Part shown: positions 1 to 64,000 of the stretch, one piece after another
How the letters are laid out: the number at the start of each line of letters is the position of its first letter
Numbering within the stretch: position 1 is the stretch's first letter
DNA from: an uncultured Pelagibacteraceae bacterium
GTDB taxonomy: Bacteria; Pseudomonadota; Alphaproteobacteria; Pelagibacterales; AG-422-B15
Assembly (NCBI GenBank): GCA_902564295.1
Contig: CACFAO010000006.1
Coordinates: 1 to 64,000, forward strand
Direction of reading: 5' to 3'
DNA length: 64,000 nt
The notes under the pieces: model-generated
What the model saw: the letters and a program-made list of their open reading frames with translations, nothing else
Database searches by the model: none
What the model was told of the DNA's origin: nothing
Program-made: the position numbers and the translations under genes

Positions 1-346
1 AAGAAATACCGGAAATAACCAATAAAATTGATGCAATGAATGAAATTACATAAGTTTTCTTATTCTCTCTAAATAAATTTGGTACAAATACGTGAGAGAC
101 AGCGCATAATCCCATTATCAACAAAGAACTGTTAAATAAAAAACTTGAGAGAAAGTTCTGAGTGCCATCGCGGGTAAATGTGATTCCCAGGTCACTAAAA
201 AAATTTCCACTAAAAGAGTAAGAATTTAAATCTGGATTAAATAAAGTTCCTCCTGGAAATAAAATCATTGCCGCGGCATTCGTTACAATAAAATATGCAA
301 TCATGAATCTAAGCGCATATACAGGAATATAGCCAAAATTTGTCAT
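1..346 (-). CDS. multi-pass membrane protein, C-terminus cut by window edge
   Basis: Manual reverse-strand translation from ATG at 346: MTNFGYIPVYALRFMIAYFIVTNAAAMILFPGGTLFNPDLNSYSF..., open to the window start, with hydrophobic segments. Not in ORF track. Confidence 0.7.
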   Translation of the reverse strand, partial: MTNFGYIPVYALRFMIAYFIVTNAAAMILFPGGTLFNPDLNSYSFSGNFFSDLGITFTRDGTQNFLSSFLFNSSLLIMGLCAVSHVFVPNLFRENKKTYVISFIASILLVISGIS

Positions 347-454
347 GAAATTATGCGCTGAAGCTGGATATCAGTATAAAGACCACAAAAGCAGCAACCA
401 TTATGTACATTATTTTGTTGTCTAGATTCATGATCGAAATATAATGTTTATTCT

Positions 455-796
455 ATGGAAAATCCAGCTAGATATACAAATTACAAAGATTTTTTTCCTT
501 TCTATTTAAGGGAACACAGCAAAAAAAGCACAAGGATGCTGCATTATTTTGGAACGATTGGTTACCAAGTTCTATTTTGGTCCCTTCTGCTAACTCAAAA
601 TTACTTATTCCTGCCTTTAATCTTACTTGCAGGTTATGGTCCTGCATGGATTGGGCATTTCTTTATAGAAAAAAATAAACCCGCTACCTTTAAATATCCT
701 TTATGGTCACTCATTGGTGATCATCATATGGCTTATTTAATGCTTACAGGTAAACTTAAGAAAAAATTATCTGATGCCGGGGTATCAGCTACTTAA
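455..796 (+). CDS. DUF962/Mpo1-like membrane protein
   Basis: 113 aa; FYLREHSKKSTRMLHYFGT and GHFFIEKNKPATFKYPLWSLIGD motifs. Confidence 0.8.
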   Translation: MENPARYTNYKDFFPFYLREHSKKSTRMLHYFGTIGYQVLFWSLLLTQNYLFLPLILLAGYGPAWIGHFFIEKNKPATFKYPLWSLIGDHHMAYLMLTGKLKKKLSDAGVSAT

Positions 797-1207
797 AACA
801 TAATACGCAGTTCCAAGAAACAATAACAACAAAGCAGTTTGAGAAAAAATCCAGATGGCACCTCTTGCTGCAGTGTTATTGAAACAGATATGTACAATGG
901 AATGGATCACTCTAAATAATAAATATAACCATGCGCAAATTAGCAAAAAAGTACTTTCAATTTCAATAAAAACGATGATCCCTATTAGAAAATAAAAAAT
1001 AACTGAAAACTCAAATATATTTGAAATATTATTTTTTATAATTTTCAAATGTAGAGGAGCATCTTTATAAGGCTCGACAGGAATTCCACTTTCCTCCCAG
1101 TCCTTGCCTTTACCCATTAAATTAACTGATGCGATTGTATGAATTAATCCAATAACAAAAGTTAATAAAATAAGCCCAAGTGCTGGAACTAAAATATTAG
1201 TTAACAT
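785..1207 (-). CDS. MAPEG-family membrane protein (copy 2)
   Basis: Start re-assigned to internal Met (MLTNILVPALG); overlaps the upstream MAPEG stop by ATGA; RVIHSIVHICFNN motif. Confidence 0.7.
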   Translation of the reverse strand: MLTNILVPALGLILLTFVIGLIHTIASVNLMGKGKDWEESGIPVEPYKDAPLHLKIIKNNISNIFEFSVIFYFLIGIIVFIEIESTFLLICAWLYLLFRVIHSIVHICFNNTAARGAIWIFSQTALLLLFLGTAYYVLSS

Positions 1208-1644
1208 CAGATCATTAAAGAGCAGGCTCGATAAGCCATCCACGCCAGGATAATCGTAGACGGTAACCAAAATAACGTTCTAACTGGCAAGGCAACACCA
1301 GGTATGATTTTATTGTAAAATATATGAACGATTGAGTGTAGAACTCTTAACCAAAAGAACCATGTTGCTAATAACATAAAATACTCATCAACAGTTCCCG
1401 TTACATAAATCATAATGCAAACCGCGTAAAAGAAGATTGGAAATTCGAATAAATTTGTCAAATTTCGCTGACTATTTTGAATTAATTCACTGCCGTTTTC
1501 AAATGTGGGTATTTTAAAATCATCTTCTGTATTCTTCTTATCGATGACAATAGCCTTAAGTCTAAGGACTGTGCCAAAGGCAAAAACAGCCAAAGAAAGC
1601 CATAGCATATTGATGACTGGCTCAAAAATTAATTCGGGTTGCAT
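1207..1644 (-). CDS. MAPEG-family membrane protein (copy 1)
   Basis: Start MQPELIFEPV preceded by AGGAG-like RBS; RVLHSIVHIFYNKIIPG motif shared with neighbour. Confidence 0.7.
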   Translation of the reverse strand: MQPELIFEPVINMLWLSLAVFAFGTVLRLKAIVIDKKNTEDDFKIPTFENGSELIQNSQRNLTNLFEFPIFFYAVCIMIYVTGTVDEYFMLLATWFFWLRVLHSIVHIFYNKIIPGVALPVRTLFWLPSTIILAWMAYRACSLMI

Positions 1645-1729
1645 AATAAACTCCTTGATTGAAATAAGAATCCAGTAAATTATATATACTAATACAGTTT
1701 TAACCATATTTAATGAAAGGAGGTGGTCT

Positions 1730-1828
1730 ATGTCTATAGGTAGTATAGAGGAGCTTTGCTCGAGTAGTGAAATTCCATGTGATTGTAGATGTGGAAACCT
1801 CCACTTTTTGAGTGGAGCTCCGTTTTAA
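1730..1828 (+). CDS. candidate 32-aa Cys-rich peptide / structured RNA
   Basis: AAAGGAGGTGGTCT-ATG, then MSIGSIEELCSSSEIPCDCRCGNLHFLSGAPF stop; followed by an intrinsic terminator. Below the ORF-track length cutoff. Confidence 0.5.
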   Translation: MSIGSIEELCSSSEIPCDCRCGNLHFLSGAPF

Positions 1829-1835
1829 CTACATT

Positions 1836-1865
1836 AAGCCCCCATTAATTTGGGGGCTTTTTTTA
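1836..1865 (+). terminator. intrinsic terminator
   Basis: AAGCCCCC-ATTAATTT-GGGGGCTT followed by TTTTTT. Confidence 0.85.
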
Positions 1866-2231
1866 GATCTTTAAATTTGGTTTAAATTTTCTTGTTTTAT
1901 TTTTGTCATTGATAGCAACGTAGGAAAACTCCCCTACCGCCACTTCAACTTCCTTTTGGTTCATTTCACAACGCATTGCAGTGATTTTGAATATCATTTT
2001 GGACTGCTTTACAGATACAATTGATCCGTAAACATTGATGAATTTACCAACATGCATTGGATTTTTATATTTAACTTTAGACTCAACTAATACGGCATTT
2101 CCTTTTGAAACAAGCTGAGTCATATAAATGCCTCCATGGGCCATTTGTTTTACGATCCAGGCTCCATGAGCCGTGCCGTAAGGATTGCTATCCGGTGGTT
2201 GACATATATTTCTAATTAAAAGTTTACTCAT
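1863..2231 (-). CDS. acyl-CoA thioesterase (hotdog fold)
   Basis: 122 aa; NPYGTAHGAWIVKQMAHGG...VESKVKYKNPMHVG. Confidence 0.75.
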   Translation of the reverse strand: MSKLLIRNICQPPDSNPYGTAHGAWIVKQMAHGGIYMTQLVSKGNAVLVESKVKYKNPMHVGKFINVYGSIVSVKQSKMIFKITAMRCEMNQKEVEVAVGEFSYVAINDKNKTRKFKPNLKI

Positions 2232-2586
2232 TTTTTTTTCTTAAATAACTTATTAGATAAATAGCTGATACACAACCAACTATATTTGCAAAACCTTCCA
2301 TTATTACAAAATCACGAAACGGTATAAAAAAATGTATAAACTCAATAAAAACACTTGTGATCAGGGCTAAGCTGATACCAAATACAAAATCATTATTTTT
2401 ATTGTTAGCCAATTGTGCCATAGCGCCAAGTATGAAAAATGAGATAAAGTGTATTCCATAATCAGTAATAAAATTTGCTACCTCTCTTACTGTAGAGTCA
2501 ACAGGTACAGGTCGCACATATGAGTAATAAAGATAAAATAAATAAAAAAAGAAGATTAGTCGAAGAGGATTTGCTAAAATGCTCAT
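2224..2586 (-). CDS. VanZ-like membrane protein
   Basis: 120 aa hydrophobic protein, VanZ-like pattern (DYGIHFISFFILGAMAQ...). Confidence 0.55.
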   Translation of the reverse strand: MSILANPLRLIFFFYLFYLYYSYVRPVPVDSTVREVANFITDYGIHFISFFILGAMAQLANNKNNDFVFGISLALITSVFIEFIHFFIPFRDFVIMEGFANIVGCVSAIYLISYLRKKNE

Positions 2587-2612
2587 GAACGTACTATAAG
2601 TTTATATATAAA

Positions 2613-3290
2613 ATGAGCAATATATTAATCATAGGAGCCAATCGAGGTCTTGGGCTTGAGTTTGTAAAGCAATACAGCAACACAAACCATAATATCATTG
2701 CAACCACTCGAAATAAAGATAGCTCAAAAGAGTTGAATGAAATTAGTAACATCGATATAGCCGAACTTGACTTAAATTCTGATGCAAGCGTGAATAATTT
2801 TGTAACAAGTATCAAGTCTCGAAAAATTGACATACTCATTCACAACGCAGGTATTTTTAGTGATGAGCAATTAAAAGAAGATCTTGATACAAATGCCTGG
2901 ATGAATGAAATGAGAATTAATGCTGTGATACCCATAATTCTTGCACGAAAATTAAAGAACAACTTAAAAATGGGATCTGATAAGAAAGTCGTTTTTATAT
3001 CCAGTCAAATGGGAAGCATTGATGACAATTACTCTGGTAGATTTTATTTTTATCGCTCGTCAAAATCAGCTCTTAATTCTGCAGCAAAAAGCTTATCAAT
3101 AGATTGGAAAGAAGATGGTATATCTGTCCTTATTTTGCACCCAGGATGGGTAAAAACCGATATGGGTGGCACAAGCGCGAAATTAGAGATACCTGAGAGC
3201 ATTGCCCGAATGATCAATGTTATAAATGATCTAAATCTTGATAACTCTGGCTCATTTTTAAATTATGAAGGAAAAAAGCTCGAATGGTAA
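2613..3290 (+). CDS. short-chain dehydrogenase/reductase
   Basis: GANRGLGLEF nucleotide-binding motif; YRSSKSALN active site. Confidence 0.88.
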   Translation: MSNILIIGANRGLGLEFVKQYSNTNHNIIATTRNKDSSKELNEISNIDIAELDLNSDASVNNFVTSIKSRKIDILIHNAGIFSDEQLKEDLDTNAWMNEMRINAVIPIILARKLKNNLKMGSDKKVVFISSQMGSIDDNYSGRFYFYRSSKSALNSAAKSLSIDWKEDGISVLILHPGWVKTDMGGTSAKLEIPESIARMINVINDLNLDNSGSFLNYEGKKLEW

Positions 3291-3910
3291 AAGATCATAT
3301 ACACGATAAACCTGATTTCTATGATGATCTTGATAAGACCTATGAAAATATTTGGGATCAACTCATAATTGGTAAATCAAAGTCAAAATCCGAATTACAT
3401 CAAGGATATATTTCAACATTCAATGACTCATTTCCATCGGTTAGAACAGTTGTCTTAAGGCATGTTGATAAGAAAAATAATACCATAAGTTTTCATACGG
3501 ATATCCGATCCAGTAAAATTGATGAAATCAAAAAAAATAATGCAGTAACCATGTTGTTTTACGATCATGGCAAAAAGATACAAATAAAAGTGTCGGGAAA
3601 AGCTGAAATTAATCATAAAAACGATAAAGCAAAAATGGCCTGGGATAACTCAAGGTCATTTAGCAAGAAATGTTATGTTGTTGAAAAGGCACCTGGAACT
3701 CCATCGGATGAACCAACTTCAGGGTACTTACCAGAGCATGAAAACGAACTTCCAGACGATGATCTTTTACAAAACGGTTACAACAACTTTACTTTAGTGG
3801 AAATTCAAATTCACTCGATTGAGTGGCTTTATTTGCATCGTCAAGGTCATCGCCGAGCATTGTTTACATCCACAAATGGCAGTTTAAACAAAAAATGGCT
3901 TACTCCGTAA
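3284..3910 (+). CDS. pyridoxamine 5'-phosphate oxidase-like FMN-binding protein
   Basis: PSVRTVVLR...FHTDIRSSKIDEIKKN...HRQGHRRALF architecture. Confidence 0.8.
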   Translation: MVKDHIHDKPDFYDDLDKTYENIWDQLIIGKSKSKSELHQGYISTFNDSFPSVRTVVLRHVDKKNNTISFHTDIRSSKIDEIKKNNAVTMLFYDHGKKIQIKVSGKAEINHKNDKAKMAWDNSRSFSKKCYVVEKAPGTPSDEPTSGYLPEHENELPDDDLLQNGYNNFTLVEIQIHSIEWLYLHRQGHRRALFTSTNGSLNKKWLTP

Positions 3911-3911
3911 T

Positions 3912-4748
3912 ATGTCAATTTTAAGCGTCATATTATTTTCAGCAATATTGCATGCGTCTTGGAATGCTTTCATAAAAAATAAAGGTAATGGATTTGCGAA
4001 GATGGTTATCTTAGCAACGATTATTGCTCTATTTATGGTGCCTTTATTATTTTACGTTGGTATGCCGTCTTCTACTGCAGCAATATATTTATTTTTCGGA
4101 GTCATTGCCCATACAATGTACATGCACTCGTTAACAAGAGCATATGCTATAGAGGATTTTTCGGTCGCTTATCCATTTGCAAGGGGTCTTGCACCTTTAC
4201 TAACAATTTTGATTTTAATATTTATCTTAAACAAGACAATTTCATTAAATGAAATCATAGCAATTGGAATAATCATTTCAGGTATTTTTGTCCTTTTTAT
4301 CGGTAAAAGTTTCAGCTTAGATTATAAAAACGTATTGGCCTTATTATATTTTCCAGTATCTATAACGTTTTATACTTTAGTTGACTCATACGCAGTCAAA
4401 ACAGTAGAAAGTTCAATGCAGTATATTGTATGGCTATTTTTTTTGATGCCTATTCCAATTCTGCTTTATTCTATAAGCAATCAACGTAATTTATTGATAA
4501 CAACATTCACAGAAAACAAGTTACCACTAATTATTGCTGCAATTGGCTCTGTAACTTCGTACTCACTTGTTCTTTGGGCATATACACAAGCACCAATTCA
4601 CTATGTCGCTTCAATAAGAGAGAGCAGTATAATTTTTGCCTCACTAATCGGATTATTATTTTTTAAAGAACAAGGGTTAAAGAGAAGGCTTGCTGCAGCT
4701 ATTATTTTGTTTATAGGCGTTTTCTTATTAGAATACGTATCTCATTAG
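3912..4748 (+). CDS. EamA/DMT-family transporter
   Basis: 278 aa, about 10 TM, SILSVILFSAILHASWNAFIK start. Confidence 0.85.
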   Translation: MSILSVILFSAILHASWNAFIKNKGNGFAKMVILATIIALFMVPLLFYVGMPSSTAAIYLFFGVIAHTMYMHSLTRAYAIEDFSVAYPFARGLAPLLTILILIFILNKTISLNEIIAIGIIISGIFVLFIGKSFSLDYKNVLALLYFPVSITFYTLVDSYAVKTVESSMQYIVWLFFLMPIPILLYSISNQRNLLITTFTENKLPLIIAAIGSVTSYSLVLWAYTQAPIHYVASIRESSIIFASLIGLLFFKEQGLKRRLAAAIILFIGVFLLEYVSH

Positions 4749-4759
4749 AAAATTTCTAC

Positions 4760-5446
4760 TTATAAGCCAAGAGAATACCCTGCTGAACGTACTGTTCTTA
4801 TTGGATCGTATTCAAAGCCATTGTTTAATGCTTTTCTTAATCTTCTGATATGAACATCCACAGTTCTTGGTTCAACGTAAGGGCTTGATGTCCAAACATG
4901 ATCTAGTAACTGCTGCCTTGAAAATACCTTTCCTTGATTTTCCATTAAAAATCTAAGCAAATTAAATTCTGTGGGACCTAAATCAATTTCAATCTCGTTT
5001 CTTGAAACCTTATGAGAAGATGCGTCTAGACTAATTCCTTTGTAGGTTAAAACTTCGTTATAAAAAATTGGTCTCATTCTCTTAAGTACCGCTTTAATTC
5101 TAGCTAATAACTCATTGATTGAAAACGGTTTTGTTATGTAATCATCTACTTCACTTTCAAAACCTCTCAATTTATCTTCTTCTTCTCCTCTAGCGGTTAA
5201 CATTATCAAGGGTACATTTTTTGTTGATTTGTTTTTTCTTATTCTTCTACTTATCTCAATTCCAGATAACTCAGGAAGCATCCAATCAATCAAAATCAAA
5301 TCATATTTTACTGATGAAAAAATTTTATCTAGTGCGGATTCACCATCTAAACAGTAATCCACATCATAATTAGCTTTTGATAGATTGTACTTTAATAATT
5401 CTACTATCGGTAGCTCATCTTCAATAACAAGAATTTTAGCTTTCAT
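4760..5446 (-). CDS. phoB: phosphate regulon response regulator
   Basis: Receiver plus winged helix (RTVDVHIRRLRKAL...RTVRSAGYSL); adjacent to phoU. Confidence 0.92.
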   Translation of the reverse strand: MKAKILVIEDELPIVELLKYNLSKANYDVDYCLDGESALDKIFSSVKYDLILIDWMLPELSGIEISRRIRKNKSTKNVPLIMLTARGEEEDKLRGFESEVDDYITKPFSINELLARIKAVLKRMRPIFYNEVLTYKGISLDASSHKVSRNEIEIDLGPTEFNLLRFLMENQGKVFSRQQLLDHVWTSSPYVEPRTVDVHIRRLRKALNNGFEYDPIRTVRSAGYSLGL

Positions 5447-5447
5447 A

Positions 5448-6152
5448 TTAAGTCTTAATATCTAAGTCTTCCCATTGACCGGCATTGTCAGATTTTCTCT
5501 CCAAGGTTTCGCCTGTGACTATGAAATGAATATCCTCAGCAATATTTTGTGCATAATCACCAATGCGTTCAATATTTTTTGCAATTGTGAGCAAGTGAGC
5601 ACATCCATTTATAGTTTCTGGATTGTCTGCCATCATTTGTAATAATTCACGGTAAATTGATAAATATGTTTCGTCTATATCAATGTCAGAATCCCATACA
5701 GTAATTGCTTTCTTTTCAGACATTTTGATAAAGGCATCAAGAACATTTTTAATCATGTTTTGAACGTCGTCTCCCATCTGAACAATTTTTGATATCGATT
5801 GACTTGGCATGGATACTTTCACATTGGCTACACGTTTAGCTACATTCGTTGCATGATCGCCCATTCTTTCTAAGTCATTTGCAATGCTTAGTGCAGATAC
5901 AACGGTACGCAAATCATTAGCCATAGGTTGCCTCATTGCTATAATTTTATATGCAAGTGCATAGATTTCTTTTTCAAGATTATCAATTTTATCGTCTTTT
6001 TTAAGTATCTCTTCAGCAAATTCTGTATCCTTGTCATCAAGGGCCTTTAATGAATCCTTCACTTGCTGCTCAACAAGTCCACCCATCTTTACTAAATTAG
6101 AATTAATTAATTCTAATTGTTTATCATAGGACTCAACTAGATGATCACTCAT
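5448..6152 (-). CDS. phoU: phosphate transport system regulator PhoU
   Basis: PhoU repeat motifs (ERMGDHATNVAKRV, ERIGDYAQNIAEDI). Confidence 0.95.
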   Translation of the reverse strand: MSDHLVESYDKQLELINSNLVKMGGLVEQQVKDSLKALDDKDTEFAEEILKKDDKIDNLEKEIYALAYKIIAMRQPMANDLRTVVSALSIANDLERMGDHATNVAKRVANVKVSMPSQSISKIVQMGDDVQNMIKNVLDAFIKMSEKKAITVWDSDIDIDETYLSIYRELLQMMADNPETINGCAHLLTIAKNIERIGDYAQNIAEDIHFIVTGETLERKSDNAGQWEDLDIKT

Positions 6153-6916
6153 TATCCAAACCTTCCAGTTACATAATCTAGAGTTTTATCATTTGCAGGC
6201 GTAGAAAAGATTGTTTCAGTATCATTAACTTCAATAAGATTACCTAAATGAAAAAAACCAGTTTTTTTAGATACTCTTGCAGCTTGTTGCATAGAATGAG
6301 TCACAATAATTATTGTATACTCTTTTTTTAAATCTTCCATTAATGCCTCAATTTTTGCTGTTGCTATGGGATCTAATGCAGAGCATGGTTCATCCATCAG
6401 TATTACATCAGGATTTACTGAAATAGCCCTAGCTATACAAAGCCTTTGCTGTTGACCTCCAGATAAACTGGTGCCAGTTTCATCCAATCTGTCTTTAACC
6501 TCATCAAAAATTGCAGCTTTTTTTAGACTTGTATGAACAATCTCCTCTAATTCAGTTTTATCTTTTGCTAGACCATGAATTCTTGGGCCATAAGCTACAT
6601 TTTCAAATATTGACTTTGGAAATGGATTAGGTTTTTGAAATACCATCCCTACTCTCTCTCTTAACTTTTCTACTTGTATATCTTTGTCATATATATTCTG
6701 TCCATCGATCTTAATTGAGCCTTCTACTTTACAAATATCAATAACATCATTCATTCGATTTAAACATCTAAGAAATGTAGATTTGCCACATCCAGATGGT
6801 CCAATAAGAGCCGTAATTTCATTTTGATTTATATCCATACAGACATCAAATAATGCCTGTTTCTCACCGTAGTGAACGTTTAAATTTTCGACGCATACTT
6901 TAACTTTATTTTCCAT
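6152..6916 (-). CDS. pstB: phosphate ABC transporter ATPase
   Basis: [33 protein letters not shown]. Confidence 0.97.
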
Positions 6917-6926
6917 TTAAATTATT

Positions 6927-8210
6927 TTACCACTTTGTTTCAAATTTTCTTCTAATAAATACAGCGATTAAATTAAATAAAATCAAAAAGCTTAACAATA
7001 TAATGATAGCAGCTGATGTTTTTTCCTCATAGGCTCTTTCAGCACTATCATTCCATAAATATGCTTGAACTGGCAGTGAAGTAGATGGGTCTAAAGGTGA
7101 AGATGGCACATCAACAATAAAAGCGACCATGCCAATTAACAGTAATGGTGCTGTTTCTCCTAATGCCCTTGCTATTCCTATAATGGTTCCTGTTATAGAG
7201 CCAGGTAATGCCAAAGGAACAACGTGATGCATTACTGTCTGAACTTTCGATGCACCAACAGCAAGTGCACCTTCGCGAATTGATGGAGGCACTGACCTCA
7301 ACGAAGCTCTCGTAGCAATAATTATAGTAGGTAAAGTCATAAGTGATAAAGTTATGCCTCCTACTAAGGCTGTTGACCTGGGTAATTCAAATGTATTTAA
7401 CAAGATGCCTAATCCAAGTAATCCAAATACAATTGATGGAACTGCAGCAAGATTATTAATATTTATTTCAATAAAATCTGTAAATCTGTTTCTCTTAGAA
7501 AATTCTTCAAGATATATTGCGCCAAAAAGACCGAATGGAAATGATAAAAGCAATACAATTATCATTGTAAAAAATGATCCAATTAACGATCCACCTAGAC
7601 CAGCTAACTCTGCTTCCCTTGAATCTCCTCTTGAAAAAAATGGCAAATTAAATTCAAATTTTACTTTATTTTGGCCCACGAGTTCATCATAAATAGATAA
7701 CTGGAAATTTGAAACTCTTCTTCGTTCTTCTGGAATATCTCTAGAATAGTTACCTTTATGTATTTGATCAATATCATCAGAGGCAGAAATATATAGATTG
7801 ATTTTGTTGCCTAAATTATTTTTATTTTTATTAATATAAGTTTTTATCTCTTCTTCAAATTCAATACTAAATAACTTTATAATCTTTTTTTTATCAGATT
7901 TTTTTTCAATATCTGGAAAATTACTGTAAATATTTTTTTTCGAAAATGAGTATAAATCCAATTTATTAATTTCAGTATCAGACATCTGTTTAAACATTTC
8001 AGGCTGAACTTTATCGTTAAACTCTATTTTTATCTCTATCAATGTTCTGTAAAAGGCTGAATAACCTTTGCTGATGATATTGGTAAATAATATTAGTACA
8101 AAAATTAACGCTAACGATATTGCTATAACTCCATAAAATTTAAATCTTCGCTCAGCATTAAGTCTACGCTTTAGATTTTCATTCGAAATTTTTAGAGAAT
8201 TACTATTCAT
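6927..8210 (-). CDS. pstA: phosphate ABC transporter permease PstA
   Basis: PstA C-terminal permease motifs, long N-terminal extension; operon position. Confidence 0.93.
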   Translation of the reverse strand: MNSNSLKISNENLKRRLNAERRFKFYGVIAISLALIFVLILFTNIISKGYSAFYRTLIEIKIEFNDKVQPEMFKQMSDTEINKLDLYSFSKKNIYSNFPDIEKKSDKKKIIKLFSIEFEEEIKTYINKNKNNLGNKINLYISASDDIDQIHKGNYSRDIPEERRRVSNFQLSIYDELVGQNKVKFEFNLPFFSRGDSREAELAGLGGSLIGSFFTMIIVLLLSFPFGLFGAIYLEEFSKRNRFTDFIEININNLAAVPSIVFGLLGLGILLNTFELPRSTALVGGITLSLMTLPTIIIATRASLRSVPPSIREGALAVGASKVQTVMHHVVPLALPGSITGTIIGIARALGETAPLLLIGMVAFIVDVPSSPLDPSTSLPVQAYLWNDSAERAYEEKTSAAIIILLSFLILFNLIAVFIRRKFETKW

Positions 8211-9585
8211 ATTTTTCTGTGTATTTTTTTACAACTCTTAAAGCTATGAAATTGAGTATTAATGTCATTACAAATAAAGTTAATCCTAATGCGAAAGCTG
8301 ACATGGTCTTTGGGCTGTCGAACTCCTGGTCACCTATTAATATTACAACTATTTGTGTAGTTATTGTTGTTGAAGCTTCAAGTGGATTTGCTGTAAGGTT
8401 TGCGACCAAACCTGCTGCCATTACAACAATCATTGTTTCACCGATAGCTCTAGATACAGCCAAAAGAAATGAGCCAATTATACCTGGTAAAGCAGCAGGT
8501 ATAATAACTTTTTTTATGGTTTCACTTTTTGTTGCGCCCATTGCGTAAGATCCTTCACGCAAGCTTTGAGGCACAGAGCTAATAACGTCGTCAGACAATG
8601 AAGATACAAATGGAATAATCATTATTCCCATTACTAATCCTGCCGCAAGAGCACTTTCTGATGAAACATCAAGACCGATTGATCCCCCCAATGACCTAAT
8701 AAAGGGTGCGATTGTGATAACAGCAAAGAATCCATAAACCACTGTTGGTATACCAGCGAGTATTTCAATAATTGGTTTTGCAGTATTTCTTACAGAGCTT
8801 TTTGCATATTCTGACATATAGATCGCAGTAAGTAAGCCTACTGGGATTGATACGCACATAGCTATAAATGCAATCAAAAATGTACCTGAAAATAGAGGTA
8901 CTGCACCAAATGCATTTTCTATATCTGCCGCGTCGGCCGCATCTCTTACAAAAGCTCTTTGGGGACTCCAATTTGTCCCAAATAAAAAATCTAAAATGGG
9001 AACTTGGCTAAAAAAACGGACAGTCTCGTATAATAATGAAAATATAATTCCAACTGTAACTAGAATTGCAATAAGAGAACAAAGAAAAAATCCAATAAGT
9101 ATAAATTTTTCAACAATGAGTCTTGCATCAAAATTTAAGTTTATTTTTCTATAGCCATATAATAAAAACAAACTTGAAACACTAAAGACTGTAATTATTG
9201 AAGTGATATCAAATATTCCTTCTATATAATTTAATTTATTTACTGCATTTACAATAATTTCATCTTCACTATTAAATAGCTTTATGCCATTTCTTGTATT
9301 TTCTATTTGAGTAAACAATAAACTAATTTCTGATTGATCAATTCCTTGAGAATAGAATTCAGATAAAACGTAATTTTTTACAATAAATCCATCAAAAATA
9401 AGTATAGCAAAAAGAATTATAACCGCTGGAACTACAGACCAAATTGCAAGGTAGTAACCATAATATTTATCGAGAGAAAAAGGCCTTTGTTTTTCAATAA
9501 CTCTTACTCTATTTGACCTGAAGTACCCCAAGTAGAAGCTTGTTATAGCAAATAAAACTAATAAAAAAAAAGTTATTAAACCCAT
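8203..9585 (-). CDS. pstC: phosphate ABC transporter permease PstC
   Basis: GIPTVVYGFFAVITIAPFI, SRAIGETMIVVMAAG; operon position. Confidence 0.93.
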   Translation of the reverse strand: MGLITFFLLVLFAITSFYLGYFRSNRVRVIEKQRPFSLDKYYGYYLAIWSVVPAVIILFAILIFDGFIVKNYVLSEFYSQGIDQSEISLLFTQIENTRNGIKLFNSEDEIIVNAVNKLNYIEGIFDITSIITVFSVSSLFLLYGYRKINLNFDARLIVEKFILIGFFLCSLIAILVTVGIIFSLLYETVRFFSQVPILDFLFGTNWSPQRAFVRDAADAADIENAFGAVPLFSGTFLIAFIAMCVSIPVGLLTAIYMSEYAKSSVRNTAKPIIEILAGIPTVVYGFFAVITIAPFIRSLGGSIGLDVSSESALAAGLVMGIMIIPFVSSLSDDVISSVPQSLREGSYAMGATKSETIKKVIIPAALPGIIGSFLLAVSRAIGETMIVVMAAGLVANLTANPLEASTTITTQIVVILIGDQEFDSPKTMSAFALGLTLFVMTLILNFIALRVVKKYTEKYE

Positions 9586-9653
9586 AAAAATCTCTATTTA
9601 ATCAATATAACTAGAAGAAAAAAAATCTCTTCCAGTTATACTGATATTAAAAA

Positions 9654-10682
9654 TTATTCTGTTGATAATGTTGATAAATTGCTAACTCTTTCTCTTATTT
9701 CATCAGCATCATCATCAGAAAGTGCTACAAGCCCAATGTCAGTAAGATATCCATCTTCACCCATCGCTCTAGAACTTGTAAATTCTTGTAAAAACTCCTC
9801 AATACCAGGAATAGAACCAATATGTGCTTTCTTAACATAAAACTGTAATGGCCTTGCTATTGGGTATGAATAGTCTTGTATTCCTTCCAATGTCGGCTCT
9901 ATACCAGCAATTGAAGTAGGTTTTATTTTGTCTTCATTAACTAACAGGTAACTGTATCCAAAATAACCAAACCGTTCAGGATCCTCAGTTAATTTTTGAA
10001 CTATCAATGCATCATTTTCACCCGCTTCAATAACACGACCATCTTCTCTTGATATCCTACATTTCTTTTTTGCCTTTTCGCCAAGTTCTGACCACATATC
10101 ATAGGCTCCCGCGGCTTTGCATCCTTTAACCATAATTAGAGAATCCCATGCATCTCTTGTTCCTGAAGTGGGAGGAGCTACAAGGACTTCAATTTTATGA
10201 TCAGGAAGATTTGGATCTATCTCGCTCCATTTCTGAAAAGGGTTTTTAACAAATTGACCATTGACTGGAACTTCGTCTGCAAGAGCTAAGTATAATTGCT
10301 CTTGATTAAAGTCTGCATTGGAAGCTTCTAAACTGTGAGCAAGCGTTAAACCATCGTTTCCGATTACAATTTCAATTATTTCGGCAACGCCATTTTTCTT
10401 GCAAAGCTCTATTTCACCTTCTTTTATTACTCTGGAAGCATTGGTAATGTCAGGATGGTTGACGCCAACACCTGCACAAAAGAGTTTCATTCCACCCCCT
10501 GTTCCAGTACTTTCAATCACTGGCGTTTTAAAGCCTGATTTACCAAATCGTTCAGCAACAATTGTTGCATAAGGGTAAACAGTTGAAGAGCCAACTATCT
10601 TTATTTGATCTCGTGCATATGAGGTGCCAAATAAAGAACCAAAGGCAATTAATGTTACAATCAAAATTTTTAATAAATTCAT
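9654..10682 (-). CDS. pstS: phosphate-binding periplasmic protein
   Basis: Signal peptide; IKIVGSSTVYPYATIVAERF. Confidence 0.92.
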   Translation of the reverse strand: MNLLKILIVTLIAFGSLFGTSYARDQIKIVGSSTVYPYATIVAERFGKSGFKTPVIESTGTGGGMKLFCAGVGVNHPDITNASRVIKEGEIELCKKNGVAEIIEIVIGNDGLTLAHSLEASNADFNQEQLYLALADEVPVNGQFVKNPFQKWSEIDPNLPDHKIEVLVAPPTSGTRDAWDSLIMVKGCKAAGAYDMWSELGEKAKKKCRISREDGRVIEAGENDALIVQKLTEDPERFGYFGYSYLLVNEDKIKPTSIAGIEPTLEGIQDYSYPIARPLQFYVKKAHIGSIPGIEEFLQEFTSSRAMGEDGYLTDIGLVALSDDDADEIRERVSNLSTLSTE

Positions 10683-10731
10683 TTATGTCTCCTCTTTTAA
10701 GTAAATTTTTGATTCATCAAAAATTACTGGA

Positions 10732-10775
10732 TGGAAGTTACAAATGTATTAAAAGAATGTTACAAAATTATTACA
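10732..10775 (-). promoter_or_regulatory. tandem Pho-box array, four 11-bp half-site units
   Basis: Minus strand reads TGTAATAATTT TGTAACATTCT TTTAATACATT TGTAACTTCCA: four units in exact 11-bp phase upstream of pstS. Confidence 0.8.
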
Positions 10776-10813
10776 CTGTTGGATTAATAACTAATTGATT
10801 TTATTTAATATTC

Positions 10814-11896
10814 TTATGATATTGGCGCCTCTGGTAACTGAATTGTAAATATACTTCCCTTGTTAAGCGTACTTGATATTTCAATATTGCCACGATGCTT
10901 GTTTAAAATGTGTTTAACAATAGTTAATCCAAGGCCAGTTCCCTCTATCGCTTTTGATCGAGATTTATCAACTCTAAAAAAACGCTCTGTCAGTCTATGA
11001 ATGTATTTTTCAGGAATGCCATCACTTTGATCTTTTATTTCAACTTCAATAATATTTTTTCTAAATAATGAAGTGTTATGGTCTTCGTTATTTTTCGTTT
11101 TTTGAATACTTACATTAATTTCGGAGTTTTCATGACCATACTTAAATGAATTCTCAAGTAAATTTGAAAAAAGTTGTATTAGTTCATCTTCATTTCCAAG
11201 AATATGGTGATCATTTGAATTTGTGTTAATCTCGATCTTCATATTTTTTGATGTAAGTTTTTTTGTCAGGTTTTTTTGCACACGTTCGACACATTTATTT
11301 AAATTTATTTTTGAAGTTGGATGAATGTGTTCATTACTCTCAATTTTGGAGACAGTTAATAAATCATCAATCAATCGATCCATACGATTTGCTTCATCAT
11401 TGATTATTTCCATAAACTCATCTTTAGACTTTTTATCATCTTTTGCAGTTGTACGGATAGTCTCAATAAATCCAATAATTGTAGAGAGAGGCGTCTTAAG
11501 TTCATGACTAACATTAGCCACAAAAGATGTTTTTACTTTTTCTATATTTCTTTGAATTGATACATTTTTTAAAATTATATAAATTAAATTATCTTCCTCT
11601 TTGCTCTTGCTGGGATAAATACTAACGTCAAAATTAAGTTCTCCCGATTGATCTGAAATATTTTTATTAATTATAAAATCTGTTGTTGTTTCAATATTCT
11701 TATCAATTGTCTGTTCAAGGCTTTCAAGGATTTTAGGGTCTCTTATAAGGTTGGTAATGATTTGTGATGTGAAATCGTTTTCAAATATCTCAATAGAATA
11801 ATCATTTTGAAAGATAATTTTTTTATCCCAGTCAGTAATAATTACAGCGTCATCTAATTTATTTAGAATATTAAATAAATTCTCGTTTTCGATCAT
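10814..11896 (-). CDS. phoR: phosphate regulon sensor kinase, soluble PAS-HisKA-HATPase form
   Basis: FVANVSHELKTPLSTIIGF; GTGLGLTIVKHI; no obvious N-terminal TM; next to pst. Confidence 0.85.
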   Translation of the reverse strand: MIENENLFNILNKLDDAVIITDWDKKIIFQNDYSIEIFENDFTSQIITNLIRDPKILESLEQTIDKNIETTTDFIINKNISDQSGELNFDVSIYPSKSKEEDNLIYIILKNVSIQRNIEKVKTSFVANVSHELKTPLSTIIGFIETIRTTAKDDKKSKDEFMEIINDEANRMDRLIDDLLTVSKIESNEHIHPTSKINLNKCVERVQKNLTKKLTSKNMKIEINTNSNDHHILGNEDELIQLFSNLLENSFKYGHENSEINVSIQKTKNNEDHNTSLFRKNIIEVEIKDQSDGIPEKYIHRLTERFFRVDKSRSKAIEGTGLGLTIVKHILNKHRGNIEISSTLNKGSIFTIQLPEAPIS

Positions 11897-11910
11897 ATTT
11901 ACTTAATCAA

Positions 11911-12627
11911 TTAAAAACTTGTCTGTTTATAACTGTTTAAGTATTTAAATGGAAGGTAAATGGCAGTGAATAAGATTACTGTAATCAATGCTAGATATGG
12001 AATATGCCATGGTGGAGCTGGGAAAAAATCCAACAGCGTGTTGGCTGCCGGAGTGATCATTAAATACCAATAATTTACATCACTGTAATATTCAACTAGG
12101 TACATATTGAGAGAGTATATTGCCGGTAAGAGACATACAGCAAATAAGAGAACTCTAAATACAGACCACCAGGTAAGTTTCACATCAGTGCAAATACATA
12201 CGTAAAAAACAGTTAAAAATAAAAGGCCATGACCAAAATAATACGTGATAAATTCTGGATCTGGATACGAATAGTCAAGATCTGGTGTTACCATTGCTAA
12301 GAGATTTCCTGTTAATCCAAAAAAATAAGCAACTTCAAAGAAGAATTTTACTTTTGTTAAAATATAAATCCCCATCGATAATGCGGCTAAGTGGCAAATA
12401 TGTATTGGGAACACCTCATATATTGAATGATCGTAATAAATAACTCTATAGAATGGTTTTATGAGCTCATGAGTAATTAAAGTGATACCCAGTATCAATA
12501 AAACTGTCTTAGTAACAGATTTTACATTTAATCCTTTGATAACAAGTGGAAACAGAACAGAGATCAAAAATATTGAAATGATCGAAATTAAATGATGAGA
12601 ACCAAAGAGTGTAAATTGAGACGCCAT
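11911..12627 (-). CDS. TIGR02206/YwaF-like integral membrane protein
   Basis: FGSHHLISIISIF...LPIHICHLAAL-type pattern; PAANTLLDFFPAPPWH. Confidence 0.75.
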   Translation of the reverse strand: MASQFTLFGSHHLISIISIFLISVLFPLVIKGLNVKSVTKTVLLILGITLITHELIKPFYRVIYYDHSIYEVFPIHICHLAALSMGIYILTKVKFFFEVAYFFGLTGNLLAMVTPDLDYSYPDPEFITYYFGHGLLFLTVFYVCICTDVKLTWWSVFRVLLFAVCLLPAIYSLNMYLVEYYSDVNYWYLMITPAANTLLDFFPAPPWHIPYLALITVILFTAIYLPFKYLNSYKQTSF

Positions 12628-12723
12628 AATTATTTACATTTTCAACGTCTATATTTTATTTCAATTAGGGTAATTTGTATATTGGGATCATTATAAGAAA
12701 AATGAGGAAAAATTAGGATTTTA

Positions 12724-12760
12724 TAAAAAAAGACCCGTCCAAGTATTAATTGAACGGGTC
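12724..12760 (-). terminator. intrinsic terminator
   Basis: Minus strand GACCCGTTCAA...TTGGACGGGTC followed by TTTTTTT; downstream of the 12784 gene. Confidence 0.85.
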
Positions 12761-12783
12761 CTTAATTTATAGATTAAGTATGT

Positions 12784-13203
12784 TTAAAATGTTCTACCAA
12801 TTCTCATTCCTGCCCTGTCGTACAAGACATTCATCAGAATGAAAACAAGTATACTAGCCACCATAGGAACTGGATTAGCACCCCCATCTTCGCCCATAAA
12901 TAAAACAATTTGCCTTATAGAAGTGATAAAGGATCCAACCAACATCATTCTAAAAAAAACTGTAGATTGTTCAATTGGTGCAAGTAAGCATGCTGTAAAA
13001 CCAACCGCAAAAGCTATATAAACCCACCCAAGATTTGCAAACAGCAGAATATGTGCTGCATCGACATCGCTCGGATTAGTTCCTATTCGTTCTGCAAAAG
13101 CTAATACTGGCTCATTGTCAATAAACATAAAACCATAAAAGAGAAATAAAACTATTAAGAAACAAATTATTACTCTGCTTATTGTGTCTTCAACTTTAAT
13201 CAT
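12784..13203 (-). CDS. uncharacterised membrane protein
   Basis: 139 aa, about 4 TM; RBS-like AGGAGG upstream. Confidence 0.7.
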   Translation of the reverse strand: MIKVEDTISRVIICFLIVLFLFYGFMFIDNEPVLAFAERIGTNPSDVDAAHILLFANLGWVYIAFAVGFTACLLAPIEQSTVFFRMMLVGSFITSIRQIVLFMGEDGGANPVPMVASILVFILMNVLYDRAGMRIGRTF

Positions 13204-13213
13204 TTTGTTCCTC

Positions 13214-14008
13214 CTAAAAATTACTTTGGTTTCTGAAAAAGATAGTCACAAATAAAACGAAGTTAAGGGTTATGAAGAATGCCAATAATGGATTACCACC
13301 ATCAGGAAAAGTTACACTTCCAACTAACATTCCACAAAAAAACATCGTTCCTGCAACTACACTCATTGAAACTAAAACTCCGCTTAATCCAGCTCTAAAC
13401 TGATAAACAAGCGCAATCAGTATAGCTATGTTGATCATAGTTATTCCTAATACACTGTGTTCAGATTGAGGATTGCTCTCTAATAGTGGAGATTGCTCAA
13501 TGAGCCCACCCGGATATATGAAGTATGAAACAATATTAAATAGTACTGCGGCAATTGCTATGTACCCCATGATTTGAGTTGTTTTGTCAGTAACTCCAAA
13601 CGGACTTCCAGCTTTCTCAATTGCAAGTGGATAACCAGCTCTAAATCTTGCTATGGCTAATAGCACAAACAAAATTATCCATGCATAAAGACCGGTATAG
13701 TTTTCTCCACCGCTTAGCTGCAATGACATCACAACCCATATTAATTGAAGTAGAACGACAGGCAGTGCATAAGCAAAAAATGCCCTCTCTAACCCTTTGA
13801 AACCCATATATAGAATGCCTACGTAGGCTACAAAGTTAACTGCTCCAAACCAATTTAAAAAAAATTCTGTAGTTAAGTTATCTTCGAATGTTGGATATCG
13901 ATCAATCATGAAATCGTAATTGAACATCATCACGCATCCGTAAACGAAGAATATTAAGCCTGAAATAAACATACAGGCTTTAATTACGTTATCGTCTGTT
14001 TTAAACAT
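13214..14008 (-). CDS. uncharacterised membrane protein
   Basis: 264 aa, about 8 TM; co-directional with 12784 gene, 10 bp gap. Confidence 0.7.
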   Translation of the reverse strand: MFKTDDNVIKACMFISGLIFFVYGCVMMFNYDFMIDRYPTFEDNLTTEFFLNWFGAVNFVAYVGILYMGFKGLERAFFAYALPVVLLQLIWVVMSLQLSGGENYTGLYAWIILFVLLAIARFRAGYPLAIEKAGSPFGVTDKTTQIMGYIAIAAVLFNIVSYFIYPGGLIEQSPLLESNPQSEHSVLGITMINIAILIALVYQFRAGLSGVLVSMSVVAGTMFFCGMLVGSVTFPDGGNPLLAFFITLNFVLFVTIFFRNQSNF

Positions 14009-14175
14009 ATAACCCCCTATAATTGTTATATGAACGAAAGGTTAATTATTTATTTCTTTGTTAGAAAGTGAATTTTTTATATAAAGTGACTAATTTTTAT
14101 AACTTGTTATCCTTGTAAATATATATTTGATAAAAAAAATTAATTACTTAAAGTAGAATATTAGAATTATAATTT

Positions 14176-15057
14176 ATGCAATTGATTCAATTAATAATTG
14201 ATGGTGTAGCTTCAGGCTGCATATATGGACTAGTAGCACTAGGTTTTGTCCTAATTTACAAGGCGACTGAGACAATAAACTTTGCTCAAGGTGATATTCT
14301 TATGCTTGGCGCATTTGTCGCTTACTCACTTATTGGCCTTATGGGAATGGACTATCTCACTGGATTTGCCTTAACTGTCTTAATTATTGCAGTATTTGGC
14401 TTTTTTCTTGACGCTGTTGTTGTTCGTCAAATCATTGGTCAACCTGCATTTGCAACTGTGATGCTTACTATTGGTTTAGGATTCATTTTTAGAGGGTTTG
14501 CATCAATTTACTGGGGTACAGATATATTTTCATTCAGCACACCGTTCTCAGGAAAGATAACTGAGTTTAACGGTTTAATAATTTCATATGTGAACCTCTC
14601 AATAATTGCTGGGACGGCAATTCTGATGTCTGCACTCTATTTCTTTTTTACTTTTTCAAAAATTGGTGTGGCTATGAGGGCATCTTCAGAAAACCAATTA
14701 GCTGCTTACTATATGGGAATACCAGTTAAATTTATTTTTTCATTAATATGGTCAATATCGGCAGGAGTTGCTGCTGTCGCCGGTGTACTTCTCGCACCAA
14801 TTACTTTGGTAGACACATCAATATCATTGATTGGTTTAAAAGCTTTTGCTGCAGCTGTTCTAGGAGGATTTGGATCAATACCTGGAGCAATTGTTGGAGG
14901 AATTATAATAGGTATTGTCGAACAATTATGTGGAACTTACGAAAATTATTTGTTTGAGGGAGTGAGAGAAATATCTGCTTACCTCGTTCTTATCTTAACA
15001 TTAATTATTTATCCAAGAGGTTTGTTCTCAGATAAAGCTGAGGTCAAAAAAGTTTAA
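14176..15057 (+). CDS. livH: branched-chain amino acid-type ABC permease LivH
   Basis: SGCIYGLVALGFVLIYKATETINFAQGD; AVLGGFGSIPGAIVGG. Confidence 0.93.
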   Translation: MQLIQLIIDGVASGCIYGLVALGFVLIYKATETINFAQGDILMLGAFVAYSLIGLMGMDYLTGFALTVLIIAVFGFFLDAVVVRQIIGQPAFATVMLTIGLGFIFRGFASIYWGTDIFSFSTPFSGKITEFNGLIISYVNLSIIAGTAILMSALYFFFTFSKIGVAMRASSENQLAAYYMGIPVKFIFSLIWSISAGVAAVAGVLLAPITLVDTSISLIGLKAFAAAVLGGFGSIPGAIVGGIIIGIVEQLCGTYENYLFEGVREISAYLVLILTLIIYPRGLFSDKAEVKKV

Positions 15058-16130
15058 TGAGATTTATTTTTAAAACTAAATATTCACAAGATATAAATAT
15101 TGCAAAACATAACGGTGATCGTTTTTGGTATTCACTGCTTATTTTAATCATGGCGGCATTACCACTTGTCTTAGATGATTTTTACTTAGGTGAAATCTCA
15201 TATATTTGCATTCTATCCATTGCTGGTATTGGTTTAATGATATTATCTGGATACACAGGTCTTGCATCCTTAGGTCATGCCGCGTTCTTAGGAGTTGGTG
15301 CTTATACTCATGCCTTCTTACTAACTAATGGAGTACCTTTTTATGCATCAATTCCAATCGTAATAGTTGTTTCATTTCTAGTGGGAGCTGTAATTGGAAT
15401 ACCAATACTACGCTTAACAGGGATGTATTTAGCTATAGCAACATTAGCCTTAGGCTTTATTGCGGAACATGTTTTTATAAAATGGGAACACTTTACAGGC
15501 GGTAACAGAGGCTTACCTGTGCCTCAACCCGAATTCTTGGGTATGAGCTTTTATGACAGTGTTTTCTTTTATTATGTCTGCCTTGTCTTTCTTATTGCAG
15601 CGATGTTTGCGGCAATAAATATACTCAGATCTCCAACTGGTAGGGCGTTTGTTGCTATTAGAGACAGTGAAATTGCAGCACAAAGTTTAGGCGTTAACTT
15701 AGGTCTCTATAAAGCTTTATCATTCGCTATTTCTGGAGCTTTTACAGGATTAGCTGGCGCATTACTTGCGCATTATATTGGATACTTAGCTCCTGATATT
15801 TTTAATATCTTTTTATCATTAACGTTACTTTTGCTTATCGTTGTTGGTGGAATGGGAAGTTTACATGGAACAGTTTTTGGAGCAATATTCGTTGGCTTTT
15901 TACCTCAATTAATTGCTATCTGTCGTGATTATTTACCAAGCTCTATTGGTTCACAGCCAGGACTTGAGCCAATGTTATTTGGATTAATACTTGTATTCTT
16001 CATTTTATATGAGCCTCTTGGCATTTATGGAAGATGGATAAAAATTAAGTTATTTTTTGAACTGTTTCCTACTTACAAAAGACAAACATTTAAAAAACAA
16101 AAAGTATTTACAAAATCTGACCGAGTATAA
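15057..16130 (+). CDS. livM: branched-chain amino acid-type ABC permease LivM
   Basis: GYTGLASLGHAAFLGVGAY; GGMGSLHGTVFGA. Confidence 0.93.
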   Translation: MRFIFKTKYSQDINIAKHNGDRFWYSLLILIMAALPLVLDDFYLGEISYICILSIAGIGLMILSGYTGLASLGHAAFLGVGAYTHAFLLTNGVPFYASIPIVIVVSFLVGAVIGIPILRLTGMYLAIATLALGFIAEHVFIKWEHFTGGNRGLPVPQPEFLGMSFYDSVFFYYVCLVFLIAAMFAAINILRSPTGRAFVAIRDSEIAAQSLGVNLGLYKALSFAISGAFTGLAGALLAHYIGYLAPDIFNIFLSLTLLLLIVVGGMGSLHGTVFGAIFVGFLPQLIAICRDYLPSSIGSQPGLEPMLFGLILVFFILYEPLGIYGRWIKIKLFFELFPTYKRQTFKKQKVFTKSDRV

Positions 16131-16888
16131 TGAGTTTGTTTGAAGTAAAAAATATTACTGTTGCATTTGGAGGAGTAAAAGCGCTTAACGATGTTTCATT
16201 CGATGTCGACAAAGGTGAAATATTTACAATAATTGGTCCTAACGGAGCAGGTAAATCAACACTTTTCAATGTAATAAGCAGAATCTATGAACCAAGCAAA
16301 GGTGAGATATATTTTGAAAATAAAAATATCTCAAAAACAAAGCCTCACAATATATCAAAGCTTGGAATAGCAAGAACATTTCAAAATTTAGAATTATTTG
16401 AAAATGCAACTGTTCTACAGAATTTACTCCTTGGACGACACATTTATAAAAAAACAAATATTTTATCTGAAGTATTTTTTACACCTAGTGCCCGTAAACA
16501 AGAACATGAATATAGGCTTAAAGTTGAAGAAGTAATTGACTTTCTAGACCTTCAACATTACCGAGATACTCTTATAAACGGCCTTCCCTATGGTGTTCGC
16601 AAAAATGTTGAGCTTGCAAGAGCACTTTGTACTGATCCAAAACTACTTCTATTAGATGAACCGTCATCAGGGTTAACAAATGAGGAAACAATTGATCTTG
16701 GCTTTTGGATAAAAGACATTCAATCTTTATTAGGCATTACTATTATAATGATTGAGCATGACATGAGTTTCGTAAATAAAGTGTCAGATCGCATACTTGC
16801 TCTTAATTACGGGAAAATACTTGCTTCTGGCTTGCCTGAGGAAATTAAAAACAATGTTGACGTGAAGCAAGCCTATATGGGAGAATAA
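16130..16888 (+). CDS. livG: branched-chain amino acid-type ABC ATPase LivG
   Basis: GPNGAGKSTLFNVISR; LGIARTFQNLELF; LPYGVRKNVELARAL. Confidence 0.93.
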   Translation: MSLFEVKNITVAFGGVKALNDVSFDVDKGEIFTIIGPNGAGKSTLFNVISRIYEPSKGEIYFENKNISKTKPHNISKLGIARTFQNLELFENATVLQNLLLGRHIYKKTNILSEVFFTPSARKQEHEYRLKVEEVIDFLDLQHYRDTLINGLPYGVRKNVELARALCTDPKLLLLDEPSSGLTNEETIDLGFWIKDIQSLLGITIIMIEHDMSFVNKVSDRILALNYGKILASGLPEEIKNNVDVKQAYMGE

Positions 16889-16893
16889 TTAGA

Positions 16894-17568
16894 ATGCATA
16901 TTATGTTTAGAAATTTATTTATAATTCTATTTTTTTTTATTTTTGCTAGTTGCAGAATTGATTTTATTGGAGATCTTTATACTTCAGACTTAAAAGATCT
17001 AGCAAATAACAAAGAAGATAAAGTTTTTAATCTTCCAATGGAAATATCATTCCAAGTCGCTGCATGTGAAGATCTTGGTCAAGTTAATCGGATTATATCA
17101 ACATATTTTATGGAATACAAAAATACCGGCTGCTCCGTGGGAGATGATTACATGAGCTATACTGTTGCTCAAGTATCAGTACCAGTCGTAAATAGTCACG
17201 AATTATTCGATTTAACAGGAAATAGCTTAATTGGATTTGTTTCTTATTTGTCAGATGATGGCAAGAAGATCTATGTTGATGCAATTATTAATTCTAATCT
17301 ATATGAAAGTTTAAAAGATTATGTTTATAGTGAAACATTTTCAGAACTTTCATTATCCGAAAGTAATTTGGCTGTAAAATTAAATAATGATTTAGATTTT
17401 TCAAATATTTCAATTCCTCCTAGTTTTGTTGATGGTCAACCAATAGTTTTTGAGGAAAATTATGAAATGGAAAGAAGAGATCTGCTTACCATAAAAGTAT
17501 CTAACGTCAACACTCTATACCTTGAAGACAATATGTGGACACCAATATTTTCAATGGAAAATGAATGA
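16894..17568 (+). CDS. uncharacterised lipoprotein
   Basis: N-terminal hydrophobic helix then lipobox-like FASC. Confidence 0.65.
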   Translation: MHIMFRNLFIILFFFIFASCRIDFIGDLYTSDLKDLANNKEDKVFNLPMEISFQVAACEDLGQVNRIISTYFMEYKNTGCSVGDDYMSYTVAQVSVPVVNSHELFDLTGNSLIGFVSYLSDDGKKIYVDAIINSNLYESLKDYVYSETFSELSLSESNLAVKLNNDLDFSNISIPPSFVDGQPIVFEENYEMERRDLLTIKVSNVNTLYLEDNMWTPIFSMENE

Positions 17569-17588
17569 CGCTTGTAAAGCGAAAAAAA

Positions 17589-18365
17589 TCAAATAATTAA
17601 AATTATATAAAACATCCATACTGGAATAAATAAAATCCAATACCCATACATCCACATCATACCTACTGTTCCACCCCAGTCATTACTATCAAAAGATACT
17701 TTACGATCATTGATTGAACTTTTTAATTCTAGCTTAACTTGTGATAGATTCATGCTAAATTCTTGAGCTTTAATTTCAGGATTGGTATTAATTCTTTTAG
17801 TAATCGATTTTAAGTGCAGTATTTGCCATGGTAAATATAAAGCTCCAAAAAAAATATTAATGATGACTAATGAATGGTGAGCATTTGATAGATCTAAGCT
17901 AAGCATAAATATGCTCAAGAACGTGTTAATGAAAAATATTACAAACCATCCAAATTCCTCATAAAAGTAAAAACGCTCATATTTCAAAAGTATTGCACCC
18001 CAACAAAAAAACTGTGAAATAATTACTTGGATTACCATTAACCAAGAAATTAAATCAACAAACATATATTGATCAGAATTAATAATCCTGAGCACATAGC
18101 TAAACATATAGATATATGTCACCTCAACGATAGTTACTAAAAATCGTGTCACAAATACTGAGGAAAGAACTGAGTCAATGACTACTGATTTCGAAGCATA
18201 ATTTACAGGAAACAAACATCTAAAGGCAGAAACTGATATTAAAATTATAGCAGGAACAACAAGGAATAAGTCATTGCTAATGTTTGCTATTGTTAATGAG
18301 GCCCAAAGTAGAAATAAATTAGAAATGACGCCTATTCTAAGTCCTTGTAGCAAATATTTGTACAT
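17589..18365 (-). CDS. uncharacterised multi-pass membrane protein
   Basis: 258 aa, hydrophobic. Confidence 0.65.
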   Translation of the reverse strand: MYKYLLQGLRIGVISNLFLLWASLTIANISNDLFLVVPAIILISVSAFRCLFPVNYASKSVVIDSVLSSVFVTRFLVTIVEVTYIYMFSYVLRIINSDQYMFVDLISWLMVIQVIISQFFCWGAILLKYERFYFYEEFGWFVIFFINTFLSIFMLSLDLSNAHHSLVIINIFFGALYLPWQILHLKSITKRINTNPEIKAQEFSMNLSQVKLELKSSINDRKVSFDSNDWGGTVGMMWMYGYWILFIPVWMFYIILII

Positions 18366-18767
18366 TTAATCTCCTAATTTGTATTTTCCTGGATGAACAG
18401 CAGATAAAATTAATAAGCCAGCGATTATACCTGTGTTTTTAACAAAATTTTGAAGTTCATGTCTTTGCTCCAAGCCCTCACTCATATTCCAAAAATCGTG
18501 CATATAGTAATTTATTAGTATTGTCAGTAGAGCTAAAACAAAGGCAGATAATTTTGAATAATAGCCGGTTAAGATTGAAACTGAACATATGCTTTGTAAA
18601 ATAATTGTGATTATTAAAGATATTTCTGTATAGGGTACTTGATGATCAAGCATGTAATTTAGAGTAAATTCATAATTAAATAATTTATATATTGCTCCAA
18701 AAACTAAAAAATAAATTCCGATTATAATTCTTCCTAAAAGCAAATTAACATTACTCATATTATTCAT
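18366..18767 (-). CDS. DoxX-like membrane protein
   Basis: 133 aa four-helix protein; LLLGRIIIGIYFLVFGAIYKL start. Confidence 0.65.
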   Translation of the reverse strand: MNNMSNVNLLLGRIIIGIYFLVFGAIYKLFNYEFTLNYMLDHQVPYTEISLIITIILQSICSVSILTGYYSKLSAFVLALLTILINYYMHDFWNMSEGLEQRHELQNFVKNTGIIAGLLILSAVHPGKYKLGD

Positions 18768-19317
18768 TCCAATTCATATATTTATCACATCGCAAAGGTA
18801 TATCTTCAAAATAGCTAAAACCTTCCTGCCAAATATAACCTGCCTTGAGACAGCACGATAGTTTTTCTTCTGAGTCATTGTGAAAATCATAACACATTTT
18901 TTCTAATGGAATTCTTTTTTGATGGTTAAAAATCTCAATTCCGAAAATTATTGTTGAGCTTATTAATAAGTACAGTAGTCCAATACCTATCGTTAATATT
19001 TTAACTTTAGAGATTAAGGTTGCAAAAAACAAATAATATAACAACGGTATGGGGGCAAATAAAAGTGGTAAAATATAAACTGCATAATTTGGTATTATAA
19101 ACTGAACATTCAGTTCATTTGTATAGTAGTAATCTACGAATGGTAAATACGACAATAGTGCTAAGTAAACTAACCATGTAAACAACAAAAAAGATTGAAT
19201 ACTCAATAATTTTTTGTGAAATTTTCTTTTTCGAAACAAATAAAGAGGTAGTAAGTAATAAGCTAGGATTTTAATAACATAATAAAAATAAAACATTAAT
19301 TGCTGACTAGTTTCCAA
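18760..19317 (-). CDS. uncharacterised membrane protein
   Basis: 185 aa; overlaps downstream gene by 8 nt. Confidence 0.6.
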   Translation of the reverse strand: METSQQLMFYFYYVIKILAYYLLPLYLFRKRKFHKKLLSIQSFLLFTWLVYLALLSYLPFVDYYYTNELNVQFIIPNYAVYILPLLFAPIPLLYYLFFATLISKVKILTIGIGLLYLLISSTIIFGIEIFNHQKRIPLEKMCYDFHNDSEEKLSCCLKAGYIWQEGFSYFEDIPLRCDKYMNWNE

Positions 19318-20366
19318 ATGCCACTATTATCGTTGTCAATAATTACATAGATTTCACCTGTGCTATTTGTTTCAACATCTCGAACTCGACCAATCTTTTC
19401 AAATAGAATTGTTTCATTTCTTGCTTTTTTTCCATCAAATTCAAGTGAGATTAACTTTTGCGCTTTTAAACTTGTTATTAGTAATTTGTTTTTTAAATCA
19501 GGAAACAAGTCTCCTCCATAAAAGGTCATATCACTCACAGCAATTGAGGGAACCCACGTGTAAATTGGCTTTAAGAGTCCCTCTTTCCAGGCACTTCCAT
19601 CACCAATAATTGAACCATCATAATCAATACCGCCCCAAGCAACATCTGCCCAACCGTAATTAGTACCTGCCTCAACTTTTCCAAAAAAATCTCCACCTCT
19701 TGGACCATGATTAGTTATATATATCTCATTATCTTGAGGGTTTAAAATTATCCCCTGAGGGTTTCTTAAACCTATTTGATATATCTCAGGCAGCCAACCC
19801 TCATTCTCTATATACGGGTTATCTCTTGGTGCTGACCCATCTTTATTTATTCTGATCATCTTCCCAAAATAACTTGTGGGATCTTGTGCAACACTTCCAT
19901 ATCCGCGTTCACCTATACTTGCGTAGAGAAGGTCATCTTTAAACATTAGTCTTGATCCCCAATGGATATTGTTCCAAGAGGAACCTGATTGAAAAATATT
20001 TTCTATCTTACTAAAACTATCGTTTTCAATAAAACCTCTAGCTATTGAGGTGCTTGTTTTATTATCTCCTCTGTCTTCAGTATAACTAACAAAAATCTCA
20101 CCGTCTTTATAGACAATGTCTAGCATTCCAGCTTGCCAGTGCGGTTGAACAACTTTTAAATTATGAGGATAATTTTTTATTTCTTTTGTTGTTAAATTAA
20201 TTTGTAAAATTTCACCTGATTTTTGTGTAAGAAATAATTCATTATCATTAATAAAACTCATACCCCATGGCTTATTAAGTCCAGAGATTACTTTTTCTAA
20301 TTTGTATTCTGAAGCATGTAAATTAAAGGTGAAAGAAAGAAAAATTATTGAGATTAAAAATTTCAT
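19296..20366 (-). CDS. PQQ-dependent soluble aldose/sugar dehydrogenase-like, secreted
   Basis: Signal peptide; LNKPWGMSFI...GLRNPQGIILNP...NYGWADVAWG. Confidence 0.88.
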   Translation of the reverse strand: MKFLISIIFLSFTFNLHASEYKLEKVISGLNKPWGMSFINDNELFLTQKSGEILQINLTTKEIKNYPHNLKVVQPHWQAGMLDIVYKDGEIFVSYTEDRGDNKTSTSIARGFIENDSFSKIENIFQSGSSWNNIHWGSRLMFKDDLLYASIGERGYGSVAQDPTSYFGKMIRINKDGSAPRDNPYIENEGWLPEIYQIGLRNPQGIILNPQDNEIYITNHGPRGGDFFGKVEAGTNYGWADVAWGGIDYDGSIIGDGSAWKEGLLKPIYTWVPSIAVSDMTFYGGDLFPDLKNKLLITSLKAQKLISLEFDGKKARNETILFEKIGRVRDVETNSTGEIYVIIDNDNSGIWKLVSN

Positions 20367-20371
20367 TATTA

Positions 20372-20755
20372 TTAATTTAATCTATTTACCGCGTGCTCTT
20401 CTAATTGCTCTTTTGTAACAAAGTTTAAAGAATTTAAATGGCAGCTTTCAAGGTGTACTTTTGGCGCAACGCCTGCATCATATGCCTCTTTCCATCTCAA
20501 AGCGCAAAGACACCAACGATCCCCTTCTTTTAATCCAGGAAAATTGAATTCAGGTCTTGGTGTTGAGAGATCATTTCCTTTAGATTTACTGAATTTCAAA
20601 AAATCATCAGTCATTACTGCACAAACTACATGGCTTCCATAATCGTGATCGTCAGTATTGCAGAAACCATCTCTAAAATATCCTGTCATTGGATCATAGC
20701 AACAAGCTTCGATCTCATCACCAAATATGTTAGTCACCACCTCTTTTTCAGACAT
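20372..20755 (-). CDS. DUF2237-family protein
   Basis: TGYFRDGFCNTDDHDYGSHVVCAVMTDDFLKFSKSKGNDLSTP. Confidence 0.88.
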   Translation of the reverse strand: MSEKEVVTNIFGDEIEACCYDPMTGYFRDGFCNTDDHDYGSHVVCAVMTDDFLKFSKSKGNDLSTPRPEFNFPGLKEGDRWCLCALRWKEAYDAGVAPKVHLESCHLNSLNFVTKEQLEEHAVNRLN

Positions 20756-20764
20756 ACAAATTAC

Positions 20765-20980
20765 TTATACCAAAAGATATATATTACCAATTATAAACAA
20801 AGGGATTTGAAGTCCAAAATTTGTTAATATTGCTCGATCTGCAACCATGTACCCTACTATTGTCCATCCAATCGCACCTGTTCCATGAACAAATATATTT
20901 AAGGGATAAATATTTAAATTAGTTAGCAAAATACCAACCAAGATAAAAAAAGTACTGGCCCACTTAAGTCGATTAATCAT
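20765..20980 (-). CDS. small membrane protein
   Basis: 71 aa, about 2 TM. Confidence 0.55.
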   Translation of the reverse strand: MINRLKWASTFFILVGILLTNLNIYPLNIFVHGTGAIGWTIVGYMVADRAILTNFGLQIPLFIIGNIYLLV

Positions 20981-21075
20981 AATAATCCTTTCAAATAAAT
21001 AGCTGAAAAATCTGCTTGATTTAAAAAGCTCGATAAAGTCTAATACTCAAATTATTTATAAATCCGGGAAAAACA

Positions 21076-22053
21076 ATGATTAAAACAAAAATTACAGAAA
21101 TGTTCGAAATAGATCATCCAATTGTACAGGGCGGTATGCATTATGTTGGCTTTGCTGAAATGGCTGCTGCAGTTTCTAATGCAGGAGGCTTAGGAATAAT
21201 AACCGGGCTTACCCAAGCCAGTCCAAAAGATCTTGCGAACGAAATAGCTCGTTGCAAAGATATGACTAACAGGCCAATTGGTGTTAATTTGACTTTCCTT
21301 CCAGGTTTTGCAAACCCAGATTATCCTGGCTATATAGAGTCAATTGTCAAAGGTGGTGTAAAAATTGTAGAGACTGCCGGAAGAAGTCCTGAAAAATTTA
21401 TGCCACTTCTTAAAGATGCTGGAATAAAAGTAATACATAAGTGTACGTCTGTTAGACATGCTCTAAAAGCAGAAAAAATTGGATGCGACGCGGCGAGTGT
21501 TGACGGTTTTGAATGTGGTGGTCACCCTGGTGAAGATGATATTCCAAATATGATACTTTTACCTCGTGCTTTTGAAGAATTAAAAATTCCATTTATTGCT
21601 TCAGGTGGCATGGGTAATGGCCAACAACTCGTAGCTGCACTAGCCATGGGTGCTGAGGGTGTAAACATGGGAACTCGCTTTATTGCAACAAAAGAAGCTC
21701 CTGTTCATCAAAATGTAAAAGAGGCCCTAGTAAATGCAAGTGAACTTGATACTGAACTAATTATGCGACCATTAAGAAATACAGAAAGAGTTTTAAAGAA
21801 TGATGCAGTTACAAAAATACTCGAAAAAGAAAAATCTCTAGGAGATGAGATTCAAATACAAGATATTTTTGGTGAAGTTGCGGGTGTTTATCCAAAAATC
21901 ATGCAAGAAGGCGCGATGGATGCTGGCGCATGGAGTTGTGGTATGGTAGCTGGACTTATTCATGATATACCAACTTGTAAGGAACTAATTGAAAGAGTTG
22001 TTGCTGAAGCTGAAGAAATTATCGCATCAAGACTTTCTAAAATTGCTGTTTAA
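21076..22053 (+). CDS. nitronate monooxygenase / 2-nitropropane dioxygenase-like
   Basis: FEIDHPIVQGGM; DGFECGGHPGEDD; IASGGMGNGQQLVAALAMGAEGVNMGTRF. Confidence 0.92.
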   Translation: MIKTKITEMFEIDHPIVQGGMHYVGFAEMAAAVSNAGGLGIITGLTQASPKDLANEIARCKDMTNRPIGVNLTFLPGFANPDYPGYIESIVKGGVKIVETAGRSPEKFMPLLKDAGIKVIHKCTSVRHALKAEKIGCDAASVDGFECGGHPGEDDIPNMILLPRAFEELKIPFIASGGMGNGQQLVAALAMGAEGVNMGTRFIATKEAPVHQNVKEALVNASELDTELIMRPLRNTERVLKNDAVTKILEKEKSLGDEIQIQDIFGEVAGVYPKIMQEGAMDAGAWSCGMVAGLIHDIPTCKELIERVVAEAEEIIASRLSKIAV

Positions 22054-22129
22054 ATAAAAATAATATTTAAAAACTATTACCAAACATAGGTAATTATTTA
22101 TTATGGGAGTCTAATAGTATTCCATATCA

Positions 22130-22540
22130 ATGAATAGCAAGTACCATCAAGAAATTGTTAAAACAATAGAGTCTGCTCTAAGATTTTATGAAGAATATGA
22201 ACTAAATTTACCTCTCACAAACTTTATCTTCCAATCTCCTTTACATTGGAATGTGATGACAATAATTGCATTGGCAACTTTTGATCCCAATTATACAACT
22301 TCTTTTCAGCATTTATGCGAGTCTATTTCCCCTAAAACAGGGTCAAAATCTTCAATACAATCCATTATTGAGGCTGGAATACAGAAAGGGTTCATTAAAA
22401 AAACTCCCCTTCCTAAAGATAAGCGTATAAAAAGTTTAAAATTAACATCGACTGCTTTCAAGGATTATGAAAATTGGATTAAGGCAGATGCGGAGACATT
22501 CGGGCCATTAAATGGTGTTGCTATGAAAACCCCAAAGTAA
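22130..22540 (+). CDS. MarR-like winged-helix protein
   Basis: 136 aa; GFIKKTPLPKDKRIKSLKLTSTA wing-like segment. Confidence 0.55.
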   Translation: MNSKYHQEIVKTIESALRFYEEYELNLPLTNFIFQSPLHWNVMTIIALATFDPNYTTSFQHLCESISPKTGSKSSIQSIIEAGIQKGFIKKTPLPKDKRIKSLKLTSTAFKDYENWIKADAETFGPLNGVAMKTPK

Positions 22541-22541
22541 A

Positions 22542-22871
22542 ATGGTTATTAATTACAGTAAAATTTTTTTATTTGTTTTAATCTTATTGTTATCAGTTTA
22601 TATTTTTTTATTAAGCAATTTTCTTAATGCACTGGTATTTGCCGCATCTTGCATACTTGCATATTTTTCTGGATACGGGCTAAGAGAGTCATTAGTTAAT
22701 TCAAATATTTATCAGAAAACTTTAGGAACAACTTTTTGCTTAACTATTATTGGATTTATAACTTATGCAAATTTTGTTTTCGGAGAGAGTTCACTAGTTA
22801 ATGGCATTAATGTTGAAATGCTTTTTTGGTCAATTATTTTTTTGTTTAGATTAATTAATTTTTTCGATTAA
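22542..22871 (+). CDS. small membrane protein
   Basis: 109 aa hydrophobic. Confidence 0.55.
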   Translation: MVINYSKIFLFVLILLLSVYIFLLSNFLNALVFAASCILAYFSGYGLRESLVNSNIYQKTLGTTFCLTIIGFITYANFVFGESSLVNGINVEMLFWSIIFLFRLINFFD

Positions 22872-23691
22872 TTTTTTTTCTTGTACCGGGCCTAGGTGGA
22901 GTTTCCGCACCCCCTGCAAAACATTGAGCAATTGACATCCAATCATTTGCTATATCTCCTGAAACATTTAGATTAACATCTTTAATATTTCTTACCTGCG
23001 TAACAACTTGACAGAACTCTTCTGCCTTTCCTGTTATTTTGTTTTCATTTGAAGGATTATTAAACTCCCAAACCTCACCAGATGGCGCAGTTAATTCTAA
23101 TCTTGGAGTTTCTTGAGGGAGCTTTCTCTTATTTATCGTAAAACAGTATTTAAACGTGTTGTTTCCGATAATAACTATATTTTTAATACGATCCTTATTA
23201 ATTCTATCGACACCAAGTGTATCGTATAACTCTTGAGCATGCGCCCATGTTTCCATGTGTCTTGCGCTTATCGAAGATCTAGCACTCATGTCCGGACCCA
23301 TCCATTTAACTCTTTTTTTTGGATCAGCATTTGAAAATCGTTCAGTCATCTCCTCGTAATATGATTTCCAAGTATATAATAATTCTCTACCTTTAATTCC
23401 CTTAGTTATAGTTTCTTCAAACTGGTTCATCGTTGAACCCTTACCAAGCATTTCAAGTGCGCTGTTGGCAAAGTTTTTCCAATCATCTCCATCTTGAAGA
23501 GATAAATCTGCAGCATAATTCCATACATGAAGGTGGCCGATAACGTTGTTAAAGTTCCAACCTTTAAACTGAGTTTTTTCCTCATAATCACTATCACTTA
23601 AAGATGATAATAATTTGTAAACTGCATTGCTTTCATCACAAAAATCATAAGCTTGTTGTAATTCTAAATTTAGATCTGTCATTTTGACCAT
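22855..23691 (-). CDS. TIGR03084-like DinB/maleylpyruvate isomerase-type protein
   Basis: TQFKGWNFNNVIGHLHVWN; ARHMETWAHAQELYDTLGV. Confidence 0.75.
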   Translation of the reverse strand: MVKMTDLNLELQQAYDFCDESNAVYKLLSSLSDSDYEEKTQFKGWNFNNVIGHLHVWNYAADLSLQDGDDWKNFANSALEMLGKGSTMNQFEETITKGIKGRELLYTWKSYYEEMTERFSNADPKKRVKWMGPDMSARSSISARHMETWAHAQELYDTLGVDRINKDRIKNIVIIGNNTFKYCFTINKRKLPQETPRLELTAPSGEVWEFNNPSNENKITGKAEEFCQVVTQVRNIKDVNLNVSGDIANDWMSIAQCFAGGAETPPRPGTRKKINRKN

Positions 23692-24485
23692 TTCGGTTTA
23701 CGTTTCTCAATAAACGATGCAATGCCTTCTCTACCTTCATCGCTTAACATTCGTTCAGCAAAGCCTTTAGCAGCAAAATCTATCATTTCGCTTCTCCCTA
23801 GATTTCTTGTTGCTAGGACAATTTCTTTTGTAATTGCATTTGCTCCAGGAGCACAATTCATGACCCCTTTAATTATTTTAGATTCAATAGTTTTTAAATC
23901 ATTGGCATCTTTTGCTATAAAATCTGCCAATCCTATTTCAAACGCTTCTTTACCTGTGAACCGTGCTGCCGTAAGCATGATGCGTCTAGCTTTAGCTAAA
24001 CCTATTCTTTGTGCAACAAAGGGAGCAATTTGAGCAGGAGGTATTCCTAGAGTAGTTTCTGTTAAAGCAAATTTACAGTCTTCGGTCACTACTACAATAT
24101 CCCCGGCACAAAGCATTCCAAGACCACCAGCCATCGCTGCACCTTCAGCTAACATTACAACTGGCTTTGGATAAGAGTTTATCATATCAAAAAATGCACC
24201 AGTCAAAGCACTGGCTTCTTCAACATCTTTCATTCCCTGCTCTCCACCTTGAAAACCAGTTTTAAACATTTTTAAATCTCCGCCTGCACAGAATATTCCC
24301 CCTTCACCTCTCATGGTAACGCCTCTCACACCTAAGTCATCACGTGCTGCATCAAAAATATTTTTAATATCATCAGTTAACTCGCTGGTTAACGCGTTTC
24401 TTTTTTCTGGTTGATTGAATGAAATCGTTAACCATTCATTTTCTATATTTACTTTACAGGCTTTTGTTTCTGGCAATGTAGTCAT
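23679..24485 (-). CDS. enoyl-CoA hydratase/isomerase family protein
   Basis: FNQPEKRNALTSELTD; GGIFCAGGDLKMFK; EGAAMAGGLGMLCAGD. Confidence 0.92.
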   Translation of the reverse strand: MTTLPETKACKVNIENEWLTISFNQPEKRNALTSELTDDIKNIFDAARDDLGVRGVTMRGEGGIFCAGGDLKMFKTGFQGGEQGMKDVEEASALTGAFFDMINSYPKPVVMLAEGAAMAGGLGMLCAGDIVVVTEDCKFALTETTLGIPPAQIAPFVAQRIGLAKARRIMLTAARFTGKEAFEIGLADFIAKDANDLKTIESKIIKGVMNCAPGANAITKEIVLATRNLGRSEMIDFAAKGFAERMLSDEGREGIASFIEKRKPKWSK

Positions 24486-24487
24486 AC

Positions 24488-25618
24488 TTATAAATTGTTA
24501 ATAATTCTCAATGGTTCGTAATTATAAATGTTCTTTGTTCTTCTCATAGCAATATCTGTATTTTTTAGCATAAAATTTCTTAGTGATTTCAAAATTGGGT
24601 TTCCTAAATGATTTATATATCCCTGATATCTTGACATTCTTTTAATTGCATTAGTCCTACCAACCCTCAATTTTTCATAATTATTTCTTATAAAATTAAA
24701 ATCATCAGATTTGTTTATTAAATTTCCAAATATGTATGCATCCTCCAATGCCATAGCGCCTCCTTGACCCAAAAACGGCATCATTGGATGCGCCGAGTCT
24801 CCCAATAAAGTAATGTTACCATTTGAAAAAGAATTAAGAGATTTTCGATCATATAAACCCCATTTATAAACTTTATTTGAGGATTGAAATAATGATTTAA
24901 TGAAACTTCCATAGGATGAGAAGTCCTCTAATAAATCCTCATGACTTCCCTCTTCTCTCCAACTTTCATTATTTTTTATTTTACTTTTTTTTACTGCAAT
25001 AAAGCTTGTTTCGAGTTTTTCATTAACGGGGTAACAGACAATATGACTATTTTTACCAAGGTATATATTTATCCTTTTACTATCAGATGAACCAATACCT
25101 CTCCACGCAGCATAGCCTGAAAAAATAATTTTATCCTTTTTGATTTTATTTGTTCTAATTAGTGATTTTATCCCGTCACAGCCTGCAATGTAGTCGACAC
25201 TTATATTTTCCTGATTTTTGAAAACTAATTCTTTTTCTTTAATTATATCTGACAACTCATGATTGAATTTTATTTCTCCACCTAGATTAATAAACTTCTC
25301 ATACAGTTTATTAATTAAGACTTTTCTATTTGATGTAATCACTTCTCCAAATTCATTGATATTTACTTTTTTTATGACATTTCCCCGATCATCCCTCCAA
25401 GCAATATCTAATGGAGAGCAAGACTCCGCTCTAACAGCTTCTAAAATATCTATTTCATCTAGTATTTTACAAGCATTGGGAGTTAATGATATACCTGCAC
25501 CATATTCACTTAGTGCGCTTGATCTTTCAAAAATTACACATTCTTTACCAGATCCCTTTAGAACACAACCTAAAGTAAGACCAGATATGCCTCCGCCAAT
25601 TATACCGATTTTTTTCAC
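24488..25618 (-). CDS. FAD-dependent aromatic-ring monooxygenase-like
   Basis: GIIGGGISGLTLGCVL; LLGDSAHPMMPFLGQGGAMALEDA. Confidence 0.88.
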   Translation of the reverse strand: MKKIGIIGGGISGLTLGCVLKGSGKECVIFERSSALSEYGAGISLTPNACKILDEIDILEAVRAESCSPLDIAWRDDRGNVIKKVNINEFGEVITSNRKVLINKLYEKFINLGGEIKFNHELSDIIKEKELVFKNQENISVDYIAGCDGIKSLIRTNKIKKDKIIFSGYAAWRGIGSSDSKRINIYLGKNSHIVCYPVNEKLETSFIAVKKSKIKNNESWREEGSHEDLLEDFSSYGSFIKSLFQSSNKVYKWGLYDRKSLNSFSNGNITLLGDSAHPMMPFLGQGGAMALEDAYIFGNLINKSDDFNFIRNNYEKLRVGRTNAIKRMSRYQGYINHLGNPILKSLRNFMLKNTDIAMRRTKNIYNYEPLRIINNL

Positions 25619-26229
25619 TACTTTATTCCTATAAAAACAACAATTGTACGTTCAGCTTTCACTGAAAAGCTATCTCCATTTACTTCATTACTTATGCCAT
25701 GAGAAAAAGAATTCAATTTTTCGTTATTCAAATCATATTTTAATCCTTTTGTTTTAATTTTATTATCTGGCGACAATGAAATAATTGATATCGGTACATT
25801 TTTAGCCTTTATTTTTGTATTTTCTCTCACAAAGATTATTCGATAAAAACTTGTTATTAGTTCAATTTGCAAAATATCTGAGTAAGTGCTGGCTATTAGG
25901 ACATTTGCCATTGAATGATCTTCCCTCAAACCGCTACTTCCTAATATAACGACATTTTTAATACTATTCTCCTTGCAATAATCTAACGATTTTTCTAAAT
26001 CGGTTTTATTCTGATCGGATAATTCAACAACTTCTATTTTACTATCTAAATCATCAATTGTAGCGGAGTCAAGATCACCTAAAATTAGATTAGGCTGAAC
26101 TCCCAATTCTTTTAAATTTTCTGATCTAGCATCAATACTAATAAAGTAATCGTTACTATCTATTATCTTTTTTACGTAATTAGATTTTGACACTTTTCCG
26201 TTTGCAATTAAGACAGCGCTCTTTATCAA
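25618..26229 (-). CDS. thiamine pyrophosphokinase
   Basis: LGDLDSA; NKTDLEKSLDYC; LGSSGLREDHSMAN; SFSHGISNE. Confidence 0.88.
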   Translation of the reverse strand: MIKSAVLIANGKVSKSNYVKKIIDSNDYFISIDARSENLKELGVQPNLILGDLDSATIDDLDSKIEVVELSDQNKTDLEKSLDYCKENSIKNVVILGSSGLREDHSMANVLIASTYSDILQIELITSFYRIIFVRENTKIKAKNVPISIISLSPDNKIKTKGLKYDLNNEKLNSFSHGISNEVNGDSFSVKAERTIVVFIGIK

Positions 26230-26242
26230 GTTTATACCTTAA

Positions 26243-27400
26243 TTAGTAATTAATTGGTCCAGAAATTACTTCAAATCTCTCATTTTGAACTTGAAAGAAA
26301 TAAGAAATATTACTTCCTTGTCTTTGATCAGGATTAAACGTTACTGAGCCAAGTTTTAGTGGATCCTCGTAATCTTTAAGCGTCTCCATTGCCTCAACAA
26401 AACTATCAACTGTTAAATCTTTTCCTGCTCTTTCGATAGCTTCAACAACTATATCAGCAAAAATATATCCGTAGATGGCTCCAGTATTAGGCTCTGTTGC
26501 ATAAATAGATTTAAATTTATCCCACCATTTTTTTTCAATCTCATTAGCCGTATCGTAATAAGGAAATACGACAGAATTTAAACAGTACAGTCCATTCATT
26601 ACTCCATTTGGTTGTTCTGCCACAACTGTGTAATAACTTGCTGAAGTTGTCACAAAATCAACATCTGTCCAGTTTATTTCCTTTGCTTTCATAAATGGTA
26701 ATATTGTTGTTCGAACAATTGTTCCCATAGCTACTAAATCGCATCCTGCATTATAAAGTTTTTTTATTTGAGCAGTGAAATCAGTATCTGTGGGCTTTGC
26801 TGACGCACTCTCAACTAATGTCATATTCATTGCTGCAAGTTGATCATCCACAGCGTCAACTATTTCCTGTCCAAAGTCAGTATCTTCATACAAAACACAT
26901 ACTGACTTTCTATTGTTATTCTCAATAAGATATTTTAATCCTGTTCTAATCTGATCATAATATGTTGAACCTGATGTAAACTTCAAACGATCGTAGGGAT
27001 CAAACATTGATCGTGCAGCTGTAAGAGGAAATAAACTTGGTATATTCATTGCTATTTGATCAGACATCACTGCATTATTCATTGGCGTACCAAGAGAGCC
27101 CAACATAAAGCCAATTTTATCTTTTCTTAATAGTTTATTGGCCGCTTGAACCGCTCTTGGAACAGTATATTGGTGGTCTTCAACAATAAATTTTATTGTT
27201 CTGCCATAAGCTCCACCCGCTTGATTAAATTCATCAATTCGCATGTTTACACCATCAACACTTTGTTTTCCAATCATAGAGGCAGGTCCACTTAGATCAG
27301 TATGCATTCCAATTAAGATCTCATCTTCTGTAATCCCTTGGTCAGCAAATGATAAGCCAGAGACAAATAATGAAAGAAATAAATAAACAAAAATTTTCAT
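26243..27400 (-). CDS. livK: Leu/Ile/Val-type ABC substrate-binding protein (copy 2)
   Basis: Signal peptide; ILIGMHTDLSGPASMIGKQSVDGVNMRIDEFNQAGG. Confidence 0.9.
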   Translation of the reverse strand: MKIFVYLFLSLFVSGLSFADQGITEDEILIGMHTDLSGPASMIGKQSVDGVNMRIDEFNQAGGAYGRTIKFIVEDHQYTVPRAVQAANKLLRKDKIGFMLGSLGTPMNNAVMSDQIAMNIPSLFPLTAARSMFDPYDRLKFTSGSTYYDQIRTGLKYLIENNNRKSVCVLYEDTDFGQEIVDAVDDQLAAMNMTLVESASAKPTDTDFTAQIKKLYNAGCDLVAMGTIVRTTILPFMKAKEINWTDVDFVTTSASYYTVVAEQPNGVMNGLYCLNSVVFPYYDTANEIEKKWWDKFKSIYATEPNTGAIYGYIFADIVVEAIERAGKDLTVDSFVEAMETLKDYEDPLKLGSVTFNPDQRQGSNISYFFQVQNERFEVISGPINY

Positions 27401-28573
27401 TTAGTATGTATATTCTTTATTATCCATTTGGATAAAAGTTCCATTTTGAACTTCAAATAAATAAGCAACATTTGCACCTAGATGTTTCTCTGGGGACCAA
27501 GAAAGGACTGTGTCGCCAAAAGGTATTTTATAATCATTTATGCTCTCTAATGCGTTTAGGAAGCTATCTGTTGTTAAGTCACGGCCAGCAATTTCTAATG
27601 CTCTAGCAGTTATATCCATGTACATATAACCATAAGCTGAACCTATATTTGGTAAGTTCCCAAAAGTCGACTCATAGGTATCAATCCAATCACAAATCTT
27701 AGGAGTACAATTTGCTTTACTTGGAGTATCAAATTGAGCAAATGTATAAAATCCATCTGTAACTCCGTCAGGTTGCGATGCTATAACAGGGTGAAAACTT
27801 GCAACCTGGCCAAAAAATAATGCATCCCATTTCATCTGCCTAGCTTTTGTATAACCAAGAATTGTATCTTTTACAATTGTTCCCATTGCAACTGCTTCAC
27901 AACCTGCATTTTTTAATTTTGTAATCTGAGAAGTTAAGTCTGTATCAGTTGGCTTATTGGTTGCTTTTTCATGTAACTCTAAACCCATTTCGCTTAGTTG
28001 GTCTACAGTCGCTTCATATGTTTCTTGCCCAAAATCATTATCCTGATAAAGAACACAAATTTTATTTTTGCCTTTCTCATTGATTGCCCACTTAACACCA
28101 GCTCTAATTTGATCGTAATAACTTGAAAGAGCTCCAAATTTTAGACGATGCAAAGGATCAGTCATTGATCTTGCTGATGAGAGAGGAAACAAATTTGGTA
28201 TATCTTTTTTTTCTTGAGCTTCAAAAACGGCGTTGTTCATTGGAGTACCTAAACTTGCAACCATAAGAAATATTTTATCTTTATTTAAAAGCTTATTTGC
28301 TGCTTGGACTGCACGAGGAACTTGGTATTGATGATCTTCTGCGATAATTTTTAGCATTCTTCCGTGAATGCCTCCTGCTTTATTTATTTCATCAATTCTC
28401 ATTTGAACGCCTTCAACTGAATATTTGCCAAATGAAGAAACAGGCCCACTTATATCTGTATGCATGCCAAGAATGATTTCATCGTCTGATACACCTTGAG
28501 AATAAGAATTGTGGCCAATCGTTAAAAATAGTGCCAATAAAATTGAAAAAATTGAAAATCGCTTACTTATCAT
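27401..28573 (-). CDS. livK: Leu/Ile/Val-type ABC substrate-binding protein (copy 1)
   Basis: Signal peptide; IILGMHTDISGPVSSFGKYSVEGVQMRIDEINKAGG; paralog of neighbour. Confidence 0.9.
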   Translation of the reverse strand: MISKRFSIFSILLALFLTIGHNSYSQGVSDDEIILGMHTDISGPVSSFGKYSVEGVQMRIDEINKAGGIHGRMLKIIAEDHQYQVPRAVQAANKLLNKDKIFLMVASLGTPMNNAVFEAQEKKDIPNLFPLSSARSMTDPLHRLKFGALSSYYDQIRAGVKWAINEKGKNKICVLYQDNDFGQETYEATVDQLSEMGLELHEKATNKPTDTDLTSQITKLKNAGCEAVAMGTIVKDTILGYTKARQMKWDALFFGQVASFHPVIASQPDGVTDGFYTFAQFDTPSKANCTPKICDWIDTYESTFGNLPNIGSAYGYMYMDITARALEIAGRDLTTDSFLNALESINDYKIPFGDTVLSWSPEKHLGANVAYLFEVQNGTFIQMDNKEYTY

Positions 28574-28624
28574 CGTTTGCCCTCTTGAATTTAAAAGGAA
28601 ATCTTATTATTTCACAGAGGAAAA

Positions 28625-30448
28625 TCAAGCAGATTGATACATGCTTTCAATGATATCGCCGTATTTTTGATTTATGAATTTGCGTTTCAGCTTCATGGTC
28701 GGAGTGAGCTCATCGTCTTCAGCTGTTAATTGTATATCAATTAATGAGAATTTTTTTACATGTTCTACTGAAGCGAATTTTTTATTTACTTTATTGACCT
28801 CATCATCAATCAAGGTAACTATTTCCTCTGATTTACAGAGACTTTCAAAATTAGAAAATGGTATGTCATTGTCCTGAGCGTGTTTCATCACATTCTCTTC
28901 ATCTATCATTATTAGACATGACAAATACTTTCTTTTATCACCAATTACAACAGCATCTGATATGAATGGACTAAATTTTAATTCATTTTCTATTTCCGAG
29001 GGAGAGATATTTTTTCCACCAGCTGTAATGATTATGTCTTTTTTTCTGTCTGTAATTCTTAAATTTCCATAGTTATCAATTTCACCAACATCTCCTGTAT
29101 GCAGCCATCCGTCAATAAGTGTTTCTTTTGTTTGTTCAGGTTTATTTAAATATCCACAAAATACGCCTGGACCTTTAAACAAAATTTCTCCATCCTGCGC
29201 AATCCTTACCTCAGAATCATTAACGGCTCGGCCAACATGGCCTAATTTTATTTCTCTGGAGTAAAATGCAGTTCCAACTCCAGCAGTTTCTGTCATTCCC
29301 CATCCTTCTCTCATATCTATACCAAGTGAGAGATACCAATTTATGAGATCAGGTGATATAGGCGCAGCGCCACTTAGTGCGTAACGACAGTTATTCAAAC
29401 CGAGAAGTTTTTTTATATTTTTTAAAACCAGTTGATTACATATCCAATAAGATAATTTCAATGATAAAGGAGGTTCTTTTCCGTCTATGAAGTACTCTTT
29501 ATATTTAGAGCCAACATTTATTGAAAATTGATAGAAGAACTTGCCAACGAAAGTTGCATCTTTCATTAATATTGTAATCGATGAATAAAACTTTTCCCAA
29601 ATCCTTGGGACTGCAATAAATACCGTTGGAGAAACTTCTCGAATATTTTCAGGAACTGTATCAATACTTTCTGCAAAATTAACTACTGCGCCTGTTTTCA
29701 AAGGAATCATAACTGAAACCGACCGTTCTAATATATGACATAACGGGAGAAACGATAACTGTTCCTCGTGTTCCATAACATCAAAGATATCATATCCAGT
29801 ATTAATAGAATAAAGCAAGTTTGTATGATTAATCATTGCACCTTTTGATGGCCCTGTTGTACCTGATGTGTAAACTAAAATTGCAATGTCATCTGGACTT
29901 ACACTATTAACTAAACTCTCCCAAAGATCAGGGTTTTCTTGATCAGTTTTTTCACCAACTTTTAAAAATTCATCATAACTAATAACTTGGTCATCATGAA
30001 AGTCATTTAACCCTTCCATATCGTAGACAATAATTTGTCTTAGTGTAGGACACTCACCTCTTACTTCTAAAATTTTATCAAGTTGTTCTTCATTTTCAGC
30101 AAAATAAAATTTTGTCGCACTATCGTTTACTAGATACTTTACCTGTGCAGCCGAGTCTGTTGTATACACTCCACTAGAAATTCCTCCAGCACCGATTGTG
30201 CCCATATCAGTATAAAGCCACTCAGGGTTTCCCTCGCTTGCAATTGAAACCACATTACCTTTTTCTAGTCCTAGAGCGTGAAGAGCAAGACCAGTTAGTT
30301 TTGCTTTTTCTCCATAGTGAGACCATGAAATTTCTTGCCAAATACCAAGTTCTTTTTCTCTCATGGCAACTCTTCCTCCACGAGATTTAACTGAGTTCCA
30401 AAAAAGTCTTGGAATTGTATTTATCTCCACATTTTTTTCTTTTTCCAA
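28625..30448 (-). CDS. AMP-binding long-chain acyl-CoA synthetase
   Basis: ILVYTSGTTGPSKGAMI; GWLHTGDVGEIDNYGNLRITDRKKDIIITAGGKNISP. Confidence 0.93.
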   Translation of the reverse strand: MEKEKNVEINTIPRLFWNSVKSRGGRVAMREKELGIWQEISWSHYGEKAKLTGLALHALGLEKGNVVSIASEGNPEWLYTDMGTIGAGGISSGVYTTDSAAQVKYLVNDSATKFYFAENEEQLDKILEVRGECPTLRQIIVYDMEGLNDFHDDQVISYDEFLKVGEKTDQENPDLWESLVNSVSPDDIAILVYTSGTTGPSKGAMINHTNLLYSINTGYDIFDVMEHEEQLSFLPLCHILERSVSVMIPLKTGAVVNFAESIDTVPENIREVSPTVFIAVPRIWEKFYSSITILMKDATFVGKFFYQFSINVGSKYKEYFIDGKEPPLSLKLSYWICNQLVLKNIKKLLGLNNCRYALSGAAPISPDLINWYLSLGIDMREGWGMTETAGVGTAFYSREIKLGHVGRAVNDSEVRIAQDGEILFKGPGVFCGYLNKPEQTKETLIDGWLHTGDVGEIDNYGNLRITDRKKDIIITAGGKNISPSEIENELKFSPFISDAVVIGDKRKYLSCLIMIDEENVMKHAQDNDIPFSNFESLCKSEEIVTLIDDEVNKVNKKFASVEHVKKFSLIDIQLTAEDDELTPTMKLKRKFINQKYGDIIESMYQSA

Positions 30449-31194
30449 CGTCTCTCTCCTCTAATACCTTCATCTTGCTGTCCAAGATAAAATTCTTTGA
30501 TATCTTCTTTTTCCAAAAGCTCTTTACTGTTCCCTTCCATTACAATTCGACCAAGTTCTAACACATAGCCAAAGTCGGAATTACTAAGTGCAATATTAGC
30601 GTTTTGCTCAACTAAAAGTATTGTAGTTTTTAATTCTTTATTAATCCTAATAATAATTTCAAATATTTCCTTAACTAGCTTTGGCGATAACCCTAATGAT
30701 GGCTCATCTAAAAGCATAATTTCTGGCTTACTCATAAGAGCTCGACTGATGCATAACATTTGCTGTTCTCCACCAGATAATAAACCAGCTGGTTGATTCA
30801 TCCTTTCTTTTAGTATTGGAAAATATTCATAAACTTGTTCAATATCTTTATTTATTTCTTTCTTATCTGAGCGTGTATAAGCACCCATTTGAAGATTCTC
30901 AATTACGGAACAATAAGGAAATACTTCCCTACCTTCAGGAGCATGACTCATACCTAGTCTTAATATTTTATCAGGATCTTTTTTTTGAATTTCACTTCCA
31001 TTTAAATAAACCTTTCCTTTTCTAGGATCAATTGCTCCTGATATAGTTTTGAGAATTGTCGTTTTCCCTGCACCATTAGATCCAAGGATTGTTACAATTG
31101 AACCTTGGTTAACTTTAAAGCTGATACCTCTAATAGCCATGATAGGCCCATAATAAGTTTCAATATTTTCAACACTTAGTAAAGGATTTGACAT
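30421..31194 (-). CDS. livF: branched-chain amino acid-type ABC ATPase LivF
   Basis: GSNGAGKTTILKTISG; LSGGEQQMLCISRALMSKP. Confidence 0.92.
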   Translation of the reverse strand: MSNPLLSVENIETYYGPIMAIRGISFKVNQGSIVTILGSNGAGKTTILKTISGAIDPRKGKVYLNGSEIQKKDPDKILRLGMSHAPEGREVFPYCSVIENLQMGAYTRSDKKEINKDIEQVYEYFPILKERMNQPAGLLSGGEQQMLCISRALMSKPEIMLLDEPSLGLSPKLVKEIFEIIIRINKELKTTILLVEQNANIALSNSDFGYVLELGRIVMEGNSKELLEKEDIKEFYLGQQDEGIRGERRWKKKKMWR

Positions 31195-31246
31195 AGTATA
31201 CTTTTATATCTTACCGACAATTATGTTAATTAAATTATTCAATATT

Positions 31247-33034
31247 TTAACTCAATAACTTTTCAGGTATTGGTATCATCTGATCAAGAAGTATTTGCGC
31301 ATAAGCTTTGCCTTGAGGATCGTTTCTAAGACTTGCTGGCCCGCCACCTCCTAGAACATCATTTAAAATAAAGTTAATAGAATTTGATCCTGGTAAAAAG
31401 TATCTCTCAACAGAACCTTCAAGAAAGTCGGCAAAGCAATCTTTGACAACTTTTTCATCAAGAAAATTGCATATTGCTGGATAAAACTTAGGATCACGTG
31501 AAATTATACCAATGTTCGCTTTATTGCCTTTATCGCCACTTCGCCCGTACGCAACTTTAATAAGTGGCACATCAACAAACTTTTCATTTGCATCTTCAAA
31601 ATCAGGAGCTGTTGTTTGTTCAATACTGTTAAAGTCAAATTCTTCAGATGGTGGTATTTTTATTTCATTCTTTGAAGAACCATTATCTATTGTTACGTTT
31701 ACTTGATCCTTATCAATTAAAAATGAGAACAGCCTTACAATTGGTGATGGTTTTGGACGCCCTCCAACAAAACCAGACAATCCTGGAGGAGTTGCAAGGC
31801 CTAAGCCAACAGACTCTTTGAGCATAATACCTACCGCTCTAATATCTTGATGTTTAGCTGCAAATTTAAGAACTACTTCGCGATTATTTTCATTTGATGA
31901 TTGCTTGCTGTATTGACTGTTATCCCCAATAATTTCAATACTCGTTTCATCAAAGTCAGCAATATTCATCATGCGCATTATCATCTTTGATCGCTCAAAT
32001 ATTGCTTCTCCGTATGTACGAGCTTTTTTAGCAGCATCTATACCAACAAATGAACAAACATGTCCCGCCCTGAAACCATCAGCGTATGTTGCGCAAACTT
32101 TATATTGATTAGGAGCTGGATAACCTTTTGCTCCAGAGATTTTAACTTTATCTTTTTCGGTTTCTTCAATTTTTACATTTGAAAAATCACAAATAACATC
32201 TGGTAATACATATGCTTGAGGATCACCAATCTCATACAGCATCTGTTCAGCAACAGTTCCAAAATTTACCATGCCGGATGAATTTTTTGATTTAGTACAA
32301 TCGAAACTGCCATCTTCGGCAACTTCCACAATGGGATAGCCTATTTGATGCAGATCTTTTGATACTAATTCCCAGTCAGTGAAATTACCTCCAGTACTTT
32401 GTGTTCCACATTCAATAATGTGACCAGCTAAACTACCTGCGGCAAGTTTGTCATATTCTTTTTCATTCCATCCGAACGTATAAATACATGCACCTAATGT
32501 AACTGCGCTATCAACACTTCTCCCAGTAATAACTATATCAGCGCCACTTTTAAGAGCTTCAGCTATAGGAAATGCACCAAGATAGGCATTAATGCTTGCT
32601 ATTTTGTCCTCAGCAGGAAAAGCTTCATTTGAATACATTTCCTTTATATTCAACTCTGAAAATTTATTTTTTTCTCTCATTAAATCATCACCTAATACAA
32701 CTGAAACCTTTAGATCCAATTTAAGTTCTTTTATTAATTCTCTGATGGCCTCAGCACATGCCTCTGGGTTTACGCCTCCGGCATTGCTGAGAATTTTTAC
32801 TTTTTGATCTGCTATTTGTCTTAAATTTAACTTCAATACACTTGATACAAAGTCTACGGCATAGCCTTTTGCGGCATCTTTTGCTCTAGCCCTTGCCATA
32901 ATTGACATGGTGATTTCTGCTAAATAATCATAAACAATAAAGTCTAGATCATTTCCATTCAATAATTGAGGTGTTGCAATAACGGAATCGCCCCAAAATC
33001 CACTTGCGCCACCAATTCTAAGTTTTTTTGACAT
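31247..33034 (-). CDS. AtuA-family (DUF1446) protein
   Basis: IGGASGFWGDS start; VDVPLIKVAYGRSGDKGNKANIGIISR. Confidence 0.88.
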   Translation of the reverse strand: MSKKLRIGGASGFWGDSVIATPQLLNGNDLDFIVYDYLAEITMSIMARARAKDAAKGYAVDFVSSVLKLNLRQIADQKVKILSNAGGVNPEACAEAIRELIKELKLDLKVSVVLGDDLMREKNKFSELNIKEMYSNEAFPAEDKIASINAYLGAFPIAEALKSGADIVITGRSVDSAVTLGACIYTFGWNEKEYDKLAAGSLAGHIIECGTQSTGGNFTDWELVSKDLHQIGYPIVEVAEDGSFDCTKSKNSSGMVNFGTVAEQMLYEIGDPQAYVLPDVICDFSNVKIEETEKDKVKISGAKGYPAPNQYKVCATYADGFRAGHVCSFVGIDAAKKARTYGEAIFERSKMIMRMMNIADFDETSIEIIGDNSQYSKQSSNENNREVVLKFAAKHQDIRAVGIMLKESVGLGLATPPGLSGFVGGRPKPSPIVRLFSFLIDKDQVNVTIDNGSSKNEIKIPPSEEFDFNSIEQTTAPDFEDANEKFVDVPLIKVAYGRSGDKGNKANIGIISRDPKFYPAICNFLDEKVVKDCFADFLEGSVERYFLPGSNSINFILNDVLGGGGPASLRNDPQGKAYAQILLDQMIPIPEKLLS

Positions 33035-33094
33035 TTGAATGATTATATCTATTTTTGTTATAATTAGTTAAATAATTAAATTGTCTAATACATT

Positions 33095-33490
33095 ATGAGT
33101 TTTTTCAAATCAATAAACAATGCTTTCGTAAAATGTTTTGATTTTAAGACCAGGGCAAACAGAGCTGAGTTTTGGTATTTTTACTTGTTTACAACAGCTG
33201 TTGGTTTTGTTGGATTGCAGCTTGATATATTCTTTCAATTACAACTAATCGGTATTCAATTAGCTAATTCATCTGACTCAATCATGCTTGGGCCCATGTA
33301 TATATTTTTATACTTTCTTTTTATCGTCCCAAGCTTTGCTCTTTATGTAAGAAGACTGCATGATGTAAATCGTTCGGGTTGGTGGCTCTTAATTGTGTTG
33401 GTTCCTTTTATTGGAATAATTACTATTATTTTTTTTATGTGCTTAAGAGGAAGTGAAGGCAGCAATGATTTTGGAGAGATCTCCTCTTAA
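33095..33490 (+). CDS. DUF805 membrane protein
   Basis: KTRANRAEFWYFYLF; VRRLHDVNRSGWWLL; GSNDFGE. Confidence 0.92.
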   Translation: MSFFKSINNAFVKCFDFKTRANRAEFWYFYLFTTAVGFVGLQLDIFFQLQLIGIQLANSSDSIMLGPMYIFLYFLFIVPSFALYVRRLHDVNRSGWWLLIVLVPFIGIITIIFFMCLRGSEGSNDFGEISS

Positions 33491-33663
33491 TTTTCGTCTG
33501 ACTTATTTTTTGCTTTAAATGCTTTTGGACCGCTGCAGCTACTACACCCTGAACCTTCATTTAAAACTTCATTTTCAATATCTTTGTCTAACAAACTCAA
33601 CGTTGCAAGAGCTAATAGAATAAGTATAGGAATGATAATTAATAGATTTTTTTTAATTGTCAT
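33487..33663 (-). CDS. 58-aa membrane-anchored micro-protein with CSSC motif
   Basis: Manual translation: MTIKKNLLIIIPILILLALATLSLLDKDIENEVLNEGSGCSSCSGPKAFKAKNKSDEN*; start overlaps the upstream gene's stop. Not in ORF track. Confidence 0.7.
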   Translation of the reverse strand: MTIKKNLLIIIPILILLALATLSLLDKDIENEVLNEGSGCSSCSGPKAFKAKNKSDEN

Positions 33664-34129
33664 TTTTCAGGGTTTGATAATTGCTTCTATAATAAATAAG
33701 TGGATTTCTATTATCATCAATTCTTAAATCTTCAACCTTACCTATGACTAAAACGTGATCAGCAATATCAATTTGTTGATAAACCGATAACTCAATATAA
33801 CCTAAAGTATTATCAAGAATGATATTATTACTAGATGATATAGTATGGTTTGTTTTACTAACTTTTTCAGGATCCTTTGTGGCGAATAAACGTGATATTT
33901 CTTCTTGTTCATTTGAAAGAAAATTAATTACAAATGAATTATTTTTTAAAAAGTCTACGTGGTCAGTTTCAGACTTATAAATATTAAATATAATCAATGG
34001 TGGTTTTAAGCTTAAAGATGCAAATGAATTGATTGTAAAGCCACTTTTATGCGATGTAGCCACTGCAACTCCCGTTGCAAACGAACCAAATGCTTTTTTT
34101 AGAATATTTTCCTCAAAATCAGCAGTCAT
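33653..34129 (-). CDS. flavin reductase-like FMN-binding protein
   Basis: KKAFGSFATGVAVATSHKSG; NSFASLSLKPPLIIFN. Confidence 0.87.
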   Translation of the reverse strand: MTADFEENILKKAFGSFATGVAVATSHKSGFTINSFASLSLKPPLIIFNIYKSETDHVDFLKNNSFVINFLSNEQEEISRLFATKDPEKVSKTNHTISSSNNIILDNTLGYIELSVYQQIDIADHVLVIGKVEDLRIDDNRNPLIYYRSNYQTLKNDN

Positions 34130-34142
34130 TTAATTAATTAAT

Positions 34143-35090
34143 TTAAATTAATACAGAACGAAGCATAGAAACATACCCACTTTCAATTTCTAGATCTTCA
34201 TTTGTATGTTTCTCTAGTATCATCTCATGTGCTTTCTTGAGCTTATAGCACGGAACAAACATAAATAAATGATGCTCAAGATGATAATTGACATAATATG
34301 GAGCAACAAAGGTTCTTTCTATGATATTTGCATACGTCGTTCGAGCATTATTAAAATCATTTTCAGATTTTACTCCTGCATGTTCAGCAATATTTCTTAT
34401 TCTTAAAAATAGCTGAAAAAAAGTAAATAGTGGCAATAACCAGAATGCTAAGTAATACCACCATTGACCCATGAGCCAAAAAATAAAAAATATAATAAGA
34501 TTTGAAATTAGTATGCCATAAAGAGTATTTCTTGATTCAAAGCCACTAATTTTTTTTCCATCATTCTTTTTTGTGTCACTTTTTAGCAATGTTTTAAAAA
34601 TCAACTCATATCTTTGAACAAGTCCTGAAATACCAAAAATATCTCTAAGTACTTTTCTAAACATGCTCTTTTTTTCAACAGGGAATGGCTTTGATAAACT
34701 TAGGTCAGGATCATCTTCTAATTGAGTATTTCTATGATGTGCAAGGTGATAATGACGATATCCATAAGTATCAGACCATACTGGAAAAGCACAAACCCAT
34801 TGTGATAAGGAATTATTTAATTTTGAATTATTTGTAATTAGACCATGTGCTCCCTCGTGCATTAAAATTGCTAAACCAAGTTGTCTTCCAGCAATGATTA
34901 AAACTGCGGTAATGAAAGTAAATATATTTGGGAATATTGAAAAAATACACACTGACAAAAAGATAATCATCCAAGCATGAGTTAGTAATCCAATTCCCTT
35001 TAGATCGCTTTTCTCTCTTAAATGATCAATTTGTTCATCTGAAAGAACTTCATTAGGTTTTAAAAATGGTGTAAATTTTTTATTCATCAA
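34143..35090 (-). CDS. membrane fatty acid desaturase-like
   Basis: His boxes HEGAH, HLAHH, HLEHH. Confidence 0.9.
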   Translation of the reverse strand: MMNKKFTPFLKPNEVLSDEQIDHLREKSDLKGIGLLTHAWMIIFLSVCIFSIFPNIFTFITAVLIIAGRQLGLAILMHEGAHGLITNNSKLNNSLSQWVCAFPVWSDTYGYRHYHLAHHRNTQLEDDPDLSLSKPFPVEKKSMFRKVLRDIFGISGLVQRYELIFKTLLKSDTKKNDGKKISGFESRNTLYGILISNLIIFFIFWLMGQWWYYLAFWLLPLFTFFQLFLRIRNIAEHAGVKSENDFNNARTTYANIIERTFVAPYYVNYHLEHHLFMFVPCYKLKKAHEMILEKHTNEDLEIESGYVSMLRSVLI

Positions 35091-35257
35091 TTTATTTATA
35101 TATATTTTTTTATTAGTTTTACACCATTAAGAATATGCTAATAATTACATATAGTTAGTACTGTTACCAAATTATGAAACTATCTATTAATGATAATATA
35201 TATCATGTTTTTGTTATCTAATTCCCATACAATTTAATTGAATAAAAGGAGATTTCT

Positions 35258-35974
35258 ATGAAAAAACTTATCAAACAACTTTTAATTGCGCTTACATTTG
35301 TTGGTTTTAGTATCACTACAAGTAAGGCATTGGTATTAGATGTATACACAATAGACGGTGTAGACACTCAAGCTAAAAGAGCACAAATGGTTGAAGGATT
35401 TAACAGCTTTAAAGAAAATGCTGTTAATGGTGGAGCCAAATGGATAGATTTTACACTAAATGTTAAGATCAGGGGTGACGGCTATAGAGAACAGTTTACA
35501 TTTGCTGTAATTTATGAAAATGCAAGCGATATGATGGAAACACATGAAATATTTGCCGCTAATCAACAATGGTTTGATCCATTTGAGTTTGATGCTGAAA
35601 GTGCACGTAATGCAATATTTGAAACACCTCCTGGTGTTGATATAGATTATCAGCCAGCGCAACTTGGGCAGACTTTATGGTACTCATTTATTAATGTTAC
35701 AGATTTACTTAATTTCTTAAATAGAGCTCCAAAAATAGCTGGTGTTTTAGAGGACGCAGGAATGAAAGGTCAATTTGGTATTTTAAATTGTACACTTTGC
35801 CCCGCATCATTAGGAGATACCACACATATGATGTTTCTGACTAATGAAAGTGCAACAGCAATGGGTGAAGATCTTGATGCACTAGGCATTGATGAAGCAA
35901 TCTGGTTCTATCGAAATGTTCGACCTTTTGCTGAGCAAGTTGATGTCGGAATGAATTCTGTAATCGCTAACTAA
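35258..35974 (+). CDS. secreted protein, paralog A of tandem pair
   Basis: Signal peptide; LDVYTIDGVD..., LNCTLCPAS; RBS AAAAGGAG. Confidence 0.75.
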   Translation: MKKLIKQLLIALTFVGFSITTSKALVLDVYTIDGVDTQAKRAQMVEGFNSFKENAVNGGAKWIDFTLNVKIRGDGYREQFTFAVIYENASDMMETHEIFAANQQWFDPFEFDAESARNAIFETPPGVDIDYQPAQLGQTLWYSFINVTDLLNFLNRAPKIAGVLEDAGMKGQFGILNCTLCPASLGDTTHMMFLTNESATAMGEDLDALGIDEAIWFYRNVRPFAEQVDVGMNSVIAN

Positions 35975-35987
35975 AAAGGAGAAATTT

Positions 35988-36701
35988 ATGAAAAAATTTA
36001 TCAACATATGGGTATTGGCTTTTAGCTTATTTTCTCTAAGTATACTTCCTTCAAAAGCATTTATAATGGATGTTTGGACAATTGAAGGAGCCGATCCAGC
36101 CGAGCTAGCAAAAGTAGTTGTAGAATATAGAGATAAAGCAGCCGCTGTAGGAGCTAAATATACTCAATTTAGAATGGGACAAAAAGTTAGAGGCGACGGT
36201 TCTAATATAACATTTGTATATGGTTACTATGATAGTTACGAAGATCAGATGTTTACAGAACAACTTTTAACTGAAAATCCTGAACCATTACAGAGTACCT
36301 ACGGCGCAATGTCAGATGAAGATAGTGGAATAATTGTTTCTTCTGCGACCATGGCTAACAATTCATCTTTAGGCGATGATCCAGCTGCAGGAAATTCAGT
36401 TGCATATGCTTTCATGGAAATTAAGGATGGGATCAATTTTGCTCTAAACTTTCCCAAGCTACAGGAAAGATTAGCTGAACAAGGAATGCCTGCAATCATA
36501 GATGTATTATACTGCGCAACATGTGGTGCAGATGTATTGCCCGCTAATGCTGTTGGATACATTTCAGCCGCAAACCTAACTGATTTAGGTAAAGCCCTTG
36601 ACATTTACGCACTTGAGGAAAATCAGCTTTGGTTATTCAGAAATATGAATCCTCATATTGAGATGATTGATCAAGGAATATCTGTGATGTTAACAGACTA
36701 A
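35988..36701 (+). CDS. secreted protein, paralog B of tandem pair
   Basis: Signal peptide; MDVWTIEGAD..., LYCATCGAD; RBS AAAAAGGAG. Confidence 0.75.
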   Translation: MKKFINIWVLAFSLFSLSILPSKAFIMDVWTIEGADPAELAKVVVEYRDKAAAVGAKYTQFRMGQKVRGDGSNITFVYGYYDSYEDQMFTEQLLTENPEPLQSTYGAMSDEDSGIIVSSATMANNSSLGDDPAAGNSVAYAFMEIKDGINFALNFPKLQERLAEQGMPAIIDVLYCATCGADVLPANAVGYISAANLTDLGKALDIYALEENQLWLFRNMNPHIEMIDQGISVMLTD

Positions 36702-36708
36702 TGAGTTT

Positions 36709-36734
36709 ACTTAGCCGTGGAAGCACGGCTAAGT
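36709..36734. terminator. perfect 11-bp stem with GAAG loop between convergent genes
   Basis: ACTTAGCCGTG-GAAG-CACGGCTAAGT; no downstream T tract on either strand. Confidence 0.55.
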
Positions 36735-37913
36735 TATCATGTAGTCTCTTTTATCTGGAACGGTCTTCTTATTTTTAGAAAGTTGGAGCTGAAATACAAC
36801 TAATGTCGACTCTTCGAATGAAGCCTGGGATGAAGATAAATAGAAATCCCACATTCTGCAGAATTTTTCATCATAAATTTCTTTAACCTTGTCTATATTG
36901 TCGTAAAAATTATATCTCCATCTTTTTAATGTTTCCGCATAATGAAATTTTAATATCTGTACATCAGTCATTGATAAACCTGATTTCTCAACGCTAGAAA
37001 CTGTTTCACTCAGCGCTGGAATATATCCTCCAGGAAAAATATATTTATCTATCCACGGGTCTGTGTTGCCAGGCTCATTCAACCTACCAATTGTATGAAT
37101 AAGCGCAACTCCACTATCGTTTAATAGATCGTAAACTTTGTTAAAAAATTCCTGGTAGTGTGCTGTACCGACGTGCTCAAACATGCCCACAGATACAATT
37201 CGATCATATTTCTCATTTACGTTCCTGTAATCCTGAAGTCTGTATTCAACCTTATCCAACTTCTCTCTAACTTTTCTTTGTTGAGCATACGCAATTTGTT
37301 CTTCAGATAAAGTTACGCCTACAACACTTGCATTTGATTTTTTATAAATATGCGAGGCCATTCCACCCCAACCGCACCCAATATCTAAAACAGACTGATT
37401 TTCTTCAAGCAATAACTTCTTTGAGATCAATTCTTTTTTATTGATTTGCGCCTGCTCCAAAGAGTCATTTGGAGAATTAAAATAAGCACAAGAATATTGT
37501 CTATCAGGATCTAAAAAAAGCTCATAAAGCTTATCAGAAAGATCATAATGATGAGCAACATTTCTCTTTGATTTTGATATATAATTGCTTGTAGTTAATT
37601 TATTTGAAATTGCTCGAACTATTTTTGATAACTTCATTACCCAATGATCAATATCAACCTCTGTATTTGAAAAAATTAATTTTAAAAAATCATGAATCCG
37701 TCCCTCTTCGACTACGAGTGATCCATTCATATAACTTTCACCAAAATGAATTGACGGGTTCATTAGTAGTTTTATCTCTGAAAAGTTATTTGTAGTTCTA
37801 ATTTTTATGGGGTCTCCTGTACCATCACCGTAAGTATTAATTTCACCATTCGGCATTACCCATGTAAGGTTCCCTGTTTTAATGATTTTAGAGAGAAGAC
37901 TTTTTGTTATCAT
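36729..37913 (-). CDS. cfa: cyclopropane-fatty-acyl-phospholipid synthase
   Basis: VLDIGCGWGGMASHIYK; YSCAYF; IFPGGYIPALSE. Confidence 0.92.
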   Translation of the reverse strand: MITKSLLSKIIKTGNLTWVMPNGEINTYGDGTGDPIKIRTTNNFSEIKLLMNPSIHFGESYMNGSLVVEEGRIHDFLKLIFSNTEVDIDHWVMKLSKIVRAISNKLTTSNYISKSKRNVAHHYDLSDKLYELFLDPDRQYSCAYFNSPNDSLEQAQINKKELISKKLLLEENQSVLDIGCGWGGMASHIYKKSNASVVGVTLSEEQIAYAQQRKVREKLDKVEYRLQDYRNVNEKYDRIVSVGMFEHVGTAHYQEFFNKVYDLLNDSGVALIHTIGRLNEPGNTDPWIDKYIFPGGYIPALSETVSSVEKSGLSMTDVQILKFHYAETLKRWRYNFYDNIDKVKEIYDEKFCRMWDFYLSSSQASFEESTLVVFQLQLSKNKKTVPDKRDYMIT

Positions 37914-37958
37914 TTGCTAAATTTAATATAATGTTTGAATAATTTTCAATAATAAAAA

Positions 37959-39029
37959 TTAAGCCAGCTTTTCAGTCAAAATAATTAAAATCTTACTATT
38001 TTTGTCAATTCCACACTCTGGATATTTTTTTGCTTCTTTGATAGCGGCATAACCGGCTCCACCAGAAGGTGAAGTATCAAAATCATTTTGTCTTAGCTCT
38101 TTCACTGCAATGTCTGCATCTTCATCTTCGATTGTCATGAAATTCGTACAAGTAATTGCAAGCGATGATAGCGCCCTTGTCGAGGGACTTTTACAATCTA
38201 AGCGTCCCATATTAGAAATCCCACCGGTTACAGTTACAGCTTCTCCCTTATTTATAGACTCGAGCAACACTGGAGCCTTTGTAGGTTCTACAATAATTAT
38301 TTTTGGATCATTTCCATAATATTTTCTCATATAGGTTGCAATGGATGCAGGAAAACCTCCTACTCCAGCTTGTAAGAATATATGAGTTGGAGGCTCATCG
38401 CAGCTTGCGCACGCTTCATCTGCAAGAACTAAGTATCCTTGCATAACTCGCAAGCCATGATCGTATCCATCCCAGGTAACATCTGACAAAAGCATCCAGC
38501 CGTTTTTCTCAGCTTCTTGCTTAGCTCCCTCTAAACTCTCTTCATAATCATTGCCGTATACAACGACCTCTGCACCAAAACTTTTAATTTTATCTGCAAA
38601 GCTTGAAGGGACATTTTTAGATAAATATATTACAGCTCTTGCTCCAAATATTCTTGCTCCAGCCGCTAGAGAAATTCCATGATTACCGGCACTCGCTGAT
38701 ATATAGGTTCTTCCATTTAGAGCTGAGCTCCAATTTGCATCCTTGCTAAAAGATTTTAAATGTTTGGCAGCATCACTTGCGATTACAAAGGCTGCGCCAA
38801 GGGCTTTAAAACTTCCAAGGCCCATACGATCTCTTTCATCCTTAAACCATAATTTTTTAATACCTAATTCATGACTTAATTTAGCTGATTCTGTTAAAGG
38901 TGTTTCAGCTGCTATAGGGCACAATCTCAAAAGCTTTTTTACAGCCTCAACATCTGTACTAACAGGATCAGTACCATTATCTCCTGGAAGTCCTTTTTTA
39001 AAATATGGATTTGTAATAAACTTTCTCAT
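37959..39029 (-). CDS. diaminopropionate ammonia-lyase-like PLP enzyme
   Basis: LWFKDERDRMGLGSFKALGAAF; SASAGNHGISLA. Confidence 0.85.
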   Translation of the reverse strand: MRKFITNPYFKKGLPGDNGTDPVSTDVEAVKKLLRLCPIAAETPLTESAKLSHELGIKKLWFKDERDRMGLGSFKALGAAFVIASDAAKHLKSFSKDANWSSALNGRTYISASAGNHGISLAAGARIFGARAVIYLSKNVPSSFADKIKSFGAEVVVYGNDYEESLEGAKQEAEKNGWMLLSDVTWDGYDHGLRVMQGYLVLADEACASCDEPPTHIFLQAGVGGFPASIATYMRKYYGNDPKIIIVEPTKAPVLLESINKGEAVTVTGGISNMGRLDCKSPSTRALSSLAITCTNFMTIEDEDADIAVKELRQNDFDTSPSGGAGYAAIKEAKKYPECGIDKNSKILIILTEKLA

Positions 39030-39058
39030 TAAACAAAAACCATATCAGATTTAAAAAA

Positions 39059-39943
39059 ATGCGTATATTTATTACCTACACTGTAATCAGTTTTTTTTTA
39101 GCTTCAGCTGTATTTTCGGATGAAAAACAAGGAAGAAACTTCGTTGATCTTCCTGATGTTGATGACGGTTATAATATTCACGTTATGTATGTTCTGCCAA
39201 AAGACGGGGTAGATAAAGGCTTTGATCTTGATAGTAAAATAAGTATGTTAATGTATCAAATCGATAAATGGTTTAACTCAAAAACTAAAGACAGATTATT
39301 TACAGATGGTCAAAATCTTAAATTTGATCGTAAAGATGATAATAAAATTGATATTACCTTTTTGAGGCTGGATATTAATGATGATGAAATATCTAAACAT
39401 GGAATTCAGGCAGTCAATGTATTACAGCCTGCAATTAGTCGTTTTGGTTTCAACGATCCTAAAAAAGTTTATTTTATTATTTATGGTGGTTCTAATAGAG
39501 ATGTTTGTGCGTCTTCACAGCTTCCAAGTTATGCAACAGAAGGTATAACAGCTAATACAGCGGCCCTTTATTACCCCGGAAAAAGGAGCGGTTCATGTAT
39601 AGAAAATAACGGCGGTTTTAAACCTGAATTTAATGAGACGGCAAGAGCGGCTCTTCATGAAATCCTGCATGTTTTAGGGGCCGTACCACAATGCGCAGAA
39701 GATCATCTAGTTTTTAAAGACGAAGGCACGATCAATGATGGCATTGGAGGGCACTTATCAATACCTGGTGATATAATGTACAGCGTACAATCTAATAAAA
39801 CTTATGATAAAGCGAAACATTTAGATTTCAAAAGTTCAAATTATTATAATCACAAAAATGAAAACTGTTTAGATATTGCAAAAAGCAGATATGTACTTCC
39901 AACAGTAAGTAATCCTCAACTGCCTACTTTTTCATCAAAATAG
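39059..39943 (+). CDS. predicted secreted HExxH metalloprotease-like protein
   Basis: Signal peptide; AALHEILHVLGAVPQCAEDH. Confidence 0.6.
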   Translation: MRIFITYTVISFFLASAVFSDEKQGRNFVDLPDVDDGYNIHVMYVLPKDGVDKGFDLDSKISMLMYQIDKWFNSKTKDRLFTDGQNLKFDRKDDNKIDITFLRLDINDDEISKHGIQAVNVLQPAISRFGFNDPKKVYFIIYGGSNRDVCASSQLPSYATEGITANTAALYYPGKRSGSCIENNGGFKPEFNETARAALHEILHVLGAVPQCAEDHLVFKDEGTINDGIGGHLSIPGDIMYSVQSNKTYDKAKHLDFKSSNYYNHKNENCLDIAKSRYVLPTVSNPQLPTFSSK

Positions 39944-39944
39944 T

Positions 39945-40463
39945 TTAGGGTGTTGAGATGGGTATCGGTGAATAATTATACATAACATAAAGTTGCTGGT
40001 AGCATAGCTTGCCTGTTTTTACTGCATAATCTTGATGGTAATCCTCTGCGGGATAAAACTCTGAAGTTTCTCTAATTTCTGTGACTATTGGGTTTTCAAA
40101 TTTGCCTGATAAATCAATTTTTTCAATTTTACTCTCAATAATTTCTTTTTCATCCTCACTATTATAAAAAAGTATGGATTTATATTGCTCTCCAATATCA
40201 GGACCTTGACGATTTAAAGTTGTGGGGTCATGAATGATAAAAAATGTATCAATCAATTCATTAAAAGAAACTTCGCTAGTATCATAATCAATCTTGACTA
40301 CTTCAACATGACCTGTCTCACCAGTTAAAACATCCTCATATCTAGGATTATCTAAATGACCACCAGAATAACCTGAGGTTGCATTAATAACACCAGGCAT
40401 TTGTTCATATAAGACTTCAACGCCCCAAAAGCACCCTGCGCCTACTATTAAAGATGATAACAT
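39945..40463 (-). CDS. msrA: peptide methionine sulfoxide reductase MsrA
   Basis: GAGCFWGVEVLYEQMPGV; TSGYSGG; AEDYHQDY. Confidence 0.95.
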   Translation of the reverse strand: MLSSLIVGAGCFWGVEVLYEQMPGVINATSGYSGGHLDNPRYEDVLTGETGHVEVVKIDYDTSEVSFNELIDTFFIIHDPTTLNRQGPDIGEQYKSILFYNSEDEKEIIESKIEKIDLSGKFENPIVTEIRETSEFYPAEDYHQDYAVKTGKLCYQQLYVMYNYSPIPISTP

Positions 40464-40500
40464 ACTAGTTGATATAAATTGCTTGTGAGAAATTCAATAA

Positions 40501-41604
40501 TTATTTTCTGTCAGCCACAAGCATTTCGTCATAAAACCATAATCCGTCATGATCACGAATTATGTCCTCAATACACTTAATATAACTTTGATCTGATTCC
40601 TTTTCCCTAACCATTTGATCACTTATTTGGGCAACATATGTACAAGCATTCCATGCAGAAAATACTAATGATGTGGCAATGCCACTGTTTATCTCATTTG
40701 GCTGCGACCTTAGTTTATATTCGAATATCTCAGGTTCTCTGAAATGAATTTTGTGATTGAATTCACTGTCTAAATTATTTTTCATGTACTGAATAATGTC
40801 ATGACCTTTATTTGGAAATGGGTTTTCTTCTGGCCAAAGTTTATTAATTGCATTTAAACCAGGGTCGTTTCCATATGAATGAAAAGCGACCATTTTTCCA
40901 TTTGGACCAAGCAAATTGACCATAGGTTTAATTACATTATTTACTTTTTTTTCAACACTTGCTCGTGAACGATATGCTTGTGAAACAATCACCAAATCAA
41001 ATTCATTAATAGATTCTTTTTTTGATGGGATTATTTGATCAAGTGTGAATTCGTGGTCTTTTCTATAAATACAAATGACTGACGGATTTTCATAAGTCGT
41101 ATTCCCATTTTTATTTTCCTCAACTCTCCAATTTTCTTTTAAAAGTGGACCTAATTGTCTTAATTGCTCATAAAAACCAAATGAAGAGTCGCCGTCTAAT
41201 GCAATGCTGTTCCAATTCATATTTTGTTGTTTAGACTCGTTATTCGATTTTAGATATCCAGCTTCAGAATAATGTAGATTAGATATTGTAAAAACCATAT
41301 TTGGATGTTCAACAAATCTATCAGCTAATTTCTCAATGGTTATTCTTGCATCTTCCATGCTTACATCTTTACAAGAAACGTAAAACGGAACAGTTGGAAA
41401 TTTTTGATGAGCAATTCGAAGCACATTCATTAATACTGCTCCATCGCCTACTCCAGCATCAAATATTTTTAAAGCAGGTTTTAATGGTTTCAATTCATTA
41501 ATTATATGAGATAGCTTTTCTGCTATTACTGCCTTTTCATTTGTAGTTGTAACAAATAATAAATATCTCTGTCGATTGTCAAAAAAACGGACCTCTTCTA
41601 CCAT
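40501..41604 (-). CDS. uncharacterised SAM-dependent methyltransferase-like protein
   Basis: IFDAGVGDGAVLMNVLR motif I; start re-assigned to MVEEVRFFDNRQR. Confidence 0.6.
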   Translation of the reverse strand: MVEEVRFFDNRQRYLLFVTTTNEKAVIAEKLSHIINELKPLKPALKIFDAGVGDGAVLMNVLRIAHQKFPTVPFYVSCKDVSMEDARITIEKLADRFVEHPNMVFTISNLHYSEAGYLKSNNESKQQNMNWNSIALDGDSSFGFYEQLRQLGPLLKENWRVEENKNGNTTYENPSVICIYRKDHEFTLDQIIPSKKESINEFDLVIVSQAYRSRASVEKKVNNVIKPMVNLLGPNGKMVAFHSYGNDPGLNAINKLWPEENPFPNKGHDIIQYMKNNLDSEFNHKIHFREPEIFEYKLRSQPNEINSGIATSLVFSAWNACTYVAQISDQMVREKESDQSYIKCIEDIIRDHDGLWFYDEMLVADRK

Positions 41605-41631
41605 ATTTAATCTTAACAAGTTGCCAAAAAA

Positions 41632-41829
41632 ATGAAACACTCAACTTTAATGGATACAGATGATTTAGAGCCAATTATTAAGCAAAAAGAAATTGATTTT
41701 GAATCCTTAAGTATTGAAGAACTTAAGGAATATATTATTGAACTCAAGGCTGAGATTGAAAGGGCTGAAAACTATATTTTGTCCAAGGGAAAAGATCGCC
41801 TAAATGCAGAGAGCTTATTTAAGAAATGA
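41632..41829 (+). CDS. DUF1192-family small protein
   Basis: LSIEELKEYIIELKAEIERAE. Confidence 0.8.
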   Translation: MKHSTLMDTDDLEPIIKQKEIDFESLSIEELKEYIIELKAEIERAENYILSKGKDRLNAESLFKK

Positions 41830-42053
41830 TCAATAGATACGGATTAGTACCATTGGCATTTGCGCTTTTCGTTTTTGCAATTTTTTTTACAACTCTTATT
41901 CCTTCACCACACAAAAGCTGCATTGATCGTAATTTGGCTGTTTTAAATAATTTAGATGAGACTAAATATTCAGAAAACCAAATAAAAGAACTTGGTTTAT
42001 CTATTGGGACTGGCTGCAGAGAAGATAATTCATTTCAACTTGCAGCCAATTAA
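41826..42053 (+). CDS. small membrane-anchored protein
   Basis: 75 aa, one TM; overlaps DUF1192 stop. Confidence 0.55.
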   Translation: MINRYGLVPLAFALFVFAIFFTTLIPSPHKSCIDRNLAVLNNLDETKYSENQIKELGLSIGTGCREDNSFQLAAN

Positions 42054-42057
42054 AATT

Positions 42058-42351
42058 TTAGTTTGGAAAGTTTAATATAGCTTCATCAGTCAAAATTGTC
42101 ATCACCGTTGTCTCAGTTAAAGCTCCTGCTTCTTGCCTGGCTTTAGTTAATTCTTCATCATTTTTAAAAGCCATAAGTCCTTCTTTATCGTCATAATGCA
42201 TAATAACTACCATGGAGTTATCATCTTCAGCATGAGATCCAGCAAATATAATTCTGCCTTTAAAGCCCTTTAGTTTGTGTTCATTTTCATGAACCATATC
42301 TTTCCAAGACTCAAAGCCTTTAGAAAGTTTTTGCGTTAACATTACATACAT
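42058..42351 (-). CDS. small protein, dimeric alpha/beta-barrel-like
   Basis: 97 aa; same operon as barrel-like neighbours. Confidence 0.55.
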   Translation of the reverse strand: MYVMLTQKLSKGFESWKDMVHENEHKLKGFKGRIIFAGSHAEDDNSMVVIMHYDDKEGLMAFKNDEELTKARQEAGALTETTVMTILTDEAILNFPN

Positions 42352-42367
42352 AATAATTTTCCTAATT

Positions 42368-42652
42368 TTATGCTGTGAACTTTATAGGTTCATTAGTTAA
42401 TTCAAATTGATGTGGCTCAAAGAACTCATTGTAGTCAGCAAGCATTGTGTTAACATCATCTGGACTTTTTGCTTTCCAATAACAAAACATTGTCAGTGAA
42501 TCTCCAGGAGTTTCCCAACTCATTTGGCACGCCGCATTCTCTCCTGTCATGCTTTGTATTTGTTCTTCCTCAGATATTCCCTCACCAGCCTTGGCAAAGG
42601 CTTCTTTTGCCTCTTTAGACTTAAAAGTATGTGTTACAATATAATTATTCAT
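42368..42652 (-). CDS. small barrel-like protein
   Basis: 94 aa; YIVTHTFKSKEAKEAF. Confidence 0.55.
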   Translation of the reverse strand: MNNYIVTHTFKSKEAKEAFAKAGEGISEEEQIQSMTGENAACQMSWETPGDSLTMFCYWKAKSPDDVNTMLADYNEFFEPHQFELTNEPIKFTA

Positions 42653-42661
42653 AATTACTCC

Positions 42662-43042
42662 CTATTTTTTCATTGCATTGAATGCTGTAAGCGAATCGTC
42701 AAAAGTCATCATAACTTTCATTTGATTGTTCTCAACTTCGAAGTAATGGCCAAACATAGTATCCATACCGTCAGCAGTTCCTTTTACTAAAGCGAATACT
42801 TTGTTGCCCTCGCTAATCATTGCTTGGGGTGTAACCATAAAATTATCCCAGTACTCAGGAATTTTAGACATGTTTGCTATGAAATTTTCTTTACCTTTAT
42901 GCACACCTGCTAATGGATGTTTGCCTTCTTCTCCTGGGAAAGTCCATGTAATATCGTTATGAACTATTTCACCGAAGAATGTTTCCATATCTCCAGATCC
43001 AAATAAATCATAACCTTTTTGTACAACTTCTTTTGCTTCCAT
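42662..43042 (-). CDS. SnoaL-like/NTF2-fold protein
   Basis: VVQKGYDLFGSGDMETFFGEIVHNDITWTFPG. Confidence 0.8.
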   Translation of the reverse strand: MEAKEVVQKGYDLFGSGDMETFFGEIVHNDITWTFPGEEGKHPLAGVHKGKENFIANMSKIPEYWDNFMVTPQAMISEGNKVFALVKGTADGMDTMFGHYFEVENNQMKVMMTFDDSLTAFNAMKK

Positions 43043-43066
43043 TTTTTCTCCTTTTAAAATTTATGT

Positions 43067-43354
43067 TTAATAAACTTCTTCATGATAAACGATATCAGGT
43101 TCCTTAGTTGACATTTCAACAAGTTTTGGAATATCGCCAATCTCAATTCTCCAATTAACATATTTTTGATGAGCCTCAACACTGTCCCATACTTCATAAA
43201 GGATAACCTCTTGAGTGTCCTTGTTATACCCACCTTTAATTAGCTGACAGCCTTCATATGATTGCGTATTGGATAAATTTTCTCTAAACCAATTATTCAT
43301 TTCTTGAACCATTTCCGGTTTAGGAAAAAATTTAACAGTAACAACTGTGCTCAT
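43067..43354 (-). CDS. antibiotic biosynthesis monooxygenase (ABM) domain protein
   Basis: Start re-assigned to MSTVVTVKFFPKPE after GGAG; YEGCQLIKGGYNKDTQEVILYEVWDS. Confidence 0.8.
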   Translation of the reverse strand: MSTVVTVKFFPKPEMVQEMNNWFRENLSNTQSYEGCQLIKGGYNKDTQEVILYEVWDSVEAHQKYVNWRIEIGDIPKLVEMSTKEPDIVYHEEVY

Positions 43355-43355
43355 T

Positions 43356-43682
43356 TTATGCTCCTGGTTTAGTATAGTTGCCAAGTGCTGTTCCTGCTTT
43401 AGAAACAATTTCTGTCATATCTACTGCTTCCAGTATAACTGCATCAGTTACCATGCCAGTGGATTGAACAGCTATTTTTGCACCTGCCGCTGCATTAAAA
43501 TCAATAGCGTCCACTACCATTACAAGATCATAGTCCCCTCTTACTATGTCAAAAGATAAAAGACTGCCACCAACGGACTCAACTAATTTAGCCGAAGCCG
43601 CCTTTCTGTCATCTGATGGTTTACTCATAAATCCTTTTAGAGCTTCTGGGGTATATTTCGCCATCATATAAAATTTAGCCAT
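43356..43682 (-). CDS. GYD-domain protein
   Basis: KYTPEALKGFM...VRGDYDLVMVVDAIDFNAAAG. Confidence 0.85.
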   Translation of the reverse strand: MAKFYMMAKYTPEALKGFMSKPSDDRKAASAKLVESVGGSLLSFDIVRGDYDLVMVVDAIDFNAAAGAKIAVQSTGMVTDAVILEAVDMTEIVSKAGTALGNYTKPGA

Positions 43683-43765
43683 ATTTACTCCTTTAAATAA
43701 AATTATTATGGACTATCTTAGTGAAACTTTTATGACAAATTTTTATACCTTTTTAAGGAGTTAAT

Positions 43766-44629
43766 ATGACTGATCTCAAAGGAAAAACATTATTTATAAC
43801 TGGCGCCACAAGAGGCATTGGATATGCAATTGCAGAGCGTGCTGCAAAAGATGGTGCTAATATTGCTATCATTGCAAAAACCACTGAGCCACAACCAACA
43901 TTGCCTGGTACTATTTTTACTGCTGCTGAAGACTTAATCAAGGCTGGTGGTAATGCAATTGGTATAAAAACAGATATAAGATTTGAAGATCAAGTACTTG
44001 CTGCTGTTGAAAAAACCTTAGAAACATTCGGTAGTATTGATATTTGTGTAAACAATGCAAGTGCTATTAGCTTAACTCCTACAGTTAATACAGAAATGAA
44101 AAGATATGATTTAATGCACAACATCAATACAAGAGGAACGTTTCTTGTTTCAAAGTCATGCATTCCTCATTTAAAAAAAGGAAACAATCCGCACATACTA
44201 AATCTAGGTCCGCCATTAAACATGGAAAGCCAGTGGTTTAGTCCGCATGTAGCTTATACTATGGCAAAATATGGAATGAGCATGTGCACTCTTGGGATGT
44301 CAGAAGAATTAAAATCATCTGGTATTGCAGTAAATTCATTATGGCCAAGAACTATGATTGATACAGCTGCAGTAAATAATATTTTAGCCGCATCAATGAA
44401 TGATCAAGGGAAAAGCAAATGTAGAACACCTGCTATCATGGGCGATGCTGCATATGTGATACTTACTCAGGACTCCAAAAAATTTACTGGAAACATGTGT
44501 GTTGATGACAGTACAATGATGAAAGCTGGTAAGACCGATTTATCTGAATATCTTGCAACTCCAAATGCTGAGCCATTTCCAGATTTCTTTGTAAACAAAG
44601 ATGATGGCGAAGACATAATTCTTAGTTAA
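43766..44629 (+). CDS. short-chain dehydrogenase (HSDL2-like)
   Basis: ITGATRGIGYAIAERAAKDGANIAIIAKTTEPQPTLPGTI; YTMAKYGMS. Confidence 0.9.
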   Translation: MTDLKGKTLFITGATRGIGYAIAERAAKDGANIAIIAKTTEPQPTLPGTIFTAAEDLIKAGGNAIGIKTDIRFEDQVLAAVEKTLETFGSIDICVNNASAISLTPTVNTEMKRYDLMHNINTRGTFLVSKSCIPHLKKGNNPHILNLGPPLNMESQWFSPHVAYTMAKYGMSMCTLGMSEELKSSGIAVNSLWPRTMIDTAAVNNILAASMNDQGKSKCRTPAIMGDAAYVILTQDSKKFTGNMCVDDSTMMKAGKTDLSEYLATPNAEPFPDFFVNKDDGEDIILS

Positions 44630-44756
44630 ATAGTTTTATGGAACAGTTTAGTTTCAAACAGTTCTTACAAATTATTTATAGAATACTCACTTTTCCATTG
44701 ATGGCACTCGTTGTCTTTCTGGTTTTGATATTGTTTTTGTTTCTTTTTTGATTTGA

Positions 44757-44930
44757 TTATTCGTCATAGCGTTTGGTGTTACAAGACAGCAAATTTGAAT
44801 CATATTCATCATTCTGTTCACCTGAGCAACATGGATCGATGTTAATCTTGCAATTTGGGCATTGATAGTGTCCATGAACATCAATTGGAACTATTGAAGT
44901 ATTGCACCATTGGCAGTTTTGCTGAGTCAT
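44757..44930 (-). CDS. 57-aa zinc-ribbon-like protein
   Basis: Manual translation: MTQQNCQWCNTSIVPIDVHGHYQCPNCKINIDPCCSGEQNDEYDSNLLSCNTKRYDE*; two CxxC knuckles. Not in ORF track. Confidence 0.8.
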   Translation of the reverse strand: MTQQNCQWCNTSIVPIDVHGHYQCPNCKINIDPCCSGEQNDEYDSNLLSCNTKRYDE

Positions 44931-45019
44931 TTTTTAATACAAACTTTATTTATTAAATATATTAATTGATTCTTAGAAAGAATTATCTATAAGGATCATC
45001 AATCCACGTTATCGTTATG

Positions 45020-45052
45020 AAAAGCTTAGATACTTTATGTATTTAAGCTTTT
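45020..45052. terminator. long AT-rich hairpin, likely terminator
   Basis: AAAAGCTTAGATAC-TTTAT-GTATTTAAGCTTTT, about 14 paired positions including one G-T. Confidence 0.6.
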
Positions 45053-45059
45053 TTCATTT

Positions 45060-45240
45060 TTAATTCACATTATGAGGGCGCTTGATATTATTTAGTTGAT
45101 GATAATGTGGAGGTTAAAAAGTTGACGCCACCAACACTGTAAGGGGTGGTGACCACAACCATTTCAATATTATTTTTTAAATCTACAAAACGTAGATGTG
45201 TGAAACAAAACAAAACAAACCCCACCCAGGTGGGGTTTTT
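45060..45240 (+). ncRNA. candidate orphan structured RNA
   Basis: No convincing ORF; hairpins GCCACC/GGTGGT, GTGG-TGA-CCAC and ATCTAC-AAAAC-GTAGAT, then a terminator. Boundaries approximate. Confidence 0.35.
45217..45240. terminator. strong intrinsic terminator
   Basis: AAACCCCACC-CA-GGTGGGGTTT then TT; may serve both strands. Confidence 0.85.
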
Positions 45241-45868
45241 ATTTTCCGTTTGTTTTTTTATAAAAATATATTGATATCAAATAGAAAACTATAGTTCCAA
45301 TAATCCACGCAGATTGAGATTGAAGTGTTATATCTCTCTCTCCAAAATTTATTAGTGTTGGATTAAAATATGGGCCAAATGGCATTAATGGTGCCCAAGA
45401 GATCACGGCATCGCCACCTACTTGATTATGGTAAATAACTGCCTCAACTAAAAAATTTTGACCCATGAACCAAGTAAAGAAAATAAATAAGGACATTAAT
45501 TGAAATTTTTCGTAAGTAAGTGCCCTCTCCGGCAAAATCCAATATACAAGAATAATTGCGAACCAAACAATCCCTGTATCGGCTAGTGAGTTTACTAACC
45601 AATTAATTTCCATTGGAATTGCACATGTCATTGCATCAGATCGTCTAAAATTCACCGGATCACCATCGACAAGTCCAAAATTAACCCATATCTCCCAACC
45701 AAGTGCTGCTATTAAAAATGAACTTACTAATGTTAAAGAAATCCATATTTTCATCTTATTTTTATATAATAGATATATAGTTAAAATTATTGGAGCCATT
45801 GCCGATAAATAAACAATTACAGTTCTTCTCCACTCAACTGTGTCCAATCCACATTCAAAAAGCCACAT
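45239..45868 (-). CDS. uncharacterised multi-pass membrane protein
   Basis: 209 aa, about 6 TM. Confidence 0.65.
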   Translation of the reverse strand: MWLFECGLDTVEWRRTVIVYLSAMAPIILTIYLLYKNKMKIWISLTLVSSFLIAALGWEIWVNFGLVDGDPVNFRRSDAMTCAIPMEINWLVNSLADTGIVWFAIILVYWILPERALTYEKFQLMSLFIFFTWFMGQNFLVEAVIYHNQVGGDAVISWAPLMPFGPYFNPTLINFGERDITLQSQSAWIIGTIVFYLISIYFYKKTNGK

Positions 45869-45872
45869 ATAC

Positions 45873-46421
45873 TTACTCCAGGAATTCTAATTCTTTGACG
45901 TAAAGTTCAGCAAAGTGATCCCTACCATAAGCTACAATTCCAATAGACGTTATTTTTTTTGGATTAATTTGATTTGCCAGCATCATACCAGATTTTTTAA
46001 AATCTTTAATCGGCATAATGAACTCATCATATTCATTTCTTACATCAAATTCATATGAATAATACTGCCAAGGCAAGATTGTTCCTGATGTACGTAAAAA
46101 AATATAATATTTTTCATTATTTCCCCGGGCTACTATTCTTATACTCTCAGCATTACTTAAGTTAATGTCTTTTAATTCCTTCCGAATTTGTATGAAACCA
46201 CCATTATTCTCAGTACTAACGTTTCCTGTTAGTAAGATATTGCTATTGCCGTCAATATTAATGAATTCAACTTTGCCACTAGATATGCCGCCCATTACAT
46301 CGTCAGCAATATACCGCCAACTGCTTGGGTTATCGAAATTATCTTTCAAATTATTTTCACTAAATAAAATGTTGTGCGAAAATATAGTAATTAAGAAGAC
46401 TAAAAAACCTCTTATAATCAT
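45873..46421 (-). CDS. CIA30-family secreted protein
   Basis: Signal peptide; WRYIADDVMGGISSGKVEF...NNGGFIQIRKEL. Confidence 0.82.
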   Translation of the reverse strand: MIIRGFLVFLITIFSHNILFSENNLKDNFDNPSSWRYIADDVMGGISSGKVEFINIDGNSNILLTGNVSTENNGGFIQIRKELKDINLSNAESIRIVARGNNEKYYIFLRTSGTILPWQYYSYEFDVRNEYDEFIMPIKDFKKSGMMLANQINPKKITSIGIVAYGRDHFAELYVKELEFLE

Positions 46422-46461
46422 TAGATTTTATCCTGAAAAGTTGGTCAGGATTTTATTATAT

Positions 46462-46626
46462 TTAAAACAACTTAGTTATTACAAAATATAAAATAACGGC
46501 AATTGCGACAAATGAATACCAGATAATTACAGTATTTCTTGCTTTATTTGGGTCTAATTTTTTTGGATTCTTGAGATCTTCCTCTGTAGGTACTGGGCCA
46601 AGCTTGTGATAAAATTTCTTTTTCAT
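46462..46626 (-). CDS. small single-TM protein
   Basis: Start re-assigned to MKKKFYHKLGPVP, because the track's longer start lies in tRNA-Lys. Confidence 0.7.
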   Translation of the reverse strand: MKKKFYHKLGPVPTEEDLKNPKKLDPNKARNTVIIWYSFVAIAVILYFVITKLF

Positions 46627-46635
46627 ACTAAAAAG

Positions 46636-46711
46636 TGGCGAGCCCGCTCGGGTTCGAACCGAGGACAACTCCCTTAAAAGGGGAGTGCTCTACCAACTGA
46701 GCTACGGGCTC
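46636..46711 (-). tRNA. tRNA-Lys(UUU)
   Basis: GAGCCCGTAGCTCAGTTGGTAGAGCACTCCCCTTTTAAGGGGAGTTGTCCTCGGTTCGAACCCGAGCGGGCTCGCCA; full cloverleaf, CCA encoded. Confidence 0.97.
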
Positions 46712-46778
46712 TTAACTTGAGTTTATATATGATTATTATCTAAAATATATAGGTATTTTTGTATTTCAAGTGGATATC

Positions 46779-47087
46779 TTACATCATGTCTAGTTCTAAT
46801 CTTGCAACATCTGACATGCGAGACATATCCCATGGTGGATCCCATACAAGATCAACTGCAACATTTTTTACCCCAGGTACAGCATCAACAGCTTGTTTTA
46901 CTTTTTTTGGCATTTCATCTGCTACAGGACAATTTGGTGTAGTTAACGTCATTTGAATAATAACATCATTATTAGGAGTAACCTCACATTTGTAAATTAG
47001 ACCTAATTCGTACAAATCAACTGGAATTTCAGGATCAAATACAGTCTTTAATGCATCTATAACTTTTTGATCTTCTACTTTTTCCAT
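46779..47087 (-). CDS. sufT: Fe-S assembly MIP18/DUF59 protein SufT
   Basis: TVFDPEIPVDLYELGLIY; MTLTTPNCP; suf operon. Confidence 0.87.
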   Translation of the reverse strand: MEKVEDQKVIDALKTVFDPEIPVDLYELGLIYKCEVTPNNDVIIQMTLTTPNCPVADEMPKKVKQAVDAVPGVKNVAVDLVWDPPWDMSRMSDVARLELDMM

Positions 47088-47669
47088 TTAGTTAAATAAT
47101 TCTACAAAATCCTCATAGCCTTCTTCACTCAACTTCTCTAGAGGAACAAATCTTAATGAAGCTGAATTAATACAATATCTTAATCCAGTTTCAGTGGGTC
47201 CATCATCAAATAAATGGCCTAGGTGTGCGTCGCCATATTGACTTCTTACCTCTGTGCGAACCATTCCATGGGATTTATCAACAACTTCTACAATTTCTAT
47301 GCCTTTTATTGGCTTATCAAAACTCGGCCAACCTGTTCCTGAGTCAAATTTATCTAAAGAGGAAAATAGAGGTTCGCCTGAAATTACATCAACATAAATT
47401 CCAACATCTTTACTATTCCAATATTCATTAAAAAATGGCCTCTCTGTTCCATTCTCCAAAGCAACAACTCTCTGTTCTTCAGTAAGATTATTAATAGCTT
47501 CCTGTCTTTCTTCAGGTGTGGCAGAACACCAGAAAGGTGTATCCATTACTTCTACTTTTGACATATCGTACTCCTCTAAGTTTATATCGGCAAAAGACCG
47601 GTTTCCATAAATAAGTTGCAAAACAATAAATAATACAAGTAGTGCAAGATATACAGGATATAGTCTCAT
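47088..47669 (-). CDS. msrB: membrane-anchored or exported methionine-(R)-sulfoxide reductase
   Basis: N-terminal TM/signal; [23 protein letters not shown]. Confidence 0.92.
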
Positions 47670-47671
47670 AA

Positions 47672-48106
47672 TTAATCTTTTAAAGCCTGGTTAAATGCAT
47701 GCCATGCCATTGTTGCGCACTTTACCCTCATTGGAAATCCTCCTACTCCCTTTAAGGCGTAAAGCGAATCTTCCTCATTTAAAACTTTTAGATCTTCATC
47801 TGCACCTGAAACAAGATTTGTAAAATCCTTAAATATTTCCTCAGCCACTTCAATTTTTTTACCTTTTAATTTTTCTGTCATTAATGATGCAGAAGCAAGG
47901 GATATGGCACACCCCTCACCCGTAAATTTAATGTCTTCTATTATATTTTGATCATTAAGAAAAAAAGTAAGCTTTAAATTGTCACCGCACAACGGATTAT
48001 GACCATCGGCACTCTTATTATGAGGATCACATTCACCAAAATTTCTAGGTTCACGTCCGTGATCTAAAATTATTTCTTGGTAAAGATCATTTATTAAATC
48101 ATTCAT
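47672..48106 (-). CDS. sufU: SufU/NifU-like Fe-S scaffold
   Basis: [36 protein letters not shown]. Confidence 0.9.
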
Positions 48107-49335
48107 TTATTAAAAAACTCCTTACACTTATGTAGCGCAATAACAAATTTATCAACTTCTTCTAATGAATTATACACACCAAGAGATAATCTCGCCGTTG
48201 AATTGACACCGAGATGTTTCATTAAAGGCTGGCAACAATGATGACCTGCTCTAATTGCTATTCCTTCAACATCCAAGAACGAAGATACTTCGTGGGAGTG
48301 AATATTTTTAATATTAAACGATATGATAGAATTCCTTTTATTATCTCCACCATGAATTTCGATAAAATCAATTTCGTTTAATTTATTAAAAGCATATTTA
48401 GTAATTTCATTTTCATGCTCGATAATATTATCGAGTCCAATTTTATTCATGTAATCAATTGCTATACCCAATCCGTGTGCTTCGACTAATGGAGGAGTTC
48501 CTGCTTCATATTTCGCTGGTAATTCTGCATAACTTGCACCTTCTAGACTCACATCTCCAATCATTCCTCCTCCACCTTGATAGGGAGGCATTTCTGATAA
48601 AAGATCTTCAGTTCCATACAAAACTCCAATACCAGCTGGACCATAAGTTTTGTGTCCAGAGAAAACAAAAAAATCACAACCTAGTTTTTGAACATCAATT
48701 TTTAAATGAGCAGCTGATTGACAACCATCAAGTAGAATGGGAACATTTTTATCTTTACAGATACTTATAAGCTTTTCATTTAATTCAGTTCCAAAAACAT
48801 TTGAAAGATGTGTCAAGGATACAATTTTTGTTTTATTTGTGAAAAGACTATCAAAATGATCAATATCAATTTCTCCTGATGGTTGAATATTTGCAAATTT
48901 TAGCACAACGCCATATTTGTCTCTTAAAAAAAACCAAGGTATTAAATTTGAGTGGTGCTCTATTAAAGATAAAATTACCTCATCTCCCTTTTGCATAAAC
49001 TTTTCATAGAAAGTTTGAGCAACTAAGTTTATTCCTTCTGTAGCACTTTTTGTGAAAATAATTTCATTTTCAGACCTTGCATTCAAGAATTTTTGAACTT
49101 TTTTTCTAGCTTCTTCATATCTAAATGTTGACTCAACAGATAATGTATGAACTCCCCTGCTTACATTAGAATAGTGATTTTTATAGAAATCATTTGTTTC
49201 GTTAATAACTATATTTGGTTTTTGAGCAGATGCCGCAGTATCAAAATAAATAAGATCTTTTTTTTCCAATATCTTTTTTGAAAGAATTGGAAAATCTTTT
49301 CTAACATTTAAATTTAAAGTTTTAGTGTCATCCAT
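48103..49335 (-). CDS. sufS: cysteine desulfurase SufS
   Basis: Start re-assigned to MDDTKTLNL; FSGHKTYGPAGIGVLYG; RAGHHCCQPLM. Confidence 0.94.
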   Translation of the reverse strand: MDDTKTLNLNVRKDFPILSKKILEKKDLIYFDTAASAQKPNIVINETNDFYKNHYSNVSRGVHTLSVESTFRYEEARKKVQKFLNARSENEIIFTKSATEGINLVAQTFYEKFMQKGDEVILSLIEHHSNLIPWFFLRDKYGVVLKFANIQPSGEIDIDHFDSLFTNKTKIVSLTHLSNVFGTELNEKLISICKDKNVPILLDGCQSAAHLKIDVQKLGCDFFVFSGHKTYGPAGIGVLYGTEDLLSEMPPYQGGGGMIGDVSLEGASYAELPAKYEAGTPPLVEAHGLGIAIDYMNKIGLDNIIEHENEITKYAFNKLNEIDFIEIHGGDNKRNSIISFNIKNIHSHEVSSFLDVEGIAIRAGHHCCQPLMKHLGVNSTARLSLGVYNSLEEVDKFVIALHKCKEFFNK

Positions 49336-49336
49336 T

Positions 49337-50251
49337 TTAACAGTTCTCTTTGACAAAATTTCGCCCTTTATCTTGCATTTCTGCATCTTCAATCTTTTCT
49401 ATGAATTCAGAGAGAAAGCCCTGTATGTATATTTTTTCAGCCTCACTCTTAGAAATTCCTCTAGAGGCTAAATAAAATAATACTTCCTCATCAGCTTTTC
49501 CAGAAGCTGCGCCGTGAGAGCAGACAACATCATCATTATTTATTTCAAGTATTGGAGTGAGTTTAATTTTAGATTCTTCATCAATTAATAAACCTTTACT
49601 AATTTGGTTAGATTGTGTATCTGAGCAATTTTCATCAACAAATACTTTTCCTTTAAAAGAAACATTGGAAGATCCACGAGTTACAGCTTTGAAGGAGCAG
49701 TCTGATACAGCAGACTGACTTAAGTGTCTTATATCCAAATTATTTTCACATTTTGAAGAATTTGACATGACAACGCCACTGCCAACATACTTGGCATTTT
49801 TTTCATTCAAATTAATATTTGTCTCGTTTTTTGTAAAATCTGAACCGTTTGTAAAATTAAAATCTTTAAACGTTGAGCCGTTTGACAAATTGCAAGTATG
49901 AACAAATGAGTTATTAGTATCAGATTGAAACTTGTTAAATCTATATAATTCAAGTATTGAGTGGGAACCTAAAAATGATTTTAAAGTAAAAGATGTATCA
50001 ATTATGTAATCATTTTCATCAATAATCTCTAGAGTAGCATTCTCATTTAAATTTATATCAGCAATAATTTTTAAGTTGCTTCTATTACTGCTTATCAATT
50101 TAATTCGCGATGGTATATGTGAATAATTTGCTGTGATTTTTAATTTTAACTCATCATTTATAATCTCGTGGGTTATAGAAAGATTCTTAGAATTGCTTTC
50201 AATCCAAAAATTATCCGTGAATTCTATTATTGAAGGTTCTAAAGTTTTCAT
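49337..50251 (-). CDS. sufD: Fe-S assembly protein SufD
   Basis: NDDVVCSHGAASGKADEEVLFYLASRGIS. Confidence 0.92.
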   Translation of the reverse strand: MKTLEPSIIEFTDNFWIESNSKNLSITHEIINDELKLKITANYSHIPSRIKLISSNRSNLKIIADINLNENATLEIIDENDYIIDTSFTLKSFLGSHSILELYRFNKFQSDTNNSFVHTCNLSNGSTFKDFNFTNGSDFTKNETNINLNEKNAKYVGSGVVMSNSSKCENNLDIRHLSQSAVSDCSFKAVTRGSSNVSFKGKVFVDENCSDTQSNQISKGLLIDEESKIKLTPILEINNDDVVCSHGAASGKADEEVLFYLASRGISKSEAEKIYIQGFLSEFIEKIEDAEMQDKGRNFVKENC

Positions 50252-50991
50252 TAACTATATCCCTCATGATCAATTCTTGAAGCTAATGTCTTATCGCCCG
50301 TTTCTATTACTGAACCATTTTGAAATACATGAACGTAATCAGGCTCAATATACTCTAATAATCTTAAGTAGTGAGTAATGATAATAAATGATCTTTCATC
50401 ATTTCTTAATTTATTGATTGCGTCAGCAGTGGTTTTTAAAGCATCAACATCTAGGCCTGAGTCTGTTTCATCCATAATAATCAAACTTGGATCAAGTAAA
50501 TCCATTTGAAGGACCTCATTTTTCTTCTTCTCCCCTCCAGAAAAGCCAGCGTTCACAAAACGACTGTGCATGTCCATTGGTATATCTAGTAGTTTTGATT
50601 TTTCTTTTAGAATTTTTAGAAATTCTCCGGCATCAATTGGTGTTTCTTTTCTTGACTTTCGATGTGCATTAACAATCTGCTTAAGATAAGAAGCATTCGT
50701 TACTCCAGGAAGTTCAATTGGGTATTGAAAAGCAAGGAAAAGACCATTTAATGATCTCTCATAAGGATCTTTTGAGAGTAAATCTTCCCCATTGAGATTA
50801 ACCTCCCCTGACTCTACATTATAGTTTGGTTTACCAGCCAGAGTGTGAGCAATAGTGCTTTTACCTGAGCCATTGGGGCCCATTATGGCATGCACTTCAC
50901 CCTTTCCAATATTTAAGTTTAAATTTTTTAAAATTTGTTTTTCTTCAACAGTAACATTTAAATTTTTAATCTCCAACATACTATCCAACAC
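50251..50991 (-). CDS. sufC: Fe-S assembly ATPase SufC
   Basis: [31 protein letters not shown]. Confidence 0.95.
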
Positions 50992-52423
50992 TTCCTTCCA
51001 AACTTATACTTACAAGTTTTTGAGCTTCGACAGCAAACTCCATTGGAAGTTTTTGCAGTACTTCTTTGCAAAAACCATTTACAATTAAGCTTTGTGCTTC
51101 TTCAGCATCTAAACCTCTTTGCATACAATAAAACAATTGCTCATCACTTATTTTTGAAGTTGTTGCTTCATGTTCTATAGATGAACTGTTAGAGCTATTT
51201 TCAGTTAAAGGAATAGTATTGGCCTTACACTCACTACCAACTAATAATGAATCACACTGGGTAAAGTTTTTTGCATTTTTAGCTTTTTTGTGAAAGCTAA
51301 CAAGTCCTCGATAAGTATTAGATGACTTGCCTGCAGAAATCCCTTTGGAGATGATTCTACTTTTTGTATTTTTCCCTAAGTGAATCATTTTTGTACCAGT
51401 GTCAGCTTGCTGATAATTATTAGTAATTGCTACAGAATAAAATTCACCAGTAGAATTATCCCCTCTCAAAATACAACTTGGATATTTCCATGTAATAGCA
51501 GAACCCGTTTCAATCTGAGTCCAAGAAATTTTTGAGTTTTTTCCTTTACATAATCCTCGTTTCGTTACGAAATTATATATACCTCCTTTTCCATTTTCAT
51601 CTCCAGGATACCAATTTTGAACTGTAGAATATTTTATTTCTGCATTATCAAGCGCAACTAATTCAACATTAGCTGCATGCAATTGATTTTCGTCTCTCAT
51701 TGGAGCTGTACAACCTTCAAGATAACTTACGTAACTTCCTTCATCTGCAATTATAAGTGTCCGCTCAAACTGTCCTGTTTCAGAAGCATTAATTCTAAAG
51801 TATGTAGATAATTCCATTGGGCATTTAACTCCTTTAGGTATGTAAACAAATGAACCATCACTAAATACAGCTGAATTCAAAGTCGCATAGAAATGATCAG
51901 TTACAGGGATAACAGACCCAATGTATTTTTTTACAAGCTCAGGATGTTTTTGTATAGCTTCTGAAATGGGGCAAAAAATGACACCTATTTCATTTAACTT
52001 CTCTTTAAACGTTGTAGCAACTGACACGCTGTCAAAAACTGCATCTACTGCAACACCAGCTAAAACCTTTTGTTCTTTTAGAGGTATTCCTAGTTTCTCG
52101 TATGTTTCCAATAACTTAGGATCAACTTCATCAAGAGATTTTGGCTTTTCTTTAAAATCTTTCGGAGAAGAGTAATAGTATAAATCTTGAAAATCAATTT
52201 CATCGATTTCTGCCTTAGCCCATTTCGGGACAGACATGTTTTCTAATCTTTTAAATGCAGATAGTCTCCAATCCAACATCCATTCTGGTTCATTTTTTTT
52301 CTTTGAAATCAGTCTAATAACTTCTTCATTTAACCCTTTTGGAATTTTTTCACTTTCAATTTCAGTAACAAATCCATATTTGTACTTTTCTTGTGTAAAA
52401 TTATCTTTGCTTACTTTGTTCAT
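50981..52423 (-). CDS. sufB: Fe-S assembly protein SufB
   Basis: [45 protein letters not shown]. Confidence 0.96.
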
Positions 52424-52424
52424 A

Positions 52425-52847
52425 TTATTTTACCAATGTTTGTTCTTCCACTAAATCGCTCAGATGCACAGTACTTAAATAATTGCCAATGACACCTTCA
52501 AGATTTTCCCAAAAATTATGAGTTAAGCACTTTTTGTTAGTTCCAGAACAAAAAGCATTTGGGTTATTACCGCAACCAGTAGTTTTTATTTTCTCATCTA
52601 TTGCATTAAAAATGTCCAAAATCTTTATTTTATCTTTATCCTTATTTAAAATATATCCTCCACCTGGTCCTTTTTGACTTTTAACTAATTCAGCCTTCTT
52701 AAGATCGTTAAATATCTGTTCCAAATAAGACAAAGAAATATTTTGCCTGATTGAAACATGTGACAAACTGCATGGTTTTTGTGATCCAAACTTTGCAAGA
52801 TCAACCATTGCCAAAACAGCATATCTACCACGTGAAGTTATCCTCAT
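52425..52847 (-). CDS. iscR: Rrf2/IscR-type regulator
   Basis: [18 protein letters not shown]; three-Cys segment [16 protein letters not shown]. Confidence 0.9.
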
Positions 52848-53524
52848 TTATTTTCCTCAATCGATTTTTCAAGTTTTTCAATTCTGTTTCTTAAATCAGA
52901 ATTATCTTTTTCTAGTTTTTCAACTACCGTTGCCCTGCTATCATCTCCTTTACTGAGACCATACGCTCTAAACTTTTTTACCCCAGAGGAATTTGGCACA
53001 ATTGTGTATCGTGCAGGATTTCCAATTACACTTTTGTTCGACTCAACATCTTTAGTCACAACAGAATTTGAACCTACTTTCGAATTAGATCCTATTGTAA
53101 TTGGACCAAGAATTTGTGCACCTGAACCAATTATTACCTTATCTTCTAAAGTAGGATGTCTTTTCTTATCCTTCTGACTAGCGCTGTCCTCGCTTGGTGA
53201 AACGCCCCCAAGGGTTACACCATGGTAGATTGTAACATCATTGCCAATTTCAGCTGTTTCACCGATAACAACTCCCATACCGTGGTCTATAAAAAAACGC
53301 TCACCGATCTTTGCTGCAGGATGAATTTCAATTCCAGTCAACATTCTGCCAATATAAGATATTAACCTTGCGAGAATTGTAAGTCTTATTGACCATAACA
53401 AATTTGACAACCTGTATATACCAATTGAATGGAGTCCCGGTGAAGTGACTAAAGTCTCAATTCTGCCTTTCGCAGCTGGGTCTCTATCAATATAAGAGTC
53501 AATTAAATCAATGATTTTACTCAT
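52844..53524 (-). CDS. cysE: serine O-acetyltransferase
   Basis: [41 protein letters not shown]. Confidence 0.95.
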
Positions 53525-53579
53525 TTTAAAAAAAAACCTTGAATTTCAAATGTTAAATTTAGTATACCGTCTCAGAGGT

Positions 53580-53608
53580 TAAATATAATAACCTACCAAA
53601 TTAGTCAA
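53580..53608 (-). promoter_or_regulatory. candidate cysE-iscR-suf promoter with possible Rrf2/IscR site
   Basis: TTGACT-17 bp-TATTTA on minus strand, core TTGACTAATTTGGTAGGTTA; -10 match is weak. Confidence 0.3.
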
Positions 53609-53625
53609 CTATCTAATGCTCAAAT

Positions 53626-54288
53626 ATGAATAATCAAGTAAAAGAAATAGTTTTTACAGGGCCTGACGGCAAATTAGTAGGAAAATACAAAAAAGGGCAG
53701 TCTTTGAACCCTCCGATAGCGCTAATTATACATCCGCATCCGCTTTATGGCGGAACAATGAATAACCCAATAGTAATGGACTTGTTTTCTATTTTTGATT
53801 CTCTTGGGTTTTCAATCTTTCGTTTTAATTTGAGGGGCGTTGGTAAAAGTGAGGGAAAATTTGATAATGGTTTGGGCGAGCTTGCTGACGCAGCTGCTGG
53901 CCTAGATTGGATACAAAGACAAAATCCTAACACGAATCAATGCTGGGTTGCAGGCTTCTCATTTGGAGCATTGCTTTGCATGCAATTGTTAATGAGAAGA
54001 CCAGAGATAACAAGATTTATAAGTATTTCTCCTCAACCAAATTTATATGATTTTAATTTTTTAGCACCATGTCCTGCGTCAGGTTTAATAGTTCAAGGTA
54101 AAAAAGACGACCTAGTACCGCCTGAGGAAACTTCAAGGCTCGCGGACAAACTTAAATCTCAAAAAAATATAACTGTTGATTACGAGGAGATTACTGGAGC
54201 AAATCATTTTTACGATAATGAAACTGATAAGCTTGAGAAAGCAATACGAAGTTATATTGAAAGAGAGCTTAATTCAAAATATAGGTAA
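53626..54288 (+). CDS. alpha/beta hydrolase
   Basis: LIIHPHPLYGGTMNNPIV; FNLRGVGKSEG; AGFSFGA. Confidence 0.92.
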   Translation: MNNQVKEIVFTGPDGKLVGKYKKGQSLNPPIALIIHPHPLYGGTMNNPIVMDLFSIFDSLGFSIFRFNLRGVGKSEGKFDNGLGELADAAAGLDWIQRQNPNTNQCWVAGFSFGALLCMQLLMRRPEITRFISISPQPNLYDFNFLAPCPASGLIVQGKKDDLVPPEETSRLADKLKSQKNITVDYEEITGANHFYDNETDKLEKAIRSYIERELNSKYR

Positions 54289-55371
54289 TTTAGACAATTT
54301 GCCTCCAGTAATTGGATTTTTAACACCTGTGGTTCCTGGAAATGATATAGGTAGATTTTTAAATCTTCTTATACCCAAATAAGCAAAAGCCTGGGACTCT
54401 ATAAATTTTGTATCGCCATAAATTTCATCGATTAAGATAACTCTATTCCCTAAATTTTTTTTTATTAAATTTAAAATAAATTTATTTTTTACTCCTCCGC
54501 CAGAAAGAATAATTTTTTGATTATCTATTTTTTTTAAATTATTTATTATAACGTAAGCAGTAAATGCAGATAAAGTAGCGCAGGCATCATAAAAATTAAT
54601 TTTTAATACTGAATTAAATGAGAAATATTTTCGATCAAGAGATTTAGGAGGATTTTTTTTTAAAAATTTATCGTTCTGAAGTTGTCTTAAAATATTTTTA
54701 TTAATTTTACCTCGAGATGAATATACGCCATCTTTATCATACATTTGTTTTTTTTTGAAATATACAAATTGATCTAAAAGGCACATTCCTGGTCCAATAT
54801 CATATGCTGTCAATCTACCTCTTTTGTCTAAAATAGAGATGTTAGATATGCCTCCAATATTTATAAAAGAACAAGGCTTTTTAAGTTTTAGTTTATTGAT
54901 TAAAAGCTTATGAAATATTGGTACTAATGGTGCTCCCTCTCCACCATTTAAAAGATCCTTTTGTCTAAAATCAGTTACAATAATACTGTTAGTTTTTTCA
55001 GCAATATACGAACTATTACACAACTGAATCGATGATTTATTTTTAGATGAATGGTAAATAGTTTGACCATGTAAGGCGATAAGATCAACTTTTTTGATAT
55101 TTTTAGATTTTATAAATTTTCTAATAGCATTTACATAATCTTCACTAACTAAATTTTCACAATCGCATATATTGGATATGCTATTTTTACTTTTCGTAAA
55201 GTTGTTCACAAGATTATGAAGAGACTTTCTTGTTGAGTCCCTAAACTTATATAGAGATGAACATTTATGAGTAAATCTGCTTTTTCCATCAGAACTTACG
55301 TATGAAACATCAATTCCATCTAGCGAAGTGCCGCTCATAATGCCAATTGCGTGAAGTTTATTGTTGATCAT
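54274..55371 (-). CDS. anmK: anhydro-N-acetylmuramic acid kinase
   Basis: IGIMSGTSLDGIDVSY; NIGGISNIS; DIGPGMCLLD. Confidence 0.94.
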   Translation of the reverse strand: MINNKLHAIGIMSGTSLDGIDVSYVSSDGKSRFTHKCSSLYKFRDSTRKSLHNLVNNFTKSKNSISNICDCENLVSEDYVNAIRKFIKSKNIKKVDLIALHGQTIYHSSKNKSSIQLCNSSYIAEKTNSIIVTDFRQKDLLNGGEGAPLVPIFHKLLINKLKLKKPCSFINIGGISNISILDKRGRLTAYDIGPGMCLLDQFVYFKKKQMYDKDGVYSSRGKINKNILRQLQNDKFLKKNPPKSLDRKYFSFNSVLKINFYDACATLSAFTAYVIINNLKKIDNQKIILSGGGVKNKFILNLIKKNLGNRVILIDEIYGDTKFIESQAFAYLGIRRFKNLPISFPGTTGVKNPITGGKLSKLPIF

Positions 55372-55421
55372 ATATTTTGTATAATTAGTCTAAATAATTT
55401 ATACATTACTGAATATAGAAA

Positions 55422-56657
55422 ATGACACTTATTGAAGAACTCAAATACCGCGGTTTCTTACATCAGTGCACTGATGAGGGGTCTTTAGATAAAAAATTAA
55501 AATCTGAAAATATTACATTTTATATAGGTTTCGATTGTACGGCTAAATCATTGCATATAGGCAGCTTGATACAGATAATGGTAATGCGCCTATTTCAAAA
55601 ATACGGTCATACTCCAATAATATTAATTGGTACAGGAACTACCCGCATTGGTGATCCTTCAGGAAAAGATGAAACCAGAAAAATACTTACAGAAGATGAA
55701 ATAAAGAATAACGCAGATAATATAAAAACTGTTTTTAACAAATATTTATCTTTTAAGAATGAAAAGAATAAAGCTTTAATAATGGATAATGCAGATTGGT
55801 TAGATGAACTTAGTTATGTGGATTTTTTGAGAGATTTTGGCAAACATTTTACAATAAATAAAATGCTTACATTTGATAGTGTAAAAATACGTCTTGAAAG
55901 AGAACAGTCTCTCAGTTTTGTAGAATTTAATTACATGATATTTCAAGCCTATGACTTTTATGAACTCTACAATCGAAATGCGTGCATCTTACAGATTGGT
56001 GGTTCTGATCAATGGGGAAACATTGTAAATGGCGTGGAACTCATAAGAAGAGTAAATGGAAAAGAGGTTTTTGGACTTACAACTCCACTTCTCACTAATT
56101 CAAACGGAGATAAAATGGGCAAGACATCGGATGGAGCAATATGGCTTAATGATGATCTTCTATCAGCTTATGATTATTGGCAGTTTTGGAGAAACGTTGA
56201 TGACAGAGACGTAATTCGTTTTATGAAGCTTTTTACAGATTTAAGCAAAGAAAAAATTGATGGCTATGAACAAGACTCATTAAAAAATATAAATGATTTA
56301 AAAATAATGCTCGCTAATGAGGTAACTGCTATGCTTCATGGGATTGAAAGCTCGAGTAAAGCTGAGAAAGCAGCAAAAGAAGTATTTGAAAACAAAGGTT
56401 TGTCTGAAGATATGCCGACGCTTAATCTAAACAATAAAGATGTTCAAAATGGTGTGCTATTATCAGATCTTATCGTACAAATGAAATATGCTAACTCAAA
56501 ATCTGAAAGTAGGAAATTGATAAGAGGGAAAGGTGTAAAATTAAATGGAAAGATTGTGGACGACGAGCTTAAACTGTTAGACCATGCTCAAATTACAAAA
56601 TTTCAAAATGTAATAAGTGTTGGAAAGAAAAAACACTTTAAGGTAATTATTGGATAG
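55422..56657 (+). CDS. tyrS: tyrosyl-tRNA synthetase
   Basis: YIGFDCTAKSLHIGSL; GSDQWGNIVNG; KMGKTSDGA. Confidence 0.97.
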   Translation: MTLIEELKYRGFLHQCTDEGSLDKKLKSENITFYIGFDCTAKSLHIGSLIQIMVMRLFQKYGHTPIILIGTGTTRIGDPSGKDETRKILTEDEIKNNADNIKTVFNKYLSFKNEKNKALIMDNADWLDELSYVDFLRDFGKHFTINKMLTFDSVKIRLEREQSLSFVEFNYMIFQAYDFYELYNRNACILQIGGSDQWGNIVNGVELIRRVNGKEVFGLTTPLLTNSNGDKMGKTSDGAIWLNDDLLSAYDYWQFWRNVDDRDVIRFMKLFTDLSKEKIDGYEQDSLKNINDLKIMLANEVTAMLHGIESSSKAEKAAKEVFENKGLSEDMPTLNLNNKDVQNGVLLSDLIVQMKYANSKSESRKLIRGKGVKLNGKIVDDELKLLDHAQITKFQNVISVGKKKHFKVIIG

Positions 56658-59190
56658 TTGAGCTATTTTCAATTGCTTCTATTGCTCTTTCTATTATTCT
56701 AGGCTTAATTATAGTTAATGGATTAGACTCTACTTCGGGGTCATCAGACGAACCCGTCATTAGAAAATCTATTGAAAACATTCCTTCTCCTTCACCTCCT
56801 ACTATTATTGGTCCCAAAATAGGTAGTTTTTGAATAATTGCGTTTACAAGATGCATCGGACTAATTTCTCCCTTCATATCAATAATTTTTTCTTTTCTAT
56901 CAATATTACCATCCATTATTAGGCCTAAGCTATCGCTAACAGCAAAAGCTTCTATTTCATCGAATTGATTTTCTGTTTCTATATAGTTAATTTCTCCATA
57001 GCCAAATCGAATTCCCTCTTCGCCTTCAGCAATGCTAACTAAACCTGAGATTGAAGGTAGAGATAATAATTTGAGAGATGCCGGTGTATTTATTAATACA
57101 AAATCATTTAAGTTAATTTTTACATCAGCCGCTTGTGTATTTAAATTTCTTATTGAAGTCATTTCAAACTCACCGTCACTTAAAAGTTTTTTCGCTGGAT
57201 GGTTATTATTTACAAAATATGTGATATCGCTTGAATTAATAATATTTACATCAATGTTATCGTTTTTTTCTCTTGAATAGTTTAAATTGTGTCCCATTAA
57301 AGATGCACGGCTGTTTACATTTAAAGTTGAGCCTTGTTTTTCAATTACTGCTTTAAAATCATTTACCCTTACTGATCCAGCAAAAATTACTTCGTTAGTA
57401 TTTATCGAATAGTTTTCCTTATTTAAATAATAAACTCTTTCTTTTTTCTTCGTTTCAACTTTATTAGCAGAAAGATCAATGATATCACCGTTAATTTTTA
57501 AATTTAAGACTCGCTCTGATAAATCTCCTGAGAGTTTTAACTTAACATTTGAATTATTGTTAATTGAAAAATCTTCTAAAAAAACATGATTAGATTTTGT
57601 TATTTTTACTCTACCTTTAAAATCAATTTCACTGTCAAGCGAGTCAAATATTATTAAACTATCATTGAGTGCGTCAGTATCGCCTTCAAATTGAATCTTC
57701 AAACTTGTTTCATTATTTTTGTTAAAATTAATTTGTCTGATAAACGCTGTTGTATCTGATAAATTTATTAAGCCCTTAAATAACGGAGTTGGAGTTTCAA
57801 AATTCTTAATTTCAATATAATAATTTACAGGGCCTGAAATAAAATTAGGGTTTTCATTATCGTCAAAAATAAAATTTGTTATCAATTCTCCAGAAGATGC
57901 AACATATAAATTTTTAAGTGATTTAATTATGTTGCCTGAAGTTGGATCAATATTGAAATTAAGCGTTACATCATTATTTTCATTTAAATTTTGATGAAGA
58001 AAACTACTTATACGATCAGTTTTAGTTTCTCGAGATAAAATAGTGTTTTGTAAATAATTTATCGCAGCATTTTTATCAATTCTAGTAACCAAATTAACAT
58101 TTGCGTTGTTGAGCTCATAATTTAACTTTAGAAAACTTCCTTTATTAAGAACTAAAAGATCATTTTTAAAATGATTTATATTGACAACATATTTTTCTTT
58201 TTCATTATAGAGCTCAATATCATATTTTGTTATATCGCCAAGGTTTTGATAAAATTTATCATCTGGCATTAATTTATTTAATTCACAAATTCCAGATATA
58301 TTAAGATTCAAATTTTTTATCGCATTTTCTATTATATTATCAACATCATAATTAAAATTTGTCTCTAGTAAAATTGATTGCCATCCCAAAAAACTATTCA
58401 CAAATGGATATAATTCACTTTCACTATCTAGGTTTAAAATATTTATAATCGTGTTTTTTTTTGAGTTAATATTGAATGAAGTTTTAATATTTTTATATTT
58501 AGTATCGTATTGTATAGTGCTTGCATCATTCATATAAAAATGATCACCGCTAAATTTTTTTATATTTATTTGCTGATTAGATGGAATATATTCAATATTT
58601 ATTTGAAAATTTTCTCTATTTATTGAAAGGTTTGCTGATATACCGCTCTTAGAGTCTAAAAGCTCAAAAAAAGAATTTGTATAAAATAAGGCATTGTTAT
58701 CTCTTGAATCAATATTGATAGCATTATGCTTTGACTCAAAATTTATTTTTTTACTTGAAATAACGATTCTATTAAGTTCATCATAGACAGTGTCAAAATT
58801 ATCGATGAATAGTTTAAAATCATTATTTGATATTTTTATTTCACCAGAAGAAATTTCATTGTTTTTGTCAATTGAAAAAGTAATTAGATTGAATAAATTA
58901 AAATTCCAACTAATCAAATTTGTCTCTATTAACAAATTGTTTGCCCCAACAATTTTCAATTTCTCAAATTCTAAATAGAGTCCTTTTTCATTAGATCTTT
59001 TGAGTAAAATATTTTGCATATCTGCATCAACGTAATATTTTTTTTTCAACTCTTCTGATATCTTCTTTTCAAGTAAATTAAGATTTATTCCTCCAAATGT
59101 GGCTTTGATCGAGACAAAAGAAATAAGTATTAAGATCAAAACCAATATTGATGCAGCTAAGTAAATAGAAATATTTATATGTTTACTCAT
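56647..59190 (-). CDS. AsmA-like / DUF3971 protein
   Basis: 847 aa, N-terminal TM, AsmA-like C-terminus GEGEGMFSIDFLMTGSSDDPEVESNPL. Confidence 0.78.
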   Translation of the reverse strand: MSKHINISIYLAASILVLILILISFVSIKATFGGINLNLLEKKISEELKKKYYVDADMQNILLKRSNEKGLYLEFEKLKIVGANNLLIETNLISWNFNLFNLITFSIDKNNEISSGEIKISNNDFKLFIDNFDTVYDELNRIVISSKKINFESKHNAINIDSRDNNALFYTNSFFELLDSKSGISANLSINRENFQINIEYIPSNQQINIKKFSGDHFYMNDASTIQYDTKYKNIKTSFNINSKKNTIINILNLDSESELYPFVNSFLGWQSILLETNFNYDVDNIIENAIKNLNLNISGICELNKLMPDDKFYQNLGDITKYDIELYNEKEKYVVNINHFKNDLLVLNKGSFLKLNYELNNANVNLVTRIDKNAAINYLQNTILSRETKTDRISSFLHQNLNENNDVTLNFNIDPTSGNIIKSLKNLYVASSGELITNFIFDDNENPNFISGPVNYYIEIKNFETPTPLFKGLINLSDTTAFIRQINFNKNNETSLKIQFEGDTDALNDSLIIFDSLDSEIDFKGRVKITKSNHVFLEDFSINNNSNVKLKLSGDLSERVLNLKINGDIIDLSANKVETKKKERVYYLNKENYSINTNEVIFAGSVRVNDFKAVIEKQGSTLNVNSRASLMGHNLNYSREKNDNIDVNIINSSDITYFVNNNHPAKKLLSDGEFEMTSIRNLNTQAADVKINLNDFVLINTPASLKLLSLPSISGLVSIAEGEEGIRFGYGEINYIETENQFDEIEAFAVSDSLGLIMDGNIDRKEKIIDMKGEISPMHLVNAIIQKLPILGPIIVGGEGEGMFSIDFLMTGSSDDPEVESNPLTIIKPRIIERAIEAIENSSTIQ

Positions 59191-59193
59191 ATT

Positions 59194-60280
59194 TTATTTA
59201 ATATTTGAAAAGATAAGTTTGTCGATATTGCCATCTAGAACAGCGTCTGGATCACTATCTTCGTAATTACTTCTTAGATCCTTCACCATCCTATATGGAT
59301 GTAATACATAAGACCTTATTTGATTACCCCAACCTATGTCAGATTTTTTATCTTCAGATGCCTTTTTTTCAGATTCAATTTTTTGTATTTCCATTTCATA
59401 CAATTTTGACTTCAAAAGATTGATAGCTGTTGCCTTATTTTTGTGTTGAGATCTTTCATTTTGACATTGAACAACAGTTCCAGTTGGCATGTGAGTTATT
59501 CTAATTGCACTGTCTGTCGTATTTACGTGTTGGCCACCAGCCCCTGAGGCTCTGAAAGTATCTATTCTCATATCTTTTTCTTGAAGATTAATTTCTATAG
59601 TTTCGTCAACATATGGTGATATCCATACTGATGAAAAACTTGTATGCCTTCGTGAATTTGAGTCAAACGGGGAAATTCTTACCAATCGATGAATACCAGA
59701 TTCTCTTTTTAAATAGCCAAATGCATATTTACCCTCTATTAATACCGTACATGATTTGATACCTGCCTCTTCGCCAAATGACTCATAAACTATCTTGAAT
59801 TGAAATTTTTTTCTTTCTGACCAGCGCATGTACATTCTTTGCAACATTTGTGCCCAATCTTGACTTTCTGTTCCTCCTGCCCCAGCATGAATTTCCAAAT
59901 AACAGCTATTGGCGTCGGCTTCACCATTGAATTGCATCTGAAACTCAGATTTTTCGAGTTCAATTAATAGGTTGTTTAAGGTGTTATAGCATTCAATAAT
60001 AACTGCTTTATCATTTTCTTCATTTGCTAGGCTAAAGTAATCTTCTACCTCTCTTATCTTATTCTCAAAATTTTCTATTAGATTAATATTTTGTTCAAAC
60101 TCACTTATTTCTCTCATCACTCTTTTAGCTTTTTCGTTATTAGACCAAAAACCTTCTTCTTCACTTTGAGTTTTAAGATTAATAAGTTGTTTTTTTAAAT
60201 TTTCTAAGTCAAAGATGGCTCCGTACAAAGTTAAGTTTTTTATTTGCTGAATCAATTAAATTTGAAAAATCGTTTTCCAT
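59194..60280 (-). CDS. prfB: peptide chain release factor 2 with programmed +1 frameshift
   Basis: Zero-frame MENDFSNLIDSANKKLNFVRSHL then TGA at 60211-60209 in CTT-TGA-C; +1 frame continues DLENLKKQL...; GGQHVNTTDSAIR in body. Confidence 0.95.
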
Positions 60281-60282
60281 CA

Positions 60283-62670
60283 CTAATAAATAACAAATTC
60301 CTCCATGACATCATCAATCACTTCAATAATCTGAAAACCTTCAGAGCCAATTAATGTTTTATTATCAATTGCAAGATTATCACTTTTGCTAAAGGCTTCA
60401 TAGACGCTTTTGCTAATATTTAAATTATTATTTACTTTGCCAGTATCATAATCAATTCGTATTAATTCAATTCCATTAGGAATTGTAAATGGTAATATAG
60501 GCTTTTCCTGATAATAGTTTTTAATAAAATCTCTGAAAATTGGTACAGCCACTGATGATCCTGTTTCTTTTTTGCCCAATGACTCGGGTTTATCAAATCC
60601 TGCGTAAACACCGACAATTAAATCGGATGTAAAACCGATAAACCACGCATCGGTATTGTTATTAGTTGTCCCTGTTTTTCCTGCAATTTCTGAGCCATTT
60701 ATCTTTGTTTTTTTTCCAGTCCCTCTATCAACCGCTCCTTTTAATATAGACACCATTTGATAAGATTTGGCTTCATCAAATATCTTTAATGAAACGCTTT
60801 CTAATTCTGGCTTTGGTTTTTCTTCTAGATAAGGTTGATTGCAATTTTTGCAGATTGTAGGATTGCTTAAATAGATATTCATACCACGCCTATCTTGAAT
60901 TCTATCAATAATACTTGGGTTTATTTTTTTACCTCCGTTGACAAAAGATGCGTATGCTGTCGTTAGATTAATAAGGGATGTTTCTCCTGCGCCCAATGCC
61001 ATAGATAGCACTTCAGGCATATTCTCTATGATTCCCACTCTTTTCGCTATTTCAGAAACTTTATCCATTCCCAGATATTGAGCAATTCTGATTGTCATCA
61101 GGTTTCTCGAATTTTCAATCCCTTTTCGTAAAGTTGATGGCCCATAGAATTTTTTACCATAGTTTTCTGGCTTCCACTTTCCTAAATTAGATCCTTGATC
61201 AACCACAAACGGAGCATCAAGAACAAGGGTATTTGGCTGAAGGCCATTTTCCAATGCTGACATGTAGACAAAAGGCTTAAATGACGAGCCAGGCTGTCTT
61301 TTTGCTTGTACTGCCCTATTGAAATTGCTTAGATTAAAATCGAACCCACCTGATAAAGCAAATATTCTGCCAGTATGGGGATCCATAACAATCATGCCGC
61401 CGTTTATTTTTGGGATCTGTTCTAAATTAAAATTTTCAGAATTTTCTTGAGAGACATAAATAATATCATTTAATTTTAAAACATCGCTAATTTTATCAAT
61501 TTGGGGGCCAAGATAGCCTTTAGAAAGACTTTCTCTAGCCCATTTAAAATTAGTAAGAGTACCCAGAATTATTTTACTATCCATTATTACTTCAATTTTC
61601 GCATCATTACTTTTTTCGTCAAAACTTATTATCTTCGCAATTAAAAAGTTATGAGGACTTAGATTATTTCGATATGCCAAGTACCAATCGCTACTAATAT
61701 CATTATCAAGCGGCCCACGATATCCATGTCTTTTATCATATGCTAGAAGGCCATTTTTAAGAGAATGGTCAGCCATAATTTGAATTTCAGTATTGAGAGA
61801 AGACCTTACTGATAAGCCTCCATTATACAAAAAGTCTTCACCATAAATAGAAATGATTTCTTTTCTAATTTCTTCAAGATAATAGTCATTTGCAAATATT
61901 CTGTCAGATTTTTTCAGATAAGAGATTATTGGTATTTTTTTGAAGGAATTTAATTCAAATTTATCAATATACCCATTAATAAACATTTTATCTAAAACCC
62001 AATTTCTTCTATCAAATGCGAGCTCATAGTTTTTATTTGGGTTGTATCGGCTTGGAGCTTTAGGTAAAGCTGCTAAAAAAGCCATTTCAGGAATGGATAG
62101 TTCACTCAATGATTTTTTAAAATACCTATTGGATGCAGCTGCAATACCATAAGTTCCTGAACCTAAATAAATTTGATTCAAATAAAGTTCCAATATTCTA
62201 TCTTTAGAGAGATTTTGCTCAATCTTAATAGCAAGCAGTCCTTCTTTGATCTTGCGTTTGATACTTAATTCATCTGATAGTAAAAAATTCTTCGCGACCT
62301 GCTGTGTTATTGTGGAAGCTCCCTCAGGCCTTTTATCCGAAAAAAGATTAATAGAATTTTTGTAAAAAGCACGAACAATGCCAATTGGATCTACACCTAA
62401 ATGACCATAAAAGTTTTTGTCTTCAGCAGATATAAAGGCATTAATTAGGTCAGTTGGAATATCTTTTATAGGAATAAAAATTCTATATTCTCTTGAAAAT
62501 TCTTTAACAAGATCTCCGTTAGAAGCATGAATTCTAGTCATAACATTTGGCTTATAATTCTGTAAGCTAGAGTCATCTGGTAATTGGAAAGAGAAGAATA
62601 ATATAGTTATGACTAATACTGAAAATATTAATAAAGCTATGTATACAAAATATCTAAGTATTTGAGTCAT
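60283..62670 (-). CDS. mrcA: penicillin-binding protein 1A family
   Basis: EDKNFYGHLGVD; EGASTITQQVAKN; KRQPGSSFKPF; GKTGTTNN. Confidence 0.94.
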   Translation of the reverse strand: MTQILRYFVYIALLIFSVLVITILFFSFQLPDDSSLQNYKPNVMTRIHASNGDLVKEFSREYRIFIPIKDIPTDLINAFISAEDKNFYGHLGVDPIGIVRAFYKNSINLFSDKRPEGASTITQQVAKNFLLSDELSIKRKIKEGLLAIKIEQNLSKDRILELYLNQIYLGSGTYGIAAASNRYFKKSLSELSIPEMAFLAALPKAPSRYNPNKNYELAFDRRNWVLDKMFINGYIDKFELNSFKKIPIISYLKKSDRIFANDYYLEEIRKEIISIYGEDFLYNGGLSVRSSLNTEIQIMADHSLKNGLLAYDKRHGYRGPLDNDISSDWYLAYRNNLSPHNFLIAKIISFDEKSNDAKIEVIMDSKIILGTLTNFKWARESLSKGYLGPQIDKISDVLKLNDIIYVSQENSENFNLEQIPKINGGMIVMDPHTGRIFALSGGFDFNLSNFNRAVQAKRQPGSSFKPFVYMSALENGLQPNTLVLDAPFVVDQGSNLGKWKPENYGKKFYGPSTLRKGIENSRNLMTIRIAQYLGMDKVSEIAKRVGIIENMPEVLSMALGAGETSLINLTTAYASFVNGGKKINPSIIDRIQDRRGMNIYLSNPTICKNCNQPYLEEKPKPELESVSLKIFDEAKSYQMVSILKGAVDRGTGKKTKINGSEIAGKTGTTNNNTDAWFIGFTSDLIVGVYAGFDKPESLGKKETGSSVAVPIFRDFIKNYYQEKPILPFTIPNGIELIRIDYDTGKVNNNLNISKSVYEAFSKSDNLAIDNKTLIGSEGFQIIEVIDDVMEEFVIY

Positions 62671-62888
62671 TTGATGAAATAAATAATTTATAAATATGGC
62701 ATCCGTTTGACATAAAAAAAGCTTTATATTTGCCTAAAAAACAGATTAATAAACCATTGATTTTTAAGTGTTCTAAATATATCAATACATTCATATAGTT
62801 AGATAATGAATATGTATAATACAAACATCTACTCTCACAAATATTCTCTGCCACAAGTCGTGGTTTTTACTTTGAAAGGTTTTTCTAA

Positions 62889-64000
62889 ATGTCACAAAAA
62901 ATACTCATCGATGGTTCGAGTGAGACTCAAACCCAATTTGCTTTACTGTCGGATAACGGATTAGAAGATTTTGAATTTGAGTCACTCTCAAAAAAAAAAT
63001 TTAAAGGGAAATATTTATCTAGGCAAGGTTTCAAGAATTGAAGCATCCTTGCAGGCGGCGTTCGTGGATATTGGCTCTGAAAAAAATGGGTTTTTAGCAT
63101 TTGGCGAAATTCATCCAAATTACTTTCAGATGCCTGTTGCTGACAGGGAAGCCCTCATTCAGGCGGAAGCTGAGATTGAGGAACAGCACAATTCAGAGAG
63201 TGACAGCATGACTAATGAAGATTTAGATAGTTCATTAATACCTGAAGAAGTTAAAGATGAAATAGTTAATGATGCTGATTTAGATCTTAATAATAATCAA
63301 ATTGCTGAAAGAGAAAAAAAACAATATAAGCGCAAGAATAATTCAAGCCTTAGAAGAAAACTTTATCGCTCTTACAAGATACAAGAGGTTATAAAGACTG
63401 GGCAACTTATACTCGTACAAGTAGTAAAAGAGGAAAGAGGAAATAAAGGAGCAGCATTAACTTCTTATATATCTCTTGCTGGCAAATACTCTGTACTTAT
63501 GCCTAATTCAACCAAGACAATGGGTATATCTAGAAAAATTTCAGTTTCTGACGATAGAAGAAAATTAAAACAGATTATAGATGATTTAAAAGTACCCTCT
63601 GAAATGGGGCTTATCATTAGAACCGCGGGTCTAAATAAAACAAAAAATGAAATTAAAAAAGATTATTCAATTTTAAATAAACTATGGTCACAAATTGTTA
63701 ATGAAACAAAAAAAAGCAATTGCTCCTGCGTTAATACACGAAGAAGGCAATTTACTCCGAAGAATAGTAAGGGATATATATTCAAAAGAAATGAAAGAAA
63801 TTCTAGTCCAGGGCAAAGAAGCGTATAAAGAGACAAAGAAGTATATGACTCAAGTTTTACCTGGTTGCTCTAAGTTCGTAAAACTGTACAAAAGTAAAGA
63901 GCCAATATTTACCAAACATAAGGTTGAAAAAGAGATATTAAAAATGTTTGACACCGAAGTAAAACTTAAATCTGGTGGCTACTTAGTGATTAACCCGACA
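62889..64000 (+). CDS. rne: ribonuclease E/G, 3' end beyond window, in three frames as given
   Basis: MSQKILIDGSSETQT... then KGNIYLGKVSRIEASLQAAFVDIG... then AIAPALIHEEGNLLRRIVRD...; frame changes at A10 (62990-62999) and A8 (63708-63715). Confidence 0.9.

Follow-up and report, generated by a model that had tools for sequence, protein, structure and literature searches.

Gene content and organization of the locus

The window, i.e. the whole 64-kb stretch of DNA that was analysed, belongs to contig 6 of a 1.09-Mb genome with a completeness of 79%. Its minus strand carries two overlapping genes (785–1270 and 1207–1707) encoding members of the MAPEG family (PF01124, E-values of 1.5e-14 and 4e-15) and, further along, a gene encoding a hotdog thioesterase (1863–2231). 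Between them, the plus strand contains a mini-ORF of 32 codons followed by a TAA stop (1730–1828), with the product MSIGSIEELCSSSEIPCDCRCGNLHFLSGAPF. The unit built around this mini-ORF is divergent from the MAPEG pair and convergent to the thioesterase gene, and no gene in the same direction lies downstream of it. The MAPEG pair is also adjoined by a gene for an Mpo1-like 2-hydroxy fatty acid dioxygenase (455–796, plus strand; PF06127, E-value of 7e-33). An earlier note had placed the mini-ORF next to divergent MAPEG genes, which the Pfam matches establish, and had pointed to glutathione-type chemistry, a link that comes down to adjacency.

The mini-ORF is preceded by a promoter-like element (1659–1686, plus strand) that reads TTGAAA-N16-TATATA, its spacer including an invariant AGAATC, and that was recognized in an alignment of four genera in which the TTGA, AGAATC and TATA-rich blocks all align upstream of the mini-ORF. 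This element was not listed by the consensus scanner, which demands a T at the last position, and its putative promoter role is deduced from conservation. The stop codon is followed by an intrinsic terminator, AAGCCCCCATTAATTTGGGGGCTT and then a T run (1836–1859, plus strand), found by a terminator scan that returned three terminator-like hits against 0.2 expected; both arms of its stem vary between genera. The terminator stem-loop (around window positions 1836–1859) is exactly inverted at two loci (L029 and L055, genomes G034 and G022; GCCCCCATTAACTTGGGGGC vs GCCCCCAAGTTAATGGGGGC), as if the hairpin had been flipped in place in these genomes.

A hyper-Shine-Dalgarno sequence complementary to the 16S rRNA tail

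Immediately upstream of the mini-ORF, the sequence GAAAGGAGGTGGTC (1715–1728, plus strand) pairs with 14 nucleotides of the 3' tail of the 16S rRNA. The 3' end of the 16S rRNA from the same genome is GGATCACCTCCTTTCT, and all 14 nucleotides of the hyper-Shine-Dalgarno (hyper-SD) are paired with its GAUCACCUCCUUUC segment, through 13 Watson-Crick pairs and one G-U pair, with a computed energy of -25.7 kcal/mol. For reference, the starts of 69 long ORFs of the window average -4.1 kcal/mol (sd 3.1), the next best reaching -12.4 kcal/mol. The strong SD that had been claimed for this 32-amino-acid ORF is thus present and more extreme than described. Positions 1715–1728 form the sole 14/14 site on both strands of the 64-kb window, to which the full energy scan applies; at the genome scale, uniqueness comes from a pattern search, in which AAAGGAGGTG followed by ATG was found at exactly one site per genome in the five family genomes tested. 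The same pattern was missing from most genomes of the sister family f2, the others having chance-like sites, and a search for the exact head in this sister family found none. Every member of the mini-ORF family that was found possesses AAAGGAGGTGGTC.

Distribution and conservation of the mini-ORF unit

A covariance model, alongside which a protein search was also run, retrieved the mini-ORF unit from 40 of the 53 genomes of the family, spread over four genera. The thioesterase gene was found in exactly the same 40 genomes and adjoins the unit in every one of them. Neither was found in the other 13, a joint absence best explained by contigs that these assemblies lack. A profile of the mini-ORF peptide gave no convincing match outside the family, and the head pattern searched in 385 genomes of the class returned five other matches, all of which lacked the mini-ORF pattern on inspection.

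The peptide alignment revealed conserved residues at both ends, MS..S..E and GNLHFxSGAP, the residue x of the latter being hydrophobic in all members, and a variable middle third. The start, the stop and the frame are kept in the four genera with no in-frame stop; length changes are multiples of 3 nt within the ORF and 1–3 nt in the leader and trailer, and the TAA stop is kept although the codon preceding it varies. The retention of start, stop and frame argues for translation. At the conserved residues, codon identity between members reaches 80–93%, compared with 44–66% for the adjacent MAPEG gene and 43–56% for the thioesterase. Because the mini-ORF codons are far more identical than those of its neighbours, selection acts mainly on the RNA, at the nucleotide level. 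We thus interpret the unit as an RNA that undergoes translation as well. The 32-amino-acid peptide matched no family in Pfam or NCBIfam, and neither the window locus nor the related heads found at 11 further loci matched any of the 4227 Rfam families at the gathering cut-off; in a permissive scan, the best Rfam match was sub-threshold (31.8 vs 50 bits) and covered the hairpin and terminator. The literature searched, including that on SAR11 and that on leader peptides in SAR116, held no matching system.

RNA folding and the candidate internal anti-SD

The region 1700–1866, terminator included, folds with a minimum free energy well below that of shuffled sequences (z = -6.3), and the ORF body is itself beyond shuffles (p 0.003–0.013), which bears out the hairpins and terminator previously noted. 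The RNAalifold consensus defines a conserved local hairpin at the end of the ORF (1791–1823, plus strand), made of an outer helix (1791–1795/1819–1823) and an inner stem-loop (1799–1817). In this hairpin, which every member retains, 99.2% of the cells are paired. Most stem pairs are invariant, and structural support comes from one covarying pair and two wobble-compatible ones, in which one-sided changes keep the pairing. Relatives therefore retain both the reading frame and the stems, two features whose loss would have spoken against the earlier note, with codons strongly held and covariation limited. A GGAGC motif (1750–1754, plus strand), invariant in all members, may form the 5' arm of a long-range helix with GCTCC (1817–1821). 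This GGAGC/GCUCC pairing is part of a 15-bp helix in the minimum-energy folds of genera g1 and g3, and its arms are invariant, hence without covariation signal; the minimum-energy folds of the unit are not the same between genera.

The motif ACCTCC (1797–1802, plus strand; ACCTTC in other genera) is a candidate internal anti-SD, its pairing with the SD being kept in all members by G-U pairs. It had been put forward as an exact complement of the SD, which holds letter by letter, but the pairing does not exceed that of shuffled sequences (p 0.19 in the window and 0.11–0.84 across the family). A match at chance level is expected because the SD is so purine-rich. We therefore rejected the exact pairing as proof of a switch at the window locus. 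As the SD/anti-SD duplex also lacks covariation in the window's family, a three-way switch at this locus is a hypothesis, and the proposal of a self-regulated mRNA or structured sRNA stands in outline, through RNA-level conservation, the hairpin, the promoter-like element, the terminator and retention in 40 of 40 genomes, but not in its SD/anti-SD switch.

The same head on unrelated mini-ORFs

Scanning the genome contigs with AAAGGAGGTGGTCNATGTCNA returned 56 stretches, including the window's own family, and revealed three further mini-ORF loci led by the same head in marine Alphaproteobacteria. Their ORFs have 15–17 codons and encode peptides unrelated to that of the window: MSKILDLVTFY[L/N/H]RIES, in records labelled Rhodospirillaceae, Pelagibacterales, Rickettsiales or Alphaproteobacteria, and MSNIILFVTTSYSQI and MSIILYTSPPQEMLGNL, both in SAR116. 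The shared head is partly imposed by the search pattern and is compatible either with common descent or with convergence on the 16S tail. Its occurrence in the SAR116 order is sporadic (9 of 121 sampled genomes). Where the sequence is long enough, a hairpin terminator follows each of these three mini-ORFs, with the loop ACAAAAATAT common to the MSKILDLVTFY[L/N/H]RIES and MSIILYTSPPQEMLGNL loci.

The internal anti-SD is significant in one SAR116 relative: at the MSNIILFVTTSYSQI locus, ACCACUUCC forms 9–10 bp with the SD (p 0.002–0.003), and a natural variant, ACCGCUUCC, keeps this pairing. It is borderline at the MSKILDLVTFY[L/N/H]RIES locus (p 0.06–0.08) and absent from the MSIILYTSPPQEMLGNL locus (p 0.38). 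A phage or viral origin was considered and rejected: viral contigs hold a single exact match to the head, which leads a different 13-amino-acid ORF with the rest of the unit absent, and gave no match to the ORF-end hairpin. The head was also matched in Methanofollis and Puia, apparently by chance.

Proposed function and alternative explanations

The mini-ORF unit is probably a small regulatory RNA, previously undescribed, that is translated by ribosomes. The explanation we prefer, to which we give a little less than even weight, is that of a small ribosome-loaded and self-controlled mRNA or sRNA, in which the RNA rather than the peptide is functional and ribosome engagement decides the fold. 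The unit would be a self-contained transcript of about 170 nt (roughly 1693–1865), transcribed from its own promoter-like element and ended by its own terminator, and follows a recurring marine-alphaproteobacterial design: hyper-SD, AUG-UCU, short ORF with a hairpin overlapping its end, terminator. With such an SD, 30S subunits would be captured with high efficiency, and in translating these few dozen codons the ribosome would melt the hairpin lying over the end of the ORF. Ribosome occupancy might then select between the local hairpin, the long-range GGAGC/GCUCC helix and the pairing of the internal anti-SD with the SD, so that translation of the RNA itself, its stability or its pairing with other RNAs, including any putative downstream target, would depend on ribosome engagement. 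The conserved object is the RNA, the peptide being largely free to vary between constrained blocks.

The main rival is a trans-acting sRNA, in which ACCUYCAC of the hairpin would pair with the SDs of target mRNAs while the hyper-SD would serve for self-pairing or as a decoy, translation being incidental or a second function. This reading, which we consider about half as credible as the preferred one, accounts for the free-standing organization of the unit, which has a terminator of its own and lacks a same-direction gene downstream, and for the nucleotide-level constraint on the mini-ORF; C/U-rich segments are also present at the other three mini-ORF loci. It sits less easily with the long SD ideally spaced from the AUG and with the kept frame and stop, all of which point to translation, and no Rfam family is reached at the gathering level. 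We rank a functional peptide and a cis-acting leader below it. A micropeptide of about 32 amino acids acting through its conserved ends, MSxSSIMEP and GNLHFxSGAP, would explain why these ends are near-invariant as amino acids, with an always hydrophobic residue inside the second, and why frame and stop are retained. We regard it as unlikely, given that synonymous sites are almost as frozen as the others, that the middle third is variable, and that the peptides encoded downstream of this head at the other three loci are unrelated, in addition to the lack of a Pfam or NCBIfam match.

A further reading is a leader peptide or attenuator acting in cis on a neighbouring gene. At the other three loci a same-strand gene does lie 3' of the terminator, encoding a 77-amino-acid secreted protein, a 127-amino-acid protein or a PqiA-like membrane protein, and a cis-acting leader would fit those loci too. 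At the window locus, however, an attenuator would have no target in cis, because the next gene, the thioesterase kept in 40 genomes, is convergent and the upstream genes are divergent, which makes this explanation distinctly improbable. Two others were rejected as having hardly any likelihood. Four GGA motifs, invariant in the alignment at the SD and at 1750–1752, 1793–1795 and 1814–1816, could titrate CsrA in the manner of a CsrA/RsmA sponge RNA, but none of the 13 genomes examined, which carry or neighbour the element, has a PF02599 match over the cut-off, whereas control genomes were positive. The metal- or thiol-responsive peptide suggested by the earlier note relied on the C-x6-C-x-C-x-C cluster, which is limited to the window's genus; the cysteines are absent in the three other genera (g2, g3 and g4), and most of the cluster has disappeared from a divergent g1 member, while the rest of the peptide is kept.

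Comparison with known systems

The closest parallel is the extended SD of rpsU in Bacteroidota, which typically concerns one gene per genome, and pairs with 9–13 bp of the 16S tail at -14 to -21 kcal/mol. Elsewhere in their genomes these bacteria avoid SDs, and translation of the gene is tuned by the condition of the 3' tail of the 30S subunit (McNutt et al. 2023, PMC9976891). The mini-ORF likewise has an exceptional SD that covers most of the 16S tail and is essentially found once per genome. The two are non-homologous, the mini-ORF peptide being unrelated to the ribosomal protein bS21; the mini-ORF is hosted by Alphaproteobacteria in which ordinary SDs serve the remaining genes, and its lower energy (given above) was computed with a different program than the rpsU values. 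Short ORFs with extended SDs are also known as leader-peptide uORFs or sORFs in Staphylococcus aureus, some with intrinsic terminators or overlapping sRNAs, but the characterised leader peptide acts in cis (PMC13009471), whereas no same-direction gene follows the unit of the window. In Sinorhizobium meliloti, also an alphaproteobacterium, the attenuator RNA rnTrpL and the leader peptide peTrpL are active in trans (PMC7298713); the unit differs from this mini-ORF system by its unrelated sequence and by having neither a run of amino-acid-biosynthesis codons nor a downstream operon. Minigene mRNAs, in which translation of two-codon ORFs has a regulatory effect (e.g. PMC8708949), are comparable through their very short ORFs, but the mini-ORF loci have 15–33 codons, a conserved RNA fold, their own terminator and no host operon. 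In none of these four systems did we find the sequence or the free-standing arrangement of the unit. For four further RNA motifs reported by Meyer et al. (2009, PMC2704228), other gene contexts are described.

The hosts are Alphaproteobacteria of the open ocean, and their genomes are very small. If one of their families has retained an RNA with so extreme an SD, this would open a new way to study how regulation is tied to ribosome availability in streamlined cells. It would also extend what was observed in Bacteroidota, namely that regulation may be why a single gene of a genome has an exceptional SD. Since the head recurs on unrelated mini-ORFs of other marine lineages, this idea can be tested by comparison. 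More speculatively, and with only a modest chance of being right, the window's SAR11-like family, SAR116 and a third lineage might share a hitherto unrecognized class of regulatory RNA engaged by ribosomes, with one copy per genome and an SD that matches almost all of the 16S 3' tail, whose alternative folds would report or buffer free 30S subunits and whose peptide would be irrelevant.

Hairpins and downstream genes at the other loci

A conserved hairpin is found downstream of the mini-ORF at loci L118, L119, L120, L125, L129, L147, L149, L159, L160 and L166, its stem changing while its loop, ACAAAAATAT, remains constant, and it precedes the gene for the 77-amino-acid secreted protein, which has no Pfam match. 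Because the 3' arm of this hairpin, TCTCCT, can pair in some members with the SD of that gene, AGGAGA, its sequence suggests regulation in cis by a leader in this lineage. At the MSIILYTSPPQEMLGNL locus of SAR116 (L122, L154), the PqiA-like membrane protein gene is located at +115 from the head, and the terminator loop is that of the loci with the 77-amino-acid protein.

Follow-up and report, generated by a model that had tools for sequence, protein, structure and literature searches.

The window, bases 1-64000 of contig C6 (74,496 b) in a draft genome of 1.09 Mb, 35 contigs and 79% completeness, ends within a gene for RNase E that is spread, in this assembly, over three reading frames. The parts of the locus are as follows.

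62889-63041, forward strand: N-terminal piece of RNase E, in frame 0, from the ATG at 62889 to the TGA at 63039-63041 past the A10 tract
62990-62999, forward strand: A10 tract, shifting the frame by +1 with respect to relatives, whose run here is A9 at most
62998-63706, forward strand: S1/RNase H-like segment of RNase E, in the second frame, recognized by profile match and constraint
63708-63715, forward strand: A8 tract, shifting the frame by +1 where most relatives have A7
63717-64000 and on, beyond the window, to the contig TAA at 64742-64744, forward strand: catalytic segment of RNase E, in the third frame

The original prediction, which had the gene in three frames through an additional A at each of two tracts and the third frame open at the window end, agrees with the sequence: both tracts have the lengths and positions listed, and the third frame is closed by that TAA. 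No further break was seen along the gene beyond A10 and A8. The two downstream segments match the NCBIfam profile TIGR00757 (RNaseEG) with E-values of 2.6e-57 and 2.5e-77 over positions 25-186 and 194-391 of 415, thus covering the catalytic core; as a consequence of the split, neither alone reaches the curated cut-off. Gene identity is further borne out by the S1 segment with its acidic insert and by the catalytic-domain motifs IDVNSG and IDFIDM, in all of which the gene resembles the rne of other Pelagibacterales. It differs from these in the three frames of this assembly, the intact relatives having a single continuous ORF. A search of the 79%-complete draft found no second RNase E/G match.

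The protein family shows a further, separate feature. A CPxCxG-type Zn-link motif after MSRQR is absent from all Pelagibacterales RNase E sequences examined, including the one described here (around 64100-64400 of the contig), and its position is occupied by a stretch around xxW(K/E)xxLS. The motif is kept in the RNase E of a PS1-clade genome and of Bartonella. Its absence bears on whether the Pelagibacterales enzyme forms the usual tetramer.

RNase E is present in 53 of 60 relatives, with a match above the family cut-off in 49. Within the genus, the first tract consists of lysine codons with A-runs of up to nine, in frame, and the second mostly reads ACA AAA AAA GCA, an A7 that is also in frame. 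The comparison of tract lengths proposed in the original prediction thus shows the relatives in frame and places our contig at +1 in both tracts. Neither frameshift was found among the relatives compared, all of them other species, the nearest at only ~77% DNA identity to this genome. The same alignments speak to the idea that the gene is truly split, with three separately translated pieces acting together. Although a TTG or ATG in the next frame precedes each tract, the out-of-frame ATG before the second tract stems from the N-E-T codons and occurs in relatives too; moreover, the cuts would interrupt the conserved, catalytic N-terminal half of a protein that intact relatives encode as one ORF. 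We give this idea almost no credence.

The downstream segments have kept the constraint of a working gene. Measured each in its own frame, they have pN/pS values of 0.22 and 0.23, where 25 intact relatives average 0.23 for either segment, and they depart from otherwise invariant columns at 1 of 124 and 1 of 134 positions, respectively, one departure per segment. When each intact relative was left out in turn, most showed no fewer such departures than our sequence. This equality of constraint, together with the lack of any extra break, rules out an old, decayed pseudogene, in line with the impression first gained from the sequence, and is what would be expected if the cell makes normal protein. 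Judged from these sequence comparisons, the frameshifts are either of recent date, artefacts, or compensated for.

The frequency of such events in the rest of the genome was estimated by searching the proteins of a relative (G033) against 1,033,902 bases of our genome (G000). The coverage reached >=70% for 858 genes, and in the ~831 kb of coding DNA compared, four true frameshifts came to light in three genes, a rate of 0.5 per 100 kb. All four are single-base changes in homopolymers, and two of them are the RNase E A10 and A8. The remaining two lie outside the window: A6 for A5 in a 255-aa membrane protein (C8:11249) and T6 for T7 in a 199-aa protein (C11:9869). Two further junctions raised by the surveys were false, one (C2:8634) an ORF running through a tRNA and the other, in the relative (G033 C4:67201), an over-long start of a ribosomal-protein ORF. 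The predicted ORFs of our genome contain 705 A/T runs of >=8, and the genome-wide survey found none of this length out of frame in any gene besides RNase E. The earlier view that homopolymer error is not indiscriminate, formed within the window, therefore holds genome-wide.

These numbers bear on the first of the two options originally offered, that the frameshifts are tolerated through RNA polymerase slippage at both A-runs, by which a lesser part of the mRNA would come out full-length, as has been proposed for genes of Buchnera and Blochmannia. The indels do lie in long A/T runs of a constrained gene; A10 is inside the slippage-prone range, downstream constraint is strong, and a single-tract precedent exists in Blochmannia (PMC3017870). 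As in those endosymbionts, we see one-base A-run indels in an otherwise well-kept gene. The situation here differs, however, in that two tracts stand in series, a deletion rather than an insertion is needed, no genome-wide pattern accompanies them and the lineage is a planktonic marine one. Slippage would have to remove one A (or add two) at both tracts, whereas published A-run slippage is mainly +1. Of the transcription errors in Buchnera, 151 of 157 insertions were located in homopolymers vs only 16 of 57 deletions, and no frame-restoring case was detected (PMC5574713); with E. coli RNA polymerase, none of the poly(A) runs tested was rescued by deletion (PMC6260861). The yields of the two tracts would also multiply. 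Four frameshifts in ~831 kb, with no other run of >=8 out of frame, do not amount to a general tolerance of poly-A frameshifts, and neither frameshift is conserved in the relatives compared. A literature search for slippage in connection with Pelagibacter or RNase E found nothing on point. We therefore regard slippage rescue as very improbable, and its fuller form, in which a planktonic SAR11-like bacterium would obtain full-length RNase E only from doubly slipped transcripts, at a level set by transcription fidelity, as more improbable still. Ribosomal -1 frameshifting on the A-runs was rejected as acting in the wrong direction, both junctions requiring +1 (or -2).

The clustering of the events calls for separate consideration. 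Two of the four in our genome, and both of those at runs of >=8, fall in RNase E, and the probability that two random runs of this length share an ORF is 0.0014. RNase E is, on the other hand, unusually rich in such runs: it has six, or 3.2 per kb where the genome averages 0.64, a fivefold density that ranks it in the top 2% among genes with >=300 aa. This density helps to account for the clustering, though not fully.

Sister assemblies show comparable breaks. The reverse survey of G033 found zero true frameshifts in ~806 kb. A sample of another genome, G013 (~405 kb), contained four one-base breaks, or 1.0 per 100 kb of coding DNA, at the following sites.

G8, +1, in the RNase E gene of G013 itself
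A8, in a short-chain dehydrogenase
T8, in a DNA methyltransferase
T5 site, in a 642-aa protein

Across the order, RNase E is carried by 356 of 398 genomes and is frame-broken in five of these carriers (G000, G013, G065, G218 and G352), each time by a one-base homopolymer indel, at differing sites; the remaining partial matches that were examined are cut off by the end of a contig or are weak additional matches. RNase E as a hotspot of the genus, with three of ~37 genomes broken vs two rpoB breaks in 34, was considered and set aside: the excess is nominal, and is to be discounted since the gene was chosen for being broken here and is five times as rich in long runs as the genome average.

Within the genus, in G019 (C15:12135-16194) and G030 (C3:56479-58072), rpoB is split across two frames on one contig, as read from match coordinates modulo 3, which show the change of frame and leave aside the exact base or homopolymer. 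No frame breaks were found in gyrA, parC or rpoC in genomes of the genus. A cell without rpoB is not viable, the gene being indispensable; its loss could not be survived, so at least these two breaks must be errors, and they are likely to be assembly errors of the same class as those described here. Thus, genes that cannot be dispensed with, as rpoB shows, are broken in sister assemblies in like manner, and the G013 sample puts such breaks at a comparable rate.

This finding weighs on the main rival to error, a private mutation, in which a recent, real loss-of-function or low-fitness change would have arisen by replication slippage at one tract, the second following after the gene was already off. 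Such a history would account for both events in one gene, replication slippage typically occurs at long A-runs, and no other decay would be expected if the loss were very recent. RNase E is, however, kept in nearly all genomes of the order, the similar rpoB breaks in sister assemblies cannot be real losses, and two independent events without further decay would need a narrow window of time. We consider a recent mutation unlikely, although it stands well ahead of slippage.

The expected rate of error depends on how the genome was obtained. Those members of the genus that have names in the public collection are AG- genomes, listed there under Pelagibacteraceae and bearing names of the SCGC single-cell centre; judged by these members, and by its own size and number of contigs, our genome was probably produced by the same single-cell workflow. 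In a benchmark, the workflow behind these marine genomes averaged 3.0 indels per 100 kb (PMC11247762; PMC8443664); the coding-DNA rates of 0.5 in our genome and 1.0 in G013 are below this value. The breaks described here thus resemble those of amplified single-cell drafts (SCGC/GORG-Tropics workflow) in being one-base homopolymer indels, essential genes of sister assemblies included, and in their similar or lower rate, and differ in the clustering of two events in one gene.

An error of amplification, sequencing or assembly is accordingly the probable source of the two extra As, and we hold this reading with good, though incomplete, confidence. As between the two options of the original prediction, the evidence favours local assembly error; RNA polymerase slippage is not supported, given the direction that it would need and the lack of a genome-wide pattern. 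Against error stand the occurrence of both breaks at runs of >=8 in one gene and the absence of any true frameshift from ~806 kb of G033. If error is the cause, the living cell would encode an ordinary, single-frame RNase E, with A9 and A7 in its DNA. The extra As would have entered this one draft while the genome was amplified, sequenced or merged into a consensus; the gene is unusually A-rich, and the two sites are among its longest A-runs. Their occurrence in one gene would best be explained by a small region for which very few molecules served as template in the amplification, or which few reads covered.

Serial slippage control of RNase E in a planktonic oligotroph would be new, if true. 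In draft genomes of this AT-rich lineage, homopolymer frameshifts number about 0-1 for every 100 kb of coding sequence, and even rpoB has frame breaks; split essential genes in such drafts should therefore not be taken as biology unless reads support them.
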